Part shown: positions 1-64,000 of the stretch, one piece after another | Position numbering within the stretch: the stretch's first letter is position 1 | Layout of the letters: the number at the start of each line of letters is the position of its first letter | NCBI GenBank assembly: GCA_035504415.1 | Contig: DATJRY010000011.1 | Location: forward strand, 558,001-622,000 | Reading direction: 5' to 3' | Length of the DNA: 64,000 bases | Source: Candidatus Sulfotelmatobacter sp. | GTDB taxonomy: Bacteria; Vulcanimicrobiota; Vulcanimicrobiia; Vulcanimicrobiales; Vulcanimicrobiaceae | Position numbers and translations under genes: made by a program | The notes under the pieces: model-generated | Told to the model about the DNA's origin: nothing | Databases searched by the model: none | The model's input: the letters and a program-made list of their open reading frames with translations, nothing else

Positions 1-1
1 C

Positions 2-430
2 AACGCGGCGGTCGCCGCCAACGGGCCGGCGCAGCTGCAGGTCGAGGGCGGCCCGCAAGGCACCGCCGGTGCCAGCGGCACCAGCGGCGGCTCGCCGACG
101 TCGGCGACCGCCGGCGCGGGCGCGTCGGTGTACTCGGCGAATTGCAGTGGCTGCCACGGCGCGACCGGCCAGGGTACGCCGGGCGCGTTCCCGCCGCTGG
201 CCAACAACCCGGTCGTGGTCGGCGATCCGACCAAGGTCATCGGGATCGTCTCCAACGGGCTGACCGGCAGCATCTCCGTCAACGGCGCGAGCTTCAACGG
301 TCAGATGCCGGCCTGGAAGGGCAACCTCAAGCCCGACCAGATCGCCGCCGTCATCACCTACATCCGCAGCGCGTGGGGCAACAAGGCCTCCCCCGTCACC
401 ACCGCCCAGGTCACCGCCGCGCAGAAGTAA
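2..430 (+). CDS. c-type cytochrome, C-terminal part (5' end outside window)
   Basis: Electron-carrier haem protein. The frame is already open at the window edge, so the start lies outside. A low-complexity Gly/Ala/Ser/Thr linker of about 40 residues precedes one class I cytochrome c domain. That domain has a single haem-attachment site CSGCH (nt 143-157) and a likely axial methionine in GQMPAWKG (Met at nt 305-307). After the haem site the order is as in small soluble cytochromes c, with a 'FPPLANNPVV' stretch and a C-terminal helix 'DQIAAVITYIRSAWG'. It could be a free periplasmic cytochrome or the cytochrome tail of a larger oxidase or dehydrogenase subunit; the missing N-terminus decides this. 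An intrinsic terminator follows directly, so it is the last gene of its unit. Confidence 0.88.
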   Translation, partial: NAAVAANGPAQLQVEGGPQGTAGASGTSGGSPTSATAGAGASVYSANCSGCHGATGQGTPGAFPPLANNPVVVGDPTKVIGIVSNGLTGSISVNGASFNGQMPAWKGNLKPDQIAAVITYIRSAWGNKASPVTTAQVTAAQK

Positions 431-452
431 GTGCGAACGCGAACGACCCGAA

Positions 453-485
453 GGGCTCGCCGAATATCGGCGGGCCCTTTATTTC
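453..485 (+). terminator. intrinsic terminator of the cytochrome c gene
   Basis: A 10-bp stem (453-462 with 468-477, one G-T wobble) closes a 5-nt AATAT loop. It is followed by a T-rich run TTTATTTC at 478-485. It lies 22 nt after the cytochrome stop codon. The T-run also supplies the stop codon of the remnant on the opposite strand. Confidence 0.85.
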
Positions 486-690
486 TGGTCGCGATCCTCC
501 GGGTGCATGCAATCTGCCACCGCGATTCCCTCCGGCGGCGCACCAAAGCGCGTGAGCGCGGCATAGACCCGCCGCGCATTCTCGTCGTCGTTGGCAACCC
601 AGACGTCAAGGTCGCCGGTAGCACGCGGCTCCGCGTGCACGGCGAGCGCGTGCGCTCCGATCAGGAGATACCAGTCCAGGTCTCCACTCG
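479..690 (-). pseudogene. nucleotidyltransferase-fold protein remnant
   Basis: About 68 codons at the end of a 104-codon reverse frame resemble the core of small nucleotidyltransferase-like proteins: 'LLIGAHALAVHAEPRATGDL' followed by 'DVWV' and a helix 'ENARRVYAALTRFGAPPEG'. In intact members a GG/GA helix cap is followed by a D-x-D metal site, seen here as GDLDVWV. Here the N-terminal helix region is replaced by unrelated sequence and the C-terminal half is missing, since the frame stops in the T-run of the cytochrome terminator. I read it as a decayed fragment, possibly of an AbiEii/MNT-type antitoxin or toxin gene. The family assignment rests on motif memory only. Confidence 0.5.
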
Positions 691-919
691 CTGCGCTCGG
701 CGGGCCGCCGCGCTGTCTATCGACGTCGTTTTCGACGGGTGACTCGACGAGCCAGCCTACCCCTTCAGCTCGACCTTGTTGCCCGTCCGGCACCCCGGGT
801 GGTCCCGCCCTGCGCGCCGAGCGCGCCGTTGAGCGTCACCAGGTCGATCAACGACCGCCCCGCGCGCATCTGCGTCAGTCTGATCTCGGGTTCCGCGCGT
901 GGAACATCTCTCTCGCCTC
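691..919. other. intergenic DNA, no gene recognised
   Basis: Lies between the nucleotidyltransferase remnant and the stop codon of the glycosyltransferase. Frames are open on the minus strand because of high G+C, but none shows a recognisable domain. No hairpin with a T-run was found. It may be further decayed sequence of the neighbouring remnant. Confidence 0.4.
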
Positions 920-2575
920 TCAAGAGCAGCGTGGGCCGTCGACGTGCAGGAGCAGGGCGCGCGGCGGCGCGCCGAGCGGGCCGCGCGCGACGATCGCGGC
1001 GTCGCGGTGCAGTGCGTGAACGGCGTCGAGCAGACGCGGCGCGTCCTTCGGCAGGATGACGACCCACGCGGTGTCCGCCGAGCACACCGCGCGGTCGAAG
1101 GCCGGGATCCCGTCGGTGATGTCGAGTACCGGCGGCCGGGTGTAGAAGATCAGCCCGTTGCCGCCGCTCGCGCCGCGCGAGGCGACCAGGTCGCCCGGCC
1201 GCACGCCGGCGTCGATCGCCCGCGCCACCGGCGGGATCGGCTTGAGCCGTTCGGCCGCCGGTTCCGCGACGAACGCGATGAAGAGCACCAGCGCGCCGCT
1301 GGTGAGCGCCAGCACGTACGGCGACCAGGCCACGGTGGCGCGACGCGCGATCGTCACCACGGTCAACAGCGAGCCGAGCAGCATCGCCACGCCCAGGAAG
1401 ATCAGCTGCGGACCGACCGCCGCCAGATCGAACGTGAGCTCGTTGGTGCGCGCGAAGATCGCGATCGCGACCGCCATGCAGCCGACGAACACCGGGACGC
1501 TGGCTGCCGAGACGATCGCGGTGCGCCGTTCGGCGCCGGCGGCGACTCGCTCGAACCACAGCGCGACCAAGATCGCCAGCGCCGGCAACAGCAGCGCGAC
1601 GTAGTTGGGCAGCTTGGTGTTGGCGAAGCTGAAGAAGACGAACGGGACCACCGCCCACACCAGCGCCAGCCGGGCGAACGCGCCGTCGGCGCCGCGCGCT
1701 TCGTACCACGCCGCACGCACGGCCGCCGGCAAGAACGCGATCCACGGGAAGAAACCGAGGATCAGGACCGGGACGTAGTACCACACCGGCCCGCGCTGGT
1801 TCTCGATCACGCCGGTGTACCGGCCGATGGTGTAGTGGCCGATCAGCTCGACGATCGCGTGCGGGCCGACGCGCAGCCCGAGCAGCACGAACCACGGTAA
1901 CGTCACGATCAGGTACGCCAGCACGCCAAGCACGAGCACGCGCGGCGCGGGCGCGGCGAGCCGGCCCGCGCGCCACTCCCAGACCGCCCACGGTCCGATC
2001 ACCAGCAGCGTCACCGCCGGCGCGACCGGCCCCTTCGCCAGCGTGCCGAGCGCGAGCGCCAGCGCGCCGCAGATGAACGCGACGCTGCGCCGCCGCGGCG
2101 AGCCCGACGGCTCGAGCGCGCGGAACCACCACAAGATCGCGGCCGCGATCGCGAAGTCGAGCAACGCGTCCATGATCGCCAGGCGTCCGACGATGGCCTG
2201 CATCAAGCTGGTCGAGAGGACGATGGCGGCCACCATGCCGGCGCGGCCGCCGGCGATGCGCGCGGTCGCGTAGCCGACGGCGCCGCCCATCGCGATCGTC
2301 GCCAGCGCGCTGGGCAGGCGCAGCGCCAGCGCCGTCACGCCGAACACCTTGGCGAACAGCGCCGCGATCCAGAAGTAGAGCGGCGGCTGGACGAACCAGG
2401 GTTGGCTGTTGAGGTGCATGACGACCCAATCGTGGGTCAGCACGATCTCGCGAGCGACCTCGCCGTACGCCGTCTCGCTATTGTCCCACAGCGTTCCCAT
2501 CCCGAGCGCTGGTAGCGTGACGAGCGCGGCGAAGAGCGCGCCGAGTAGTGCCGCGCGCGCGGGGACGGAAAGCAT
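920..2575 (-). CDS. GT39/ArnT-like membrane glycosyltransferase (PMT_2 family)
   Basis: Integral-membrane GT-C glycosyltransferase that would transfer a sugar from a polyprenyl-phosphate donor on the outer face of the membrane. The first helix is followed by a large loop with the family's acidic motif 'WDNSETAYGEVAREI' and the 'PPLYFW' signature. About 10-12 further hydrophobic helices follow, then a soluble C-terminal tail. At 551 residues it has the usual length. The frame is open far upstream, but that extension is the antisense of the next gene. I start at the ATG at 2575 (MLSVPARAALLG), just before the first helix. It is divergent from the tetrapyrrole operon with only 19 nt between starts. 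The acceptor (lipid A, glycan or protein) cannot be told. Confidence 0.85.
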   Translation of the reverse strand: MLSVPARAALLGALFAALVTLPALGMGTLWDNSETAYGEVAREIVLTHDWVVMHLNSQPWFVQPPLYFWIAALFAKVFGVTALALRLPSALATIAMGGAVGYATARIAGGRAGMVAAIVLSTSLMQAIVGRLAIMDALLDFAIAAAILWWFRALEPSGSPRRRSVAFICGALALALGTLAKGPVAPAVTLLVIGPWAVWEWRAGRLAAPAPRVLVLGVLAYLIVTLPWFVLLGLRVGPHAIVELIGHYTIGRYTGVIENQRGPVWYYVPVLILGFFPWIAFLPAAVRAAWYEARGADGAFARLALVWAVVPFVFFSFANTKLPNYVALLLPALAILVALWFERVAAGAERRTAIVSAASVPVFVGCMAVAIAIFARTNELTFDLAAVGPQLIFLGVAMLLGSLLTVVTIARRATVAWSPYVLALTSGALVLFIAFVAEPAAERLKPIPPVARAIDAGVRPGDLVASRGASGGNGLIFYTRPPVLDITDGIPAFDRAVCSADTAWVVILPKDAPRLLDAVHALHRDAAIVARGPLGAPPRALLLHVDGPRCS

Positions 2576-2594
2576 CTGCTGGAAGATAGGGCTT

Positions 2595-4520
2595 GTGTAT
2601 CCCGTCGCCCTCTCGGTTCGTGACCGGCGCGTCGTCGTCGTCGGCGGCGGGACCGTGGCCGAACGAAAGGTGCGCGGGCTCCTGGAGGCCGGGGCGCGCG
2701 TCGTCGTCGTCAGCCCGGCCCTGACGCCGGGGTTGACCGCGCTGGCCGAAACGAGCGCCTTGAGCTGGCAGGTGCGGCCGTACGCCGCCGGTGATCTAAC
2801 GGGCGCTCTCTTGGCCTTTGCCGCCACCGGCGATGCGGACGTCGACGCGGCCGTGGTGGCCGAAGCGCGCGCCGCCGGGATCCTGGTCAACGACGCCGGT
2901 GACGCCGCTCGCGGCGACTTCGCCACCCCGGCCGTCCACCGGTCCGGCCCGCTGACCGTCACGGTCGAGACCGGCGGCCTCTCGCCGAGCTTCACCAAGC
3001 GGGTCCGCGACGAGCTGGCGGTGCAGCTCGACGCCCGCTACGCGCGCGCCGCCGCGACGCTGGGGGCCCTGCGCGAGCGCGTGCTGGCGGTCATCCCCGC
3101 CGATCGGCGGGCCGCCGTCATGCGGCATTTCGCCGAACGCGACCTCGAGGAGCTGGCGGCGATGCTCCCCGGCAGCGTCGAGCACGAGGTCGAGCGCGCC
3201 GCCGAGACGCTGGCCGGGGTCGTCCCGGCGACGCTGGCGCCGCTGGTCTGCGCGACCCGCGCGAGCGCGCTGGCGATGACGCAGACGCGCGGCGTCATGG
3301 CGGCGCTGGCGCGGGCCGGACTGCCCTCGACGATCCTCACCGTCACGACCCGCGGCGACGCCGTCCAGGATCGCTCGATCGCCGCGATCGGGACCGACAA
3401 CGTGTTCGTCACCGAGCTGGAGCTGGCGCTGCGCGAGAAGCGCGCCGACTACGCGGTCCACTCGTGCAAGGATTTGCCGAGTACGCTGGCCGCCGACATG
3501 ACGCTGGCGGCGATCGGCGCGCGCGAGGATCCGCGCGACGTCTTTTGCAGCGAGCGCTGGCCGACGTTCGCCGCGCTGCCGGCCGGCGCGCGGATCGGCA
3601 CCTCCTCGCCGCGGCGGCGCGCGCAGCTGCGCGCGCTGCGCCCTGATCTGGTGTACGACGACGTGCGCGGCAATGTCGACACGCGGCTGCGCAAGCTGCG
3701 CGACGGCGACTACGACGCGATCGTGCTGGCCGCCGCCGGGCTGCGCCGGCTGGGCGTCGCCGCCACCCACACCGTCCCGTTCCCGGTCGACGAGCTGACC
3801 CCGGCGGTCGGGCAAGGCGCCCTGGCGGTCGAGACCCGGCGTGGCGACCCGCTCGCCGTGCGCGTGCGGGAGATCCTGGGCGACCCGGCCACGACGCTCG
3901 CGGTGACCGCCGAGCGCGCGGTGCTGCGCGCTCTGCGTGGTGGCTGCCAGGCGCCGGTCGGCGTCCACGCGACCTGGGCCGACGGGCGGCTCGCCCTGGG
4001 CGCGGCGGTCGCGGCACCGTCCGGGGCGGCCGTCCTGCGCGCCCGACGCGAGGCCCAGATCGCGATCGACGACCTGGCCGGCGCCGAGGCACTCGCCGAC
4101 GCGCTCGCCGGCGAGCTGCTGGCCGACGGGGCGGCCGAGCTGATCGCTCCGGCCCCACTGGCCGGCCGGCTGTTCCTGTTGCCGCGCACGCAGCCGCGGC
4201 CGAGCCGTATCGCCCCGGCCTTTCGCGAGGCGGGCGCCGAGGTCGTCGAGGCGGCCGACAGCGCGGCGGCGCGCACGGCCCTGGGCGCGCGGACCCCGAG
4301 CGTGATCCTGTTCCCCTCGTCCGGGTCGGTGGAGGCGATCGGCGGCTATCTGGACGAGCTGCGCGGCCGGCGCGAGCGACCGCTCGTCGCCGCCATGGGC
4401 CCGGCCTCCTCGGCCAGCGCCGGGGCACGCGGGTGGCCACCAGACGTTGTGGCACCCTCTGCCGAAGTAGGGGCGTTCGTGCAGTCCGTGATGCTCTACG
4501 TCCTGGAGAACGAGCGATGA
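2595..4520 (+). CDS. fusion: precorrin-2 dehydrogenase, hydroxymethylbilane synthase (HemC), single HemD-like domain
   Basis: A 641-residue fusion. Residues 1-205 form a CysG-N/MET8-type precorrin-2 dehydrogenase with the Rossmann motif VVVVGGGTVAERK (precorrin-2 to sirohydrochlorin, NAD-dependent). Residues about 214-523 are porphobilinogen deaminase with all hallmarks: TRGD, VHSCKDLPS, GTSSPRRRAQL, RGNVDTRL and the cofactor-binding cysteine in GGCQAPVGV (near residue 450). Residues about 525-641 look like one half of uroporphyrinogen III synthase: a 'LLPRTQPRPSRIAPAFREAG' strand-helix, 'ILFPSSGSVEAI' and 'AAMGPASSASAGARG'. I chose the GTG at 2595, which has GGAAG upstream. The longer ATG-initiated frame would overlap the divergent glycosyltransferase gene. 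The stop overlaps the hemB start. A complete HemD domain occurs again in the CobA-HemD fusion downstream. Confidence 0.9.
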   Translation: MYPVALSVRDRRVVVVGGGTVAERKVRGLLEAGARVVVVSPALTPGLTALAETSALSWQVRPYAAGDLTGALLAFAATGDADVDAAVVAEARAAGILVNDAGDAARGDFATPAVHRSGPLTVTVETGGLSPSFTKRVRDELAVQLDARYARAAATLGALRERVLAVIPADRRAAVMRHFAERDLEELAAMLPGSVEHEVERAAETLAGVVPATLAPLVCATRASALAMTQTRGVMAALARAGLPSTILTVTTRGDAVQDRSIAAIGTDNVFVTELELALREKRADYAVHSCKDLPSTLAADMTLAAIGAREDPRDVFCSERWPTFAALPAGARIGTSSPRRRAQLRALRPDLVYDDVRGNVDTRLRKLRDGDYDAIVLAAAGLRRLGVAATHTVPFPVDELTPAVGQGALAVETRRGDPLAVRVREILGDPATTLAVTAERAVLRALRGGCQAPVGVHATWADGRLALGAAVAAPSGAAVLRARREAQIAIDDLAGAEALADALAGELLADGAAELIAPAPLAGRLFLLPRTQPRPSRIAPAFREAGAEVVEAADSAAARTALGARTPSVILFPSSGSVEAIGGYLDELRGRRERPLVAAMGPASSASAGARGWPPDVVAPSAEVGAFVQSVMLYVLENER

Positions 4521-5512
4521 ACCTGGCCCAGCGCACCCGCCTGGTCGCCCGTCCGCGCCGCACGCGCGCGAGCGCGGCGTTTCGCGGCATGGTCCGCGAG
4601 ACGCGGATCAATCGCGACGGCCTGGTGCAGCCGCTGTTCGTGGTGGAAGGCACCAACGTCGTGCAGCCGATCGGCTCGATGCCGGGCGTGAGCCGGTACT
4701 CGGTCGACGCCGTCGTGCGCGAGTGCCGCGAGCTCGAGGCGGTCGGCGTCAAGGCCGTGCTGCTCTTCGGCATCCCGGACAGCGCCGCCAAAGACGCCTA
4801 CGCGACGATCAACGCCGATCCCAACGGCGTCGTGCAGCGCGCCGCGCGCGCGATCAAGGACGCGTTGCCGCATCTGGTGGTCATCGCCGACCTGTGCAAC
4901 TGCGAGTACACCGACCACGGCCACTGCGGCATTCTCGATCCGACCGGTGACGTCGACAACGACCGCACGCTCGAGGTGCTGGCGAAGACCGCGGTCTCGT
5001 ACGCGCAGGCCGGCGTCGACGTCGTCGCACCGTCCGACATGATGGACGGCCGAGTGGCCGCGATTCGCGGAGCGCTCGACGACGAGGGCTTCACCAAGAC
5101 CGCGATCATGTCGTACGCGGCGAAGTACGCCTCGGGGTTCTACGGCCCGTTCCGCGAAGCGGCCGAGTCGACGCCCTCGTTCGGCGACCGCCGCACCTAC
5201 CAGATGGATCCCGGCAACGCGCGCGAGGCGCTCAAAGAGGTGCGGCTCGACGTCGAGGAGGGCGCCGATATCGTCATGGTCAAGCCGGCGATGGCGTATC
5301 TCGACGTGCTCTACCGCGTGCGCCAGAGCACCGATCTTCCGCTGGCCGTCTATCACGTCAGCGGCGAGTACGCGATGATCAAGGCCGCCGCCGCCAACGG
5401 CTGGATCGACGAAGAACGCATCGTCGACGAGACGCTGACCGCCATGGCCCGCGCCGGTGCCGACGTCATCATCACCTACTTCGCCAAAGACTATCTCGCG
5501 CGCACCCGATGA
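4517..5512 (+). CDS. hemB: delta-aminolevulinic acid dehydratase (porphobilinogen synthase)
   Basis: Cytoplasmic enzyme condensing two 5-aminolevulinate molecules to porphobilinogen. At 331 residues it has normal family length. It carries the metal-binding cysteine cluster 'CNCEYTDHGHC', which points to the zinc-dependent class. It also has the two active-site lysine regions, 'AAKYASGFYGPFREA' and 'IVMVKPAMAYLD' (Schiff-base Lys). The ATG at 4517 overlaps the stop of the HemC fusion (ATGA), implying translational coupling. The stop in turn overlaps mobA by ATGA. Confidence 0.97.
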   Translation: MNLAQRTRLVARPRRTRASAAFRGMVRETRINRDGLVQPLFVVEGTNVVQPIGSMPGVSRYSVDAVVRECRELEAVGVKAVLLFGIPDSAAKDAYATINADPNGVVQRAARAIKDALPHLVVIADLCNCEYTDHGHCGILDPTGDVDNDRTLEVLAKTAVSYAQAGVDVVAPSDMMDGRVAAIRGALDDEGFTKTAIMSYAAKYASGFYGPFREAAESTPSFGDRRTYQMDPGNAREALKEVRLDVEEGADIVMVKPAMAYLDVLYRVRQSTDLPLAVYHVSGEYAMIKAAAANGWIDEERIVDETLTAMARAGADVIITYFAKDYLARTR

Positions 5513-6102
5513 GCGAGCCGCACGACATAACGATCTGCATTCTCGCCGGCGGCGAAGCGACGCGCTTGCCGGGGAAGCTCGCGCTCGAGGTCGGCGAGGT
5601 GCCGATGCTGGTGCGCGTGTTCCGCAATCTGGCGCGTGACCGCGAGGTGTGGATCTCGACGAAGGGTTCGCTGCCGCCGGAGATCGACGCGCAGCTGGAC
5701 GCGCCGATGGTGGTCGACCGCTGGCCCAAGCGCGGACCGCTCTCCGGGCTGCTCTCGACGATGAGCGAGATGCGCAGCACCTGGGTGTTCGCCTGCGCCG
5801 GTGACGCGCCGTTCGTCGACGCCGCGTTCGTCGACGAGCTCGCGACGTCGATCTCGCCCGAGCTCGACGCGATCGTGCCGGCCCACGCCCAGGACGCCAA
5901 GCGCATCGAGCCGCTGGCGGCGCTCTACCGCCGCGAAGCGTTCTTGCGCGAGGGGACGCCGATTCTGCTCGGCGGCGAGGGGGCGTTGCGGCTGGTCATC
6001 GACCGGCTGCGCACGCGCTTCGTGCCGGCGCGCAACGCGGCGGTCTTCACCAACGTCAACACGCCGGCCGACTACGCCGGACTGCGCGGCGCGGCGGTAT
6101 GA
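5509..6102 (+). CDS. mobA: molybdenum cofactor guanylyltransferase (MobA-like NTP transferase)
   Basis: Small (197 aa) nucleotidyltransferase with the MobA signature 'CILAGGEATRLPGKLALEV' near the N-terminus, followed by 'KRGPLSGLLSTM' and 'FACAGDAPFVD' (G-D-x-P metal/GTP region). MobA attaches GMP to molybdopterin to give the guanine dinucleotide cofactor used by DMSO-reductase-family enzymes, such as the formate dehydrogenase at the other end of this window. It is embedded between hemB and hemL with 4-nt overlaps on both sides, an unusual place for a Moco gene. A MobA-fold enzyme for another nucleotide sugar or cofactor is the main alternative. Confidence 0.82.
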   Translation: MSEPHDITICILAGGEATRLPGKLALEVGEVPMLVRVFRNLARDREVWISTKGSLPPEIDAQLDAPMVVDRWPKRGPLSGLLSTMSEMRSTWVFACAGDAPFVDAAFVDELATSISPELDAIVPAHAQDAKRIEPLAALYRREAFLREGTPILLGGEGALRLVIDRLRTRFVPARNAAVFTNVNTPADYAGLRGAAV

Positions 6103-7391
6103 ACCGCAGCCGCTCCGAGGCCGCCTTCGCGGCCGCGCGCCGCGTCATCCCCGGCGGCGTCAACTCGACCGTGCGCGCTTTCAAGGCCGTCGGGGGAACG
6201 CCGGTGTTCATCCGCGAGGCGCAGGGCGCATACGTCACCGACGTCGACGGGAACCGCTACCTCGACTACGTCCTCTCGTGGGGACCGATGATCGCCGGTC
6301 ACGCGCACCCTGCGGTCGTGGCCGCGATCCGCGACGCCGCGCTGCGCGGAACCTCGTACGGCGCGCCGACCGAAGCCGAGACCGAGCTGGCGAACCGCAT
6401 CGTGCGCGCGGTGCCGTCGGTCGAAAAGGTCCGCTTTTGCTCGTCGGGCACGGAGGCGACCGCGAACGCGATTCGCCTCGCGCGCGGGTTCACCGGGCGC
6501 GACAAGTTCATCAAGTTCGCCGGCTGCTATCACGGCTGCGCCGATCCGTTCCTGATCGCGGCCGGCTCGAGCGCGTTGACGATGGGCGTGCCGGACTCCA
6601 AGGGCGTCACCGCCGGTACCGCGCGCGACACGATCAACGTGCCGTACAACGACGCGGCCGCGGTGCGCGCGGTGTTCGAGCACAACCCCGAGGGCGTCGC
6701 GGCGGTGATCGTCGAGCCGTACGTCGGCAACATGGGGTTCGTGCTGCCCGAGCCGGGCTTTCTCGAGGCCTTGCGGCGGCTGACCAGCGAGTTCGGCGCC
6801 CTGTTGATCTTCGACGAGGTGATGACGGGCTTTCGGGTCGGCCTGGGCGGGGTGCAGCAGCGCGAGGGCGTGCTGCCCGACCTGACCACGCTCGGCAAGG
6901 TCATCGGCGGCGGCCTGCCGGTCGGCGCCTTCGGCGGCCGGGCCGACATCATGGATCGGCTGACGCCCGACGGGGACGTCTTCCAGGCCGGGACGCTATC
7001 GGGGAACCCGCTGGCCATGGCGGCCGGGATCGCGACCCTGGACCTGCTCGATGCGCAGACCTACGTGCATCTCGAGCGGCTCGGGACGCGTCTGTGTGAA
7101 GGGCTCGGGACGGTCTTCCGCAAGTGGGACGTTCCTCACGTCACGAGCGCAGTGGGTTCGATGTTCGGCTTCTACTTCAACGACGGCCCGGTAACCGATC
7201 TGACCAGCGCCAAGCGCAGCGACGTCGGCCTCTACGCGCGTTTCTTCCACGCCATGCTCGACCGCGGGTTCTCCTTCGCGCCCTCGCAGTACGAGGCGGC
7301 GTTCCTCTCGCTGGCCCACACCGAGGCCGAGATCGACGCGACGCTCGCGGCCGCCGACGACGCGCTGGCCGAGGTGTTCGCGTGCCGCTAG
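6099..7391 (+). CDS. hemL: glutamate-1-semialdehyde 2,1-aminomutase
   Basis: PLP enzyme of the C5 pathway converting glutamate-1-semialdehyde to 5-aminolevulinate. At 430 residues it matches the family. Visible motifs are 'RVIPGGVNSTVRAF' at the N-terminus, 'YVLSWGPMIAGHAHP', 'CSSGTEATANAIRLAR', the cofactor Asp in 'LLIFDEVMTGFRV' and the PLP lysine in 'TTLGKVIGGGLPVGAFGG'. The start ATG overlaps the mobA stop, and the stop lies inside the beginning of hemA. Confidence 0.97.
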   Translation: MNRSRSEAAFAAARRVIPGGVNSTVRAFKAVGGTPVFIREAQGAYVTDVDGNRYLDYVLSWGPMIAGHAHPAVVAAIRDAALRGTSYGAPTEAETELANRIVRAVPSVEKVRFCSSGTEATANAIRLARGFTGRDKFIKFAGCYHGCADPFLIAAGSSALTMGVPDSKGVTAGTARDTINVPYNDAAAVRAVFEHNPEGVAAVIVEPYVGNMGFVLPEPGFLEALRRLTSEFGALLIFDEVMTGFRVGLGGVQQREGVLPDLTTLGKVIGGGLPVGAFGGRADIMDRLTPDGDVFQAGTLSGNPLAMAAGIATLDLLDAQTYVHLERLGTRLCEGLGTVFRKWDVPHVTSAVGSMFGFYFNDGPVTDLTSAKRSDVGLYARFFHAMLDRGFSFAPSQYEAAFLSLAHTEAEIDATLAAADDALAEVFACR

Positions 7392-8722
7392 TCTGCCTGG
7401 GCCTCTCGCACCACACCGCGCCGGTCGACGTGCGCGAACGGCACGCGTTCCCGCCCGCCAAGATGGGCGAGGCGCTGGTCGCGCTGCGCGACTACGAAGC
7501 CGTGCGCGAAGCGCTGATGGTGCAGACCTGCGGGCGACTCGAGATCTACGCCGAGCTCGAAGACTACGAGTCCGGCGTCCACCAGCTCAAGGCGTTCCTG
7601 GGCAACTTCCGTCACGGCGACGTGTCCGACATGGACTCGTACATGTACACGCTGCTGGGCACCGAGGCGATCGAGCACCTGTTCCGCGTCACGACCGGGC
7701 TGGACTCGATGCTGATCGGCGAGGCCGAGATCCTCGGCCAGGTCAAGGACGCCTACGTGCAGGCGCAGCGCGCGCACTCGCTCGGCAAGACGCTGCACAC
7801 GCTCTTGCGCGAAGCGCTCGAAGCCGGCAAAGCGGCGCGCGCCAACACCGGGATCGGCGACGACTCGACCTCGATCGCCACCGCCGCGGTCGCCTGCGCG
7901 CTCGCGCACGTCGGCGATCTGAGCGGGGCCAACGTGCTCGTGGTCGGCGCCGGCAAGATGGGCGCGCACGCGGCGCGCCGCCTCAAGGCGGCCGGTGCGC
8001 GCGAGATCGTCGTCCTCAACCGTTCGGCCAAGCGCGCGCGCGACGTCGCCGGCATGCTCGGGAACGGCGTGCGGCCGGCCGAGCTGCCCGGACTGATCGA
8101 CGCGCTCAAGGACGCCGACGTCGTCGTCACCTCGACCGGCGCGTCGCACTTCATCCTCACCCCCGGCAACGTCGCCGAGGCGATGCTGGCGCGGCCGAAC
8201 CGGCCGCTGTTCGTCGTCGACATCGCCGTGCCGCGCGACGTCGATCCCGAGGTCACCCGTATCCCGGGCGTCGGCCTGGTCGACATCGACGGCCTCGAGC
8301 ACGCGATCGACGCCACGCTCGAAAAGCGCCGCGAAGCGATCCCGCTGGTCGAAGAGATCATCGCCGCGCACGTCGAGCGCTTCCACCTGTGGTATCAGGC
8401 GCGGGTGGCCGTCCCGGTCGTGGCCTCGCTGGTGCAGAAGGCCGACGCGATCCGCGAAGCCGAGGTCACCCGTTTGTTCGCCCGCTGCCCCGAGCTGACG
8501 GAACGCGAACGCAGCCTGATCACCGGCGCCTCGCTGACGATCGTCTCGAAGCTGCTGCACAGCGTGGTCACCAAGATCCGCGACAAGGCCGCCGAGAACC
8601 ACGCCGAAGCGCTGATCCACGCGCGCATGCTCGACGAGCTGTTCGAGCTGCAGGCACTCGACGGAATCGATCCCGCCCACCTCGTCGCCGCCTTCCCCGC
8701 CCCCGCCGACGAAAGCGAATAG
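7382..8722 (+). CDS. hemA: glutamyl-tRNA reductase
   Basis: First committed enzyme of the C5 tetrapyrrole pathway: reduces glutamyl-tRNA(Glu) to glutamate-1-semialdehyde with NADPH. Starting at the GTG at 7382 (10-nt overlap with hemL) gives 446 residues beginning VPLVCLGLSHHTAPVDVRER, the canonical N-terminus. The catalytic cysteine is Cys50 in VQTCGRLEIY. Most homologues have C-N-R-x-E here, so Gly at the Asn position is a variant. The NADP domain has 'VLVVGAGKMGAHAARRL' and 'VTSTGA'. A helical dimerisation domain ends the protein. Having the first pathway step encoded late in the operon is an unusual order. Confidence 0.95.
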   Translation: MPLVCLGLSHHTAPVDVRERHAFPPAKMGEALVALRDYEAVREALMVQTCGRLEIYAELEDYESGVHQLKAFLGNFRHGDVSDMDSYMYTLLGTEAIEHLFRVTTGLDSMLIGEAEILGQVKDAYVQAQRAHSLGKTLHTLLREALEAGKAARANTGIGDDSTSIATAAVACALAHVGDLSGANVLVVGAGKMGAHAARRLKAAGAREIVVLNRSAKRARDVAGMLGNGVRPAELPGLIDALKDADVVVTSTGASHFILTPGNVAEAMLARPNRPLFVVDIAVPRDVDPEVTRIPGVGLVDIDGLEHAIDATLEKRREAIPLVEEIIAAHVERFHLWYQARVAVPVVASLVQKADAIREAEVTRLFARCPELTERERSLITGASLTIVSKLLHSVVTKIRDKAAENHAEALIHARMLDELFELQALDGIDPAHLVAAFPAPADESE

Positions 8723-8732
8723 CAGGACGGTG

Positions 8733-8810
8733 ATGGAGCGAGCGCAGCGGTATCGTGCCGTTGCGATCGAGTTCCTTGCGAGCTCGGACGGGGGGCCCCG
8801 TTGTGCCTAG
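8733..8810 (+). other. possible 25-codon upstream ORF overlapping the cobA-hemD start
   Basis: An ATG at 8733 with AGGA five nt upstream opens a 25-codon frame (begins MERAQRYRAVAIEF) that stops at TAG 8808-8810. It therefore runs through, and 8 nt beyond the first base of, the GTG at 8803 that I prefer for cobA-hemD. Translating it would open the hairpin at 8796-8820. No homology is recognised, so it may be chance. Confidence 0.25.
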
Positions 8811-8820
8811 CACGACGGGG
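8796..8820 (+). promoter_or_regulatory. hairpin covering the preferred cobA-hemD start codon
   Basis: Positions 8796-8805 pair with 8811-8820 (9 of 10 Watson-Crick plus one G-T wobble) around a 5-nt loop. The GTG at 8803-8805 lies in the stem, and the G-run 8791-8795 that could act as ribosome-binding site sits just before it. Such a structure could hold back translation unless ribosomes arrive from upstream. Confidence 0.35.
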
Positions 8821-10347
8821 GGCGCGGAGCCGGGGGCGCAGCGCGGTACGATCGGCAAAGTCTGGCTCGTCGGCGCCGGGCCGGGCGATCCCGGACTGCT
8901 CACCCTCAAGGGTGCGCGGGCGCTCGCGCAGTGCGACGTGCTCGTGTACGACTATCTGGCGTCGGAAGCGATCGTCGCGCTGGCACCGCCGGACTGCGAG
9001 AAGATCTACGTCGGCAAGCGGGCCGGCCGGCACACGCTCACGCAGGACGAGATCACCGCGCTGATCGTGCGGCTCGGGCGCGACGGCAAGCGGGTCGTGC
9101 GCCTCAAGGGCGGCGACGTGTTCGTGTTCGCGCGCGGCGGCGAGGAGGCGCACGCGCTGGCCGAGGCCGGCGTTCCGTTCGAGATCGTCCCCGGCATCAC
9201 GTCGGCGATCGCCGCGCCGGCCTACGCCGGCATCCCGGTCACGCACCGCGACCACAACACCAGCTTCACCATCGCGACCGGCCACGAAGATCCGACCAAG
9301 GGCTACAGCTCGCTCGATTTCGCCAAGCTCGCCAACCCCAAGGCGACGACGATCTTCTTGATGGCGATGGGCAACTTGGCGGGCATCGTCGCGCAGCTGC
9401 GCGCGCACGGCTTGCCCGACGCGACGCCGGTCGGAATCGTGCACGAGGGAACGAAGCCGACGCAGGAAGTGGTGACGGCGACGCTCGCGACGGTGGTCGA
9501 CGAGGTCGCCCGCACCGGCATCAGCGCGCCCGCGATCGTCGTCATCGGCGACGTCGTCAAGGAGCGCGAACGCATTCGCTGGTTCGACGCGCAGCCGCTG
9601 TTCGGCAAACGCGTGCTGGTCACGCGACCCGCGCACCAGGCCGACGACTTCGCGCAGCAGCTGTGGGAGGCGGGCGCGACGCCGATCCTCGCGCCGACGA
9701 TCGCGATCGGCCCGCCGCCGGACGCCGCGGCCGCGCGCGAGGCCGTCTCGCGCGTGCGCGACTACGCCTGGGTCGTGTTCACCAGCCGCAACGGCGTCGA
9801 CGCGTTCTTCGACCTGCTCGGCGAGCTGGGCCGCGACGCGCGCGCCTTCGGCGACGCCAAGGTCGCGGCGATCGGCCCGAAGACCGCCGCGGCGCTGACC
9901 GCACGCGGCATTCGGGTCGACCTCGTGCCGCAGACGTACGTCAACGAAGCGGTGGCGGGCGCGCTGCTCGAGCATACGCGCCCGGGTGACCGCGTGCTGG
10001 TGTTCCGCGCGCATCAGGCGCGCGAGGTGCTGCCCGAGACGCTGTATCAGGCCGGCCGTGCCGTCGACGTCGTCGCCGGCTACGCGACGCGCGCCGTCGA
10101 CGATCCGCAGCTGGCCGAGAAAGCCGAGCGCGCCGACGTGGTGACGTTCACCAGCTCCAGCACGGTCAAAGGGTTCCTCGACAACGTGCCGCACGGCGCG
10201 CGGATGCTGGTGACCAAGACCGTCGCCTGCATCGGCCCGATCACCGCGCAGACGGCGCGCGAGGCGGGGATTCGCGTCGACGTGGTCGCCGACGAGTTCA
10301 CCGTCGAGGGCCTCATGCAGGCCCTGCGTACCGCCGCCTCGTCGTGA
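8803..10347 (+). CDS. fusion of uroporphyrinogen-III C-methyltransferase and uroporphyrinogen-III synthase (CobA-HemD)
   Basis: A 514-residue bifunctional protein. Residues about 20-255 are the SAM-dependent tetrapyrrole methylase (SUMT): 'VWLVGAGPGDPGLLTLKGA', 'VRLKGGDVFVFARGGEE', 'VPGITSAIAAPAYAGIPVTH'. It makes precorrin-2 from uroporphyrinogen III. Residues about 265-514 are a full two-lobed uroporphyrinogen III synthase: 'RVLVTRPAHQADDFAQQL', 'VVFTSRNGVDAFF', 'VTFTSSSTVKGFL', 'ACIGPITAQTAREAG'. Cyclisation and methylation are thus on one chain. An in-frame GTG also occurs at 8755, adding 16 residues of low complexity. I prefer 8803 because it has a G-rich run seven nt upstream. The stop overlaps the next gene. 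Confidence 0.93.
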   Translation: MPSTTGGAEPGAQRGTIGKVWLVGAGPGDPGLLTLKGARALAQCDVLVYDYLASEAIVALAPPDCEKIYVGKRAGRHTLTQDEITALIVRLGRDGKRVVRLKGGDVFVFARGGEEAHALAEAGVPFEIVPGITSAIAAPAYAGIPVTHRDHNTSFTIATGHEDPTKGYSSLDFAKLANPKATTIFLMAMGNLAGIVAQLRAHGLPDATPVGIVHEGTKPTQEVVTATLATVVDEVARTGISAPAIVVIGDVVKERERIRWFDAQPLFGKRVLVTRPAHQADDFAQQLWEAGATPILAPTIAIGPPPDAAAAREAVSRVRDYAWVVFTSRNGVDAFFDLLGELGRDARAFGDAKVAAIGPKTAAALTARGIRVDLVPQTYVNEAVAGALLEHTRPGDRVLVFRAHQAREVLPETLYQAGRAVDVVAGYATRAVDDPQLAEKAERADVVTFTSSSTVKGFLDNVPHGARMLVTKTVACIGPITAQTAREAGIRVDVVADEFTVEGLMQALRTAASS

Positions 10348-11129
10348 GACCGCTCGACCTCCTGATCGGCGCCGTCCTCGCCGGAGCGATCGCGCTGATC
10401 GCGCTGCGCGCGCACGCGCTCACCCGCGGCGGCGCGCTGGCCGCGTTCGCCGTCGGCACGATCACCTACGCGGCCGGCACGTGGGCCTTCACCGCCGTGC
10501 TGCTGGCCTTCTTCGTCCCGTCGGTGCTGCTCTCGCGCGTCGGTCGCGCGCGCAAACGCGCGCTGGTCGACGTCGGCAAACAGGGCCCGCGCGACGCCGC
10601 GCAAGTGTTGGCGAACGGCGGCGTCGCGACGCTGTGCGCCCTCCTGTACGGTCTGCGCGGCGACCCGCATTGGGCGTTCGGCTTCGTCGGCGCATACGCG
10701 GCCGCGACCGCCGACACGTGGGCGACCGAGATCGGAACGCTCGCACGCGGCCGGCCGCGCTCGATCCTGACCTTCCGGCCGCTGGAGCCGGGGCTCTCGG
10801 GCGGCGTCAGCCTCATCGGGACGTTCGGCGCCTTCGTCGGCGCTTGGTGGCTCGGCGCGGTGGCCACCCTCGCGCTTCCGGGCGTCATATCACCGCTCGC
10901 GGTCGTCTTCGCGGTCATCGGTTTCGTCGGCGCGCTGGTCGATTCGGTGCTGGGTGCCACGGTGCAGGACCTGCGTCGCTGTCCGGTCTGCGAGCGGGCG
11001 TGCGAGACCGATCCACACGTCTGCGGGTCGCCGACCATTCGCGTCCGCGGCTTCGCCTGGATGTCGAACGACCTCGTCAACGCCCTGGCGACGGCGGCCG
11101 GCGCGGCGCTGGCTTTCGTTTGGGCCTGA
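10344..11129 (+). CDS. DUF92 family membrane protein
   Basis: A 261-residue polytopic membrane protein of the DUF92/TMEM19 family. It has about 6-7 hydrophobic segments and the family signatures 'TRGGALAAFAVGTITYAAG', 'GAYAAATADTWATEIGTLARG' and 'GGVSLIGTFGAFVGA'. A short Cys-containing loop (CPVCERACETDPHVC) precedes the last helix. In plants and cyanobacteria the DUF92 protein VTE6 is a phytyl-phosphate kinase, so a prenyl-phosphate kinase role is possible but unproven here. The GTG start overlaps the cobA-hemD stop (GTGA), making it the last gene of the tetrapyrrole operon. Confidence 0.85.
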   Translation: MRPLDLLIGAVLAGAIALIALRAHALTRGGALAAFAVGTITYAAGTWAFTAVLLAFFVPSVLLSRVGRARKRALVDVGKQGPRDAAQVLANGGVATLCALLYGLRGDPHWAFGFVGAYAAATADTWATEIGTLARGRPRSILTFRPLEPGLSGGVSLIGTFGAFVGAWWLGAVATLALPGVISPLAVVFAVIGFVGALVDSVLGATVQDLRRCPVCERACETDPHVCGSPTIRVRGFAWMSNDLVNALATAAGAALAFVWA

Positions 11130-11174
11130 TGCAAGTGCCGAAACCAACCTGAGTCGTGGCACAGTCTCATCGTC

Positions 11175-11195
11175 CGTGCGAGCATCGCTCGCACG
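11175..11195. repeat. perfect 9-bp inverted repeat just before the efflux-pump start
   Basis: CGTGCGAGC at 11175-11183 and its exact complement at 11187-11195 are separated by ATC. The repeat ends 3 nt before the ATG at 11199. As DNA it could be a repressor operator. As RNA it would form a stable hairpin abutting the start codon. No T-run follows, so it is not a terminator. Confidence 0.55.
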
Positions 11196-11198
11196 ACG

Positions 11199-12758
11199 AT
11201 GGCGACACACATGACGGCTGACCGGGACGTCAGCGAAAAAGGAACGCGGCTGATCCTGATCACGCTCGGGATCATGCTCGCGACGCTGATGCAGACGCTC
11301 GACACGACGATCGTCAACGTCGCGCTGCCCACCATTCAGGGCAATCTGGGCGCGACGCAGGACGAGGGCGCCTGGGTCGTCACCGGCTACATCATCTCGG
11401 CCGTCATCGTCATCCCGCTCACGCCCTGGCTGCAAGCGCGCTTCGGCCGGCGGCAGTACTACTCGATCGCGATCATCGGGTTCACGGTCGCTTCGGTGCT
11501 GTGCGGCCTGGCCAGCTCGATCACGCAGCTGATCGTCTATCGCATCATCCAAGGGCTGTTCGGCGGCGGCCTGGTCGCGACCGGGCAGGCGGCGCTGCGT
11601 GACACCTTCCCGCGGCACTTGCTGGGCACCTCACAGGCACTGTTCGCGATCGGCGCGCTCGTCGGCCCCTCGGTCGGTCCGACCGTCGGCGGCTGGCTGA
11701 CCGACAACGTCTCCTGGAACTACGTCTTCTTCATCAACATCGTCCCGGGCATCTTCGCGGCGCTGATCGTGCTGACGATGATGCGCAACCCCAGCGATCC
11801 CAAACCGATCCCCGTCGACGCGATCGGCCTCGCGCTGCTCGCCGTCGGCCTGGGCTCGCTCCAGTACATCCTGGGCGAAGGACAGCGCAACGACTGGTTC
11901 AGCGACCCGGTCATCCGGTTCTTCGGCGCGACCGCGGCGCTCGGGTTGGCGGCGTTCATCTGCTGGTCGCTGTGGGGCACCGATCGCCCGATCGTCGATC
12001 TGCGCGCCTACAAATATCGTGCGATCGCGGCCGGCAGCGCGATGGGCTTCGCGATCGGCTCCGTGCTCTACGGCGCGACGGTCATCTTACCGCAGTACGT
12101 GCAGACGCTGCTGGGCTTCACCGCCACGCTCTCGGGGATCTTGATCTTCGTACGCGCGCTCGTCATCGCCGTCCTCACGCCGTTCATGGCGCGCTTGGCC
12201 GGCAGCGGCAAGGTCGACACGCGCATCCTGCTCGTCAGCGGTTTCGCGCTGATCGGCACCAGCCAGATCTGGCTCGGCTACTTGACCACGACGCAGACCA
12301 GCTTCGCGCAGCTGTGCGGCCCGGCGATCGTCGCCGGTCTGGGCCTCGCGCTGCTGTTCACGCCGCTCTCGATCGCGATCCTGAGCGCCGTCCCCCCGCA
12401 GGTCGTGCCGAAGGCGACCGCCTTCCAGCAGCTCTCGCTGCAGTTGGGCGGCTCGTTCTCCACCGCCGCGCTCGTCACGCTGCTGGCGCGTCGCGAAGCC
12501 TTCCATCAGACGACCCTGGCCGCCAACGCGACGCCGGACAATATCGCCTTCCAGCAGTTGGCGCAAGCCGGCCACAGCACGGCGCTCGCGGTGGCGACGC
12601 TCTATCAGGACATCGTCGCGCAAGCGTACACGATGGCCTATGCGGATGCGCAGTGGGCGCTCGGCGCGCTGGCCTTCGTGCTGCTCCCGCTAGTGTTCGT
12701 GCTACCCAAGCGCCGACGCGGCCGCATGGGGCCGCCGATCGAGATCCCCGCCGAATGA
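11199..12758 (+). CDS. DHA2-family (14-TM) multidrug efflux MFS transporter, EmrB-like
   Basis: Proton-driven drug exporter of the major facilitator superfamily. Its 519 residues show fourteen hydrophobic segments and the EmrB/QacA motifs 'LDTTIVNVALPTIQGNL' in helix 1, 'RFGRRQYYSIAI' (motif A) and 'GALVGPSVGPTVGGWLTDN' (motif C, antiporter). The C-terminus is short and basic. Starts at the ATG at 11199 or the ATG at 11211 are both possible; neither has a clear Shine-Dalgarno sequence. The inverted repeat at 11175-11195 touches this start. No periplasmic adaptor (EmrA) gene is adjacent. It converges on the glutaredoxin gene with 7 nt between stops. Confidence 0.92.
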   Translation: MATHMTADRDVSEKGTRLILITLGIMLATLMQTLDTTIVNVALPTIQGNLGATQDEGAWVVTGYIISAVIVIPLTPWLQARFGRRQYYSIAIIGFTVASVLCGLASSITQLIVYRIIQGLFGGGLVATGQAALRDTFPRHLLGTSQALFAIGALVGPSVGPTVGGWLTDNVSWNYVFFINIVPGIFAALIVLTMMRNPSDPKPIPVDAIGLALLAVGLGSLQYILGEGQRNDWFSDPVIRFFGATAALGLAAFICWSLWGTDRPIVDLRAYKYRAIAAGSAMGFAIGSVLYGATVILPQYVQTLLGFTATLSGILIFVRALVIAVLTPFMARLAGSGKVDTRILLVSGFALIGTSQIWLGYLTTTQTSFAQLCGPAIVAGLGLALLFTPLSIAILSAVPPQVVPKATAFQQLSLQLGGSFSTAALVTLLARREAFHQTTLAANATPDNIAFQQLAQAGHSTALAVATLYQDIVAQAYTMAYADAQWALGALAFVLLPLVFVLPKRRRGRMGPPIEIPAE

Positions 12759-12765
12759 CCCGCCG

Positions 12766-13029
12766 CTAGGCGGAGCGGGACGCGCGACCGTACTTTTTCT
12801 CGAGGTACGGGATGATGTCGTCGTCGTCGTCGAGCACGACGTCGCCGTCGACCAGGACCGGGATCGAGGTCTGACCGGAGGCCGCCAGCGTGTCCCGGCG
12901 CTCGGCGTGCGAGTGCGGCTCGTTGATCGTTTTGTAATCGAGCAGCAAGTCGGTGAGCTTCTTGCGCACCCGCGCGCAATAGGGGCACCACTCGGCTTGA
13001 TAGAGCACGATGTCCGTCGGTCGACCCAT
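12766..13029 (-). CDS. glutaredoxin-like protein
   Basis: An 87-residue thioredoxin-fold protein with the redox-active motif CPYC in 'VLYQAEWCPYCARVRKKL' and the cis-proline region 'TSIPVLVDGDVVL'. A run of five aspartates (DDDDD) precedes the C-terminal helix. The N-terminal half is typical of glutaredoxin; the C-terminus 'IIPYLEKKYG' recalls the link into GST-like proteins. It probably reduces disulfides or glutathione-type mixed disulfides in the cytoplasm. It is divergent from the TonB-like gene. Confidence 0.9.
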   Translation of the reverse strand: MGRPTDIVLYQAEWCPYCARVRKKLTDLLLDYKTINEPHSHAERRDTLAASGQTSIPVLVDGDVVLDDDDDIIPYLEKKYGRASRSA

Positions 13030-13098
13030 CTTTTACCAGGACCGCGGCGCCGCCGAAAGGTTGCGTGCCCGCGCGCGTCGGAGCAGGCGAGGACGGCG

Positions 13099-13857
13099 AT
13101 GACCCGCGCAGGGCCACGCGACCGGGCCGCGGTCGCACTCTCCCTCGCCCTCCATGCCAGCCTGTTGACCGTGCTGGCCATCCTGACGCGCTCGCTGGTC
13201 ACCGGCGCGGCGCCGGAATCCCCGATCAGCTACGTCTCGTTGCTGCACATCGCGCGACCGGCCGTCCAGCCGGCGCACGTGCCGCGGCCGGTACCGCCGC
13301 ACGCCGCGCCGGTGCGGCGCCCGGCCGTCGTCATCCACCGCATCGTGCTCGCGCCCGCGCCTCAGGCGGCGCGGCCGGACCGTGCCGCACCGGTCAAGCC
13401 CGCCGCCGACAACCCGGTCGCGAGCAGCGCTCGCTCGGGTGAGGTGGGGTACGGTGCGCCCGAGCAGAGCGCGGCGGCACCGCCCGTCGCCGCGACCCCG
13501 CTGCCGGCGCCGACGCCGGCCGCGGTGGCCGCGCAGGCGGCGGCCACGCCGGCGCCCCGGACGACGGCCACCGATGGGGGCGACCAGCAAGGCGCCGGCG
13601 TGGGGAACTTCGGCGAGACCTACCAGCCGGCGCTCGCGCCCGACGTGCGCGCGAGCGTCGTCAGCGGCGTCGCGCGCGGCTTCCTGATCGAGATCCAGGT
13701 CGACGAGAACGGGCACGCGACCGGCGTCACGTTCGTGCGCGGGCCGGCCGACCCGGCCGTGCGCGAGGAGCTGCGCACCCGCTTACTCGCGGCGTCGTAC
13801 ATCCCGGCCACCTGCAACGGCTTGCGGTGCACGGGAACGTTCGATTTGCAGACCTAG
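13099..13857 (+). CDS. TonB-like energy-transducing protein
   Basis: A 252-residue protein with one N-terminal membrane helix ('AVALSLALHASLLTVLAILT'), a long Pro/Ala-rich periplasm-spanning segment, and a C-terminal domain of the TonB type. That domain includes 'GFLIEIQVDENGHATGVTFV', 'VREELRTRLLAASYIPA' and a final pair of cysteines in CNGLRC. The ATG at 13099 is chosen because GAGGA lies ahead of it and the helix follows at once; the open frame further upstream is antisense to the glutaredoxin gene. No ExbB/ExbD or TonB-dependent receptor is adjacent. The 3' end overlaps the convergent Ldh_2 gene by 4 nt. Confidence 0.8.
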   Translation: MTRAGPRDRAAVALSLALHASLLTVLAILTRSLVTGAAPESPISYVSLLHIARPAVQPAHVPRPVPPHAAPVRRPAVVIHRIVLAPAPQAARPDRAAPVKPAADNPVASSARSGEVGYGAPEQSAAAPPVAATPLPAPTPAAVAAQAAATPAPRTTATDGGDQQGAGVGNFGETYQPALAPDVRASVVSGVARGFLIEIQVDENGHATGVTFVRGPADPAVREELRTRLLAASYIPATCNGLRCTGTFDLQT

Positions 13858-14939
13858 CGCGCGACCGCGAACGGCAGCCCCAGCTCCTCGCCGAGCCGTT
13901 GCAGACCGTCCCAGACCTTCGCGTGCACCGGCACGCCGTGCTCGCGGTTGTAGAGCGTCTTCTCGTGTTCGATCTCGCCCGCGACATAGATGCGATCCTG
14001 TCCCGCCGCTTTGCGCGAGTCCTTGAACGAGCGCAGCTCGACGTCCATGTCGCGCTTGAACTCGGCGACGTCACGAAAGCCGTCGACCTTGAAGGCGGCG
14101 AAGAAGTGCGAGATGGCGCCGGGTCGCGGCGGGTCGGTCTGCACCGGCAAGTCCAGGCCGAACGCGCCGCCCGCCAACACACCGCACAGGATCTCGACGA
14201 GCAAGCCCAACCCGTAGCCCTTGTGGCCGCCGCTGTCGGTACCGTAGCCGCCCAGCGGCAAGAGCGCGCCGTTGAGCCCCGCGCTCGGGTCGAGGGTCTC
14301 CTCGCCGTTCGCGTCGATCGCCCAGCCCGACTCGAGCGGCTTCCCTTTGCGCGCGTAGACTTCGAGCTTGCCGCGCGGCACCGTCGTGGTCGCGAAGTCG
14401 AGCACGAACGCGGGCTCGTTCTGCGCCGGGATCGCGAACGCGAGCGGATTGGTCCCGAGCAGCACGTCGCGCCCGAACGTCGGCGCGCCGGCGCGCACGG
14501 TGTTCGTCGACGCGATGCCGATCATGTCGCGTTCGAGCGCGAGCATCGCGTAGTAGCCCGCGATACCGTAGTGGTTCGAGTTGCAGACCGTGCCGAACGC
14601 GGCGCCGGTCGCGTCGGCCTTGTCGAGCACGGCCTCCATCGTCCGCTTGGAGACCGGGTGTCCCAGGCCGTTGCCGCCGTCGACGACCAGCGAGCTGGGC
14701 GTCTCGCGCAGCGTCGCGATGGTAGGCCTCGCGGCCAGCTGCCCGTTGCGGACGCGGTCGACGTAGTACGACGCCAAGCGGGCGACGCCGTGCGACTCGA
14801 CGCCGCGCAGATCGGCGGCGACCAAAACCTCGGCCGTGACGGCCGCATCGGCCGGCGCGACGCCGACGCGTTCGAGGGCGGCGGCGGCGAAACGGGTCAG
14901 GCCGGGCGCATCGGCGAGGCGGTACTCGGACGTGATCAC
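13854..14939 (-). CDS. malate/L-lactate dehydrogenase family oxidoreductase (Ldh_2)
   Basis: NAD(P)-dependent oxidoreductase of the Ldh_2 / YlbC-type fold, unrelated to the classical Rossmann lactate dehydrogenases. At 361 residues it has normal length. The family pattern is clear: 'DLRGVESHGVARLASYY' (catalytic His), 'VCNSNHYGIAGYYAMLAL' and 'DSGGHKGYGLGLLVEIL'. It could act on malate, lactate, ureidoglycolate or related 2-hydroxyacids; the neighbouring GlcD and lactate permease favour a hydroxyacid. GTG start at 14939 with GAGG upstream. Divergent from the GlcD gene. Confidence 0.9.
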   Translation of the reverse strand: MITSEYRLADAPGLTRFAAAALERVGVAPADAAVTAEVLVAADLRGVESHGVARLASYYVDRVRNGQLAARPTIATLRETPSSLVVDGGNGLGHPVSKRTMEAVLDKADATGAAFGTVCNSNHYGIAGYYAMLALERDMIGIASTNTVRAGAPTFGRDVLLGTNPLAFAIPAQNEPAFVLDFATTTVPRGKLEVYARKGKPLESGWAIDANGEETLDPSAGLNGALLPLGGYGTDSGGHKGYGLGLLVEILCGVLAGGAFGLDLPVQTDPPRPGAISHFFAAFKVDGFRDVAEFKRDMDVELRSFKDSRKAAGQDRIYVAGEIEHEKTLYNREHGVPVHAKVWDGLQRLGEELGLPFAVAR

Positions 14940-14958
14940 CTTCGCCTCTACCCGGCGG

Positions 14959-15003
14959 CCTTCGGAGGCCCCTGTAGGAGGGGCGGGTTCCGCTCCCCGA
15001 AGG
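14959..15003. other. structured intergenic element (branched inverted repeats)
   Basis: Between the divergent Ldh_2 and GlcD starts, CCTTCGG (14959-14965) can pair with CCGAAGG (14997-15003). Inside it, GCCCCT (14968-14973) pairs with AGGGGC (14979-14984), and GCGG (14983-14986) with CCGC (14990-14993). The two inner arms share two bases. It may be an RNA leader structure for GlcD, an operator or a small palindromic repeat. No second full copy was seen in the window. Confidence 0.35.
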
Positions 15004-15010
15004 CGCGCAG

Positions 15011-16450
15011 GTGACCGAGCTCGCGCCCGACCTGCTGGCCGCCCTCCGCGCGGCGGTGCCGGGCGGCGTCTTGACCGACCCCGCCGACGTGATCGCGTAC
15101 GGCTTCGACGCGACGTTCTTCGAGCACACGCCGCCGCTGGTCGTGCTGCCGACCTCGACCGAGCAAGTCAGTGCCGTTCACCGCATCGCGACGCGCTTCC
15201 GCGCCGCCATCACGCCGCGCGCGATGGGCTCGGGCCTCTCCGGCGGCGCGATCGCGCTCGACCACAGCATCGTGCTCGGCGTCGCCAAGATGAACCGCAT
15301 CCTCGAGATCGACGAGATCGACCGCGTCGCCGTGGTGCAGGCCGGCGTCATCAACGCCGACCTGCAAGCCGCCGTCGAGCGGCGCGGGCTGTTCTATCCG
15401 CCCGACCCCTCCAGCCTCAAGCAGAGCGCGATCGGCGGCAACGTCGCCGAGAACGCCGGCGGCGCGCGCTGCCTCAAGTACGGCGTCACCGGCGACTACG
15501 TCCTGGCGCTCGAAGTGGTGCTGCCCGACGGGACGGTCATCCGCACCGGCGGGCGCACGGTCAAGAACGTGACCGGCTACGACCTGCGCCGTCTGTTCAC
15601 CGGTGCCGAAGGGACGCTGGGCACGATCACCGAGATCACGCTGCGTCTGTTGGCGAAGCCGGCGTTCTCGCGCACGGCGCTGGCGGTGTTCGACCGCATC
15701 GAAGACGCGGCCGGCGCCGTGACCGACGTGCTCGGCGCCGGCATCCTGCCGACCGCGATCGAGATGATCGACCAGTTCACGATGCGCTGCATCGAGGACA
15801 ACAAGCCGGTCGGACTGCCGCTCGACGCGGCGGCGATTCTGATCTTCGGCGTCGACGGCAACCACGCGTCCGCGCTGAACGACGACTTGGCCGCGATCGA
15901 CCGCATCGCGCGCGCCGCGGGGGCGCGCGACGTGCAGGTCGCGCAGACCGACGCCGACGCGGAGCGTTTGTGGACCGCGCGCCGTTCGATCAACCCGTCG
16001 CTGGCGCGCCGGCGCCCGAACCGGCTCGGCGAGGACATCTGCGTGCCGCGCCGCGCGATCCTGCCGATGCTGCAACGGCTGGCGGAGATTCGCGCCAAGT
16101 ACGGGCTCGAGCTGCCGGTCTACGGCCACATCGGCGACGGCAACCTGCACCCGAACCTGCTCTGCGACAAGCGCGATCCCGAGGAGATGCGGCGCGTCGA
16201 AGCGGCCGCGACCGAGATCTTCGAGGCCGCCGTCGCGCTGGGCGGCACGCTCTCGGGCGAGCACGGCATCGGGCTGCTCAAGAAGCAGTTCATGGAGCTC
16301 GACTTGGGGAGCGACGTGCTGGCGCTGATGCATCGCATCAAAGACGCGGTCGATCCGCTGGGGATCATGAACCCGGGCAAGATCTTCCCCGAGCCCGGCG
16401 GGATCAGCGCGTTTCGTCTGCCGACCGGCACGCCGCGCAGCGTGCGGTAA
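15011..16450 (+). CDS. FAD-linked oxidase, glycolate/D-lactate dehydrogenase GlcD type
   Basis: Flavoprotein of the FAD_binding_4 / FAD-oxidase_C family (479 aa) oxidising a 2-hydroxyacid such as glycolate or D-lactate. FAD-binding motifs are 'TPRAMGSGLSGGAIALDHSI', 'YPPDPSSLKQSAIGGNVAEN' and 'TGAEGTLGTITEITLRL'. The C-terminal domain has 'YGHIGDGNLHPNLL' and 'GEHGIGLLKKQFM'. The GTG at 15011 has GAAGG upstream. GlpK starts 6 nt downstream, so the two are co-transcribed. No GlcE or GlcF partner is adjacent, which fits a stand-alone D-lactate dehydrogenase. Confidence 0.92.
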   Translation: MTELAPDLLAALRAAVPGGVLTDPADVIAYGFDATFFEHTPPLVVLPTSTEQVSAVHRIATRFRAAITPRAMGSGLSGGAIALDHSIVLGVAKMNRILEIDEIDRVAVVQAGVINADLQAAVERRGLFYPPDPSSLKQSAIGGNVAENAGGARCLKYGVTGDYVLALEVVLPDGTVIRTGGRTVKNVTGYDLRRLFTGAEGTLGTITEITLRLLAKPAFSRTALAVFDRIEDAAGAVTDVLGAGILPTAIEMIDQFTMRCIEDNKPVGLPLDAAAILIFGVDGNHASALNDDLAAIDRIARAAGARDVQVAQTDADAERLWTARRSINPSLARRRPNRLGEDICVPRRAILPMLQRLAEIRAKYGLELPVYGHIGDGNLHPNLLCDKRDPEEMRRVEAAATEIFEAAVALGGTLSGEHGIGLLKKQFMELDLGSDVLALMHRIKDAVDPLGIMNPGKIFPEPGGISAFRLPTGTPRSVR

Positions 16451-16456
16451 CGCGCG

Positions 16457-17950
16457 ATGGCCGTCATCCTCGCGCTCGACCAGGGCACGACGAGCTCGCG
16501 GGCGATCGTGTTCGACGCGCACGGCAAGATCGTCGCCTTCGAGCAGCAAGAGTTTCCGCAGCACTTCCCGCAGCCGGGCTGGGTCGAGCACGACGCCGCC
16601 GACATCTGGTCCTCGCAGCTGGCGGTGGCGCGCGGCGCGCTGCGCAAGGCGCGCCTCGGCGCGGCCGACGTGGCGTCGATCGGGATCACCAACCAGCGCG
16701 AGACGACGATCCTGTGGGAACGCGCCAGCGGCCGGCCGGTGGCGCGCGCGATCGTCTGGCAGGACCGGCGCACGGCGCCGCTCTGCGAGGAGCTCATCCG
16801 CCGCGGCTTGGGCGAGACGGTCACCGGGCGCACGGGTCTGTTGATCGACCCGTATTTCTCGGGCACCAAGATCGCGTGGCTGCTCGACAACGTTCCCGGT
16901 TTGCGCGGACGTGCCGAAGCGGGCGAGATCGCGTTCGGAACCGTCGACAGCTGGCTGATCTGGAACCTGACCGGCGGCAAGCGTCACGTCACCGATCTCA
17001 CCAACGCCTCGCGCACGATGTTGTTCGACATCCACACGCTGCAGTGGAGCGACGAGCTGCTGCGCGCGCTCGGCGTCCCCAGGAGCGTGCTGCCCGAGGT
17101 GCTGCCGTGCAGCGCGGATTTCGGAACCGCCGCGGCCGGCCACTTCGGCGGACCGATCGGCATCGGCGGCGTCGCCGGCGACCAACAGGCGGCGCTGGTC
17201 GGCCAAGCCGGTTTCGCGCGCGGGATGGCCAAGAACACCTACGGCACCGGTTCGTTCGTCGTGCTCAACACCGGCGATCAGGTCGTGCGCAGCACGCACG
17301 GGCTGCTCTCGACCATCGCGTTCGGTTTGCAGCCGGGCGCGGCGACGTACGCGCTCGAAGGCTCGATCTTCGTCACCGGCGCCGCGGTGCAGTGGCTGCG
17401 CGACGGTTTGGGCCTGTTCGAGCGCTCGGACGAAGTCGAGTTCCTGGCGCGGCAGGTCGACGACACCGGCGGGGTCTACTTCGTCCCCGCCTTCGCGGGT
17501 TTGGGCGCACCGTACTGGGATCCGTACGCGCGCGGCACGATCGTCGGCATCACTCGCGGGACGACGCGCGCGCATCTTGCGCGCGCCGCGCTGGAGGCGA
17601 TGGCGTACCAAACCGCCGACGTCATCGCGGAGATGGAGCGCGACGCGGGCGTGCGACTGACCGAGCTGCGCGTCGACGGCGGCGCGTCGGCCAACGACCT
17701 GACCATGCAGTTCCAAGCCGACCTGCTGGGCGTGCCCGTTTCGCGACCGGCGATCGTCGAGACGACCGCGCTCGGCGCGGCCTACTTGGCCGGCGTGCAC
17801 GCCGGCTACTGGGCCGACCTCGAGACCCTCGCCGAGCAGTGGCGCGAGGACAAACGATTCCTTCCGCAGCTGTCCGCCCAGCGCCGCACGGCGCTGCTCG
17901 AGCGCTGGCGCGACGCGGTCGAGCGCAGCCGCGGCTGGGCGCGCGCGTGA
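16457..17950 (+). CDS. glpK: glycerol kinase
   Basis: FGGY-family kinase phosphorylating glycerol to sn-glycerol 3-phosphate. Its 497 residues match the family. Motifs are '[17 protein letters not shown]' at the N-terminus, '[12 protein letters not shown]', '[11 protein letters not shown]', '[13 protein letters not shown]' and '[19 protein letters not shown]'. The stop overlaps the GTG of glpD, so kinase and dehydrogenase are translationally coupled. No glycerol facilitator (glpF) is present nearby. Confidence 0.97.
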
Positions 17951-19512
17951 ACCGCGCCGACGGTTTGGCGCGGCTGGCCGCCGAGCGGTTCGACGTGCTG
18001 ATCGTCGGCGGCGGCGCGACGGGGTTGGGCGCCGCGGTCGACGCCGCCGCGCGCGGCTATCGCACCGCGCTGATCGAAGCGGACGACTTCGCGAAAGCGA
18101 CCTCCAGCCGCTCGACCAAGCTCGTCCACGGAGGCGTGCGCTACCTGCAGCAAGGCGACATCGGGTTGGTGCGCGAGGCGCTGCACGAACGCACCGCGCT
18201 CGTGCGCAACGCGCCGCACCTGGTGCACGACCGCGCCTTCGTCGTCCCGGCGTATCGCTGGCTCGAGCTGCCGTACTACGGCGCCGGCCTGGCCGCGTAC
18301 GACGTGCTGGCCGGCTGGAGCAACGCGTTTCCGCTCAGCCGGCTGGTCGGCCCGCGCGGCGCGCGCACGCTGATCCCGGGCTTGCGCGCGGACGGTCTCC
18401 ACGGCGCGATCGTCTATCACGACGGTCAGTTCGACGACGCGCGGCTGGCCGTCACGCTAGCGCGCACCGCCGTCGATCGCGGCGCGGCGGTGGCGAACTA
18501 CGTGCGCGCGACCGGCTTCGTCTACGCGGGTACGCGGATCGCCGGCGTGCGCGCGCGCGACGCCGAACGCGGCGACGAGCTCACGATCCGAGCGCGGGTC
18601 GTCGTCAACGCGGCCGGCATCTTCGTCGATGCGCTGCGGCGGCTCGACGTCCCGGACGCGCCCGCGCTGCTGACGCACAGCCGCGGCTCGCACATCGTCG
18701 TGCGCGCGAGCGCGCTGGGCGACGCGAACGCCGCGTTGCTCGTCCCCAAGACGCCCGACGGCCGCGTGCTGTTCGCCGTGCCGTGGCACGAGCACGTCGT
18801 CGTCGGCACCACCGACGTCCCGGCCCCGGTCGCGGAGCTCGACCCGCAGCCGACGCGAGCGGAGATCGCCTACATCCTCGAAACGGTGAACCGCTATCTC
18901 GCGCAGCCGCTCGACGAGTCCGACATCCTATCCGCGTGGGCGGGCCTGCGGCCGTTGGTCAACCGCGGCGCGGCCCGCACCGCCGCGCTCTCGCGCGAGC
19001 ACCTGATCGACGTGGCCGACTCCGGCTTGGTCACCATCACCGGCGGCAAGTGGACGACCTACCGCAAGATGGCCGCCGACGTCATCGACGTCGCGATGCG
19101 CGTCGGCGCGCTCGCACCGGCGCCGCCCGTGACGGAGCACCTGCCGCTGCACGGTGCGCTCGGACCCTTGCCGGCGCAGGAACGGCTGCACGTGTACGGC
19201 AGCGACGCGCCCGCGGTGCTGGCGCTCGAAGCCGCCGCGCCCGCCGCCGCCGCGCTGCTCGATCCGCGCTTGCCGTACACGCAGGCCGAGGTCACCTACG
19301 CGGCGCGAGCCGAGATGGCACGCACCGTCGACGACGTGCTGGCGCGCCGCACGCGCGCGCTGTTCCTCGACGCGGCGGCCGCGCGCGCCGGCGCGCCGCG
19401 CGTGGCCTCGCTGTTGGCGGCCGAGCTGGGGCGCGACGCCGGCTGGGAACGCGACCAGTTGGCCGCCTTCGACGCCCTGGCCGACCGTGCGGAGGCGCCG
19501 CCGGCCGCCTGA
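17947..19512 (+). CDS. glpD: aerobic glycerol-3-phosphate dehydrogenase
   Basis: Membrane-associated FAD enzyme oxidising glycerol 3-phosphate to dihydroxyacetone phosphate and passing electrons to quinone. The N-terminal dinucleotide motif is '[19 protein letters not shown]'. Other family motifs are '[17 protein letters not shown]', '[13 protein letters not shown]' and '[10 protein letters not shown]'. The C-terminal domain resembles DAO_C. The GTG at 17947 overlaps the glpK stop (GTGA) and gives 521 residues; the much longer open frame upstream is an out-of-phase reading of glcD and glpK. Confidence 0.95.
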
Positions 19513-19640
19513 CGCCGCATCGGCGCCGGGCTGGCGTTCGCCGCGGCGGTCCCGCCGGCGCGACGCGACGATTCCGATCGTCGCGCCGGCCGGCGGCCGG
19601 GTGCGCATGTTCGAGACGGTGGTGCACGGCGTGCCGGCGG

Positions 19641-20927
19641 CTACGCCGCCACCTTCGTCTCCGTCTCGGTGAACGAGATGCCGCGGCGTTCCGGTCCGAT
19701 CAACGTCACGATGAACACGACCGCGAACACGGCCAGCATGATGATCTGCATGGCGTGACCGTAGTCGGCGCCCGCCGGCGGCGCCAACGGGAAGCTCTTG
19801 GTCGCGAAGAGCGCCTCCCATTGCGCCGCGAAGGCGGTGATCAGGTTTCCGAGCTGATAGGTGAAGCCCGGGAAGGTGCCGCGCACGTCGCCCGGCGAGA
19901 GCTCGTTGAGGTGCGCCGGGATGACGCCCCACGCGCCCTGCACGAAGAACTGCATGATGAACGCGCCGACGGCGAGCAGCAGCGGCGTCTGTGCGCCGGT
20001 CCAAATGGCGATGCTGCAGGCGCCGAGCGCGCAGCAGATGCAGATGGTCAGCTTGCGGCCGATGCGTTGCGAGAGCGCACCGAGCAGCGTTCCGCCCACG
20101 ATCGCGCCGACGTTCATCACGACGGTGACGTTCTGCACCGTGTGCTGATCGAAACCGCGCTGCACGCGCAAGAACGTCGGGTAGAGGTCCTGCGAACCGT
20201 GCGACATGAAGTTGAACGCCGCCATCAGCACGATCGCGAACACGTACAGCAGCGGGTTGCGCAAGATCGAGCGCAACAAATTGCCGTGCTCGCCCAGCTT
20301 GCGGTGCTGCCCCGCCTCCCAGACCGGTGACTCTTGCACGGTCGAGCGGATGTAGAGCACCAGCAGCGCCGGCAGCACGCCGACCCAGAACATCCCGCGC
20401 CAGCCGATCAGGTTGAAGAACTGGCCGAACACGAGCGCCGCGATCAGGTAGCCGAACGCGTAGCCCTGCTGGATGATCCCGGATGCGACGCCGCGGGCTT
20501 CGGCCGGCAGCGTCTCGAGCGCGAGTGCCGCGCCCACGCCCCACTCGCCGCCCATCGCGATGCCGTACAGACAGCGCAGCACGAGCAGCGCGGTGAAGGT
20601 CGGCGCGAAGCCGCTGAGCAGCTCGAAGAGCGAGTAGAGCAGGATGCTCGCCATCAGCGGACCGCGTCGCCCGAAGCGGTCGGCCAGCATGCCGAAGATG
20701 AGCGCGCCGACCGGGCGGAACATCAGCGTGAGCGTGATCAGCCACGCGGCGGTCGGGATGTTCGGGGTGCCGTCGAGTTTGACGACACCCAGATCCTTGG
20801 CGATGTCGGCCAGGACGAACGTCACCAAGAAGAAGTCGAACGCGTCCAGCGTCCAACCGAGGAAGGCCGCGATGAACGCTCGCCACTGCCGGGCGTTCAG
20901 CGTGGCGAGTGGAGCAAAGATCGCCAT
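19641..20927 (-). CDS. SHS-family lactate/carboxylate MFS transporter
   Basis: A 12-TM MFS symporter of the sialate:H+ symporter group that includes Jen1-type lactate permeases. Its 428 residues begin close to 'FLGWTLDAFDFFLVTFVLAD', the typical first helix. 'GMLADRFGRRGPLMASI' and 'GGEWGVGAALALETLPAEAR' follow, and family motifs continue to the C-terminus. With a GlcD-type oxidase and an Ldh_2 dehydrogenase nearby, uptake of lactate is the likely role, though other monocarboxylates are possible. The ATG at 20927 follows a -10-like box by 7 nt with no Shine-Dalgarno sequence. It is convergent with glpD. Confidence 0.88.
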   Translation of the reverse strand: MAIFAPLATLNARQWRAFIAAFLGWTLDAFDFFLVTFVLADIAKDLGVVKLDGTPNIPTAAWLITLTLMFRPVGALIFGMLADRFGRRGPLMASILLYSLFELLSGFAPTFTALLVLRCLYGIAMGGEWGVGAALALETLPAEARGVASGIIQQGYAFGYLIAALVFGQFFNLIGWRGMFWVGVLPALLVLYIRSTVQESPVWEAGQHRKLGEHGNLLRSILRNPLLYVFAIVLMAAFNFMSHGSQDLYPTFLRVQRGFDQHTVQNVTVVMNVGAIVGGTLLGALSQRIGRKLTICICCALGACSIAIWTGAQTPLLLAVGAFIMQFFVQGAWGVIPAHLNELSPGDVRGTFPGFTYQLGNLITAFAAQWEALFATKSFPLAPPAGADYGHAMQIIMLAVFAVVFIVTLIGPERRGISFTETETKVAA

Positions 20928-20934
20928 GTCGGTC

Positions 20935-20940
20935 GGTATA
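20935..20940 (-). promoter_or_regulatory. -10 box of the lactate permease gene (leaderless candidate)
   Basis: On the minus strand TATACC lies 7 nt ahead of the ATG at 20927, inside the 8-bp palindrome GGTATACC. Transcription would start at or within a base or two of the start codon. I could not find a good -35 at 17 nt. Confidence 0.4.
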
Positions 20941-21014
20941 CCACACCGGCGGATCGAGCCTTCTCGCGCGCGCCGCGAGCCGGGGAATCGCTTCCCGCTG
21001 ACCGGGAGCGGCCG

Positions 21015-21392
21015 CTAGGGCAGGTCGTCCAAGAGTGCCCACGCCTCGGCGTCGGCCGCGTCGAACGTCTGCTCGCCGTCGACGCACCGGTCGTAGGCCG
21101 CGGCGATGCGGCGCTTGACGTCGGTCCGTGCCCGTTCGCGCTCGAAGTCGCGGTCGGTGGGCCGGTACATCGTCACGTAGACGGCGAAGTTCTCGCGCGC
21201 TTCGCGCAGGGCGTAGTCGCTGTTGACCCCGCCGACCACGACGTCGGGTCGCGGTGCGCCGGGCCGCGTGCGCTCGGCGTCGTCCTGGCCGTCGTCCTCC
21301 CAACCGCACAGCGGGCAGATCTCGAACGCGCCGCGCCCGTTGATGGTCGGGTAGCCGCAGCACGGGCAGGTCGAGCGCGCGCCTTCGCGCAC
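21015..21392 (-). CDS. cysteine-rich CPCC-domain protein
   Basis: A 125-residue soluble protein with two zinc-ribbon-like pairs, 'CPCCGYPTINGRGAFEICPL' followed by CGWEDDGQDD, the pattern of the small 'cysteine-rich CPCC' family. 'NSDYALREARENFAVY' matches the family's conserved helix. Function unknown; the fold suggests metal binding. The frame continues open upstream without ATG, GTG or TTG up to the arginase stop (about 30 residues reading LSFDRAAFELRRATFDDV), and that stretch looks protein-like. The true start may therefore be non-canonical, with translation coupled to the arginase gene. I give the GTG at 21392. Confidence 0.7.
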   Translation of the reverse strand: MREGARSTCPCCGYPTINGRGAFEICPLCGWEDDGQDDAERTRPGAPRPDVVVGGVNSDYALREARENFAVYVTMYRPTDRDFERERARTDVKRRIAAAYDRCVDGEQTFDAADAEAWALLDDLP

Positions 21393-21484
21393 CTGCAGCG
21401 CGACCCGCTGCTCGGGCGTAAGGTCGGGGGCGAGGACGTCGTCGAAGGTCGCGCGACGCAGCTCGAACGCGGCCCGATCGAAGC

Positions 21485-22393
21485 TCAGAGCGTCGTCTTC
21501 CCGAGCGCGGAGAGGATCAGCTCGACGGCCAGGATCGCGGTTTGGTTCTCGCGGTCCAGGATGGGGTTGATCTCCGTGATCTCCAGCGAGCCGAGCGTTC
21601 CCGAGGCCGCCACGCCTTCCATCAACAGGTGCGCTTCGCGGTAGGTGATGCCGCCGCGCACCGGCGTTCCGACGCCCGGCGCTTCTTGCGGGTCGACGCC
21701 GTCCATGTCGAACGAGACGTGCACCGACTCGGGCCCGTCGGCGACGATCGCGAGCGCCTCTTCGAGGACGCGGCTCATCCCGAGGCGATCGACGTCCGCC
21801 ATCGTGAACGCCTTCACGCCCAGCTCGCGAATGATCGCCTTCTCGCCGTCGTCGACGTCGCGCAAGCCGATGAAGGCCATGCGTTTGGGATCGACGGCGT
21901 GTTCCTGCAACGCGAAGTGGACCGGCATCCCGTGCACGTTGCCGGACGGGGAGGTCAGCGGCGTGTTGATGTCCCCGTGCGCGTCGACCCAGATGACGCC
22001 CGGCGCGCGCCCGCGCGCTTTGGCCACGCCGGTGATCGTTCCCATCGCGATCGAGTGATCGCCGCCGAGCACGAGCGGAAATCCGCCGCCCGCGATGATC
22101 TCCTCCACCAATACGGCCAACTCGTCGCAGACCGCCTTGATGATCGGGAAGTACTTCGCGTTCTGCTCCGCAACGGTGGCCGACTCGGGCACCGGCACCC
22201 GCAAGTTCCCGTGATCGCTGACCGTGAACCCAAGCTTCTCGAGCGACTCTTTGAGGCGCGCGTAGCGAATCGCGGACGGCCCCATGTCGACCCCGCGCCG
22301 GTCGGCGCCCAGGTCCATCGGCACGCCGACGACGTCGACCCGCCCGACCCGCTTGGCCGGTCGACGGAGCTGCGGGCTCACCTCGGTCTGCAT
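21485..22393 (-). CDS. arginase / ureohydrolase
   Basis: Manganese-dependent hydrolase of the arginase-agmatinase family. Its 302 residues carry all metal-ligand motifs: 'VLGGDHSIAMGTITG', 'WVDAHGDINTP' and 'SFDMDGVDPQEAPG'. The N-terminus 'DVVGVPMDLGADRRGVDMGP' and the 'DHGNL' segment match RocF-type arginases better than agmatinases, so arginine to ornithine plus urea is the likely reaction. I start at the ATG at 22393; an upstream in-frame extension is low complexity. No ornithine-handling gene or urease is adjacent. Confidence 0.9.
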   Translation of the reverse strand: MQTEVSPQLRRPAKRVGRVDVVGVPMDLGADRRGVDMGPSAIRYARLKESLEKLGFTVSDHGNLRVPVPESATVAEQNAKYFPIIKAVCDELAVLVEEIIAGGGFPLVLGGDHSIAMGTITGVAKARGRAPGVIWVDAHGDINTPLTSPSGNVHGMPVHFALQEHAVDPKRMAFIGLRDVDDGEKAIIRELGVKAFTMADVDRLGMSRVLEEALAIVADGPESVHVSFDMDGVDPQEAPGVGTPVRGGITYREAHLLMEGVAASGTLGSLEITEINPILDRENQTAILAVELILSALGKTTL

Positions 22394-22566
22394 GCCCCCA
22401 GCTTCGCCGGAGAGGCTGCCCGCCTCCCGGGCGCCATGACCCGGCGTCATGCTTCGGCCCCCGCGGTGCTCCGGCGCGCCGACTGCCGGAACTGCTAGCC
22501 GCGTTGCGATTGACGTACCGGCACGCGCGCGCCTACCATCGTTCAGACGAGACGGAGTGAATTGCC

Positions 22567-23016
22567 ATGCGTTCTTCCTTGCTTGCGGCGAGCGTCGCCG
22601 TCGCGCTCGCGCTGTGCGGATGCAGCGCGGCGAGCGGGCCCGGCACGAACGTGTGCAGCACGCCGCCGATTCCGATCGTTCAGCTCGCCTCACCGCCCGG
22701 CGGCAGCACGGGCGTGAGCCCGAGCATCGGCGAGCTCGTCCTCGCGGAGAGCAGCCCGACGGTCGGGAACGTCACGGTGACCGTCAGCTCGCCGGCCGGA
22801 ACGATCGTCTCGGGGGCGACGCCCACGAGCGCGCCCTCGCCGCTGCCGAGTCCGCTGGCCTCGCCGCTGCCGGGGACGATCGTCTATTTCAGCATCGGCG
22901 TGCCCGTGCTGAGCGCGAACACGAGCTACACCGTCCGCGCGACCTATTCGGTCGGCGGCTCCGGTGCGTGCCCGACCTCGTTTCCGATGACCGCCGGCTC
23001 GTTCACGACCGGATAG
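22567..23016 (+). CDS. small lipoprotein with Ig-like domain
   Basis: A 149-residue exported protein with a signal peptide ending in a lipobox (ALALCGCSAA). A Ser/Pro-rich domain follows with a pattern resembling bacterial Ig-like repeats: 'PPGGSTGVSPSIGELVLAES' near the start and 'NTSYTVRATYSVGG' near the end. Two cysteines (CST, ACPTS) may form a disulfide. ATG at 22567 preceded by GGAG. No enzymatic motif is visible. It converges on the AI-2E exporter gene. Confidence 0.75.
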   Translation: MRSSLLAASVAVALALCGCSAASGPGTNVCSTPPIPIVQLASPPGGSTGVSPSIGELVLAESSPTVGNVTVTVSSPAGTIVSGATPTSAPSPLPSPLASPLPGTIVYFSIGVPVLSANTSYTVRATYSVGGSGACPTSFPMTAGSFTTG

Positions 23017-23022
23017 ACGCGC

Positions 23023-24225
23023 TCACGGCCGGCGCGCGCGCCGCGCCGAACGGGCCGGTTCCTTCGGCAACGCCGTTTCGTCGCGCGGCTCTTTGGTGAC
23101 CGCGGGCTGCGCCTCGGTGCGCGACACCGGATGCGGCAGCAGCGCGCGCAGCACGACGCGGATCATCGCCGCGGCGGGCACCGCGAGGAACGTCCCGACC
23201 AGGCCGAACAACTCGCTGCCGCCGAGGATCGCCAGCAAGATCCAGAACGGCGAGAGGCCGACGTTCTCCTTGAGGACGCGCGGCGCGATGAAGTTGCCGT
23301 CGATCTGGTGGATGAGGGCGATGAGCCCGGCGACGACCAGCGCGTTGATCGGGCCGTTGTACGCGAACGCCAGCGCGACGGCGGGCACGAACGCGACCAC
23401 CGCGCCGGCATACGGGATGAAGTTCAGCGCGCCCGAGACGACCCCGATCAGCAGCGCGTACGGCACGTGCATCACGAACAGCATGAGGGTGAGCATCGCG
23501 CCCAAGATCGAGCCGTCGATCAGCTGGCCGCGAATGAAGCCGCCGACGACCGAGTCCAGCTCGCCGATGATCACCTCGGCCTTGTGGCGGGCCGCGCCGC
23601 GCGTCGGGAAGATCGCGAGGAAGCCTTTCTTGAGGTTCTCCGCGTCGAGCAGCATGTAGGCCGCCAGTACCGGGACCACGACGATCGTCGCGATGACCGA
23701 GATCGTCGAGAGCACGACGGCCAGCGTCTTGGTCGCGGTGCTGAACGCGTTGACGGTGATGAAGTGTTGGATCTGGGCGGGGATCGTGGCCAGGTAGCCG
23801 CGTTCGCTGGGCGTGAGCCAGCGCAGCACCGGCGTGTGGGGATCGGCGAACAGCAGCGAGTAGCGGGTGACCAGACCCGGCAGTGCTTTGGCGACGCTCT
23901 GCATGTCGCTCACCAGCGGTGGGATCAGCAGCTGCAAGATCGCCGCGCCGACGATCGCGATCAACAAGTACACCAGCAGCACGGCGACGCCCAGCGGCAA
24001 GCGTTCGTTCAGACGCCGCACCAGCGGGAAGATCATGTACGCGAAGAACAGCGCGACCACGAACAGAAGCGCGGTCGCCTTGACGTTGCCCAGGAACTCC
24101 AGCACGCCCACGGTGAGGTAGATCGCGACCGCGATCAGCCCCAGCGTCTTGAGCCAGAAGGTCACGTTGCGCTCGGCGCGCGAGACCCGGCGGCGCGGGC
24201 GGAGGTTGGTGGGATCGGCGCTCAT
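23023..24225 (-). CDS. AI-2E family transporter (PerM/TqsA-like)
   Basis: A 400-residue polytopic membrane protein of the AI-2 exporter superfamily, with about 7-8 helices in the typical arrangement. An N-terminal helix pair is followed by a long soluble loop 'LLIPPLVSDMQSVAKALPGL'. The conserved 'VVGGFIRGQLIDGSILGAML' then leads to 'ALNFIPYAGAVVAFVPAV' and 'LIALIHQIDGNFIAPRVLKE'. Members export autoinducer-2, ions or unknown solutes, so the substrate is open. The C-terminus is basic and Ala/Arg-rich. The ATG at 24225 has GAGAGG upstream; the longer open frame is antisense to the BMP gene. Confidence 0.88.
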   Translation of the reverse strand: MSADPTNLRPRRRVSRAERNVTFWLKTLGLIAVAIYLTVGVLEFLGNVKATALLFVVALFFAYMIFPLVRRLNERLPLGVAVLLVYLLIAIVGAAILQLLIPPLVSDMQSVAKALPGLVTRYSLLFADPHTPVLRWLTPSERGYLATIPAQIQHFITVNAFSTATKTLAVVLSTISVIATIVVVPVLAAYMLLDAENLKKGFLAIFPTRGAARHKAEVIIGELDSVVGGFIRGQLIDGSILGAMLTLMLFVMHVPYALLIGVVSGALNFIPYAGAVVAFVPAVALAFAYNGPINALVVAGLIALIHQIDGNFIAPRVLKENVGLSPFWILLAILGGSELFGLVGTFLAVPAAAMIRVVLRALLPHPVSRTEAQPAVTKEPRDETALPKEPARSARRARRP

Positions 24226-24285
24226 TCCGACCTCTCTTCCGCAGGACGGAGAGGCCGCCCCGTCCCGACGTCGTAGGAGGGGCCG

Positions 24286-25314
24286 ATGCCCGCCCCCACG
24301 CGCGCGGCCTTCCTCGGCCTCGCGCTCGTTCCGCTCGCCGCCGGCCTGGCGGACTGCGCCTCGAAGCGGTTTCCACCCGGCGTGCTGCGGGTGGGGATGG
24401 TGACGGACGTCGGCGGCCTGGGTGACCACTCGTTCAACGACTCTGCCTACGCCGGCTTGCTGCGCGCGCACCGCGAGCTGGGCGTCGCGACCACCGTCCT
24501 GGAGTCGAGCTCGGCGGCTGACTATCAAGTCAACATGACGGTATTGGCCAACAAAGAGTTCGACGTCATCTTCGCGATCGGCTTCCTGATGGCCGAGGAC
24601 GTCAGCGAGGTGGCGCAGCGGTACGTGCAGCGCCACTTCGGGATCATCGACGCCGTCGTCGACTTGCCCAACGTCACCTCGGTGACGTTCAAGGAAGAGG
24701 AAGGCTCGTTCTTGGCCGGCGCGCTCGCCGCGATGGTGACCAAGACCAAGACGATCGCGTTTCTGGGCGGCGTCGATCTGCCGCTGCTGCGCAAGTTCGA
24801 GGCAGGCTACACCGCCGGCGCGCGCGAGGTCGATCCCACCGTCAAGACGCTGGTCAAGTACGTCGGTTCGTTCGACGACGTCGCCTCGGGCAAGGAGCTG
24901 GCCCAGGTGCTCTACGACGAAGGCGCCGACATCATCTACTGCGCGGCCGGCAAAGCCGGGCTGGGCGCGATCGACGCCGCCAAGCAGCGTCCCGGCGCCT
25001 ACATCATCGGCGTCGACTCCGACCAGGACGCGCTGGCGCCGGGCAAAATCCTCACCTCGATGGTCAAACGGGTCGACATCGGGGTCTTCCGCGTCTGCGA
25101 AGCGCTGGTGAAGCACCGCCCGCTGCCGGGTCACCTGGTGCTGGGGTTGGCGCAAGGCGGCGTCGGGTTGACCGACTTCACGTACACGCGCAGCGTCGTC
25201 ACGCCGCCGAAGATCGCCGAGCTCGACAAGCTGCGCGCGGCGATCATCGCCGGCAAGATCGTCGTGCCGTCCACGCGGGAGGGACTCGCATCGTTCACGC
25301 GCGTCCAGCTCTGA
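24286..25314 (+). CDS. BMP family ABC transporter substrate-binding protein
   Basis: Periplasmic or membrane-anchored binding protein of the BMP/PnrA family, typically binding purine nucleosides. The 342 residues start with a signal-like segment ending in LADC, a weak lipobox. The domain follows: 'VGMVTDVGGLGDHSFNDSAY', 'FAIGFLMAEDVSEVA', 'VTFKEEEGSFLAGALAAM', 'YIIGVDSDQDALAPGKILTS'. A strong ribosome-binding site TAGGAGGGG precedes the ATG. It is the first gene of a four-gene importer operon. Confidence 0.93.
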   Translation: MPAPTRAAFLGLALVPLAAGLADCASKRFPPGVLRVGMVTDVGGLGDHSFNDSAYAGLLRAHRELGVATTVLESSSAADYQVNMTVLANKEFDVIFAIGFLMAEDVSEVAQRYVQRHFGIIDAVVDLPNVTSVTFKEEEGSFLAGALAAMVTKTKTIAFLGGVDLPLLRKFEAGYTAGAREVDPTVKTLVKYVGSFDDVASGKELAQVLYDEGADIIYCAAGKAGLGAIDAAKQRPGAYIIGVDSDQDALAPGKILTSMVKRVDIGVFRVCEALVKHRPLPGHLVLGLAQGGVGLTDFTYTRSVVTPPKIAELDKLRAAIIAGKIVVPSTREGLASFTRVQL

Positions 25315-25325
25315 GGCTGATCGGC

Positions 25326-26729
25326 GTGCGACGGCGCTTCGGCGCCGTGCAAGCCGTCGACGGCGTCGACCTCGAGCTGCAGGCCGGCGAGATCCACGCG
25401 TTGGTCGGCGAGAACGGCGCCGGCAAATCGACGTTGGCGGCGATCGCGTACGGCGCCGTGCGCGCCGACGAGGGGACGGTCGAGGCGGTCGGCGTCGTCG
25501 GTCTGGTCCACCAGCACTTCAAGCTGATCGATCGGCTGCGCGTATGGGAGAACGTGCTGCTCAACCGCGAGCCGCGCAAAGGTTGGACGATCGACGTACC
25601 GGCCGCCCGCGCACGCGTGCGCGAGCTGGGCGAACGTTACGGTTTGGCCGTCGATCCCGACGCGCTGGTGGAAACGCTGCCGGTCGGCATCAAACAGCGG
25701 GTCGAGCTGCTGCGCGAGCTCGACCGCGAGCCCTCGGTGCTGCTGCTCGACGAGCCGACGGCGTCGCTCGCGCCGGCCGAGATCGCGTCGTTCTTCACCA
25801 CCGTGCAAGGCTTGGCGGCACGCGGCACCGCGGTCATGGTCGTCACCCACAAGCTGGCCGAGGTGATCGCGTACTCGCAAGCGGTCACCGTCATGCGGCA
25901 CGGCCGCGTCGTCGCGCGACACCGGACCGCCGACACCAGCGCCGAGGAGATCGCGCGCGAGATGGTCGGCGGCGAGCTGCCGCCGCTGGCCGAGCGCGCG
26001 GCGACCGCGCCGCGCCCGCTGCTCGAGCTGCACGCGCTCTCGGCCCAGTCCGGCGGCAGCCTGTTGGCGGAAGCGACGTTCTCGGTCGGGGCCGGCGAGA
26101 TCGTCGGCGTCGCCGGCGTGGAGGGCAACGGCCAGTCGGCGCTGGTCGACGCGATCGCCGGCCTGGCGCCGTTCACCGGCGAGCTGTCGTTCGATGGCGA
26201 CGCGCTGCGCGCCGACGAGACGCCGGCCGCGCGGCTGGCGCGCGGCATCCGCGTCATCCCGCAAGATCGCTTGCACGAAGCGCTGGTGCTCGACTGGACG
26301 GTGCGCGACAACGTCGCGCTCGGACGCCAGCGTTCGCTGCCGCTGGCGAAGTTCGACGCCGCGGCGCGCGAGGTGATCGAGCGCTTCGACGTCCGCCCGC
26401 CCAACCCGGACGCGATCGTCGGCGCGCTCTCCGGCGGCAACCAGCAGAAGATCGTCGTCGGGCGCACCCTGCTCAGCGCACCGCGCTTGCTGATCGCCTA
26501 CCAGCCCACCCGCGGAATCGACATCGGCGCCGCCGCGCTGGTGCAGTCGCGGTTGATCGAAGCGCGCAACGCGGGCGTGGGCGTGCTGCTGATCTCGTTC
26601 GAGCTCGACGAGATCTTCGCGTGCGCCGATCGCGTGCTGGTCATCGCCGGCGGCCGCTTCGTAGGCGCATTCGATCGCGCCGGCATCGATCGCGGTCGCA
26701 TCGGCGCGCTGATGGCGGGCCAGCGATGA
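25326..26729 (+). CDS. nucleoside/sugar ABC transporter ATPase (two NBDs)
   Basis: Tandem ATPase (467 aa) of the BMP-linked importer. The first domain has Walker A 'GENGAGKST' and the Walker B region 'SVLLLDEPTASLAPAE'. The second has the degenerate P-loop 'GVEGNGQSALVD' usual in this family and a clear signature 'LSGGNQQKIVVGR'. The GTG at 25326 has GAGG nine nt upstream, 11 nt after the binding-protein stop. The open frame before it reads ALRLIG, which would complete the first beta strand, so the real protein may begin slightly earlier with a non-standard codon. The stop overlaps the permease ATG. Confidence 0.92.
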   Translation: MRRRFGAVQAVDGVDLELQAGEIHALVGENGAGKSTLAAIAYGAVRADEGTVEAVGVVGLVHQHFKLIDRLRVWENVLLNREPRKGWTIDVPAARARVRELGERYGLAVDPDALVETLPVGIKQRVELLRELDREPSVLLLDEPTASLAPAEIASFFTTVQGLAARGTAVMVVTHKLAEVIAYSQAVTVMRHGRVVARHRTADTSAEEIAREMVGGELPPLAERAATAPRPLLELHALSAQSGGSLLAEATFSVGAGEIVGVAGVEGNGQSALVDAIAGLAPFTGELSFDGDALRADETPAARLARGIRVIPQDRLHEALVLDWTVRDNVALGRQRSLPLAKFDAAAREVIERFDVRPPNPDAIVGALSGGNQQKIVVGRTLLSAPRLLIAYQPTRGIDIGAAALVQSRLIEARNAGVGVLLISFELDEIFACADRVLVIAGGRFVGAFDRAGIDRGRIGALMAGQR

Positions 26730-27748
26730 AAGCCGCGCTGCGTTCGCGCGGGGCGCGCGACCTGTTGATCGTGCTGGTGCTGGTGTTCGGCGTCGGTTCG
26801 CTCGCAATGCTGCTGGCGCACGTCTCGCCGATCGACGGCTTCTCGGCCCTCTTCGACGGCGCGTTCGGCACGAAGGAAGAGATCGCCGAGACGCTGGTGC
26901 AGACGACGAACCTGCTCTTCCCCGCGCTCGGCATCGCGATCGCGTTCCGCGCCGGCCTGTTCAACATCGGCGCCGAGGGGCAGCTGATCCTGGGCGGCTT
27001 CGCGGCCGGGTGGGTCGGCGCCGAGTTCCCGCTGCCCGGCATCCTCGCGATCCCGATGGTGCTGCTGGCCGGCTTCGTCGCCGGCGGCATCTGGGGTGCG
27101 ATCCCCGGCTTCATGCGCGCGCGTTTCGGGGCGAACGAAGTGATCGCGACGCTGATGCTCAACGTCGTCGCCGTCTTGCTCGCGACGTATCTGGTGACGG
27201 GCCCGCTCATGCAGGCCGGCGGCGGCGCCCAGGAGACGGCGATCTTGCCGAAAGCCGCGCAGCTGGGCGACCTGATGGTGGACTCGCGCCTGACCTGGGC
27301 CTTTCCGCTGGCGCTGGTCGCCGCGTTCGTGTTGCGCTGGCTGCTGCAGCGCACGATCTTCGGCTACGAGCTGCGCGCGGCGGGCGAAGCGCCCGAGGCC
27401 GCCAAGCGGGCCGGCATCGACCTCGGCCGCACGGCGCTGGTCGCGATGGCGCTTTCCGGGGCGATGGCGGGGCTGGGCGGCGCCACGATCGTCGCCGGCG
27501 TGCTGCACCGCTTCAACGTCGGGCTCTCGCCGGGGTACGGCTTCATCGGCATCGCCGTCGCGCTGGTCGGCAACCTCGACCCGCTCTGGATCTGCCTGGC
27601 CGCGCTCGGCTTCGGGATCTTGCAGAGCGGCGGCATCGCGATGCAAGCCGAGGCCGAGGTGCCCAAGCAAGTCGTCTCGCTGGTGACGGGGCTGGTCATC
27701 ATCGCGCTGGCCGGGCGGCGCGTCGTCGCCGCGCGGAGGACGACGTGA
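26726..27748 (+). CDS. BMP-type ABC transporter permease, subunit 1
   Basis: Inner-membrane subunit (340 aa, about 8-9 helices) of the nucleoside-type importer, in the BPD_transp_2 family. Motifs include 'AIAFRAGLFNIGAEGQLILG', 'FGANEVIATLMLNVVAVLL' and the coupling-helix region 'GYELRAAGEAPEAAKRAGID'. The ATG at 26726 overlaps the ATPase stop. It forms a heterodimer with the next gene's product. Confidence 0.93.
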   Translation: MKAALRSRGARDLLIVLVLVFGVGSLAMLLAHVSPIDGFSALFDGAFGTKEEIAETLVQTTNLLFPALGIAIAFRAGLFNIGAEGQLILGGFAAGWVGAEFPLPGILAIPMVLLAGFVAGGIWGAIPGFMRARFGANEVIATLMLNVVAVLLATYLVTGPLMQAGGGAQETAILPKAAQLGDLMVDSRLTWAFPLALVAAFVLRWLLQRTIFGYELRAAGEAPEAAKRAGIDLGRTALVAMALSGAMAGLGGATIVAGVLHRFNVGLSPGYGFIGIAVALVGNLDPLWICLAALGFGILQSGGIAMQAEAEVPKQVVSLVTGLVIIALAGRRVVAARRTT

Positions 27749-28620
27749 ACGGCTCGCTGGCCGCGATCGTCGGCCTGCTGGCGCTCACGCTGGTCAAGGC
27801 GACGCCGCTGATCTACGCGGCGCTCGGCGGCGTGCTCAGCGAGCGCTCGGGCGTGGTCAACATCGGGCTCGAAGGGATCCTGATCGCCGGCGCGTTCACC
27901 GGCGTCGTCGTCAGCGGCGCGACCGGCAGCCCGCTGCTCGGCGCGCTGGCCGGCGTGATCGCCGGCGCGCTCTTGGCCGCGCTGTTGGCCTATGCCGCGA
28001 CCCGCTTGGCCGTCGACCAGATCGTGGCCGGGACCGGGCTCAACATCGCGGCCCTGGCGGCGGCGGCGTTCGGGCTCGTGCTGGTCTACCATCAGCCGGG
28101 CGCCTCACGCGAAGTGCCCGCGCTCGGCCAGCGCGGCGAAGACGTGCTGATCGTGCTGGCGCTGGTGGCCGCGGTCGCGCTGCACGTCGTGCTGGCGCGC
28201 ACCCCATGGGGCCTGCGGGTGCGGGCCTGCGGCGAGGACCCCGGCGCGGCCGAATCGGCCGGGATCGACGCGCTGCGCACGCGCTTCACGGCGGTCGTGA
28301 TCGGCGGGGCGATCGCGGCGCTGGGCGGCGTCTTCCTCTCGCTCGCCGAGCTCGATCTCTACTCCGACGGGATGACCGCCGGGCGCGGCTTCATCGCGCT
28401 GGCGGCCGTCATCTTCGGCCGCTGGACGCCGCTGGGCGCGACCGGCGCGGCGATCTTCTTCGGGTTTTTCGCGGCGCTGCAGTTCTCGTTGCAGCGCGCC
28501 GGCGTGCCCAGCGAGGTGATGCAGGCGCTCCCCTATCTCGCCGCGCTGATCGCGCTGGCGGGCTTCGCCGGACGCGTGCGCGCGCCGAAGTCCGACGGCG
28601 TTCCGTACGTCCGACCGTAA
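27745..28620 (+). CDS. BMP-type ABC transporter permease, subunit 2
   Basis: Second membrane subunit (291 aa) of the importer. Family motifs are 'GGVLSERSGVVNIGLEGILI', 'AVDQIVAGTGLNIAALAAA' and 'GLRVRACGEDPGAAESAGID'. The GTG at 27745 overlaps the preceding stop and has GCGGAGGA upstream. It ends the operon. No nucleoside hydrolase or phosphorylase follows, so catabolism of the imported solute is encoded elsewhere. Confidence 0.93.
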   Translation: MNGSLAAIVGLLALTLVKATPLIYAALGGVLSERSGVVNIGLEGILIAGAFTGVVVSGATGSPLLGALAGVIAGALLAALLAYAATRLAVDQIVAGTGLNIAALAAAAFGLVLVYHQPGASREVPALGQRGEDVLIVLALVAAVALHVVLARTPWGLRVRACGEDPGAAESAGIDALRTRFTAVVIGGAIAALGGVFLSLAELDLYSDGMTAGRGFIALAAVIFGRWTPLGATGAAIFFGFFAALQFSLQRAGVPSEVMQALPYLAALIALAGFAGRVRAPKSDGVPYVRP

Positions 28621-28673
28621 ACGTACACTCCGTTCGTCGAAAGCGCACGGTGTGTGATTTCACCGCGTGCGAC

Positions 28674-28705
28674 TTGACTTTTTTCGCGGCGGGCCGACAT
28701 ATGAT
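28674..28705 (+). promoter_or_regulatory. promoter of the beta-lactamase-fold gene (leaderless candidate)
   Basis: A good -10, TATGAT at 28700-28705, lies 5 nt before the ATG at 28711. TTGACT at 28674-28679 resembles a -35, but the 20-bp spacer is long. With a start 6-7 nt after the -10, the mRNA would begin at the AUG. There is no Shine-Dalgarno sequence. Confidence 0.5.
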
Positions 28706-28710
28706 AGACA

Positions 28711-29790
28711 ATGCGAGTCGTCCCACGACTCTTGTTCGCGAGTTGCGCGCTGTTCTTGCCGCTGGTTCCGAGCGCACCGGCCGGCGCCAGCGCGGTCCCC
28801 GGACCGCTGGCCGGCTTTCAAGCGGCGCTCAACGCGCTCACGATGCGCGCGCCGGGCCACGTCGCGATCGAAGTCCAGGACGTGGCGACCGGGGCCAGCA
28901 CCGGCATCAACGAGTTCGCCGAGATGCCGGCCGCCTCGACCATCAAGATCCCGGTCATGGTCGAAGTCTTCCGCCAACTGGGGCTGGGCCGCTTCGATTT
29001 GAACCGGGTCGTGCACCTCGAGGCGAGCGACCGTGACTGGGGCTGGGGCGAGCTGTGCGACGCGCGGCCCGGCAAAGGCTATCCGGTCTCGACGCTGCTC
29101 TCGCTGATGATCGACGACAGCGACAACACCGCGACCAACATGCTGATCCGCCTGGTCGGCCGCCAGCACATCAACGCGACCATGGCGCGGCTCGGGCTCA
29201 CGCACACGCGGCTGTCGGACTTCATCCGTTCGAACGGCCCGATCCGCTGGGCGCTGCGCTCGAGCCCGTCCGACATGACGCGCCTGCTGGCGAAGATGGC
29301 CAAGCAGCAGCTGCTCGACCCGTGGTCGTCGCGCGCGATGATCGCGATCCTCGAACGCCAGCACCACAACAGCCTGCTGCCCGAACCGTTGCCGCCGAGC
29401 ACGCCGATCGCGCACAAGACCGGCTCGCTGCACGACACGCTCAACGACGTCGGCATCGTCTTCCCCGGCACCGACGCGTACGTGATCGCGGTGATGACGA
29501 CCGATTTGCCCGACCTCGACGCGGGGCGCTCGTTCATCCGCGGCGTCTCGCGGATGGCCTACACCGCGCTCGAGCACTTCAGCGTCTGGCGTGCGAGCAG
29601 CGAGGACCTCGGCTTCCCGGCCGCCGACGCGACGACGGCGGCGACCCCGGCCGACCTGCGGATGTGGGCGCCCACGAACCCCTCCTCGGCCGCGCCGGCC
29701 GACAGCGTGGTACCGGCCGGCGTTCCGGCACCGGACGAACCCGAGCCCGACGCGAGCCCGGTCGCCTCGCCCGCGCCGCAGCCGACCTAG
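28711..29790 (+). CDS. secreted class A beta-lactamase-fold serine hydrolase
   Basis: Exported serine hydrolase (359 aa) of the beta-lactamase2 / penicillin-binding fold. After a signal peptide ('RLLFASCALFLPLVPSAPAG') come the motifs SxxK (S76-T-I-K79), SDN (S137-D-N139) and KTG (K236-T-G238). This is the class A set in order. I did not see a convincing omega-loop Glu166 motif, so a true beta-lactamase is uncertain. A peptidase or esterase of the same fold is equally possible. The last 60 residues are Pro/Ala-rich and probably disordered. It is convergent with the marR gene. Confidence 0.87.
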   Translation: MRVVPRLLFASCALFLPLVPSAPAGASAVPGPLAGFQAALNALTMRAPGHVAIEVQDVATGASTGINEFAEMPAASTIKIPVMVEVFRQLGLGRFDLNRVVHLEASDRDWGWGELCDARPGKGYPVSTLLSLMIDDSDNTATNMLIRLVGRQHINATMARLGLTHTRLSDFIRSNGPIRWALRSSPSDMTRLLAKMAKQQLLDPWSSRAMIAILERQHHNSLLPEPLPPSTPIAHKTGSLHDTLNDVGIVFPGTDAYVIAVMTTDLPDLDAGRSFIRGVSRMAYTALEHFSVWRASSEDLGFPAADATTAATPADLRMWAPTNPSSAAPADSVVPAGVPAPDEPEPDASPVASPAPQPT

Positions 29791-30285
29791 CTAGAAGCTC
29801 GCCGCGGCGGTTCGCTCGAGCAGCGCGCGCAGCGTGCCGACGTCGCCGCTGCCGAGCGCGCCTTCGACCTGCGCTTGCGCGCGGCGCCAGAGCGGGATCG
29901 CGGCGCGCAACGCCGCCCGGCCGGTCGGCGTGATGCGGATGCGGCGCACGCGGCGGTCCTGCGTGTCCGGCGCGGTCCGCAACAAACCGCGTGCTTCGAG
30001 CGGGCGCAGGTTGCGGGTCAGCGTGGTCGGATCGGTCGTCATGCGCTCGGCCAGCTCGCCCAGCGCGATCCCGGTCGTGCTCTGCGCCAGCGAGCCTTCC
30101 AGCTGCGCCAACAGGCCGAACTGCGCGATCGTCACGCCGGCGGGCTCGAGCGCGTCGTCGTAGAGCTGCGAGACGCGCCGCGCCGCGCGCCGCAACCGAG
30201 CGGCGGTGCAGCTTCGCAGCTCGCGCAGATCGATCGGATCGGCGGCCGCACCCTCGGCGCGGTCGCCGTTGACACGGCGTGACAT
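29791..30285 (-). CDS. MarR-family transcriptional regulator
   Basis: Winged-helix repressor of about 164 residues. The DNA-binding core reads 'IALGELAERMTTDPTTLTR' then 'LRPLEARGLLRTAPDTQDRR' (recognition helix and wing). It is divergent from a MATE efflux gene, the usual arrangement for a repressor released by a drug-like ligand. An ATG at 30300 gives five more residues (MHIQV) but lies within the minus-strand -10 box. The second ATG at 30285 is therefore the better start, close to the predicted transcription start. It probably represses itself and the pump through the palindrome 30292-30303. Confidence 0.88.
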   Translation of the reverse strand: MSRRVNGDRAEGAAADPIDLRELRSCTAARLRRAARRVSQLYDDALEPAGVTIAQFGLLAQLEGSLAQSTTGIALGELAERMTTDPTTLTRNLRPLEARGLLRTAPDTQDRRVRRIRITPTGRAALRAAIPLWRRAQAQVEGALGSGDVGTLRALLERTAAASF

Positions 30286-30297
30286 TACCTGTATATG
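30269..30297 (+). promoter_or_regulatory. MATE gene promoter (perfect -35, 17-bp spacer), leaderless
   Basis: TTGACA at 30269-30274, exactly 17 nt, then TATATG at 30292-30297. The ATG of the MATE gene follows 7 nt later at 30305, so the transcript should begin at or next to the start codon. The -10 lies inside the palindrome 30292-30303. Confidence 0.75.
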
Positions 30298-30303
30298 CAT
30301 ATA
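30292..30303. promoter_or_regulatory. 12-bp perfect palindrome, likely MarR operator
   Basis: TATATGCATATA reads the same on both strands. It contains the MATE gene's -10 and overlaps the marR -10 (30300-30305, minus). A MarR dimer bound here would shut both promoters. Binding is inferred from position and symmetry only. Confidence 0.6.
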
Positions 30304-30328
30304 TATGCCCGAACCGACCGCGCGTCAA
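30300..30328 (-). promoter_or_regulatory. marR promoter, running through the MATE start codon
   Basis: On the minus strand TTGACG (30328-30323), a 17-nt spacer and TATATA (30305-30300). The predicted start of transcription (about 30293) falls after the ATG at 30300 and a few bases before the ATG at 30285. The spacer overlaps the first codons of the MATE gene. Confidence 0.65.
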
Positions 30329-31747
30329 GCGGCGATGCTGCACGGGCCCATCGCCAAGACGATCCTGGCGCTGGCCGGTCCGACCGTTGCGGTGCTGGTG
30401 ATCCAGACCGCTGTCGGCGTCGCCGAGACGTTCTACGTCGGCTTCCTGGGCACGGACGCGCTGGCCGGCGTCGCCGTCGTCTTCCCGGTGCTGATGCTGA
30501 TGACGATGGCCTCCAACGGCGGGATCGGCGGCGGCGTCGCGTCGGCGGTCGCGCGCGCGCTGGGCGCCGGACGGCGCGCCGACGCCGACGCGCTGGCGAC
30601 GCACGCGATCGCGATCGCGCTGCTCTTCGGCGCGCTCTTCACCGCGCTCGCGCTCGGCTGCGGGCCCGCGATCTACGGCGCGCTCGGCGCGCACGGCCCC
30701 GCGCTGCACGCCGCGCTGACGTACTCGACCTTCGTCTTCATCGGCGCTATCGCCAACTGGACCGTCAACCTGGCCTCGTCCGCGCTGCGCGGCGCCGGCA
30801 ACGTGCGCGTCCCCGCGACGGTCAACTTGGTGGCCGCGTGCGTGCTCATTCCGCTCTCGCCGGCCTTCATCTTCGGCATCGGCCCGGTGCCGCGGCTGGG
30901 CATCGCGGGTGCCGGCATCGCGGTGACGCTCTACTATCTCGCCGCGGCGCTGTGGCTGCTGCGCTACCTCGCCGGCGGCCGGGGCGGCGTCACGCTGCGG
31001 CTGGTGCCGCTGCGCGGACGCCCGTTCTGGGACATCCTGCGCGTCGGGTTGCCGTCGGCGCTCGGCTCGGTGCAGACGAACTTGACCGTGGCGTTGGTGA
31101 CCGGGGCGGTCGGCCTGTTCGGCACCGATGCGCTGGCGGGGTACGGCATGGCCTCGCGGCTGGACTACGTGCTGATCCCGCTGCTGTTCGGCCTGGGGAC
31201 GGCCGTCGTGACGATGGTCGGCACCAACGTCGGCGCGCACCAGCACGCACGCGCGCGGCGCATCGCGTGGACCGGCGCGCTGATCGGCGCGCTCGGTACC
31301 GAAGCGATCGGCTTGGCCGCCGCGCTGGCGCCGTGGGCCTGGCTCGAGCTGTTCAGCCGCGATCCGCGCGTCGTCGCGCTCGGCACGCTGTACCTGCGTA
31401 CCGTCGGCCCGGTCTACGGCGCGACGGGCTTCGGCCTGTTGCTGTATTTCGCCGGCCAGGGCGCCGGACGCGTCGTCTGGCTCGTGCTGGCCGGCACCGC
31501 GCGGCTGCTGATCGCGGCGGGACTGGGGTGGTACGCGGTCGGCGCGCTGCACGCCGGACTGGGCACGCTGTTCGCGATCGTCGGCCTCGCGTCGGTGACC
31601 TACGCCACGGTCAGCGCGATCGTCATGCTGCGCATGCCGTGGGGCGCGCCCGAATCCGTCGCGAACCTCCCGCCATGGCCAGCTACCGTTACCGCGTCGT
31701 CGACGTCTTCACCGAGCGCGCCTTCGAAGGCAACCCTCTCGCCGTAA
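30305..31747 (+). CDS. MATE family efflux transporter
   Basis: Multidrug and toxin extrusion antiporter (480 aa, 12 helices) with two homologous halves. The first half has 'LALAGPTVAVLVIQTAVGVA', 'FLGTDALAGVAVVFPVLML' and 'ASSALRGAGNVRVPA'. The second has 'GLPSALGSVQTNLTVALVTG' and 'GTAVVTMVGTNVGAHQHARA'. The ATG at 30305 lies 7 nt after a sigma70-type -10 without any ribosome-binding site. The C-terminal 24 codons overlap the start of the PhzF gene in another frame, so the tail (Ser/Thr/Pro-rich) is probably unconstrained. Confidence 0.92.
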   Translation: MPEPTARQAAMLHGPIAKTILALAGPTVAVLVIQTAVGVAETFYVGFLGTDALAGVAVVFPVLMLMTMASNGGIGGGVASAVARALGAGRRADADALATHAIAIALLFGALFTALALGCGPAIYGALGAHGPALHAALTYSTFVFIGAIANWTVNLASSALRGAGNVRVPATVNLVAACVLIPLSPAFIFGIGPVPRLGIAGAGIAVTLYYLAAALWLLRYLAGGRGGVTLRLVPLRGRPFWDILRVGLPSALGSVQTNLTVALVTGAVGLFGTDALAGYGMASRLDYVLIPLLFGLGTAVVTMVGTNVGAHQHARARRIAWTGALIGALGTEAIGLAAALAPWAWLELFSRDPRVVALGTLYLRTVGPVYGATGFGLLLYFAGQGAGRVVWLVLAGTARLLIAAGLGWYAVGALHAGLGTLFAIVGLASVTYATVSAIVMLRMPWGAPESVANLPPWPATVTASSTSSPSAPSKATLSP

Positions 31748-32547
31748 TCCCCGACGCGCGCGGGCTCGAGACGGCCGCCATGCAGCGCATCGCGCGCGAG
31801 TTCAACCTCTCGGAGACGACCTTCGTCTTCCCGCCGAGCGGCCCGCTGACGGTGGCGCACGTGCGCATCTTCACGCCGACGATGGAGATGGCGTTCGCCG
31901 GCCACCCGACGATCGGCACCGCGTGGGTGCTGCGCGACGAGCAGCGCATTCCGATCACCGAACGCTTCGCGTTCGAGGAACAGGTGGGGCCGGTGCCGAT
32001 TCGCGCCGACGCGGACGGGATGCTGTGGCTGACCACGCCGCCGATCACCTTCGGCCGCGTCTACAAGCGCGCCGCGTGCGCGCGCACGCTCGGCCTGCGC
32101 GACGACGACCTGCTGGCGACGGTCCCGCCGCAGTTCGTGAGCGCCGGCAATCCGACGGTCTTCATCGCGGTGACGGACCCCGCCGCGGTCGACCGCGCGA
32201 AGACGGAACGTTCGCTGGTCGCCGCGCTGCACGGCTCGGACGAAGACCCGACCTGTCTGTTCGTGTTCGCGGCGACGCCGCGCGGCGCGTACTCGCGCAT
32301 GTTCGCGCCGGAGCTGGGCGTCGTCGAAGACCCCGCCACCGGCAGCGCGACCGGACCGCTGGCCGCCTACATGATGCGGCACCATCTCGTCGATCACCGG
32401 GACGGCACGCGCTTCGTGAGCGAGCAGGGCGTCCGCATGGGCCGCCCGAGCGCGCTCTACGTGCGCGTGAACGGCAACTACGGCGAGGACGGAATCGACG
32501 TCGGCGGTACCGTCGCGCCGTTCGGCGAGGGCACCTTCGTCGCGTAG
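31675..32547 (+). CDS. PhzF-family isomerase
   Basis: Member of the PhzF / YddE family (290 aa) with the two-lobed diaminopimelate-epimerase-like fold. Motifs are 'VVDVFTERAFEGNPLAVIPD', the catalytic Glu in 'NLSETTFVFPPS', 'EMAFAGHPTIGTAWVL' and 'EDPATGSATGPLAAYMM'. PhzF itself isomerises a phenazine precursor. Most relatives, probably including this one, have unknown substrates, and no other phenazine genes occur here. The ATG at 31675 lies 73 nt inside the MATE gene. The 3' end overlaps the convergent aminotransferase gene by 70 nt. Confidence 0.9.
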   Translation: MASYRYRVVDVFTERAFEGNPLAVIPDARGLETAAMQRIAREFNLSETTFVFPPSGPLTVAHVRIFTPTMEMAFAGHPTIGTAWVLRDEQRIPITERFAFEEQVGPVPIRADADGMLWLTTPPITFGRVYKRAACARTLGLRDDDLLATVPPQFVSAGNPTVFIAVTDPAAVDRAKTERSLVAALHGSDEDPTCLFVFAATPRGAYSRMFAPELGVVEDPATGSATGPLAAYMMRHHLVDHRDGTRFVSEQGVRMGRPSALYVRVNGNYGEDGIDVGGTVAPFGEGTFVA

Positions 32548-33464
32548 GTCGGCGTCAGCCAGTGGCGGTACTTCGCGACGCCGCCGCGCACGACGCGGTC
32601 GTAGAGCTCGATCAGCTTGGTCGCGATCGGACCGCGTTCGCCGGCACCGATCGTACGGTGGTCGATCGACTCGATCCACTGCACGCCGGCCGCGCTGCCG
32701 GTGATGAACACCTCGTCGGCGATGTACAGCTCGCTGCGGTCGATCGCGCGCTCGCAGATCTCCAACCCCAGCTCTTCGCGGGCCAGCGTGATGACGATGC
32801 GGCGGGTGACGCCTTCGAGGATGTTCTGGGAAGGATCGGGCGTGTAGAGCACGCCCTTGCGCGCGACGAAGATGTTCTCGGCCGAGCCTTCGCAGACGTG
32901 ACCTTCGGCCGAAAGCATGATCGCCTCGTCGAAACCGGAGAGGATCGCGTCGCTCTTGGCCAGCGCGCTGTTGACGTAGATGCCGGTGATCTTGCCGCGC
33001 GCCGGCGCCATCGTGTCGTCGATGCGGCGCCACGCGCTCACGCCGCAACGCAGGCCGCGCTGGGCGTCGAAGTAGCGCTCGAACGGCAGCGCGACGATCG
33101 CGAAGCCGTCCTTGACGTCGTGCAGCCGTACGCCGACGTCCTCGTTCGCCTTGTACGCGAACGGGCGCACGTAGACGTCGCCGCGGAACTCGTTGCGCGC
33201 GCACAGCTCGACCGTCAGCGCCGAGAGCTCCGCCACCGCGTGCGGCAGCTTCGCCAAGAGGATGCGCGCCGATTGCTCGAGGCGCTCGAAGTGCGCGTCC
33301 AGCTCGAGCAGGTACAGCTCGTCCTCGGACGCGTTCCAGAACCCGCGCACGCCCTCGAAACAGCCGGTGCCGTATTGCAGGCCGTGGGTCAACAATCCGA
33401 TCCGCGCGTCGTCGTAGCGCATGAACCGGCCGTTGTGGTAGACCGTCAGGTCACCGAGCTGCAT
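32478..33464 (-). CDS. ilvE: branched-chain amino acid aminotransferase (class IV)
   Basis: PLP fold-type IV aminotransferase (328 aa) that makes or degrades Val, Leu and Ile. Typical sequence runs from 'HGLQYGTGCFEGVRGFWN' through 'GVSAWRRIDDTMAPARGKIT' to 'EGSAENIFVARKGVLYTP' and 'ITGSAAGVQWIESIDH'. The ATG at 33464 has GGAGGA ten nt upstream. The last 20 or so residues lie in the 70-nt antisense overlap with PhzF and are Pro/Ser-rich. A D-amino-acid or aminodeoxychorismate-lyase relative is less likely given the N-terminal pattern. Confidence 0.9.
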   Translation of the reverse strand: MQLGDLTVYHNGRFMRYDDARIGLLTHGLQYGTGCFEGVRGFWNASEDELYLLELDAHFERLEQSARILLAKLPHAVAELSALTVELCARNEFRGDVYVRPFAYKANEDVGVRLHDVKDGFAIVALPFERYFDAQRGLRCGVSAWRRIDDTMAPARGKITGIYVNSALAKSDAILSGFDEAIMLSAEGHVCEGSAENIFVARKGVLYTPDPSQNILEGVTRRIVITLAREELGLEICERAIDRSELYIADEVFITGSAAGVQWIESIDHRTIGAGERGPIATKLIELYDRVVRGGVAKYRHWLTPTYATKVPSPNGATVPPTSIPSSP

Positions 33465-33497
33465 GGAATCGGGGTCCTCCGAAGGGAAGCAAGCGGC

Positions 33498-34661
33498 GTG
33501 CGCGAGGTCTTCGTGACGTTCTTGCGACTGGGATGCTCGTCGTTCGGCGGCCCCATCGCTCATCTCGCCTACTTTCGACGCGCGTTGGTCGAAGAGCGGC
33601 GGTGGATCGACGAGGCGGGATACGCGCGAATCGTAGCCTTCTGCTCGGTCCTCCCGGGACCCACCTCCAGCCAGGTCGGCATGCTGCTGGGCCTGGTTCG
33701 CGGCGGTCCGGCGGGCGCGTTCGCTGCTTGGCTGGGCTTCACCGCGCCCTCGGCGATCCTGATGGGCGCGATCGGCATCGTGCTGGCGGCGACGTCCGCC
33801 GATCCGCCGCCGTGGTTCGGCGGCCTGCTCGACGGGCTGTTCGCCGCCGCGGCGGCGGTCGTCGCGCAGGCGGTGCTCGGCTTGGCCCGCACGCTGTGCC
33901 CCGATCGCCCGACCCAGACGGTCGGCCTGGGCGCGGCCGTCGTGGCCCTGGCGCTGCGCCCGCTCCCGGGCCTGCAGTGGGCGCCGATCCTGCTCGGCGC
34001 GCTGGCCGGCGCGCTGTGGCTGCACGCCGGCGCGCCGCCGGCGCAGGCCTTGCCGCTGCGCGTGCCGCGCGCCGTCGCCGCGTTCGCCGGCGCGCTGTTC
34101 CTCGCGCTGATCGCGCTGACGTTCCTTCCGCCCGCGCCGGTCTTCGCGCTGCTGGCGACGCTCGTGCGCGCCGGCGCGCTCGTGTTCGGCGGCGGCCACG
34201 TCGTGTTGCCGCTGCTGCAGACGACCGTGACGCAAGGGCTGATCTCGTCGAAGCTGTTCTTTGCCGGCTACGGCGCGGCGCAGGCGATGCCCGGACCGCT
34301 GTTCACCGTCGCCAGCTTCCTGGGCGCGGCCAACAGCTCGCCGCTGCACGGTGCGCTCGGCGCGCTCGTCGCGACGGTGACGATCTTCTTGCCCTCGTAC
34401 GCGTTGCTGTTCGCGCTGGCGCCGGCCTGGAACCGTCTCGCCGCGCTGCCTCGGGCCGGCGGTGCGCTGCGCGGCGCGAACGCCAGCGTCGTCGGACTGC
34501 TCGGCGCGATCCTCTACGATCCGGTCCTGCTCTCGCTGGGCAACGGCCCGCCGCGCATCGGCATCGCCCTGGCTGCCTTCGCGCTGGTCGCCGTGTGGCG
34601 AATCGCACCCTGGATCGTCGTGCTGGCCGCGGCGTTCGCGGGCGCGCTGCTGCGGGCCTAG
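33498..34661 (+). CDS. chrA: chromate transporter (ChrA, two-domain)
   Basis: Membrane protein (387 aa) with the duplicated CHR domain. Half 1 has 'FLRLGCSSFGGPIAHLAYFR' and 'FCSVLPGPTSSQVGMLLGL'; half 2 has 'RAGALVFGGGHVVLPLLQT' and 'YGAAQAMPGPLFTVASFLG'. ChrA expels chromate or acts as a sulfate-type anion antiporter. The GTG at 33498 (MREVFVTFLRLG) is preceded by AAGGGAAG and is divergent from ilvE with 33 nt between starts. It is the last high-GC gene before the low-GC island. Confidence 0.93.
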   Translation: MREVFVTFLRLGCSSFGGPIAHLAYFRRALVEERRWIDEAGYARIVAFCSVLPGPTSSQVGMLLGLVRGGPAGAFAAWLGFTAPSAILMGAIGIVLAATSADPPPWFGGLLDGLFAAAAAVVAQAVLGLARTLCPDRPTQTVGLGAAVVALALRPLPGLQWAPILLGALAGALWLHAGAPPAQALPLRVPRAVAAFAGALFLALIALTFLPPAPVFALLATLVRAGALVFGGGHVVLPLLQTTVTQGLISSKLFFAGYGAAQAMPGPLFTVASFLGAANSSPLHGALGALVATVTIFLPSYALLFALAPAWNRLAALPRAGGALRGANASVVGLLGAILYDPVLLSLGNGPPRIGIALAAFALVAVWRIAPWIVVLAAAFAGALLRA

Positions 34662-34808
34662 TCATACGTTTCACTTTAGTCTCTCGGCGGCGCGGCGCTT
34701 ACCGGTCAACAATCGTGAAAATTATAGCGATAGTCCTCCGCACAAGAGCGCCACCACCCAGGCAAGGCAGGCGAGCTGCAAGCCGACGCAGAAAGCCGCC
34801 TCACTGCC

Positions 34809-35558
34809 TTGGCCGACTATGAAAAGGTCGCGGACGAAACCACGATCTGGCGCTACATGCGCTTGGGGCCGTTCCTTGAGATGCTCGTGCAAGGCGCACT
34901 ATTCCAAACGCGTGTCGACGCCTTCGCTGACGGCTCCGAGGGGGCTTACGGATACGCCAGTGTGAAACTGGATCCGTCAGTAGTTCAAGTTTTGAACGTA
35001 AGTCCCCGCCGGTTCTATGACTCTAACGGTGTTCAGCACTTCATTCCGGCAAAAAACGCAGAGCTTATTCGTGAAGCTCGACGACATGCTGTCGTAACAT
35101 GCTGGTTCAAGCATCCAGGGTACGAGTCGTATGCAATGTGGCGCATTTACGGCTCCGATGACTACGCCGTTGCCATTGCTACGACTGTTGGGGCTCTCCG
35201 AGATGCTCTTCAGAGGAGAGGTGAGGTTCGAGTTGGAGAGGTCGCTTATGAGCCGCTGCCGAGCGTAATACCCGACATTTTTACGCTCTTTTTTCATAAG
35301 AGGCACGAATACAAAAGCGAGCAAGAGATTAGGTCGATACAAGTCTCTCTGAACCCGGTTCCCGAGCCCTACCAGATGCAGTCACTGGACCCGCTACAGT
35401 TGGACGCGTTGCTGAATAAGATAGTGGTTGCTCCCAGGATGCGGCAGACTATGTACGACACGGTCTTACAATCTATTCAGAGTAGGTTTACTGCACTGGG
35501 CTTGACTTTTGATCCTGGTCGCATGCAGCGCTCAAGCCTAGAACAGGACTTGTTGTAG
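34809..35558 (+). CDS. DUF2971-like protein
   Basis: A 249-residue soluble protein resembling DUF2971. An N-terminal segment 'IWRYMRLGPFLEMLVQGALF' is followed by an acidic 'FADGSEGAYGY'. The central conserved region is 'VVTCWFKHPGYESYAMWRIY' continuing into GSDDYAVAIATT, and a K-x-E-x-E-x-R pattern occurs in 'KRHEYKSEQEIRSI'. The function of DUF2971 is not established to my knowledge. The TTG at 34809 is the only start codon before the conserved region. Codon use is unlike the chromosomal neighbours. It lies 37 nt upstream of the large TPR/PIN gene in the same direction, suggesting a two-gene module. Confidence 0.7.
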   Translation: MADYEKVADETTIWRYMRLGPFLEMLVQGALFQTRVDAFADGSEGAYGYASVKLDPSVVQVLNVSPRRFYDSNGVQHFIPAKNAELIREARRHAVVTCWFKHPGYESYAMWRIYGSDDYAVAIATTVGALRDALQRRGEVRVGEVAYEPLPSVIPDIFTLFFHKRHEYKSEQEIRSIQVSLNPVPEPYQMQSLDPLQLDALLNKIVVAPRMRQTMYDTVLQSIQSRFTALGLTFDPGRMQRSSLEQDLL

Positions 35559-35580
35559 AGTAGGTGCCAATGCCAGCCGC

Positions 35581-35595
35581 TACAGTACACCTGTA
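35581..35595. promoter_or_regulatory. inverted repeat abutting the TPR/PIN gene start
   Basis: TACAG, five bases, CTGTA: a symmetrical 15-bp element ending immediately before the ATG at 35596. TACAGT within it could serve as a -10, nine nt from the start. No Shine-Dalgarno sequence is present. It may be an operator controlling the large gene separately from the DUF2971-like gene. Confidence 0.4.
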
Positions 35596-38500
35596 ATGGA
35601 GATCCAACGTCACGCGCGCCAGATCGCCACGGTGCAGATGGGCGCGATATGGTCTAGCGGCTTCTTCGTGCACCCACGCCACCTGATAACGGTTCCCCCC
35701 TGGGGCGACGGCGTGGTTGACTTGGCCAAAATCGTCGTTGCCGTCGACGGCGCAACGGCGACTCCATTGGCAGTTCATTCCGTCGATCCATCGCACAGTG
35801 GGCCCACGGCCTTCGGCTATATCGCGCTGATCGAGCTGCGCGCAGACGTGGGCGTGGCAATCGATTTCGACTACGCGCCGGTATCCCCATACACGCGGTG
35901 CACAGCACTCGGGTTCCCGATAGACGCTCAAACCCCCCGGGCGATGCCGTTTCAGGTCGCGGGCCGTGAAGACGCGCCTTCGGGCCTGCTCGGAGAATAT
36001 CGTTTAGTCTTTCGAGAGGGGTTCGTGCCAGCCGGTGCGATTGGTAGCGCTTGTTATAAAGATGAGAACGGCCGAGTGGTAGGCGTACTGATGAGCTCGG
36101 TAGGTGCATCGGGGCGCACAGAGAGTTTCGCCATTCCTAGCGACTTCGTCGTCCGAGCGTTTCCTCAATTAGCTTCATGGCATCCTCCCATGCGCGAGCT
36201 CTCAGTGCCCGAAGTATCCGTCCACGACGACGAGCGTACGTTCGGAAGTGGGGGCCGCGAAATTCATGCTTATAGCCTTGAATCACTGACGCTGGGTCTA
36301 CAAGAACTATCCGAAGAAAAGCTTCAACGACTTCGAGTAGACTTAGACGAAGGTTTATATGCGCAAACGCGCCGAGCGCTCGACAAAGAGCTGAGTGATG
36401 AACGTTTCAACGTTTTACCAAATAGCGTTCGCGCTGGCTATCTCCGCGTAAGAGCAAACATCGCGCTCCTAGATGATGATTTCATCCTGGCAAATGCGCT
36501 CAGCGCCAAGGCAAAGGAGCTAGACAATGGCATCGAGCAGCGACTCCTAGAGGCAAAGATTGCGCTTGCGATGCATGGTCCCGACGCGGCTCTCAGCGCA
36601 CTTCCAGACGAAAGCTCCCTGAACGCCGTGCTTTTGCGAGCGACTTTACTTCACATGGTGGGACGGTCGCAAGAGATGGCTCAGATACTTGACGCTGTGT
36701 CTGACTTCCACCCAGCGAACGCAGAAGTACACCGCCTTCTGGCCATCGCGCGGTTGACACTACGACAGCGTGAGGCTGCACTCCAAGAGGCCGAGCGCGC
36801 GTACGCGCTCGCACCGAAGCACGTACGGGTAATAGCAACGCTCGCTGTCGCGAACTATTATTTCTCCACCCCCCCGGCCTTAATCGGCCCTGACGTGAGC
36901 GATCCGCCGGAGCCGCCTCCATTTGAACTACTCAGCATTGACCACGACGCTCTCATAAAGCTACGCCGCGCTTACGAGCTATTTACAAGTATATTGGTGT
37001 CGCTTGACTTGGAAAGCTGGCTCATCTCGTCGATTGAGCTCTGGCGCCTCGCATGCGTGGCGCCCGATGTCGATCGCATTGAAGAGGCCGTCGAGCTTGC
37101 GACTTCACTATTGTACCGCACTCTCCCAAACAACGACGCCATCAGGTGGGTCCTCACCTACGACTTACCCGTTGACCTCACGGCGTGGCTCAGTGACGCC
37201 CAAAGCCGACTATCCGACAATACCATAACGTCTAGTCAAAGACGCGCCCTTGCCTGGTACAAGACGTGGCAAGGTTTGGGTGAAGATGCAATAGCGATAT
37301 TGCGGGGGGTGCCTGCTCAGGAAACACAGCTTGATCGCCTTAAGCGGAAGGTCGCCCTGGCGCTCGCGCTCGTTGAGGCGAAGGACTACAGCGGCGCGCT
37401 TACGGTGATCGAAGACGAGGACTCGGGCAATATTAAAGCACTACGAGACCGCATCAATGAGGCGAGGGCCGCGGCGGGTACCAGTTCGCGCGTCAGTACC
37501 AGCGACGCCTTACAGTTGCTCCATGACGCTCGGTCAGCTGCTCAGCGCGGCGATTGGGACTTTATAGAAAAATCCCAAAAGAGGCTTCTGCAAGATATTC
37601 GTTGCCAGGTTTCTATTCGCTTGGTCTTATACGCGCTGATCAATAAGCGGCGGTACGCGAACTTTATTGAACTATATGAGAAAAACGCAGACTGGACGCG
37701 CTTAGCGAAGCACACCGGCACCCGACGCGCGTACATCATCTCCCTTTGGAACGCGAAGCGACGTGGCGACGCAATACGCGCAGCTTTAGAACTAATCGAT
37801 GACGACCCTACCGCCGAGAGCATCGATTTAGCCTGTAATATTCTCTTTGAGGTCGGCGATTTCGAGCAAATAGCCGTGCTCTCTCGGATTGTTCGGACGA
37901 CGGCGGACCTGACACCTGAAATTGCTCTTCGCTTTGCTGCTCGCCTGGCGGACTCGTCCCCAAGCGACGCGGGCGCACTTTGGGATCGAGCAATCGAGCT
38001 CGGCATACCAGACGATCTTGTCACACTTGCCCTTTCGACGGCATATCGCGTTGGACGCGATACGAAGACAAAAGAGCTCGTGCATCAGATGCAGCGCCTG
38101 GCACTAGCCGGTCACGACAGCGTATCAGCGAAATCCTTTGATGACGTGGCTGAGCTTGTATCAAACATTGCATATAGAAATAAGGTGGCCAACGACCAGT
38201 ATCGGTCCGGCACGTTACCAATCCACGTCATTGCAGACGCGCTGAATTTTCCAATCTTCACCTCGCATCATACGTATCCTCAACAGAATCAATCACGCTC
38301 GCCGAAATATTGGGCCCCCGTATATGTACGCCACGGATCTCGAGCGCCCGAGCCGCAGTCCTTTTTTGACGCGGCGACGATTGCGCTCGACGTCACGACC
38401 ATAGTGCAGGCGCAATACCTTGGAGTAATGGAACAACTGCTGGATGCTCGGGATCAATACATCGTAGACGACAAGCTGATCGAATTGTTTTTCGCCATGC

Positions 38501-39684
38501 GCGAGGAGATCGGGTCCGCGCAGCCGGCACACATGGACCACATGCGCGTTCTCCTTAAGACCATTCAACGCGGTGGCATTGATGTTATCGAATCGGATGA
38601 TGGGGCTCGCTGGGCTAAGAACAATGGTGGCAACTACGTGACCACGCTTCCGCCCCTAGATCCACGCCTTGGCCCGGTAGAACCATCGCCGATATTGTCC
38701 GATGTTGCTCTTAACATTCGCAAGTTGGTCGAAGATCTTTACATGGATTCTCTGCTCTCAGAGGGCGACAAATTGCGCGCTTTGGCGCGGATGGGTACCG
38801 TCGGAGAACAGGAGGCTGCCGGTGTGTCGATTCACCCCGATCGTCCGCTGCTTATTGATGCCGCGTATCTTGAGATGCTTCACGAAACTGACCTCATCGG
38901 AGTCCTTCTAAACGCGGGATACGACCTTCGGATTTCTAGCCGGGACTACGCATTTTTGGAGCGCCAGGTGGAGGAAGCCGATCAGAAGGACGAGCGTTTA
39001 GAAGATCTAGATAAGCTTGTCAACCTGGTTCGCGACGCGTCGGCGAGAGGCAAGTTTGCTGAAATTTCATGGCACGGTGATCATCATGACACAGAGCGAA
39101 TGAACACGCGGTCGATTTCCGCGGTGCTTGAATTTGTCGACGGAACTGGTGCCGTTGTCGTCGACGATCGCTTCGCGAATCGTTTTTCTACGACGGGAAA
39201 CCGCGCCTCTGTAATTTCACTTTTCGACATTATGCTCGCGCTGAATGAGCGGGAGAAGCTAGCCGACGAGGACTATTTCTCCTTTCTAGTTCGAGCGCGC
39301 AGAGCGGGTCTATTTTTCTTGCCGGTATCCTCTCGAGAGATATTGCATCATGTTAGGCTGTCGTCGATTCAAGATAAGAGGCTTGTTGAAACTGCCGACC
39401 TTCGCACGCTGCGCCGCTATGTTGGTGCCTCATTTCAACAGCCCGGACTACATGTTGTGGCGTTATCAGATGATGAGCGCGCTTACATTCGTTTCATCGA
39501 TCAATCTATGCGAGAGGCGGCCCAAAGTTTCGTGGGCAACAGCGAGGCGGCGGTGCGGCAGAGCTACATTGTAACCGAGCTCGGCGGAGCCACCATTTCT
39601 GCGGTTGCGCAGGGCCTGGATGCGGCTGACATTGGACCGGCACTGGAATCGCTCGCACTTCTAGCACGCCATCTCCTGAATTGA
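35596..39684 (+). CDS. large multidomain protein: catalytically dead trypsin-like domain, TPR array, PIN-nuclease-like C-terminus
   Basis: A 1362-residue protein in three parts. (1) Residues 1-195 follow the trypsin/HtrA pattern ('SSGFFVHPRHLIT', 'GYIALIEL', 'ALGFP', then 'ENGRVVGVLMSS' and 'ESFAIPSDFVVRAF'). The His position reads VPPW, the catalytic Asp position is Gly/Tyr, and GxSGGP is replaced by AIGSAC, so the triad appears lost. (2) From about residue 220 to 880 it is almost wholly helical with TPR-like pairs ('EVHRLLAIARLTLRQREAAL'). (3) From about residue 925 there are PIN-like strands with conserved acids: 'IALDVTTIVQAQYL' (D932), 'PLLIDAAYLEML' (D1088) and 'AVVVDDRFANRF' (D1190, D1191). 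A sensor or adaptor with an RNase effector is my inference. I see no GreA/B-C domain and no NTPase motif. Confidence 0.7.
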   Translation: MEIQRHARQIATVQMGAIWSSGFFVHPRHLITVPPWGDGVVDLAKIVVAVDGATATPLAVHSVDPSHSGPTAFGYIALIELRADVGVAIDFDYAPVSPYTRCTALGFPIDAQTPRAMPFQVAGREDAPSGLLGEYRLVFREGFVPAGAIGSACYKDENGRVVGVLMSSVGASGRTESFAIPSDFVVRAFPQLASWHPPMRELSVPEVSVHDDERTFGSGGREIHAYSLESLTLGLQELSEEKLQRLRVDLDEGLYAQTRRALDKELSDERFNVLPNSVRAGYLRVRANIALLDDDFILANALSAKAKELDNGIEQRLLEAKIALAMHGPDAALSALPDESSLNAVLLRATLLHMVGRSQEMAQILDAVSDFHPANAEVHRLLAIARLTLRQREAALQEAERAYALAPKHVRVIATLAVANYYFSTPPALIGPDVSDPPEPPPFELLSIDHDALIKLRRAYELFTSILVSLDLESWLISSIELWRLACVAPDVDRIEEAVELATSLLYRTLPNNDAIRWVLTYDLPVDLTAWLSDAQSRLSDNTITSSQRRALAWYKTWQGLGEDAIAILRGVPAQETQLDRLKRKVALALALVEAKDYSGALTVIEDEDSGNIKALRDRINEARAAAGTSSRVSTSDALQLLHDARSAAQRGDWDFIEKSQKRLLQDIRCQVSIRLVLYALINKRRYANFIELYEKNADWTRLAKHTGTRRAYIISLWNAKRRGDAIRAALELIDDDPTAESIDLACNILFEVGDFEQIAVLSRIVRTTADLTPEIALRFAARLADSSPSDAGALWDRAIELGIPDDLVTLALSTAYRVGRDTKTKELVHQMQRLALAGHDSVSAKSFDDVAELVSNIAYRNKVANDQYRSGTLPIHVIADALNFPIFTSHHTYPQQNQSRSPKYWAPVYVRHGSRAPEPQSFFDAATIALDVTTIVQAQYLGVMEQLLDARDQYIVDDKLIELFFAMREEIGSAQPAHMDHMRVLLKTIQRGGIDVIESDDGARWAKNNGGNYVTTLPPLDPRLGPVEPSPILSDVALNIRKLVEDLYMDSLLSEGDKLRALARMGTVGEQEAAGVSIHPDRPLLIDAAYLEMLHETDLIGVLLNAGYDLRISSRDYAFLERQVEEADQKDERLEDLDKLVNLVRDASARGKFAEISWHGDHHDTERMNTRSISAVLEFVDGTGAVVVDDRFANRFSTTGNRASVISLFDIMLALNEREKLADEDYFSFLVRARRAGLFFLPVSSREILHHVRLSSIQDKRLVETADLRTLRRYVGASFQQPGLHVVALSDDERAYIRFIDQSMREAAQSFVGNSEAAVRQSYIVTELGGATISAVAQGLDAADIGPALESLALLARHLLN

Positions 39685-39797
39685 TGGACAGGCATCTGCG
39701 CATGATCACGCAGTTAAGCACCGCAATGGCGCAAAGCGCAAGACTGCCGAGTCACTGGTTTGTATTGGCTGACCTCGCTCGCAGTGCGCGCGATCTA

Positions 39798-39935
39798 ATG
39801 CCGCTGCGGAACCAGGTCACGCCGTACGGCGAGCTGGTCGCGTTGCCGAGTGTAGACTGCTGATGGCCATCGGGCATCCTGCACGACGACTACGCGCCGG
39901 CACCCGGAGGCGCTCCAAGACGCCGGCAATCGCGG
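39798..39935 (+). pseudogene. remnant of a conserved hypothetical gene ('RNxVTPYGE' family)
   Basis: Starting MPLRNQVTPYGELVALPS, this frame matches from memory the N-terminus of a widespread conserved hypothetical protein that continues with a GN-RG-x-LHD motif. Here an in-frame TGA follows 21 codons, and 'GILHDDYAP' appears just after it in the same frame. The gene is broken by a stop and then cut off by the next remnant. It lies at the right edge of the low-GC island. Confidence 0.5.
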
Positions 39936-40209
39936 GCGGTACAGCCAGCCGGTCCAGTTCTACGGCGTCGGCGGCGAGTTCGACACGCGCCCGTATGCGA
40001 TCGCCCGGCTGCAGCTCTCGAAGCTGCTCTTCCGCGACTTCGTCGGCTACCGGGTCACCTCGAAGGGAAGCTACGACGACGGCAGCGACGGGCTGATCGG
40101 GTCGGGCTTCTTGCGGATGTTCACCGTCGGCATCGACTACCTCGACAGCCGCGTCTACCTCACGCCGACCACCGAGTCACGACGCCACGAGACGGTCGGC
40201 AAGCCGTAA
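39901..40209 (+). pseudogene. C-terminal fragment of a retropepsin-like aspartyl protease
   Basis: The last ~90 codons before TAA 40207 read like the end of a bacterial retropepsin-type protein: 'YGVGGEFDTRPYAIARLQL', 'DGLIGSGFLRMFTVGIDYLD' and 'RVYLTPTTES'. Relatives end with a G-L-I-G-x-x-F-L / DY / L-x-P pattern. The catalytic D-T/S-G half is missing and no start codon with a ribosome-binding site precedes it, so it is a 5'-truncated relic. Its high G+C indicates it belongs to the old chromosomal backbone rather than to the island. Confidence 0.6.
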
Positions 40210-40260
40210 CGCAACCGTCGCGCGCGCCGGACTCGTCAGCACGGGCATGCGAACGCAGCA

Positions 40261-41130
40261 TGCTCACCCGGTTCCTACCATACGACCACCGTCGACGGGC
40301 TGTCGATCTTTCACCGCGAGGCCGGCGACCGCGACGCGCCGGCGCTGCTGCTGCTGCACGGCTTTCCGTCGTCCTCGCGCATGTTCGAACAGCTCATCCC
40401 CGGCCTGGGCGACGCGTTCTGGGTGATCGCGCCCGATCACCTGGGCTTCGGGCACTCCGACGCGCCGCCCGCCTACCGATTCGCGTACACGTTCGATCGG
40501 CTGGCCGCGATCGCCGAGCACTGGACGCAAGCCGTCGGCTTGCGGCGCTACACGCTCTTCGTCCAAGATTACGGCGGACCGATCGGCATGCGGCTGGCCG
40601 TCGCGCATCCCGACCGGCTGCAAGCGCTGATCGTGCAGAACGCCGTCTCGCACGAAGCCGGGCTGGGCCCGCTGTGGGACCAGCGGCGCGCGTTCTGGCG
40701 CGACCGCGCGGCCAACGAAGCCGCCTTGCGCGAGAACCTGCTCTCGCTCGCGGCGACGAAGCAGCGCCACATCGGCAGCACCCCGCATCCCGAGCGCTAC
40801 AGCCCGGACCTGTGGGTCGACGAGTACCGGTTTCTCACCCAGCCGGGCATGATCGACATCCAGAGCGACCTGTTCTACGACTACCGCACCAACGTCGCGT
40901 CGTATCCGGCGTGGCAAGAGTTCTTGCGCGCGACGCAGCCGCCGCTGCTGGTCGTGTGGGGCCGCTACGATCCCTCGTTCCAGACGGCCGGCGCGCTGGC
41001 ATATCGCGACGACGTTCCCGGCGCCCAGGTGCACCTGCTCGACGCCGGCCACTTCGCGCTCGACGAAGCGGCCGACGAGATCACCGCGCTGACGCGAACG
41101 TTCCTCGCACAGGTGAACGCCGCGCGCTGA
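40261..41130 (+). CDS. alpha/beta hydrolase with Asp nucleophile (haloalkane dehalogenase / epoxide hydrolase type)
   Basis: Alpha/beta-hydrolase fold enzyme. The oxyanion motif is 'LLLLHGFPSSSRMFEQLIPG'. The nucleophile elbow is 'FVQDYGGPIGMRLAV', with Asp rather than Ser, pointing to dehalogenase or epoxide hydrolase chemistry. The acid is in 'VVWGRYDPSF' and the His in 'LLDAGHFALDEAADE'. The fold clearly begins near 'TTTVDGLSIFHREAGDRDAP', yet no ATG, GTG or TTG exists in this frame between the upstream TAA (40207) and the ATG at 40381, which lies after the essential HG motif. CTG at 40300 or an indel relative to the ATG at 40260 (different frame) are options. The gene may be 5'-damaged. 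Confidence 0.75.
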   Translation, partial: CSPGSYHTTTVDGLSIFHREAGDRDAPALLLLHGFPSSSRMFEQLIPGLGDAFWVIAPDHLGFGHSDAPPAYRFAYTFDRLAAIAEHWTQAVGLRRYTLFVQDYGGPIGMRLAVAHPDRLQALIVQNAVSHEAGLGPLWDQRRAFWRDRAANEAALRENLLSLAATKQRHIGSTPHPERYSPDLWVDEYRFLTQPGMIDIQSDLFYDYRTNVASYPAWQEFLRATQPPLLVVWGRYDPSFQTAGALAYRDDVPGAQVHLLDAGHFALDEAADEITALTRTFLAQVNAAR

Positions 41131-41171
41131 GCGATGCAACGCCCGTCGCCCGGCGCGTGTCGAAGCGGACG

Positions 41172-42287
41172 ATGTCGCTCGATGCATCCATCCTCTTCAC
41201 GCCGTTCACGCTCGGTCGCTTGCGGTTGCGCAACCGTGTAGTCATGGCGCCCCTCACGCGCAACCGCGCGACGCCCGGCACCGACGCGCCGCACGCGCTC
41301 AACGCCGAATACTATCGCCAGCGAGCGAGCGCGGGACTGATCATCGCCGAAGCGACGCAGATCTCGCCCTACGGCAAGGGCTACGCGTTCACCCCCGGCA
41401 TCTACTCACCCGAACAAGTCGCCGGTTGGAAACTCGTCACGGGCGCCGTGCACGCAGCCGGTGGCGCGATCTACCTGCAGCTGTGGCACGTCGGTCGCTT
41501 CTCCCACCCCGCGCTGCAGCCGGGCGGTTTGCTCCCGGTCGCGCCGTCGGCGATCGCGCCGGAGAACCAGCGCACGTTCATCGAGACCGGCGAGTTCGTC
41601 ACGGTCGGAACGCCGCGCGCGCTCGAGCTGAACGAGCTGCCCGGGCTGGTCGACGATTACGCCGACGCGGCGCGCAAGGCGATCGAGGCCGGTTTCGACG
41701 GCGTCGAAATCCACGCCGCGAACGGATACCTGCTCGATCAGTTCCTGAAAGACGGCAGCAATCACCGCACCGACCGCTACGGCGGGACGGTTGACAATCG
41801 GATGCGCCTGCCGCTCGAAATCGTGGAAGCCGTCACCGCCAGCGTCGGCAGCGACCGCACCGGAATCCGCATCTCACCCGTGTCGCCCGCGAGCGGCTCG
41901 TTCGACAGCGATCCGGCCGCCGTCTACGTCCCGTTCGTGCGCGAGCTCGATCGCTTCGACCTGGCCTACGTGCACGTCATCGAAGGCCACACGCAAGGAC
42001 CGCGCGACTTTCACGGCTTCGATTTCGCGGCGCTGCGCGCCACGTTCGACGGTCCGTGGATGGTCAACAACGGATACACGCGCGAGCTCGCCGTCGAGAC
42101 CCTCGCTGCCGGGAAGGCCGATCTGGTGGCCTTCGGGCGGGCGTTCGTCGCGAACCCCGACCTGGTCGAGCGGCTGCGCATCGACGCGCCGCTCAACGAA
42201 GTCGACTGGGACCACACCTTCGGCGGCGATGCACACGGATACACCGACTACCCGACGCTGGCCGCACAAGGCGCACCCGCCGACTAG
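41172..42287 (+). CDS. Old Yellow Enzyme family ene-reductase (NemA-like)
   Basis: FMN-dependent ene/nitro-ester reductase (371 aa). The N-terminus is 'LFTPFTLGRLRLRNRVVMAP'. The FMN and substrate-binding sequence includes 'GLIIAEATQISPYGKGY', 'LQLWHVGRFSHP' and the OYE signature 'IHAANGYLLDQFL'; the phosphate-binding end is 'LVAFGRAFVANPDLVERL'. These enzymes reduce activated alkenes, maleimides or nitrate esters with NADPH. It lies 41 nt after the hydrolase gene on the same strand, perhaps a small detoxification operon. It is convergent with the molybdenum enzyme gene, stops overlapping by 4 nt. Confidence 0.93.
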   Translation: MSLDASILFTPFTLGRLRLRNRVVMAPLTRNRATPGTDAPHALNAEYYRQRASAGLIIAEATQISPYGKGYAFTPGIYSPEQVAGWKLVTGAVHAAGGAIYLQLWHVGRFSHPALQPGGLLPVAPSAIAPENQRTFIETGEFVTVGTPRALELNELPGLVDDYADAARKAIEAGFDGVEIHAANGYLLDQFLKDGSNHRTDRYGGTVDNRMRLPLEIVEAVTASVGSDRTGIRISPVSPASGSFDSDPAAVYVPFVRELDRFDLAYVHVIEGHTQGPRDFHGFDFAALRATFDGPWMVNNGYTRELAVETLAAGKADLVAFGRAFVANPDLVERLRIDAPLNEVDWDHTFGGDAHGYTDYPTLAAQGAPAD

Positions 42288-44455
42288 GCGCGCAGCGCCG
42301 CCTTCACCGCCTCCGGCGTGAACGGTACGCTGCGCAGCCGCGCGCCGGTGCGGGCGAAGATCGCGTTGGCGACCGCCGGGGCGATGACCGTCGTCGTCGC
42401 CTCACCGGCACCGAGGATCTTTTCGTTGGGGCGGTCGACGACGCGCACCGTCACCGCCGGCACCTCGCTGAAGCGCAGGATCGGATAGCTCTCCCAGTCG
42501 ACGCTTGTGACGGCGTGCCGGTCGAAGCGTACCGCCTCCTTGAGCGCGCGGCTGGTGCCCTGCACGGCGTTCCCTTCGATCTGGTTGCGCAAGCCGTCGG
42601 GGTTGACGACCAGCCCGCAGTCGTGTGCGATCCACAGGTGTCGCACGCGCACGGCACCGCTGGCACGATCGACGTCGACGTCGGCGATGGCGGCGACCAG
42701 CGCCTGCGTGTTCTCGTAGTGGCAGAAGGCGAAGCCGCGGCCGGGCTTCCAGTCCGCGCGCAGCGCCTCGACCACCGCGCGTGCGCGCGGGTCGGTCAGG
42801 TGCGCGAGCCGGAACGCGAACGGATCCGCGCCGGCTTGGTGCGCCAGCTCGTCGATGAACGACTCGTTGGCGAAGGTGTTCCCCGGCCCGCCGAGCCCGC
42901 GCAGCGCCGACTGGCGCAGCAGCGCCGTCGGTTGATCGACGATGGTCACCCGCTGCGCCGGAATCGCGTAGTCGTTCGGCGCGTTGCGATCGCCGCCGAT
43001 GTACGTCGGCGGCGCGCTCTCGCCCATCAGCTGCCCGGGCAAGACGTTGCCGGCCAGGCCGTCGGGGCGACCGCTGTGCGTCGGCGTCCAGACCCGGTAG
43101 TCCCAGGCCGCGATGGTGCCGCTCGCGTTGAGCGCGCCGCGCAGATCGACGACCATCGCCGGCCCCTTGGGGTCCCAGCCCGTCTCGTCGGCGCGCATGT
43201 ACTGCAGCCGCACCGGCGCGCCGACCGCCTGCGAGAGCAGCGCGGCCGAAGCGGCGACGTCGTCGGCGCCGTTGTGACCGTAGCAGCCCGACGCCTCGAC
43301 GTAGCGCACCCGTACTTTGGTCGCGGGCAGCCCGAGCAGCTGCGCGATCGCGCCGCGCAGCGGGAAGACGCCCTGCGTCCCCGACCAGATGGTCGCGGCG
43401 CCGTCGCGCACGTCGGCCACCGCGCACGACGGCCCGATCGAGACGTGCGACTGGAACGGCCAGGTGTAGCGCGCGTGCAGCGCGTGCGCCGCGCTTTGCA
43501 GCGCGCCGTCGGCGTCGCCAGTGTCGATCAGCACGCGTTCTTTTCCCGGCGTCGCGACGACGGCCGCCGCCAGGTCCGCCTGCGCCGGCAGCGTCTTGCC
43601 GCCGCTCCACTGCGCGCGCAATGCTTGCGCGGCGCGGATCGCGGTCCACTCGTCGCGCGCGACGACGGCCAAGAAATTCTTCCGTTGCACGACCTGCACG
43701 CCGGCCAGCCCGCGCAACGACGTCTGGTCGACGTGCTCCAGCGTCGCGCCCAAGCGCGGCGGCAGCACGACGCGACCGTGGCGCATCCCCGGCAGGCGCA
43801 CGTTGTGGACGTAGCGATAGCTTCCGGTGACCTTCCCCGGCAGGTCGACGCGGGGCACCGGCGTGCCGACGATGCGATAGCTGCTCGGCGAGCGCAGCGG
43901 CGGGTGCGGCGGGATGGTGCGGCCGAAGCGATGCCCGTCGAGCAGCGCGCCGTAACCGATGCGCCGTGATGGATCGGCGGCCACGAACACGCTGCCGTCG
44001 TGCACGGCCAGCCGTTCGCGCGGGACGCCCAGCCGCGTCGCGGCCAAGTCGACCAGCGCTTCGCGCGCGACCGCGCAGGCGGCGCGCACCGGCGTCGCGC
44101 CGCTGGTCAGCGTCTGGCTTCCGGCGGTGTAGCCTTGGTCGGGCGTGAGCGCGGTGTCGGCCGCGGCGACGTGCACCGCCTCGAAGGCGACGCTCAGCTC
44201 GTCGGCGACGAGTTGCGCCATCGCCGTGTCGACGCCGGTGCCGAGTTCCACCTTGCCGAACAGCACGGTCACCGCGCCGTCGCGATCGACGGTCAGCCAG
44301 GCGTCGACGTCCGGTTTGCCGCGCGTCCCGAGCGGGTTCGCTTCCCGTGCGCCGCTCGAGGTCTGCGCGAACGCGGGGACGCTGCCGGTCGCGAAGCCGA
44401 CGACGAGCAGTCCGGCGCCGCGGCGCAGGAAGGTCGCACGATCGAGCGTCGTCAT
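42284..44455 (-). CDS. molybdopterin-binding subunit of a xanthine-dehydrogenase-family oxidoreductase (isoquinoline/aldehyde oxidase type)
   Basis: Large Mo-cofactor subunit (723 aa) with an N-terminal twin-arginine-like signal 'FLRRGAGLLVVGFATGSVPA', so probably exported folded. The protein is one chain of the IorB/aldehyde-oxidase type. It has 'FGKVELGTGVDTAMAQLVAD', 'GTPVPRVDLPGKVTGSYRYV', 'VEASGCYGHNGADDVAASAA' and the catalytic Glu region 'GAGEATTTVIAPAVANAIF'. Oxidation of an aldehyde or N-heterocycle at the Mo site with electrons leaving via the 2Fe-2S partner is expected. No FAD subunit is present, as in isoquinoline-type enzymes. Start ATG 44455 overlaps the small-subunit stop. Confidence 0.92.
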   Translation of the reverse strand: MTTLDRATFLRRGAGLLVVGFATGSVPAFAQTSSGAREANPLGTRGKPDVDAWLTVDRDGAVTVLFGKVELGTGVDTAMAQLVADELSVAFEAVHVAAADTALTPDQGYTAGSQTLTSGATPVRAACAVAREALVDLAATRLGVPRERLAVHDGSVFVAADPSRRIGYGALLDGHRFGRTIPPHPPLRSPSSYRIVGTPVPRVDLPGKVTGSYRYVHNVRLPGMRHGRVVLPPRLGATLEHVDQTSLRGLAGVQVVQRKNFLAVVARDEWTAIRAAQALRAQWSGGKTLPAQADLAAAVVATPGKERVLIDTGDADGALQSAAHALHARYTWPFQSHVSIGPSCAVADVRDGAATIWSGTQGVFPLRGAIAQLLGLPATKVRVRYVEASGCYGHNGADDVAASAALLSQAVGAPVRLQYMRADETGWDPKGPAMVVDLRGALNASGTIAAWDYRVWTPTHSGRPDGLAGNVLPGQLMGESAPPTYIGGDRNAPNDYAIPAQRVTIVDQPTALLRQSALRGLGGPGNTFANESFIDELAHQAGADPFAFRLAHLTDPRARAVVEALRADWKPGRGFAFCHYENTQALVAAIADVDVDRASGAVRVRHLWIAHDCGLVVNPDGLRNQIEGNAVQGTSRALKEAVRFDRHAVTSVDWESYPILRFSEVPAVTVRVVDRPNEKILGAGEATTTVIAPAVANAIFARTGARLRSVPFTPEAVKAALRA

Positions 44456-44919
44456 GCCGGCGTCTCGGCGGCGCGCTTGACGGCGCGCAAGATGCGCAAG
44501 TGCGTGCCGCAGCGGCACAAGTTGCCGTCGAGCGCGGTGCGGATCTGCGCGTCGCTCGGGTGCGGGTGCTGATCGAGCAGCGCGCTCGCGGCGACGACCA
44601 TGCCGGGGATGCAGTACCCGCATTGCGCCGCCTGCTCGGCAATGAACGCGGCTTGCACGCGACCCGGATGGTCGGCGTCGCCGAATCCCTCGACGGTGGT
44701 GACGCGACCGCTGCCGACGGCGGCCAGCGGCGTCACGCACGAGCGGATCGGGCTGCCGTCGAGCAAGACGGTACACGCGCCGCACTGCGCCAGCCCGCAC
44801 CCGAACTTGGGACCGGTCAGCGCGAGCTCGTCGCGCAGCGCGTAAAGAAGCGGCGTGTCGGGCGTGGCGTGCACCTCGCGCGGGCGCCCGTTGACGTGAA
44901 GGGTCGTAGAAGCTGCCAC
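44452..44919 (-). CDS. 2Fe-2S subunit of the molybdenum oxidoreductase
   Basis: Small iron-sulfur subunit (155 aa) with two 2Fe-2S domains. The plant-ferredoxin type domain has 'GCGLAQCGACTVLLDG' and a further Cys in SCVTPL. The helical domain has 'QCGYCIPGMVVAA' and 'GNLCRCGTHLRI'. It passes electrons from the Mo centre to an external acceptor, often a c-type cytochrome. The GTG at 44919 gives the expected short N-terminus and lies 6 nt after a -10-like TATACT with no ribosome-binding site. First gene of the operon. Confidence 0.95.
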   Translation of the reverse strand: MAASTTLHVNGRPREVHATPDTPLLYALRDELALTGPKFGCGLAQCGACTVLLDGSPIRSCVTPLAAVGSGRVTTVEGFGDADHPGRVQAAFIAEQAAQCGYCIPGMVVAASALLDQHPHPSDAQIRTALDGNLCRCGTHLRILRAVKRAAETPA

Positions 44920-44925
44920 GCGAGC

Positions 44926-44931
44926 AGTATA
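44926..44931 (-). promoter_or_regulatory. -10 box of the molybdenum oxidoreductase operon (leaderless candidate)
   Basis: Minus-strand TATACT at 44931-44926 is six nt from the GTG at 44919, so the transcript would begin at or near the start codon. A convincing -35 was not identified. Confidence 0.45.
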
Positions 44932-44980
44932 GCGCCACGGGCTGGGAACGGGCACGACGATTCTCGAACCACGCGCCGTT

Positions 44981-45319
44981 GTGGACTGGAGCTTCCTGGA
45001 GGGCTCGCGCGCCTTCGACGTGACGTGGGGACTGGTCAGCGGTGCGCTCTGTCTCACGCTCGCGCTGCCGATCCTGTGGTGGTCGCTGCCGGCACATCGG
45101 CGCTCGCTGTTCGGCCGGGCGCTCGACGCGCGCGGCAACCTTCAGCTGGCCTACGGCATCTTCGCGATGGCGATGGCGTTCACCGACGCCGGCTGCCGCC
45201 TCATCCCGCACGGCGACCTGCCGTGGGTCCACCCGACCTTCTTCGTCATGACGCTCGCGCTCGTCGTGGGCCTGGGCCCGCGCGTCGTCGCCGTCGGTCG
45301 CGCCCGCACCTCGGCCTGA
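44981..45319 (+). CDS. small membrane protein of unknown function
   Basis: A 112-residue protein with three hydrophobic segments: 'TWGLVSGALCLTLALPILWW', 'QLAYGIFAMAMAFTDAG' and 'PTFFVMTLALVVGLGPRVVA'. An Arg-rich loop lies between the first two. I do not recognise the family. The GTG at 44981 has no obvious ribosome-binding site. It lies 32 nt before the YVTN phosphoesterase gene and is divergent from the molybdenum enzyme. It is probably co-transcribed with the downstream membrane and exported proteins. Confidence 0.55.
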   Translation: MDWSFLEGSRAFDVTWGLVSGALCLTLALPILWWSLPAHRRSLFGRALDARGNLQLAYGIFAMAMAFTDAGCRLIPHGDLPWVHPTFFVMTLALVVGLGPRVVAVGRARTSA

Positions 45320-45351
45320 TTCCGCTCCGCACCGCATCTCCGGAGGACCGC

Positions 45352-47676
45352 GTGAAACGGACCCTGCTCTTGGCCGCCCTCGGCGCGCTCGCGCTCGGCG
45401 GCGTCGTGCTGGCCGCGCCGGCGATCACGACCTTGCCCACCGGCTGGCGCATCGTCGGCAACGACGGCCCGGTCGTCACCGTCGGTACCCTGCCTGAAGG
45501 GCTCGCGCTCGGCCCCGGCGGCAGCACGCTGATCGAGATCGAAGGCGGTCATCGCAAGCCCGCGCTGCGCGTCTTCGACGCGGCGACGCTGCACGAGCTG
45601 CGGAGCCTGCCGCTCAACGGCGCCTACGGCACGCCGCTGCGCGATCCGAGCGGGAGCGGCGTGTGGATCGGCATCCCAGGCGGCTTTCAAGAGCAGATCG
45701 CGCACGTCGACACGGCGACGGCAACCGTCGACGACGACGTCTCGCTGCCGATCCCGTTCTTTCCGGTCGCGCTGGCGCGCGCGCCGCACGCCGACCTGCT
45801 CGCGGTGGCGGGCGACTTGAGCGGACGCATCGCCTTCGTCGACCCGCATGCCGACCAAGTCGTCGGGTTCGCGCGGGTCGGACTGCATCCGGCCGCGCTG
45901 GCGTTCGCGCCCGACGGTGCGCACCTGTACGTCGCCGAGCGCGGTGAACGCGACGTCGACGTCGTCGCGCTGCCGACGACGGCCCACCCCATGGTCGGCA
46001 TCGCGACCCGCATCACCGTCGGCCTGCACCCCGACGCGCTGGCGCTGCGCGGCAACCGGCTCTACGTCGCCGACGCCGACGACGACGACGTCGCGATCGT
46101 CGACGTGAGGACGAACCGCGTCGTCGCGCGCGTTCCGCTGCCCTTCCACCAGCCGGGCGTGTTCGGCGATTCGCCCAACGCGCTCACCCTCGACGCCGAC
46201 CGCCTGTACGTGAGCTGCGGCGCGGCCAACGCGGTCGCGGTGTTCCGGCTGAGCGCCGCCGGCCTGGCGCCGCTGGGCGCGATCCCGACCGGCTGGTATC
46301 CGACCGCGGTCGCGGTCGACCGCGCGCACGGCGTCCTCTACGTCGCCGACGGCAAAGGCGAGTCCAGCCACGCGAACCCGCGCTACGATCCGCTGCACGG
46401 CGGCCGGACGGACTACATCGCCGACAACCTGGTCGGCTCGATCCGGCGCATGGCGATCCCCGACGACGCGACGCTGGCGCAGGGCTTGGCGACCGTGCGC
46501 GAGCTGGCGCAGCACGCGGTCGTTCCGCCCAGCGCGATCGTGCGCGCGAACGGCCCGATCCAGCACGTCATCTACGTCATCAAGGAGAACCGCTCGTACG
46601 ACGAAGTGCTGGGCGATCTGGCCGGCGCCGACGGCGATCCATCGCTGGTGCTGTTCGGCGCGAACGTGACGCCGAACCAGCACGCGATCGCCCAGCGCTT
46701 CGGCGTCTTCGACCGCTTCTTCGAGGACGCGCACGTCAGTGCCGACGGCCACAACTGGTCGACGGCCGCATTCGCCAACGACTACCTCGAGAAGATGTGG
46801 CCGCAAGACTACGCGGACCGCGGCCGCCCGTACGACTTCGAGGACGCCGCCGAACCGGCGGTGCCGCACAGCGGCTATCTGTGGGACGACGCCGTCGCCC
46901 ACCACGTCACGCTGCGCAACTACGGCGAGTTCGCGACCGGCGGCCCCAGCGCGCCGACGCCGGTCTCGGTCGCCGATCCGACGCTGCGGGTGAACACCGA
47001 TCGCAACTTCGCGACCTTCGACCTCGACGTCCCCGACGCCGACCGGTTCACCGAGTGGAAGCGCGAGTTCGACGCCTACGAGCGCACCCGCACGCTGCCG
47101 GCGCTCGAGATCGTACGGTTCCCCGACGATCACACCGCCGGCACGCGGCCGGGCGCGCTGACGCCGCAGGCGATGGTTGCCGACAACGACGAGGCCGTCG
47201 GCCGGCTGGTCGACGCCGTCTCGCACGCGCCGGACTGGTCGAGCACGGCCGTCTTCGTGATCGAGGACGACGCGCAGAACGGTCCCGATCACGTCGACGA
47301 GCAGCGCTCGACGTTCTATCTCGCCTCGCCGTACGCCGCCGGCGGCGTGCAGCACCTCGCGTACAGCCAGGCCTCGGTGCTGCGGACGATGGAGCTGATC
47401 CTCGGCCTGCCGCCGCTCTCGACCTACGACGCGGGTGCGCCGCCGCTGAGCGCGGCCTTCACCGCCACGCCGAACCTGCGCCCCTACGACGCCCTCGCGG
47501 AAACGACCGACGTCCACGCGAAGAACGGCCGGACGGCATACCGGGCGGCCGACAGCGCGCGCTTCGATCTCGCCGAGGAGGACCGCGTGGACGACGCCAC
47601 CTTCAACGACATCCTCTGGCGCGCGATCAAGGGCGCACAGGCGACGCCGCCGCCGTACGGGGCGTTCGCGCGGTGA
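45352..47676 (+). CDS. YVTN beta-propeller / phosphoesterase (alkaline-phosphatase superfamily) protein
   Basis: Exported two-domain protein of 774 residues. After a signal peptide (ALGALALGGVVLAAPA) come about 350 residues of seven-bladed propeller repeats of the YVTN type ('FAPDGAHLYVAERGERDVDV', 'LRGNRLYVADADDDDVAIVD', 'VDRAHGVLYVADGKGESSHA'). A phosphoesterase domain follows: 'IQHVIYVIKENRSYDEVLGD', 'DRFFEDAHVSADGHNWSTAA' and a C-terminal 'VFVIEDDAQNGPDHVDEQRS'. The catalytic half resembles acid phosphatase/phospholipase C-like enzymes. The substrate is unknown. The GTG at 45352 has GGAGGA four nt upstream. The stop overlaps the next gene. Confidence 0.88.
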   Translation: MKRTLLLAALGALALGGVVLAAPAITTLPTGWRIVGNDGPVVTVGTLPEGLALGPGGSTLIEIEGGHRKPALRVFDAATLHELRSLPLNGAYGTPLRDPSGSGVWIGIPGGFQEQIAHVDTATATVDDDVSLPIPFFPVALARAPHADLLAVAGDLSGRIAFVDPHADQVVGFARVGLHPAALAFAPDGAHLYVAERGERDVDVVALPTTAHPMVGIATRITVGLHPDALALRGNRLYVADADDDDVAIVDVRTNRVVARVPLPFHQPGVFGDSPNALTLDADRLYVSCGAANAVAVFRLSAAGLAPLGAIPTGWYPTAVAVDRAHGVLYVADGKGESSHANPRYDPLHGGRTDYIADNLVGSIRRMAIPDDATLAQGLATVRELAQHAVVPPSAIVRANGPIQHVIYVIKENRSYDEVLGDLAGADGDPSLVLFGANVTPNQHAIAQRFGVFDRFFEDAHVSADGHNWSTAAFANDYLEKMWPQDYADRGRPYDFEDAAEPAVPHSGYLWDDAVAHHVTLRNYGEFATGGPSAPTPVSVADPTLRVNTDRNFATFDLDVPDADRFTEWKREFDAYERTRTLPALEIVRFPDDHTAGTRPGALTPQAMVADNDEAVGRLVDAVSHAPDWSSTAVFVIEDDAQNGPDHVDEQRSTFYLASPYAAGGVQHLAYSQASVLRTMELILGLPPLSTYDAGAPPLSAAFTATPNLRPYDALAETTDVHAKNGRTAYRAADSARFDLAEEDRVDDATFNDILWRAIKGAQATPPPYGAFAR

Positions 47677-48395
47677 CCGCGCACGCGCTGGCGCTGGGGA
47701 TCACGGCGTTCCTGGCCTGTGCCGTCGAGGCGATCGAGGCGCTGACGATCGTCGTCGCCGTCGGCGTCACCCGCGGATGGGGCCGCGCGCTGACGGCGGC
47801 GTTCTGCGCGATCGTCGTGCTGGCGGCGGTCGTCGCACTGGCCGGCCCGCGCCTGCCGGAACTGGCCGACCTGCGCTTCGTGCGTTTGATCGTCGGGCTG
47901 ATCGCGTTCTACCTGGGCGTCACCTGGCTGCGCAAGGCGATCTTGCGCGCGGCCGGACGCAAGGCGCTGCGCGACGAGCACGCGGCGTTCGAGCGCGGTC
48001 GCGCCAAGGTCGCCGCGGGCGACGACGCCGCCGCCTTCGCCACCGCGTTCAGCGGCGTGCTGACCGAAGGGATCGAAGTCGTCGCGATCGTGCTCGCGTT
48101 GGGCAGCGGAACCACGCAGACGCTGGCGGCGGCCACCGGCGGCGCGCTGATCGCGATCGTCGCGGTCGCGCTGCTCGGCGTCGCCGTCCGCGGCCCGCTC
48201 GAGCGCGTTCCGGAGAACGCGCTCAAGTACGTCGTCGGCGTGATGGTCACCGCGTTCGGCATCTTCTGGACCGGCGAAGGCCTGGGCGTGAGCTGGCCCG
48301 CCGACGACGTCGCACTGTTCTATCTGGCCGCGATCGTGCTGGCGGCAGCGGGCACGACGACGGGCGCGCTGCGCACGCGTACCGCCCCGAGCTGA
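47673..48395 (+). CDS. COG4280-type membrane protein (Ftr1-like helices)
   Basis: A 240-residue protein with 6-7 membrane helices and two internal repeats, each carrying glutamates in a helix: 'CAVEAIEALTIVVAVGVTRG' and 'VLTEGIEVVAIVLALGSG'. The E-x-x-E arrangement recalls metal permeases such as Ftr1/ILT, but the REXXE pattern is not exact. The annotation 'predicted membrane protein COG4280' fits better. A charged loop (RDEHAAFERGRAKVAAGDDA) separates the repeats. The GTG at 47673 overlaps the phosphoesterase stop (GTGA), so the two are translationally coupled. Confidence 0.75.
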   Translation: MTAHALALGITAFLACAVEAIEALTIVVAVGVTRGWGRALTAAFCAIVVLAAVVALAGPRLPELADLRFVRLIVGLIAFYLGVTWLRKAILRAAGRKALRDEHAAFERGRAKVAAGDDAAAFATAFSGVLTEGIEVVAIVLALGSGTTQTLAAATGGALIAIVAVALLGVAVRGPLERVPENALKYVVGVMVTAFGIFWTGEGLGVSWPADDVALFYLAAIVLAAAGTTTGALRTRTAPS

Positions 48396-48396
48396 G

Positions 48397-49311
48397 GTGG
48401 AGCTCCGCGACCTTCGCTACTTCGTCGCCGTCGCGCAAGCGCGCAGCTTCAGCCGCGCCGCCGAGGCGCTGCACCTCGCGCAGCCCTCGCTCAGCCAGGC
48501 CATCAAGAAGCTCGAGAACGAGTTGGGCGTCGCGCTGTTCGCGCGCGCCCACCATCTGGTCGAGCTGACCGACGCCGGCGCGGCGTTCTTGCGCGAGGCG
48601 CGCACGGTGCTGGCGCAGGCCGCGGTCGCGGCGGACACCGCGCGCATGGTCGGCAACGGCACGATCGGTCAGCTGCGCATCGGCTTCATCGACTCCTCGG
48701 CGCTGCGCATCATGCCCGAGCTGGTGCGCCGGTACCGGGCCGCGCATCCCGGCGTGCGGCTGCACTTCATCGAGCTGAGCACCGCGCAGCAGATCGCGGC
48801 GCTCAAAGCCGATGAGATCGACGTCGGAATCGCGCGCGGTCCGGTCTGGGATCCCGAGTTGGCCGGCGTGCGGGTGGCGACCGAGGAGCTGTACGTCGCG
48901 CTGGCGGCGACCCATCCGCTGGCGCCGCGCGAGACGCTGGGCATCGGCGAGCTGCGCGACGAGCTGTTCGTGCTCTACCCGCCGACGAAGGGCACCGGCC
49001 TGTACGACGAGGTACTGCGCCTATGCCACGACGCGGGCTTCGAGCCGGCCGTCGCGCAGGAAGTCAACGAGATCCCGATGATCTGCGGCTTGGCCGCCAG
49101 CGGCGCCGGGGTCGCGATCGTACCCGGCTCGGCGCGCGTGATCGCGATCGAGGGCTTGCGCTACGTGCGGCTCGAGCCGCCGGCGACGATCGAGCGCTGG
49201 GCCCTCTGGCGCGAGACCGCGAAGCTACCGGCGATCGCGGCGTTCGTCGACGTCGCGAACGGTATGGCGGACGGCGCGGACGGGCGCGAACGAGAGCACG
49301 GCGGGAGGTAG
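48397..49311 (+). CDS. LysR-family transcriptional regulator
   Basis: A 304-residue regulator. The N-terminal winged helix is 'LRYFVAVAQARSFSRAAEAL' continuing into HLAQPSLSQAIKKLE, the textbook LysR pattern. A periplasmic-binding-type effector domain follows ('GQLRIGFIDSSALRIMPELV', 'VDVGIARGP' style segments). A GTG directly after the previous gene suggests it belongs to that unit, yet it also lies 5 nt upstream of cydA and points the same way. It may respond to an aromatic or other small acid; the target genes are unknown. Confidence 0.92.
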   Translation: MELRDLRYFVAVAQARSFSRAAEALHLAQPSLSQAIKKLENELGVALFARAHHLVELTDAGAAFLREARTVLAQAAVAADTARMVGNGTIGQLRIGFIDSSALRIMPELVRRYRAAHPGVRLHFIELSTAQQIAALKADEIDVGIARGPVWDPELAGVRVATEELYVALAATHPLAPRETLGIGELRDELFVLYPPTKGTGLYDEVLRLCHDAGFEPAVAQEVNEIPMICGLAASGAGVAIVPGSARVIAIEGLRYVRLEPPATIERWALWRETAKLPAIAAFVDVANGMADGADGREREHGGR

Positions 49312-49316
49312 CGGTT

Positions 49317-50666
49317 TTGGAAACGGCGCTGGCGGCGGATCGCATTCAGTTTGCGTTCACCATCATGTTTCACTACTTGTTCCCCATCGGGACGATGGGC
49401 TTGGCACCCTTCGTCGCCTGGTACACGTTGCGCGCGCTGCGAACGGGCGACGCCGCGTACCAGCGGGCGGCGCGCTTTTGGGCGCGCATCTTCGCGGTGA
49501 ACTTCGCCGTCGGCGTCGTCACCGGGATTCCGATGGAGTTCCAGTTCGGCACCAACTGGGCGCTGTTCTCCGCGCGCACCGGCGCCGTCATCGGTCAACC
49601 GCTGGCGATGGAAGGCATCTTCGCGTTCTTCCTCGAGTCGGTCTTCCTGGGCGTCTTCTTGTACGGGCGCGGCATCTCGCCGCGCCTGCACGCCGCCTCG
49701 GCGATCCTGGTCTGGCTCGGCTCCTGGCTGTCCGGCTTCTTCATCGTCGTCACCGACGCGTGGATGCAGCACCCGGTCGGCTATGCGGTGGCCGGCGGCG
49801 GCCAGGTGGTGTTGACGAACCTCGGCGCCGTCCTGCTCTCGCCGTTCGCCTGGTGGCAGTTCGCGCACGTCCTCACGGGCGCGGTGCTGACCGGCGGCTT
49901 CGTGATGGCCGGCGTCGGCGCGTACTATCTGCTCGCGCGCCGGCAAGAACCCCACGGGCAGCTCTTCCTGCGGACCGGGATCGTCGTCGCGTTCGCGTTT
50001 TCCGTGCTGGCCGTGTTTCCGACCGGCGATCGCAACGGCTCCGACATCTCCGTCTATCAGCCGGCCAAGCTCGCGGCGATGGAAGGGCTGTTCCAATCGG
50101 AGACCGGCGCGCCGCTCGCGATCATCGGTATGCCGGATACCGACAAAGGCACGTTGATCGATCCCGTGACGGTGCCCGACCTGCTCAGCTTCCTCGCCTA
50201 CGGCAACTTCCGCGCCAACGTCCGCGGCATCGCGACCTATCCGCCGGACGAACGCCCGCCGGTCGCGGTGACCTACTACGCGTATCACGTCATGGTCGGG
50301 CTGGGCACGATCTTTCTCGGCCTGACCACCCTGGCGATCGTGCTGTGGCGCTTGCGGCTGCTCGAACGCAGCCGCTGGCTGCTGTGGCTGCTGATGCTGG
50401 CCATGCCGTTCCCGTACATCGCTAACGAAGCCGGCTGGGTGACGACCGAAGTCGGGCGCCAGCCCTGGATCGTCTACGGCGTGATGCGCACCTCGGAGGG
50501 AGCGTCGGCCAACGTCGCCGGCGGCGAGACGATCTTCACCATCGCCGGATTCGTCGGCATGTACTTCTTGCTCGGCTTGCTCTTCATGCTGCTGGTCTTG
50601 CACGAGATCGGCGTCGGGCCCGACGAGCAGCACACGCCGGCGTTGTCCGCGCAGGGCGTACCGTGA
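49317..50666 (+). CDS. cydA: cytochrome bd ubiquinol oxidase subunit I
   Basis: Haem-bearing subunit (449 aa, nine helices) of the oxygen-reducing, quinol-oxidising bd-type terminal oxidase. It has the haem b595/d ligand region near the N-terminus ('RIQFAFTIMFHYLFPIGTMG'), the quinol-binding GRQPW ('EVGRQPWIVYGVMRTSEG') and the haem b558 region. The Q-loop is short, as in cyanide-insensitive (CioA) oxidases. I start at the TTG at 49317, which has GGGAGG eight nt upstream. The open frame before it is the LysR gene read out of phase. It overlaps cydB by 4 nt. Confidence 0.95.
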   Translation: METALAADRIQFAFTIMFHYLFPIGTMGLAPFVAWYTLRALRTGDAAYQRAARFWARIFAVNFAVGVVTGIPMEFQFGTNWALFSARTGAVIGQPLAMEGIFAFFLESVFLGVFLYGRGISPRLHAASAILVWLGSWLSGFFIVVTDAWMQHPVGYAVAGGGQVVLTNLGAVLLSPFAWWQFAHVLTGAVLTGGFVMAGVGAYYLLARRQEPHGQLFLRTGIVVAFAFSVLAVFPTGDRNGSDISVYQPAKLAAMEGLFQSETGAPLAIIGMPDTDKGTLIDPVTVPDLLSFLAYGNFRANVRGIATYPPDERPPVAVTYYAYHVMVGLGTIFLGLTTLAIVLWRLRLLERSRWLLWLLMLAMPFPYIANEAGWVTTEVGRQPWIVYGVMRTSEGASANVAGGETIFTIAGFVGMYFLLGLLFMLLVLHEIGVGPDEQHTPALSAQGVP

Positions 50667-51673
50667 TCGTCGCCGCGTTCGTCATCCTGCTGCTCATGCT
50701 CGGCACCTACGTGCTGCTCGACGGTTACGACCTGGGCGTCGGGATGCTCCATCTCTTCGTCGCGCGCACCGATCGCGAGCGCGCCGCGACGATCGCCAGC
50801 ATCGGTCCGTTCTGGAACGGCAACGAGGTCTGGCTGATCGCGGCCGGCGGCACGCTGTTCGGCCTGTTCCCACTGGTCTACGCCTCGTCGTTCAGCGGCT
50901 TCTATCTGCCGTTCATCGTCGTGCTCTGGCTCTTGATGTTCCGCGGCATCGCACTCGAGCTGCGCGGGCACTTCCCGAGCGATCTCTGGCACCAGTTCTT
51001 CGACGTGACGTTCGCGCTCGCGAGCGCGCTGCTCGCGCTGCTGTTCGGCGTGGCGCTGGGCAACGTCGTGCGCGGCGTGCCGCTCGACGCGTCGCACTAC
51101 TTCGAGGGCACCTTTGCGTTCTTGCTCAACCCGTACGCGCTCGGTGTCGGCCTGCTCGCGGTGCTGGCGCTGGCGCTGCACGGCGCCGCCTGGGTCGCGA
51201 TGCGCGTCGACGGGTGGCCGGCCGATCGCGCGGTCGGAGCGCAGCGCATTCTCTGGCCGGCCGTGACGGCGCTTGCGGTGGTGATCACCTACGCCACCTT
51301 TCGCGTCCACTCGCCGTGGCCGAACCTGGTCGCCATGCCGTGGATCGCGCTCGCGCCGCTGGCCTCGCTGGCGGGTCTGATCGGCATGGTCGCACTGCGC
51401 GCGCAGCCGCGGCTGGTGTTCGCGGCCTCGTCGCTGTTCCTGGCCGGCATGCTCGGCTCGGCCGGCGCGACGGTGTTTCCCTACCTCTTGCCGGGGTTTC
51501 CGGCGGCGGCGAACGGGCTGAGCATCTACACCGTGCCGGAATCGCCGATCGCGCTGGCCACGATGCTTCCCGTCATCGTCGTCGGGCTGGTGATCGTCGC
51601 CGTCTATCGCGTGTTCGTCGCCGGGCGGCTCGATCGCGGTGCGCGAAATGACGCCGGCTTAGACTCACCTTAA
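50663..51673 (+). CDS. cydB: cytochrome bd ubiquinol oxidase subunit II
   Basis: Second subunit (336 aa, eight helices) of the bd oxidase. Family motifs are 'LLDGYDLGVGMLHLFVARTD', 'IGPFWNGNEVWLIAAGGTLF' and 'MFRGIALELRGHF'. The GTG at 50663 overlaps the cydA stop. No CydX-like mini-subunit or CydCD exporter follows: the next gene is a separate exported phosphodiesterase with its own signal peptide. Confidence 0.95.
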   Translation: MIVAAFVILLLMLGTYVLLDGYDLGVGMLHLFVARTDRERAATIASIGPFWNGNEVWLIAAGGTLFGLFPLVYASSFSGFYLPFIVVLWLLMFRGIALELRGHFPSDLWHQFFDVTFALASALLALLFGVALGNVVRGVPLDASHYFEGTFAFLLNPYALGVGLLAVLALALHGAAWVAMRVDGWPADRAVGAQRILWPAVTALAVVITYATFRVHSPWPNLVAMPWIALAPLASLAGLIGMVALRAQPRLVFAASSLFLAGMLGSAGATVFPYLLPGFPAAANGLSIYTVPESPIALATMLPVIVVGLVIVAVYRVFVAGRLDRGARNDAGLDSP

Positions 51674-51697
51674 CCTTCGACCCGTACCGTCCCGCGT

Positions 51698-53563
51698 ATG
51701 TCGTCCGTTCTTCGCCGGGCCGGTACCGCCGCGCTCGCCTCTCTGCTCGCGACCGCCGCGCCGCTGGTGCCGAACGCGCCGCTGGACGCGCAACCGGCGC
51801 CGCACAACGTCATCCTGTTCGTCCCTGACGGCCTACGCGGCGCGATGGTCGACGCGACCACCGCGCCGACCATGGACGCGCTCCGGCACGCCGGCGTCAC
51901 CTTTTCCAACAGCCACGCCATCTTTCCGACCTTCACCACCGCCAACGCCTCGACGATGGCGACGGGCCATCTGCTCGGCGACACGGGCGACTTCTCGAAC
52001 ACGATCGACGTCGGCTACAAGGCGCCGTCGGCCGGCTACTCGTTCACGCCCTTCCTCGAGTCGGATCCGGTCATCGCCGACGTCGACGAACGCTTCGCCG
52101 GCAACTACTTGGACGAGGACGAGATCCTCGCGCTCGCGCACGCGCGCGGCTTCGCCACCGCGGCGGTCGGCAAGGTCGGTCCGGTCGCGATCTTCGACGC
52201 CGCCGACGTGCAGGGCACGCGCACGCTGGTCATCGACGACCAGACCGGCCACACCGATCCCGGCGGCAAGCTGATCGGCCGTCCGCTGCCGGCCGACGTC
52301 GTCAGCGCGCTCGCACAGCAGACCGGGACCGCGATCGCGCCGACCCGCGGCGCGAACGGCGTCGCCGGCAGCGCGACGACGCCCGGCACGACCAGCACCA
52401 ACGCCGACCAGCAGAACTGGTTCGTGGCCGCCGCGACCAAGGTGGTGCTGCCCGCGTTCAAAGCCGCCGGCAAACCGTTCGTGCTGGTGTTCTGGTCGCG
52501 CGACCCCGACGGCACGCAGCACAACCAGGGCGACTCGCTGGGCCGGCTCGTCCCCGGCATCAACGGCCCGACCTCGCTGGCGGCCATCCGCAACGCCGAC
52601 GACGACTTGCGCGCGCTGCGCGCGAGCCTGCGCGATCTCGGACTCGAGCGCACGACCGACGTCATCGTGACCAGCGATCACGGCTTCTCGACGATCGCCA
52701 AGGACACGCAGACCTCGCCGTCCGCGAAGTACGCGCTGACCGGCGTCCCGGCCGGCCAGCTCCCGCCCGGCTTCCTCGCTCTCGACCTCGCCGCCGCGCT
52801 GAACCTGCCGCTGAGCGATCCCGACGCCAACGACACCGTCGTGCACCCCGACCTCGAGCACAAGTTCCCCAGTCACGGCGACGGATTGATCGGCACCAGC
52901 ATCACCGATCCCGAGGTCATCGTCGCCGCCAACGGCGGCAGCGATCTGATCTATCTGCCCAAGGATGACGCGGTCGCGCTCGCGCCGACGATCGTCACCT
53001 TTCTCGAACATCAGGATTACGTGAGCGGCTTGTTCGTCGACCCGCGGTTGGGCGCGTACCCGGGCACGTTGCCCGCCGACGCGGTTTCACTCGTCGGCAA
53101 GGCGATCACCCCGCACCCGGCGATCGCGGTCAGCTTCCGCTCGCGCGGCACCGGCTGCGAGAACGCGTTGCGCTGCACGGCTGAGATCGCCGACACGACC
53201 CTGCAGCAAGGCCAAGGGATGCACGGCTCGTTCAGCCGCGCCGACACGGCGAACTTCACCGCCGCGATCGGCCCCGACTTCAAGCGCGGCTTCGTCGATA
53301 CCGCACCGGTCTCGAACGCGGACGTCGGGATGACGATCGCGCGCATCATCGGGCTCGACCTGCGGCACGTCGCCAAAGGCGTACTGCTCGGCCGCCCGTT
53401 CCTCGAGGCGATGCCGGGCGGCACGATGCCGGTGGTGACGCACGGCGAGGAGGTCTCGGCGCCGGGTCTGTTCGGGCTCGAGACGGTCGTCAAATGGCAG
53501 CGCGCGGGCGGCGAGCGCTACATCGACGCTGCCGGCTTCCCCCAACGAACGGTCGGTTTGTAG
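51698..53563 (+). CDS. exported type I phosphodiesterase / nucleotide pyrophosphatase family protein
   Basis: Alkaline-phosphatase-superfamily enzyme (621 aa) with a signal peptide ('RAGTAALASLLATAAPLVPN'). The metal site is read from 'NVILFVPDGLRGAMVDATTA' (first Asp), 'FPTFTTANASTMATGHL' (catalytic Thr), 'VLVFWSRDPDGTQHNQGDS' (Asp/His) and 'VIVTSDHGFSTIAKD' (Asp-His). A final His is expected in the C-terminal part (MHGSFSRAD). Likely activity is hydrolysis of a nucleotide or phosphonate diester outside the cytoplasm. It stands alone, 24 nt after cydB, and is followed by the ilvA attenuator region. Confidence 0.9.
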   Translation: MSSVLRRAGTAALASLLATAAPLVPNAPLDAQPAPHNVILFVPDGLRGAMVDATTAPTMDALRHAGVTFSNSHAIFPTFTTANASTMATGHLLGDTGDFSNTIDVGYKAPSAGYSFTPFLESDPVIADVDERFAGNYLDEDEILALAHARGFATAAVGKVGPVAIFDAADVQGTRTLVIDDQTGHTDPGGKLIGRPLPADVVSALAQQTGTAIAPTRGANGVAGSATTPGTTSTNADQQNWFVAAATKVVLPAFKAAGKPFVLVFWSRDPDGTQHNQGDSLGRLVPGINGPTSLAAIRNADDDLRALRASLRDLGLERTTDVIVTSDHGFSTIAKDTQTSPSAKYALTGVPAGQLPPGFLALDLAAALNLPLSDPDANDTVVHPDLEHKFPSHGDGLIGTSITDPEVIVAANGGSDLIYLPKDDAVALAPTIVTFLEHQDYVSGLFVDPRLGAYPGTLPADAVSLVGKAITPHPAIAVSFRSRGTGCENALRCTAEIADTTLQQGQGMHGSFSRADTANFTAAIGPDFKRGFVDTAPVSNADVGMTIARIIGLDLRHVAKGVLLGRPFLEAMPGGTMPVVTHGEEVSAPGLFGLETVVKWQRAGGERYIDAAGFPQRTVGL

Positions 53564-53570
53564 TCCACCC

Positions 53571-53600
53571 TTGACACGCGCGGCGCAGCCGTGATACACA
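53571..53600 (+). promoter_or_regulatory. ilvA operon promoter
   Basis: TTGACA at 53571-53576 matches the -35 consensus. An extended -10, TGnTACACA (53592-53600), follows with an 18-bp spacer. Transcription would start near 53607, only a few nt before the leader-peptide ATG at 53612. Confidence 0.65.
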
Positions 53601-53611
53601 ACGCCACACCG

Positions 53612-53692
53612 ATGTTCGCTTCGTCCTCGATCATCATCGCCTCTCGGATCATTATCGCGGCTCCTCCGGGCCGACGAGCAGCTTCCGCGTAG
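53612..53692 (+). CDS. isoleucine-rich leader peptide of the ilvA attenuator
   Basis: A 26-codon ORF whose product begins MFASSSIIIASRIIIAAPPG and ends RRAASA. It has six Ile codons in two runs of three (53630-53638 and 53648-53656) within its first 15 codons, a composition very unlikely by chance. When isoleucyl-tRNA is scarce, a ribosome would stall on these codons and leave 53671 onward free. A ribosome reaching the stop at 53690 would cover that segment. It lies between a sigma70-type promoter and an intrinsic terminator ahead of threonine ammonia-lyase, the first enzyme of isoleucine synthesis. The peptide itself is not expected to have another function. Confidence 0.85.
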   Translation: MFASSSIIIASRIIIAAPPGRRAASA

Positions 53693-53729
53693 ACGAACGA
53701 CGATCGCAGACGTGCAAGCCCCTCGCCGG
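53671..53729 (+). promoter_or_regulatory. candidate antiterminator of the ilvA attenuator
   Basis: Segment 53671-53678 (CCGACGAG) can pair with 53722-53729 (CTCGCCGG), 7 of 8 bp. After a 2x2 internal loop, GCTT 53681-53684 pairs with AAGC 53716-53719. This uses the 5' arm of the terminator, so the two structures exclude each other. The upstream half lies under a ribosome at the leader stop codon but is free when the ribosome is held at the Ile codons. Confidence 0.6.
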
Positions 53730-53755
53730 ATTCGGCCGAGGGGCTTTTCGTTTTT
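53716..53755 (+). terminator. attenuator terminator upstream of ilvA
   Basis: AAGCCCCTCG (53716-53725) pairs with CGAGGGGCTT (53737-53746), with an inner CCG/CGG extension around GATT. The T-rich run TTTTCGTTTTT follows (53745-53755). This is a strong intrinsic terminator 31 nt before the ilvA start and 24 nt after the leader-peptide stop. Confidence 0.88.
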
Positions 53756-53785
53756 CCGCACCGCCGCGTTCCTGAAAGGCTTCCG

Positions 53786-55003
53786 ATGACCGCCGCCTTC
53801 CCGCTCCACGCCGACGCCGTCCACGCCGCCGCCGCGCGCATTCGCGGCGGCGTGCTGCGCACGCCGACCGCGCGCTCGCGCGTCCTCTCCGAGCTGATCG
53901 GCGGCGAGGTCCACCTCAAGCTCGAGAACCGTCAGGCGACCGGCGCGTACAAGGAGCGCGGCGCGCTCAACGCGCTGCTCGTGCACCGGGACGACGCGCG
54001 CGCGCGCGGCGTCGTCACCATGTCGGCCGGCAACCACGGCCAAGCCGTCGCGTTCCACGGCACGCGGCTGGGACTGCGCACGACCGTCGTGATGCCGGAG
54101 AACACGCCGCTGCTCAAGGTCCGCCGGACGCGGGACTTCGGCGCCGAGGTCGTGCTCGTCGGCGACGGCTTCGCCGACGCGGCCGCGCACGCGCAGGCAC
54201 TGGCGGCGCGGACGGGCGCGGTGCTCGTCCACCCGTACGACGACGCGGACGTCATCGCCGGGCAAGGCACCGCGACCCTCGAGCTGCTCGAGGACGCCGG
54301 CCCGCTCGACGCGCTGCTGGTCCCGGTCGGCGGAGGCGGGCTCATCGCCGGGGCCGTCCTCGCCCGCGCGGCCCACGGTTCGGGCGCGACCGTGGTCGCC
54401 GTGCAGAGCGAGGCGTTCCCTTCGCTGGCGGCGGCCCGCCACGGCGACGCGGTGCCGGGCGGCGTGACCATCGCCGAGGGGATCGCGGTCGCGCGGCTGG
54501 GCAGCTTGCCGCTGGCCGTCGTCGCCGACGCCGTGCGCGAGACGATCCTGGTCGACGAGCCGGCCGTCGAGACCGCGATCGCGACCCTGCTCGAAGAGGA
54601 GAAGCTGGTCGTCGAAGGCGCCGGCGCGGCCGGCGTCGCGGCCTTGTTGATGCGCCCGGCGCAGTTCGCCGGCCTGCGGGTCGGGATCGTGCTGTGCGGC
54701 GGGAACATCGACCTGGGCACGCTGGCGTCGGTGATCGTGCGCGCGCGCATCCGCGCCGGGCGGGTCGTGCGCATCCGGGTGCGGATGGTCGACAAACCGG
54801 GGGAGCTGGCCAGCGTCGCCGAGGCGATCGCCCAGGCGCGGGTCAACGTCCTGGACGTCGCGCACCACCGCGTGCTGGGGACGGTCCCGGCGAAAGTCGC
54901 CGAGCTGGACCTCACCGTCGAGCTGGAGCGGGCCGAAGATCTGGCCGGGGTGCTGGCGGCGATCCGCGAGCGCGGCTTCGACGCCGACGTCGTCCGCGAC
55001 TGA
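53786..55003 (+). CDS. ilvA: threonine ammonia-lyase with ACT domain
   Basis: PLP enzyme (405 aa) deaminating threonine to 2-oxobutyrate, the first step of isoleucine synthesis. The PLP lysine is in 'LKLENRQATGAYKERGAL'. 'VTMSAGNHGQAVAFHG' and the phosphate-binding glycine loop 'VPVGGGGLIAGAVLA' follow. After residue ~320 comes a single ACT domain ('RIRVRMVDKPGELASVAEAI'). One ACT domain is the architecture of the short form, usually called catabolic (TdcB-like). Here the isoleucine attenuator shows a biosynthetic role, and the ACT domain may sense isoleucine or valine. ATG at 53786 preceded by GAAAGG. Confidence 0.94.
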   Translation: MTAAFPLHADAVHAAAARIRGGVLRTPTARSRVLSELIGGEVHLKLENRQATGAYKERGALNALLVHRDDARARGVVTMSAGNHGQAVAFHGTRLGLRTTVVMPENTPLLKVRRTRDFGAEVVLVGDGFADAAAHAQALAARTGAVLVHPYDDADVIAGQGTATLELLEDAGPLDALLVPVGGGGLIAGAVLARAAHGSGATVVAVQSEAFPSLAAARHGDAVPGGVTIAEGIAVARLGSLPLAVVADAVRETILVDEPAVETAIATLLEEEKLVVEGAGAAGVAALLMRPAQFAGLRVGIVLCGGNIDLGTLASVIVRARIRAGRVVRIRVRMVDKPGELASVAEAIAQARVNVLDVAHHRVLGTVPAKVAELDLTVELERAEDLAGVLAAIRERGFDADVVRD

Positions 55004-55118
55004 GCCGATATCCGGAAAATACCTGCACCCGACCGCTCGCAGGGTAGAAGCGCCCGTCACCCGTACGACCAAGGGGACATTTGTCGCTTGCGTCGTTCCA
55101 CGACGCGGAGGAGAGGAC

Positions 55119-56480
55119 TTGGCTACCAACTTCCTCGACCGCTCCCGTTCTGTCGCCGGCCCGGGCTTCAACCGCTGGCTCGTGCCCCCCGCGGCGCTGT
55201 GTATCCACCTGTGTATCGGTGAAGTGTACGCGTTCAGCGTCTTCAACAAGCCGCTGAGCCAGGCGATCGGCATCACCGCACCGGCCCCGGGTGACTGGTC
55301 GATCCCCGCATTGGGCTGGATCTTCAGCGTCGCCATCGCCGTGCTCGGCATCTCATCGGCGGTCTGGGGCCGCTGGATGGAGCGCGTCGGCCCGCGCATG
55401 GCGATGTTCTGGGCCGCGATCGCCTTCGCCGCCGGTTTCTTCGTTTCGGCGATCGGCGTTCAGGTCCACCAGCTGTGGCTGGTCTATCTCGGATACGGCG
55501 TGATCGGCGGCTGGGGCTTGGGCATCGGCTACATCTCGCCCGTCTCGACGCTGATCAAGTGGTTCCCCGATCGCCCGGGCCTGGCGACCGGGACGGCGAT
55601 CATGGGCTTCGGGGGTGCGGCGCTGATCGCATCGCCGCTCTCGGTCCTGCTGATGAAGCATTTCGGCGGCCCGACCTCGGTCGGCGTCGCGCCGACGTTC
55701 GTCGTGCTCGGCGTGCTGTATCTGATCTGGATGATGGTCGGCTCGCAGATCGTGCGCGTCCCGCCTCCCGGCTGGCGCCCTGCCGGCTGGAGCCCGACCG
55801 ACGAGTCGGGCAAGATGATCACCACCCGCCAAGTGGTGCGAGCGCAGGCGCTGCGCACGCCGCAGTTCTACCTGCTCTGGCTGGTGCTGTTCTTCAACGT
55901 CACCGCCGGCATCGGGGTGCTCGGCCAAGCCTCGCTGATGGCGCAAGACGTCCTGGGCGTCACCGCCGCGGCGGCGGCCGGCTTCGTCGGCCTGCTCTCG
56001 CTCTTCAACATGGGCGGCCGCATCTTCTGGGCCTCGATGTCGGACTTCATCGGGCGCAAGGGCACGTACGTGATCTTCTTCGTCGTCGGCGCGATCTTGT
56101 ACGCGCTCACGCCGACGCTCGGACAAACTCACGCCGTCGTGCTGTTCGTCTTGGCGTACTGCATCGTCCTCACGTTCTACGGCGGCGGCTTCGCGACGGT
56201 ACCGGCCTACCTGCGCGACCTGTTCGGAACGGTCGAGGTCGGCGCGATCCACGGCGTCCTGTTGACGGCGTGGTCGGCGGCCGGCGTCGCCGGTCCGGTG
56301 CTGATCAACTACATCCGCCAGTTCGAGCTGGACCACGGCGTGGCCAAGAATGACGCCTACGGCGTGACGATGTACGTCATGGCGATCCTGCTCGTGCTCG
56401 GCTTGATCTGCAACCTGCTGATCCGGCCGGTGGCTGATCGCTTCTACGTGCCGGCCGGCGCTGCCGAAGCCGTGGCCTGA
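55119..56480 (+). CDS. OFA-family MFS transporter (oxalate/formate antiporter type)
   Basis: A 12-TM MFS protein (453 aa) of the oxalate:formate antiporter family. The first helix is 'ALCIHLCIGEVYAFSVFNKP'. A loop-2 segment follows ('SAVWGRWMERVGPRMAMFWA'), then 'GWGLGIGYISPVSTLIKWFP' and 'DRPGLATGTAIMGFGGAAL'. The family exchanges small carboxylates (oxalate, formate, pyruvate and similar). It is convergent with a formate dehydrogenase operon, which supports formate or oxalate as the substrate. The TTG at 55119 follows a strong GGAGGAGAGG site. The small-subunit gene follows 12 nt after the stop. Confidence 0.9.
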   Translation: MATNFLDRSRSVAGPGFNRWLVPPAALCIHLCIGEVYAFSVFNKPLSQAIGITAPAPGDWSIPALGWIFSVAIAVLGISSAVWGRWMERVGPRMAMFWAAIAFAAGFFVSAIGVQVHQLWLVYLGYGVIGGWGLGIGYISPVSTLIKWFPDRPGLATGTAIMGFGGAALIASPLSVLLMKHFGGPTSVGVAPTFVVLGVLYLIWMMVGSQIVRVPPPGWRPAGWSPTDESGKMITTRQVVRAQALRTPQFYLLWLVLFFNVTAGIGVLGQASLMAQDVLGVTAAAAAGFVGLLSLFNMGGRIFWASMSDFIGRKGTYVIFFVVGAILYALTPTLGQTHAVVLFVLAYCIVLTFYGGGFATVPAYLRDLFGTVEVGAIHGVLLTAWSAAGVAGPVLINYIRQFELDHGVAKNDAYGVTMYVMAILLVLGLICNLLIRPVADRFYVPAGAAEAVA

Positions 56481-56492
56481 GGAGGGAGAACG

Positions 56493-56621
56493 ATGAACAC
56501 GAACACGCCTCCATCGTCCTCGAACGCCGTGGCCCTGTTCCTGGCCTGGGCCTTCGTCGGTATCCCGCTCCTGTGGGGCGTGGTCCTGACCTGCATCAAC
56601 GCCGCCAAACTGTTCCAATGA
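56493..56621 (+). CDS. MFS transporter small subunit (42 aa) linked to the OFA antiporter
   Basis: A 42-residue protein: a short polar N-terminus (MNTNTPPSSSN) and one membrane helix 'AVALFLAWAFVGIPLLWGVV', ending 'CINAAKLFQ'. The pattern of one helix with x-x-WxFVGIPLxWGV placed directly after an OFA-type transporter gene is that of the recently recognised 'MFS transporter small subunit'. The ATG at 56493 has GGAGGGAG seven nt upstream. It probably binds and stabilises the antiporter. Confidence 0.85.
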   Translation: MNTNTPPSSSNAVALFLAWAFVGIPLLWGVVLTCINAAKLFQ

Positions 56622-56640
56622 CGGCGGTCTGATGACACGA

Positions 56641-56675
56641 GAGGCCCGTGCACTGCACGGGCCTCTTCTCTTGTG
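56641..56675. terminator. terminator between the OFA genes and the formate dehydrogenase operon
   Basis: GAGGCCCGTG (56641-56650) pairs perfectly with CACGGGCCTC (56656-56665) around CACTG. TTCTCTTGTG follows on the plus strand, and flanking ACACGA/TTGTGT-like bases can extend the stem. It sits between convergent stops (56621 and 56680) and may also serve the minus strand, though the T-run there is poor. Confidence 0.8.
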
Positions 56676-56679
56676 TCGC

Positions 56680-59496
56680 TCAGATGCGAGCGGGGATGCG
56701 TTCGCCCTTGCTGAGCTGGACGGCGCAGAACTTGAACTCGGGGATCTTGCCGAACGGGTCGATGGCGTCGTTGGTCAGCAGGTTCGCCGCCGCCTCGTTG
56801 TAGGCGAAGGGCATGAACAGCACGCCGCGCTGCATGCCGAAATCGGCGCGCCCGTGCGCGGTCAGCGAGCCGCGTCGCGAGGAGAGCGTGATCAAGCCGC
56901 CGGGTTCGACGCCGAGCGCGGCCAGGTCGTCGGGATGGATGCTGACGACCGGTTCGGGCTCGAGCGCGTCGAGCACGCTGGCGTTGCGCGTCATCGAGCC
57001 GGTGTGCCAGTGCTCGAGCTGCCGGCCGGTGGTGAAGATGAACGGGTACGCGTTGTCGGGCAGCTCGTCGGCGTGCGTGAAGGCGGCCGGATAGAACAAG
57101 CCGCGACCGCCCTTGCGCGGGAACTGCTCGGTGAAGATCACCGGCTCGCCGGGATCGCCTTCGTGCTCGAGCGGATACGTCAGCGAGCCTTCGGCGTCGA
57201 GCCGTTCCCAGGTGATGCCGGCCATGCTCGGCGTCGCCGCGCGAATCTCCTCGAACACCGCGCGCGCGTCGGGGTACTGCCAGTTCAGCCCGAGGCGGCG
57301 CGCGATCTCCTGGATCAGCTCGAGGTCCTGGCGCGCCCGGCCGGGCGGATCGATCGCCTTGCGGCCGAGCTGCACGCGGCGATCGGTGTTGGTGAACGTC
57401 CCGGTCTTCTCGGGAAACGCCGAGGCGGGCAGGATGACGTCGGCGTAGCTGGCCGTCTCGGTGAAGAAGATGTCCTGCACCACCAGGTGCTCGAGCATCG
57501 CCATCGCTTCGCGCGCGTGCTGCACGTTGGGGTCCGACATGGCCGGGTTCTCGCCCATGATGTACATCCCGCGGATCGTGCCGTGATGGACCGCGTCCAT
57601 GATCTCGGTGACGGTCAACCCGGCCTTCGGATCGAGCGGCGTTCCCCACAACGCTTCGAACTTCGCCCGCGCGTCGGGATTGTCGACGCGCTGATAGTCC
57701 GGGAACATCATCGGGATCAGCCCGACGTCAGAGGCGCCTTGCACGTTGTTCTGCCCGCGCAGCGGGTGCAGCCCGGTACCCGGCCGGCCGATCTGGCCGG
57801 TCATGAGCGCCAGCGAGATGAGGCAGCGCGCGTTGTCGGTGCCGTGGACGTGCTGCGAGATCCCCATCCCCCAGAAGATCATCGCCCCCTTCGCCGTCGC
57901 GTACAGGCGCGCGACCTCGCGCACGGTTCGGGCGTCGATGCCGGTGATCGCGGCGGTCTTCTCGGGCGCGTAGTCGGCGACGTTCTCGACCAGCGCTTCG
58001 TAGTTCTCGGTGCGCTCGCGGATGAAGCGCTCGTCGACCAGCCCCTCCTCGACGATGACGTGCATGATCGAGTTGAGCAGCGCGACGTCGGTGTCGCCGT
58101 TGAACTGCAGGAAGTAGGTCGCGTGGCGCGCCAGGTCGCTGCGGCGCGGGTCCATCAGGATCAGCTTGGTGCCGTGCTTGGCCGCGTTCTTCATGAAGGT
58201 CGCCGCGACCGGATGGTTGACGGTCGGATTGGCGCCGATGACGATCGCGACTTCCGCCAGCGCGACGTCCTCGACCTGATTCGAGACCGCGCCCGAACCG
58301 ACGTCCTCCAACAGCGCGGCCACCGACGAGGCGTGGCACAAGCGCGTGCAATGGTCGACGTTGTTGGTGCCGAAGCCGACCCGGACCAGCTTCTGGAACA
58401 AGTACGCTTCTTCGTTCGAACCCTTGGCCGAGCCGAAACCCGCCAGCGCGCCGGGCCCGTGCTCGTCGCGAATCGCGCGCAGCGGTAAGCCGGCGCGGTC
58501 GAGGGCCTCCTCCCAGCTCGCTTCGCGGAAGAGCGTCATCATGTCGTCGGGATCGACCAGGTCGGCGCTCTTCGGCGCGTCGGCGCGCCGGATCAGCGGC
58601 ACGGTGAGCCGTTTGGGGTTGTTGACGTAGTCGAAGCCGAAGCGGCCCTTGACGCACAAGCGGCTCGCGTTCGAGGGACCGTCGCGGCCCTCGACCGAGA
58701 TGATCTTCCCGTCCTTGACGTTGTACGTCAGCAAACAGCCGACGCCGCAGTACGGGCACGCCGAATCGACCTGCGCGTCGGGAACGACGTTGTAGGCGCC
58801 GTTGGCGGGCGCCAGCGCACCGGTCGGACAGGCTTGCACGCACTCGCCGCACGCGACGCACGAGCTGCCGCCCATCGGGTCGTCGAAATCGAACACGATC
58901 TTGGCGTGCTCACCACGGCCGCCCCAGCCGATGACGTCGTTGACTTGTTCCTCGCGGCACGCGCGCACGCAGCGGCCGCACTGGATGCAGGCGTCGAGGT
59001 GCACCGCCATCGCCGGATGCGAAAGGTCGGGTTGCCACTGCGCGCGCTGCGGATAGCGGCCGGCGCTCGCGCCGAGCAGCGCGGCCCAGTGGTCGAGCTC
59101 GGAGTCGCGCTTGTAGGGCGAGGTCGCGGCCGGCTGATCGGTCAGCAGCAGCTCGGTGACCATCTTCTGCGAGCGCACGGCGCGCTCGCTGGTGCTCTGC
59201 ACCTTCATCCCCTCGCTGGGGCGACGGCAGCACGAGGGCGCGAGGACGCGCTCGCCCTCGATCTCGACCATGCAGACGCGGCAGTTGCCGTCGGGCCGGT
59301 ACCCGTCCTTGTAGCACAGGCGTGGTATCGACACGCCGTGACGGTCGGCGGCTTGCAGGATCGTCTCGTCGGCGCGCGCGACGATCGGCGCGCCGTTGAG
59401 CGTGAAGCTGACGTCCGGCGCGCCGTTGGTCGCCGCGACCTCCCCGTTCATCGCGGCGTTGCGCGCCTGGTCGATCTGTTGCGGGGTGATGGCCAC
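56680..59496 (-). CDS. fdsA: NAD-dependent formate dehydrogenase, alpha subunit (molybdenum or tungsten)
   Basis: Catalytic subunit (938 aa) of a soluble FdsABG-type formate dehydrogenase. Order: a 2Fe-2S ferredoxin domain ('RLCYKDGYRPDGNCRVCMVE'); a His-Cys3-type segment; two 4Fe-4S motifs ('CIQCGRCVRAC', 'CVACGECVQACP'); then the bis-MGD domain with its own 4Fe-4S site ('CPYCGVGC'). The active-site ligand is Cys in 'DHCTRLCHASSVAALLEDVG', not selenocysteine. It oxidises formate to CO2 and passes electrons through the Fe-S chain to the fused FdsGB flavoprotein. It ends at the shared terminator. FdhD (sulfurase) is not nearby. Confidence 0.95.
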   Translation of the reverse strand: MAITPQQIDQARNAAMNGEVAATNGAPDVSFTLNGAPIVARADETILQAADRHGVSIPRLCYKDGYRPDGNCRVCMVEIEGERVLAPSCCRRPSEGMKVQSTSERAVRSQKMVTELLLTDQPAATSPYKRDSELDHWAALLGASAGRYPQRAQWQPDLSHPAMAVHLDACIQCGRCVRACREEQVNDVIGWGGRGEHAKIVFDFDDPMGGSSCVACGECVQACPTGALAPANGAYNVVPDAQVDSACPYCGVGCLLTYNVKDGKIISVEGRDGPSNASRLCVKGRFGFDYVNNPKRLTVPLIRRADAPKSADLVDPDDMMTLFREASWEEALDRAGLPLRAIRDEHGPGALAGFGSAKGSNEEAYLFQKLVRVGFGTNNVDHCTRLCHASSVAALLEDVGSGAVSNQVEDVALAEVAIVIGANPTVNHPVAATFMKNAAKHGTKLILMDPRRSDLARHATYFLQFNGDTDVALLNSIMHVIVEEGLVDERFIRERTENYEALVENVADYAPEKTAAITGIDARTVREVARLYATAKGAMIFWGMGISQHVHGTDNARCLISLALMTGQIGRPGTGLHPLRGQNNVQGASDVGLIPMMFPDYQRVDNPDARAKFEALWGTPLDPKAGLTVTEIMDAVHHGTIRGMYIMGENPAMSDPNVQHAREAMAMLEHLVVQDIFFTETASYADVILPASAFPEKTGTFTNTDRRVQLGRKAIDPPGRARQDLELIQEIARRLGLNWQYPDARAVFEEIRAATPSMAGITWERLDAEGSLTYPLEHEGDPGEPVIFTEQFPRKGGRGLFYPAAFTHADELPDNAYPFIFTTGRQLEHWHTGSMTRNASVLDALEPEPVVSIHPDDLAALGVEPGGLITLSSRRGSLTAHGRADFGMQRGVLFMPFAYNEAAANLLTNDAIDPFGKIPEFKFCAVQLSKGERIPARI

Positions 59497-59497
59497 G

Positions 59498-61234
59498 CTA
59501 GGACACCTCGTGGGGGAAGTACTTGAACACCGAGAGGAACGGATTCGGCGCCGCCTGGCCCAAGCCGCAGATCGAGGCGTCGATCATCACCGCCGAGAGG
59601 TCGCGCAGCAACGTCTCGTCCCAATCGGCGCGCTCCATCAACGCGACCGCCTTGGCGGTGCCGACGCGGCACGGCGTGCACTGCCCGCACGACTCGTCGT
59701 GGAAGAAGCGCAGCATGTTGAGCGCGGCGTCCTTCGCCGTGTCCTGGTCCGAGAGCACGATGATCGCGGCCGAGCCGATGAAGCACCCGTACGTGTTGAG
59801 GGTGTCGAAGTCGAGCGGGATGTCGGCCATGGCGGCCGGCAGGATACCGCCCGACGCGCCGCCGGGGAAGTAGCCGTAGAACGTGTGACCGGGCAGCATG
59901 CCGCCGGCGTACTCGTCGAGCAGCTCCTGCATGGTGATGCCGGCCGGCGCCAAGTGCACGCCGGGCTTGGCGACGCGGCCGCTGACCGAGAACGAGCGCA
60001 ACCCTTTACGCTCGTGCCGGCCGTGCCCGGCGAACCAGTCACCGCCTTTCTCGAGGATGTCGCGCACCCAGAACAGCGTCTCCATGTTGTGCTCGAGCGT
60101 CGGCCGCCCGAACAGCCCGACTTGCGCGACGAACGGCGGCCGCAAGCGCGGCATCCCGCGCTTGCCCTCGATCGACTCGATCATCGCCGACTCTTCGCCG
60201 CAGATGTACGCGCCCGCGCCGCGCCGCAGGTGAATCGCGGGGATCGGGAACGACGCGCGCGCCTGCAGCGCGGCGATCTCGTCGGTCAGGATGCGGCGCA
60301 CGTGCGCGTACTCGTCGCGCAGGTACACGTAGATCGCGTCGATCCCGACGGCCCACGCCGCGATCAGCATCCCTTCGAGAAAGCGGTGCGGGTCGCGCTC
60401 GAGATACCAGCGGTCCTTGAACGTGCCGGGCTCGCCTTCGTCGATGTTGACCGCCATCAGCTTGGGTGCCGGCTCGGCACGCACGATCTTCCACTTGCGC
60501 CCCGACGGGAAGCCGGCGCCGCCCAAACCGCGCAGCCCGGAGTGCTCCATCGTCGCGATCGCGTCCTCGGGCGTGCGGCGCCCGTCGTGACAGGCGACCA
60601 GCGTCCGATAACCGCCCGCGGCGACGTACTGCTCGTAGGTCGTGTAGGGGGGCACGACCGGGTCGTACGCCTTCGCCTCGAGCGCGGCGTCGACGTCGGC
60701 GACGGTGGCGCCTCCGAGCGCGTTCTGCTGCACCAGCGCGACCGGCGCGACCTCGCAGCGACCGACGCACGGCGCGGTGATGACCCGCACGCCCTCGCCA
60801 TAACCGCCGTTGCGCAACAATCCGAGCAGCTGCCGCGCGCCGGCCAGCTCGCACGAGAGCCCGTCGCACACGCGCACCGTGATCACGGGCGGCGCGGCCG
60901 CGCCGTCGGCGACCACGTCGAAGTGGTGATAGAAGGTCGCGACCTCGTAGACTTCGGCCGGCGCCAGCCGCATCTCGTCGGCCAGCGCGGTCAGATGCGC
61001 GCTCGAGAGCGCGTGGTAGCGGTCCTGGATCTTGTGCAGGTGCTCGATCAGCAGGTCGCGCCGGCGCGGCTCGTCGCCGAGCAGCGCGCGGACCTCGGCC
61101 AGCGCGGCCGGATCGACCGGGCGCCCGCGACCCTCACGCCGCTTCTTGCGCCGCTGCGGCTCGTCGCCGGGCCGGCCGAGCCGGGCGGCTCGGCCGAGCG
61201 GGACGTTCCCGCCGATCAGGTCGATCGTATCCAA
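59498..61234 (-). CDS. formate dehydrogenase NADH-binding subunit, FdsG-FdsB (NuoE-NuoF) fusion
   Basis: A 578-residue fusion. Residues ~40-190 form a NuoE/FdsG-like 2Fe-2S thioredoxin-fold domain (Cys in 'VRVCDGLSCELAG' and 'TAPCVGRCEVAPVALVQ'). Residues ~215-578 are the NuoF/FdsB flavoprotein with the FMN/NADH region ('LRGLGGAGFPSGRKWK', 'NIDEGEPGTFKDRWYLERDP', 'GAGAYICGEESAMIESIEG') and the 4Fe-4S site 'DESCGQCTPCRVGTAKAVAL'. It transfers electrons from FdsA to NAD+. The gap to fdsA is one base. In the textbook operon FdsG and FdsB are separate genes, so this is a fused version, as in some NuoEF proteins. Confidence 0.93.
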   Translation of the reverse strand: MDTIDLIGGNVPLGRAARLGRPGDEPQRRKKRREGRGRPVDPAALAEVRALLGDEPRRRDLLIEHLHKIQDRYHALSSAHLTALADEMRLAPAEVYEVATFYHHFDVVADGAAAPPVITVRVCDGLSCELAGARQLLGLLRNGGYGEGVRVITAPCVGRCEVAPVALVQQNALGGATVADVDAALEAKAYDPVVPPYTTYEQYVAAGGYRTLVACHDGRRTPEDAIATMEHSGLRGLGGAGFPSGRKWKIVRAEPAPKLMAVNIDEGEPGTFKDRWYLERDPHRFLEGMLIAAWAVGIDAIYVYLRDEYAHVRRILTDEIAALQARASFPIPAIHLRRGAGAYICGEESAMIESIEGKRGMPRLRPPFVAQVGLFGRPTLEHNMETLFWVRDILEKGGDWFAGHGRHERKGLRSFSVSGRVAKPGVHLAPAGITMQELLDEYAGGMLPGHTFYGYFPGGASGGILPAAMADIPLDFDTLNTYGCFIGSAAIIVLSDQDTAKDAALNMLRFFHDESCGQCTPCRVGTAKAVALMERADWDETLLRDLSAVMIDASICGLGQAAPNPFLSVFKYFPHEVS

Positions 61235-61237
61235 CCG

Positions 61238-61444
61238 CTACTCCTCGCGCTCGGCGCTGCCATCGGGGCCGAGCCCGTCAAAACTGCCGCCCTCGCGCAG
61301 CGCTTCCTCCGCGTTGAACGGCTCGCGCTCCTCGGCCGCCGTCTCGGTCGGCGCGTGAAACGCCGTGGTCGGCCGTTCGACGGCCGGGCGGCCGACGACG
61401 TTCTCGCCCTCTTCCGCCCGCTCGGGCGGTCTGCGCTCGTCCAT
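61238..61444 (-). CDS. small acidic protein at the head of the formate dehydrogenase operon
   Basis: A 68-residue, Glu-rich and probably disordered protein (MDERRPPERAEEGENVVG at the start, 'EREPFNAEEALREGGSFDGL' near the end). It has no membrane helix and no recognised domain. The ATG at 61444 has a clear AGGAGAG site five nt upstream, and the stop is 3 nt before the FdsGB start. Both support a real gene translated first in the operon. It is in the size range of FdsD, but I see no resemblance in sequence. Confidence 0.6.
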   Translation of the reverse strand: MDERRPPERAEEGENVVGRPAVERPTTAFHAPTETAAEEREPFNAEEALREGGSFDGLGPDGSAEREE

Positions 61445-61529
61445 CGGTGCTCTCCTATTTCGTGGTATACCAAATTGCCGCCGCGTACGCCAGCAGGCGA
61501 GGGAACGGCGAAGTGGCTAATTTCCGCCC

Positions 61530-62072
61530 ATGCTCGGTCGCGCGGAGTTCCTGACCGGCCTGGTCGCGGTCATCTTGCCCAACGACGGTTCGAATCGCCC
61601 ACCCTCGCTCAAGCTCGGGGTGCCGACGAACTGGCGGATTCGGGTGCTCGACGGTCCCGACTTCCACTTGGCCGATCACCGCGGCTCCGTCGTGGTGGCC
61701 ACTTTCTTCGCGACCTGGTGCCCGGCGTGCGTCGAGGAACAGCCCGCCTTCGTCACCTTCGCGAACGCGCATCCGGACACGGTCGTGCTGGCGGTCGACG
61801 TCCAGGAGCGCGACGACACCGTGCGCGCCTGGCGCAAGCGCTTCGCCATCCCCTATCGCATCGCGATGGACGAAAATGGCGGCTTCCTCGACGCGCTGAC
61901 GCCCAAGGGCGTCCTGCCGACCACCATCGTCTTCGATCCCAACGGCTGTCTGTATTCGTGGCACTACGACGAGTCGACCGTCGAGTGGCTCGAACAGCAG
62001 CGCGCCGACGCGCTCGCGGCTGCCGCGCCCAGCCCGGCGCCGGCCGCGTCCGCTTCGCCGGCGCCGAGCTGA
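61530..62072 (+). CDS. TlpA/ResA-like thiol-disulfide redoxin
   Basis: Redoxin-fold protein (180 aa) with the active-site motif CPAC in 'VVATFFATWCPACVEEQPAF'. The cis-Pro region is 'GVLPTTIVFDPNGCLYSWHY'. The N-terminal 20 residues are moderately hydrophobic and could be a signal anchor (FLTGLVAVILPND). The C-terminus is an Ala/Pro/Ser tail. Likely role: reducing disulfides outside the cytoplasm, for example in cytochrome c maturation. A -10-like TAATTT ends 6 nt before the ATG without a Shine-Dalgarno sequence. It is divergent from the formate dehydrogenase operon. Confidence 0.88.
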   Translation: MLGRAEFLTGLVAVILPNDGSNRPPSLKLGVPTNWRIRVLDGPDFHLADHRGSVVVATFFATWCPACVEEQPAFVTFANAHPDTVVLAVDVQERDDTVRAWRKRFAIPYRIAMDENGGFLDALTPKGVLPTTIVFDPNGCLYSWHYDESTVEWLEQQRADALAAAAPSPAPAASASPAPS

Positions 62073-62074
62073 CG

Positions 62075-64000
62075 TCAGGCCGAGGTCGCGTGCGAGGTGC
62101 CGTCGAGCGAGGTGCGCACCGCGCCGTAGAGATCCTTCATCAAGAACGGCTTGGTCAAGAACGCCGACCAGCCGCCGCGTTCGGCGGGGAAACGCAGTCC
62201 GAGCCAGATCAGCGGTACGCGCGCGCCCGCGCGGCGGAGAAAGACGCCCGGCTGGAGCTCGAGGCGATCGCCGTCGACCACCGCGGCGTCGAAACGGCCT
62301 TCGGCCAGGACGCGCAGCAGCTCTTCGCCGCTGGTCGCGACGGTGACGGCCGCGCCGTCGTCGCGCAGCGTGTGCGCGATGTACGAGCGCGCGTCGCCGT
62401 CGGTGTCGAGCAGCGCCAGGCGCAGCGAGGGTGCCGCGCGCGTGACCGCGCGCGTGGGGATCGCGACGCGGAAGGTCGCGCCCTGCCCTTCGGCCGACTC
62501 GACCTCGATCGAGCCGCCGTGCATGTCGACGATCGTCTTGGTCAGGTACAGACCGAAGCCGGTCCCCGCGATGCCGAGCGCGCGCGCGTTGCTGGCGCGC
62601 GCGAAACGCCCGAACAGCTTGGCGCGCTCGTTCTCCGGAATCCCGATGCCGCGATCGCGCACGGCCAGCTCGACGTGCTTGTTGCGCGCGCGCACCGTCA
62701 CCTCGACGGGCTCGCCCCCGGGCGAATACTTGATCGCGTTGCCGATCAGATTCTCGATGACTTGGCGCAAGCGGCTGGCGTCGCCGTAGACCGACAGCCG
62801 ATCGCCTTGCACGCGCAGCTCGATCGGCCGGGTGACGCCCAGCACGCGCACCACCTCGCGCACGATCGCGCCGAAGTCGACTTCGTCCAGGGTCAGCGCG
62901 AGCTCATTCTGCTCGAGCCGTGAGAGCGCGAGCGTGTCGGTCGCCAGCGCCGCCAAGCGCATCGCGCTCGAGGAGATCATGCCCAGATACTGCCGCGACT
63001 CGGCGTCGAAGCGGTCGTCGTCGGCCAATACGTCGGCGAAGCCGACGATCGTCGTCAGCGGGCCCTTGAAGTCGTGCGCCAGCATCGCGATCAGATCGTT
63101 CTTGACCTGGTTGAGCTCGACCACGGCGTCGCGGCGCGCGGCCAGCTCTTGGTACAGCTCGACGTTGCGCGCGGCCACGCCGAAGTATTGACCGAGCAGA
63201 CCTAGCGCGAAGACGTCGGCCGTGGTGAAACGCGTCTGCCGCTGGACGTCGAGCACGTAGGCCGTGCCGCCGCCCGAGCCGACGATGCGCACCGCCACCC
63301 GCTGCTCGGCCTCGTCGAGCACCGCCACGTCGGTGCGCGAGGCCAGCGATACGAACGGGTCGCCGGTCGCGGTGTCGTGATCGGGCGCCAAATCGCTGGT
63401 AGCGACGAAGCCGCCGCGCGTGCCGGGAACGTAGAGCGTCGCGCGGCCGTCGACCAGCTGACGAACGCCGCCGAGCAGCGCCTCGACCAGCAGCGTCGGC
63501 TCGAGCGAGGCGAACAGCGTGCGCGCGATCGAGGTGATCGCGGTCAACCGTTCGTTCTGCATGGCCAGCTGCACGCCGCGCAGCACCTGCTCGGTCACGT
63601 CGCGCAGCACCATGACGAAGTACGCCGTGCGGCCGTCCTCGTCGGGCAACGGTCGCACGCTGGCCTCGGCATGCCAGGTCGAGCCGTCGGCGCGGTACGA
63701 GATGAACTCGATCCGCACCGGCCGTCCGTTCAGCAGCTCGTGACGGGCGGCGTCGATGCTGACCATGTCGGTGCGCGCGCCGAAGAAGGTGTCGACGCGG
63801 CGCCCCAGCACGCGATCGGCCGGATAGCCCATTTGGCGCAGAAACGCTTCGTTGGCGTAGACGACCGTCGAGCTCTGGTCGGGATCGGCCGACGGTTTGG
63901 TGATCAGGATCGGATCGTGCGCCGCCTCGATCGCGGTCGAGAGCAGGTTGATGCGCTCTTGAGCCTGCTCGCGCTCGGTCAAGTCGGTCGCGACCGCCAT
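62075..64000 (-). CDS. hybrid sensor histidine kinase, PAS-GAF-HisKA-HATPase-receiver (5' end outside window)
   Basis: At least 641 residues, truncated by the window edge. It begins at the end of one PAS unit ('TDLTEREQAQERINLL'). A PAS domain with its PAC tail follows ('FISYRADGSTWHAEASVRPL'), then a GAF-like region ('LTAITSIARTLFASLEPTLL' to 'FALGLLGQYFGVAARN'). The HisKA helix carries the phospho-His ('LIAMLAHDFKGPLTTIVGFA'). The ATPase domain has N-box 'LIGNAIKYSPGG', G1 'DRGIGIPENE' and G2 'GTGFGLYLTK'. The last ~120 residues resemble a receiver with 'AAVVDGDRLE' (Asp) and 'AFLTKPFLMKDL' (Lys), but they lack the usual acidic pair at the start (LLDTDGDAR), so the receiver may be atypical. 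The signal sensed is unknown. Confidence 0.9.
   Translation of the reverse strand: MAVATDLTEREQAQERINLLSTAIEAAHDPILITKPSADPDQSSTVVYANEAFLRQMGYPADRVLGRRVDTFFGARTDMVSIDAARHELLNGRPVRIEFISYRADGSTWHAEASVRPLPDEDGRTAYFVMVLRDVTEQVLRGVQLAMQNERLTAITSIARTLFASLEPTLLVEALLGGVRQLVDGRATLYVPGTRGGFVATSDLAPDHDTATGDPFVSLASRTDVAVLDEAEQRVAVRIVGSGGGTAYVLDVQRQTRFTTADVFALGLLGQYFGVAARNVELYQELAARRDAVVELNQVKNDLIAMLAHDFKGPLTTIVGFADVLADDDRFDAESRQYLGMISSSAMRLAALATDTLALSRLEQNELALTLDEVDFGAIVREVVRVLGVTRPIELRVQGDRLSVYGDASRLRQVIENLIGNAIKYSPGGEPVEVTVRARNKHVELAVRDRGIGIPENERAKLFGRFARASNARALGIAGTGFGLYLTKTIVDMHGGSIEVESAEGQGATFRVAIPTRAVTRAAPSLRLALLDTDGDARSYIAHTLRDDGAAVTVATSGEELLRVLAEGRFDAAVVDGDRLELQPGVFLRRAGARVPLIWLGLRFPAERGGWSAFLTKPFLMKDLYGAVRTSLDGTSHATSA

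Follow-up and report, generated by a model that had tools for sequence, protein, structure and literature searches.

A probable isoleucine-responsive attenuator upstream of a stand-alone ilvA gene and a related family of amino-acid attenuators in Eremiobacteriia

The ilvA locus and its leader

The window, i.e. the whole stretch of 64,000 nucleotides that was analysed, is situated on contig 11 of a 4.17 Mb genome. Between positions 53560 and 53800 a promoter, a leader open reading frame, a terminator hairpin and then ilvA are read in this order. The coordinates given by the original prediction are correct on direct reading, except that its antiterminator is too short (see below). The features are as follows, with the basis of each in brackets; G010 and G005 are two congeneric genomes.

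53571..53576, + strand: -35 element TTGACA of the leader promoter (sequence; aligned with TTGACG/TTGACA in the ilvA leaders of G010 and G005)
53592..53600, + strand: extended -10, TGaTACACA (sequence; alignment with relatives)
53595-53600, + strand: -10 box proper of the leader promoter (sequence)
53612..53692, + strand: leader ORF MFASSSIIIASRIIIAAPPGRRAASA, 26 codons, ATG at 53612, TAG at 53690-53692 (sequence, ORF list; homologous leaders)
53630..53638, + strand: first Ile run, ATC ATC ATC (sequence; II kept in both relatives)
53648..53656, + strand: second Ile run, ATC ATT ATC, directly 5' of helix 1:2 (sequence; III or II kept in both relatives)
53658..53673, + strand: anti-antiterminator hairpin 1:2, CGGCUC-CUCC-GGGCCG (folding; family covariation)
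53666..53689, + strand: antiterminator arm 2, its 3' end directly adjacent to the leader stop codon (pairing energy; family covariation)
53712..53734, + strand: antiterminator arm 3, common to the terminator 5' arm and loop (pairing energy)
53716..53755, + strand: intrinsic terminator 3:4, AAGCCCCTCGCCGG ATTC GGCCGAGGGGCTT then TTCGTTTTT (sequence, folding, family alignment)
53786..55003, + strand: ilvA, threonine ammonia-lyase, 405 aa (PALP domain and one C-terminal ACT domain, Pfam)

The extended -10 has counterparts in the aligned relatives (TGGTAAAAC, TGGTATTGA). From the spacing of these elements transcription is predicted to start at about 53606-53609, which would leave a 5' UTR of only about 3-6 nt. 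The leader ORF is not preceded by a Shine-Dalgarno sequence, and the ATG of ilvA at 53786 has its own GAAAGG 6 nt upstream. As expected of an attenuator, six Ile codons, which specify the end product, are clustered in two runs ahead of ilvA, and the intrinsic terminator sits between the leader ORF and the gene. A generic consensus scan for promoters and terminators picked up neither the leader promoter, because its -10 is weak, nor the terminator, because its T-run is broken by CG.

The IlvA protein of the window reaches 484 bits with NF005600 (cut-off 496) and 360.8 with TIGR01127 ilvA_1Cterm (cut-off 378.75); its orthologue in G010, which is 73% identical, exceeds both cut-offs. Among the remaining threonine-dehydratase-like genes of the genome the best-scoring one, on contig 4, exceeds the cut-off for threo-3-hydroxyaspartate ammonia-lyase and not that for threonine ammonia-lyase. 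This fits the earlier claim that the leader shows the enzyme to be biosynthetic, which we regard as a strong inference rather than a demonstration. A gene for an L-lactate-type MFS transporter (NF049980, above cut-off) follows at 55119-56480 of the window, 115 nt 3' of ilvA on the same strand.

Upstream of the leader lies a phosphodiesterase-like gene of the same orientation (51698-53563), the end of which is 48 nt from the leader ATG. With a gene end so close, the terminator could be that of the upstream gene and the Ile-rich ORF a product of chance. However, a promoter is present between this gene and the leader ORF, and in G010 and G005 the leader-terminator unit stays beside ilvA despite different upstream sequence. 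Chance does not explain the two III runs either: the real window contains one stop-to-stop piece with a double III run, whereas 100 Markov-1 simulations of 64 kb contained none. We therefore consider the assignment of the terminator to the upstream gene practically negligible.

RNA helices of the leader

The terminator hairpin (53716-53746) has a folding energy of about -24 kcal/mol and is followed by a T-tract extending to 53755. An antiterminator had been proposed between 53671-53684 and 53716-53729. This pairing is present but was drawn too short; the longer version, 53666-53689 with 53712-53734, reaches about -21 kcal/mol compared to -6.1 to -11.5 kcal/mol for other windows of the leader. 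Antiterminator and terminator have one arm in common and are mutually exclusive, as in an attenuator. While these two helices had been recognized in the original prediction, the third, the anti-antiterminator at 53658-53673, was missing from its list. This hairpin is placed just 3' of the regulatory codons and overlaps arm 2 of the antiterminator, the position in which an attenuator would have it.

Of 200 dinucleotide shuffles of the whole ilvA leader, 195 fold less well than the real sequence (z -2.1). Taken alone, the 2:3 helix of the window is unexceptional for GC-rich RNA (p_shuffle 0.09), and it is weaker than in the ilvC relatives. Since this pairing is unremarkable for its composition, the argument rests on conservation and covariation in related sequences. 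A short IUPAC pattern for arm 2 had matches that were no commoner than those of the reversed control in GC-rich genomes.

Riboswitch platforms likewise combine a terminator with competing helices. We considered whether the terminator could be under the control of a riboswitch or T-box, i.e. an RNA binding a metabolite or a tRNA, the short ORF being incidental. Against this, the gap of about 23 nt between the ORF and the terminator is too short for an aptamer, and the codon content of the leaders follows the downstream gene (see below). There is no support from Rfam: neither the window nor 18 homologous loci gave a match at gathering score, and in the leader none appeared at E up to 1. Control by a binding RNA is thus highly improbable.

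Conservation of the ilvA leader

A covariance model built from two sequences, the window and G010, was searched against 117 genomes of the class and recovered the ilvA leader of a third congeneric genome, G005, at E 2.4e-15. The three leader peptides are MFASSSIIIASRIIIAAPPGRRAASA (window), MYVWSSPIIAGIIIAVPSGRRAASA (G010), and MLRCALVIIAGSIIAAPPSRRVVSA (G005); the Ile blocks of the two congeners, PIIAGIII and VIIAGSII, are present in diverged sequence. Within the genus, 11 genomes in all, this ilvA is found at E 1e-80 or better in only three, and each of these has the leader. G010 and G005 retain the leader, the Ile codons, the 1:2 hairpin, the antiterminator, and the terminator. The original prediction had named a lack of conservation of the Ile runs and of the alternative pairing as its refutation; both are kept in the two congeners with this ilvA.

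The ilvA orthologues of other genera (at most 70% identity; G017, G028, G101, G102, G120) have no leader of this type, and leader control is therefore not essential to the enzyme. In G024 a leader of its own with a III run, VVTFEIAARIIIGRTSCRSRWSCV, precedes a diverged threonine-dehydratase-like gene. In a search of plasmids the matches were all distant and fell in the ilvA coding region; among the best of them none begins in the leader.

Leaders with a terminator were also seen before an apparently broken or frameshifted threonine-dehydratase-like gene (L275, G097:C33) and before another gene in G096 and G029 (L304 and L305). These three leaders hold Thr/Ile/Met-containing codons (ATLTIMRT, ATITMLRS).

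Family-wide covariation

The helices were counted one by one in an alignment of 20 sequences. In the terminator 3:4 95% of the cells are paired and 15 changes on both sides were found, compared to a mean of 4.9 in shuffled alignments. The antiterminator 2:3 is paired in 74% of the cells (17 both-side changes, shuffled mean 7.6), and the anti-antiterminator 1:2 in 77% (18 both-side changes, shuffled mean 6.1). The covariation scores are 0.403 versus 0.225 in shuffles for helix 1:2 and 0.178 versus 0.135 for helix 2:3; the count for the latter is lowered by some rows of the alignment that are misaligned in arm 2. For each of the three helices none of 500 shuffles, which ignore the kinship of the sequences, reached the observed score, so that the covariation of the alternative stems in relatives, proposed as a check in the original prediction, is found for all three. 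Sliding the partner strand reduced the score of every helix. The position of arm 2, in the final part of the leader ORF and at or close around its stop codon, is the one that ribosome-release attenuation demands.

The ilvA and ilvC leaders end in similar residues (GRRAASA/NRRAAFA), and the leader peptide could accordingly be a small protein, for instance one acting in trans like Sinorhizobium peTrpL (PMC7298713), besides or instead of attenuation in cis. Yet the C-terminal stretch coincides with RNA arm 2, and the leaders of other pathways differ in their C-terminal residues and nevertheless keep the pairing. Selection therefore acts on the RNA, and a function of the peptide itself seems very unlikely.

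Attenuators of other pathways in Eremiobacteriia

Covariance models started from the ilvA leader retrieved similar attenuators throughout the class Eremiobacteriia. The Ile leader on a stand-alone ilvA is real as originally described; it is not an isolated curiosity but a member of a large attenuator family. Model R2, made from 20 sequences, begins no earlier than 48 nt before the end of the leader ORF and stops with the T-tract; it has matches at E <= 0.05 in 108 of 149 genomes of the phylum. As the weaker matches include plain terminators and the one match inspected from outside the class, in G134, has no leader, our claims are confined to the class. Among the 124 R2 matches examined, 96, which come from 45 genomes, have a short ORF in place and a -35 element with at least five of the six TTGACA positions 36-42 nt upstream of the start codon. 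About 20 representative downstream genes were checked by NCBIfam or Pfam and the remainder were assigned by eye from the N-terminal sequence.

In most genomes of the genus a leader with mixed Ile, Leu, and Val codons precedes ilvC; in others such a leader is found ahead of ilvB. The leaders of thrC are Thr leaders with an unbroken series of 12 Thr codons, those of a pheA-type gene are Phe/Tyr leaders, and those of metY are Met/Cys leaders. The genome of the window itself has leaders before ilvA, ilvC, aroA, and metB, before genes for a peroxiredoxin, a prephenate-dehydratase/DAHP-synthase, sulfite reductase, and an ssuA-type binding protein, and before metY; additionally, a Thr/Met leader precedes hom. 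Its codon runs include LVLVLV (ilvC), WYF (aroA), FGYWYFY (pheA-type), MMRMM (metB), and TTTTMTTT (hom).

Several leaders deserve separate mention. The peroxiredoxin gene has a Cys-rich leader, MFETGRSAMCCCLCRPRTGRPGFSLA, with a terminator (L286, G000:C19:22148), possibly an attenuator by which an oxidative-stress gene responds to cysteine or redox state. Cys/Met leaders precede ssuA-type sulfonate-binding proteins (L292, G000:C10:77879; L316, L318, L341), and their codons suggest that sulfur uptake is under attenuation as well as biosynthesis. Trp leaders, MYLVRWCVNWCSDHPGGW and MYLVHWCVHWCSDRPGGW, are found before trpD in G072 (L326) and G074 (L336), with TTGACA 38 nt upstream. The hom leaders (L287 in G000, L337, L340, L355, L372) hold Thr, Met, and Ile codons, e.g., MMTTTITTTTTLGEG, the Ile codons being those of the relatives; these amino acids are the end products of the homoserine dehydrogenase branch. 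The -35 of the hom leaders is TTGCGC-like and weaker than that of the other leaders. Tyr-rich leaders with terminators, e.g., MFVLQSFAYYYYYGYFDRSRPGTPLL, stand before a protein of 256-274 aa (L361, G064:C57; L375, G078:C63; L385, G021:C6). The protein downstream of L361 has no Pfam or NCBIfam family at the thresholds used, and the codon run suggests a tyrosine-linked enzyme.

For a comparison of leader codons with downstream pathways 85 leaders were picked by the position of the promoter and not by composition. In the 96 leaders of the 45 genomes Ile is matched with ilvA; Ile, Leu, and Val with ilvB and ilvC; Thr with thrC and hom; Phe, Tyr, and Trp with pheA, aroA, and aroF; Trp with trpD; Met with metY and metB; and Cys with sulfur genes. 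The mean cognate fraction is 0.21 Ile in ilvA leaders (0.04 in other leaders), 0.42 Ile/Leu/Val before ilvB/C/E (0.16 elsewhere), 0.26 Phe/Tyr/Trp before aromatic genes (0.05), 0.40 Thr before thrC (0.04), 0.16 Met before metY/B/X (0.02), 0.16 Cys before sulfur genes (0.02), and 0.18 Trp before trpD (0.01). The overall cognate score is 24.6, compared to a maximum of 14.5 in 5000 shuffles of the labels. Given this match over 85 homologous attenuators, no other reading comes near amino-acid-specific attenuation, and the leader-peptide attenuation of the original prediction is supported. As the codon run names the pathway, the leaders can help to assign functions to unannotated genes.

With some reservation we favour the view that the leaders of Eremiobacteriia are built on one homologous leaderless chassis, consisting of a promoter followed at once by the ATG, a codon run that varies, a constant arm 2, and the GCCCCTCGCC terminator, which was copied or given new codons so that it senses Ile, Ile/Leu/Val, Leu, Thr, Thr/Met/Ile, Phe/Tyr/Trp, Trp, Met, or Cys. 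If this is true, a general translation-based amino-acid control would govern a large part of biosynthesis in the class, and would include sulfur uptake and the peroxiredoxin.

Promoter spacing and start of the leader transcripts

Across pathways and genera TTGAC is found 36-42 nt before the leader start codon with a mode at 38; the -35 element of the ilvA leader, at 41 nt, falls into this peak. These seven positions hold 88 occurrences of TTGAC, compared to 85 over 69 other positions. Although R2 does not reach the promoter, 96 of 124 R2 matches have a -35 element of at least 5/6 at this distance, compared to 7-38 in other 7-nt windows with the same maximisation. Where a -10 starting with TA is present, its distance to the start codon is 6-13 nt, mostly 7-9 nt. 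A Shine-Dalgarno-like motif was found at nine of 96 leaders and at 66 of 91 downstream genes.

Given ordinary promoter geometry, the 5' UTRs of the leaders are predicted to comprise about 0-6 nt. Because of the fixed -35 spacing and the scarcity of Shine-Dalgarno sequences, the leader mRNAs are predicted to be leaderless or nearly so. The spacing and the scarcity of Shine-Dalgarno sites, together with the predicted start sites, are those of leaderless attenuators of the C. glutamicum ilvBNC type.

Alternatively, the TTGAC box could be unused and the leaders be transcribed from another promoter with a normal 5' UTR; attenuation would be unchanged but not leaderless. The weakness of the -10 boxes speaks for this alternative, as a hexamer beginning with TA at a spacer of 16-19 is missing in 24 of the 96 leaders. 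An unused box, however, is hard to reconcile with the sharp positioning of TTGAC(A) across pathways and genera, and an ordinary 5' UTR with the difference in Shine-Dalgarno-like motifs between leaders and downstream genes. We consider an ordinary transcript unlikely.

Proposed mechanism

The ilvA leader is very probably a ribosome-mediated, isoleucine-sensing transcription attenuator and a member of the family of homologous amino-acid attenuators that Eremiobacteriia possess. We base this reading on the elements of the leader, their conservation, the covariation of three helices, the match of codons and genes, and the fixed spacing between promoter and start codon. From these we infer the start site, the leaderless initiation, the stalling, and the response to isoleucine.

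According to this model transcription would begin a few nucleotides before the leader ATG and the leader would be translated as a leaderless or nearly leaderless message. With ample Ile-tRNA the ribosome would reach the stop codon at 53690 and cover arm 2 (53666-53689); the terminator 3:4 could then form and transcription would stop before ilvA. Under a shortage of Ile-tRNA it would stall on the second Ile run (53648-53656) and mask arm 1 (53658-53663); the footprint of a ribosome stalled there would end near 53668. Arm 2, being free, would pair with arm 3 and block the terminator, and the polymerase would read into ilvA. If the leader is not translated, the 1:2 hairpin would form, so that termination would be the default.

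A ribosome stalled on the first Ile run would leave arm 1 free, and termination would be favoured. This run is too distant from arm 1 for masking, and the two runs may therefore differ in their action. Such early stalling may be a guard against wasteful expression in severe starvation, or may have no effect.

Comparison with known attenuators

The mechanism proposed here is known, and the ilvA leader has every feature of a classical attenuator that can be tested in sequence. As in enterobacterial attenuators, ribosomes would stall on cognate codons, with competition among three or four RNA segments. The enterobacterial ilvGMEDA, thr, leu, phe, and trp attenuators have Shine-Dalgarno sites and longer 5' leaders, and enterobacterial ilvA is part of an operon controlled by a mixed Ile/Val/Leu leader. 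The enterobacterial thr leader codes for Thr and Ile, just as the hom leaders described here code for Thr, Met, and Ile. We know of no sequence chassis common to the enterobacterial operons.

Eremiobacterota are a little-studied and almost uncultured phylum. In the literature searched, with subscription journals and preprints outside its scope, we found no report of attenuation in Eremiobacterota. What is new is the stand-alone, Ile-only case of ilvA in this phylum and, more so, the predicted class-wide leaderless family on a common chassis. The same architecture across many pathways is a natural experiment in re-coding an attenuator for a new amino acid, and the family offers a system for testing how leaderless initiation is coupled to transcription.

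Single aspects of the family have been described in other bacteria. In Sinorhizobium meliloti the 5' end of the trpL attenuator RNA is the leader ATG (PMC7298713); this system concerns Trp only and a single locus, unlike the multi-pathway family described here. Mycobacteria, which are rich in leaderless transcripts, have small upstream ORFs with clusters of Cys codons before sulfur genes (PMC4633059). Such Cys-rich ORFs are candidate Cys attenuators and have no conserved terminator (PMC1262725), whereas terminators and antiterminators are clear in the leaders of Eremiobacteriia. For Actinobacteria candidate ilvB leaders, i.e. short ORFs with Ile/Val/Leu runs and terminators, were described by Seliverstov in 2005; they include no ilvA case and the mode of regulation was left unclear (PMC1262725).

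A close counterpart is the ilvBNC leader of Corynebacterium glutamicum, MTIIRLVVVTARRLP, where transcription starts one nucleotide from the start codon, a ribosome-binding site is missing, and terminator, antiterminator, and anti-antiterminator hairpins are present (PMC11857589). Both systems have a leader peptide for branched-chain amino acids, the three types of hairpin and a leaderless start, the latter being predicted in our case. The corynebacterial leader contains Ile, Val, and Leu codons and controls ilvBNC in a different phylum, whereas the leader described here is an Ile-only leader on a stand-alone ilvA and, unlike its counterpart, belongs to a homologous set spanning many pathways.
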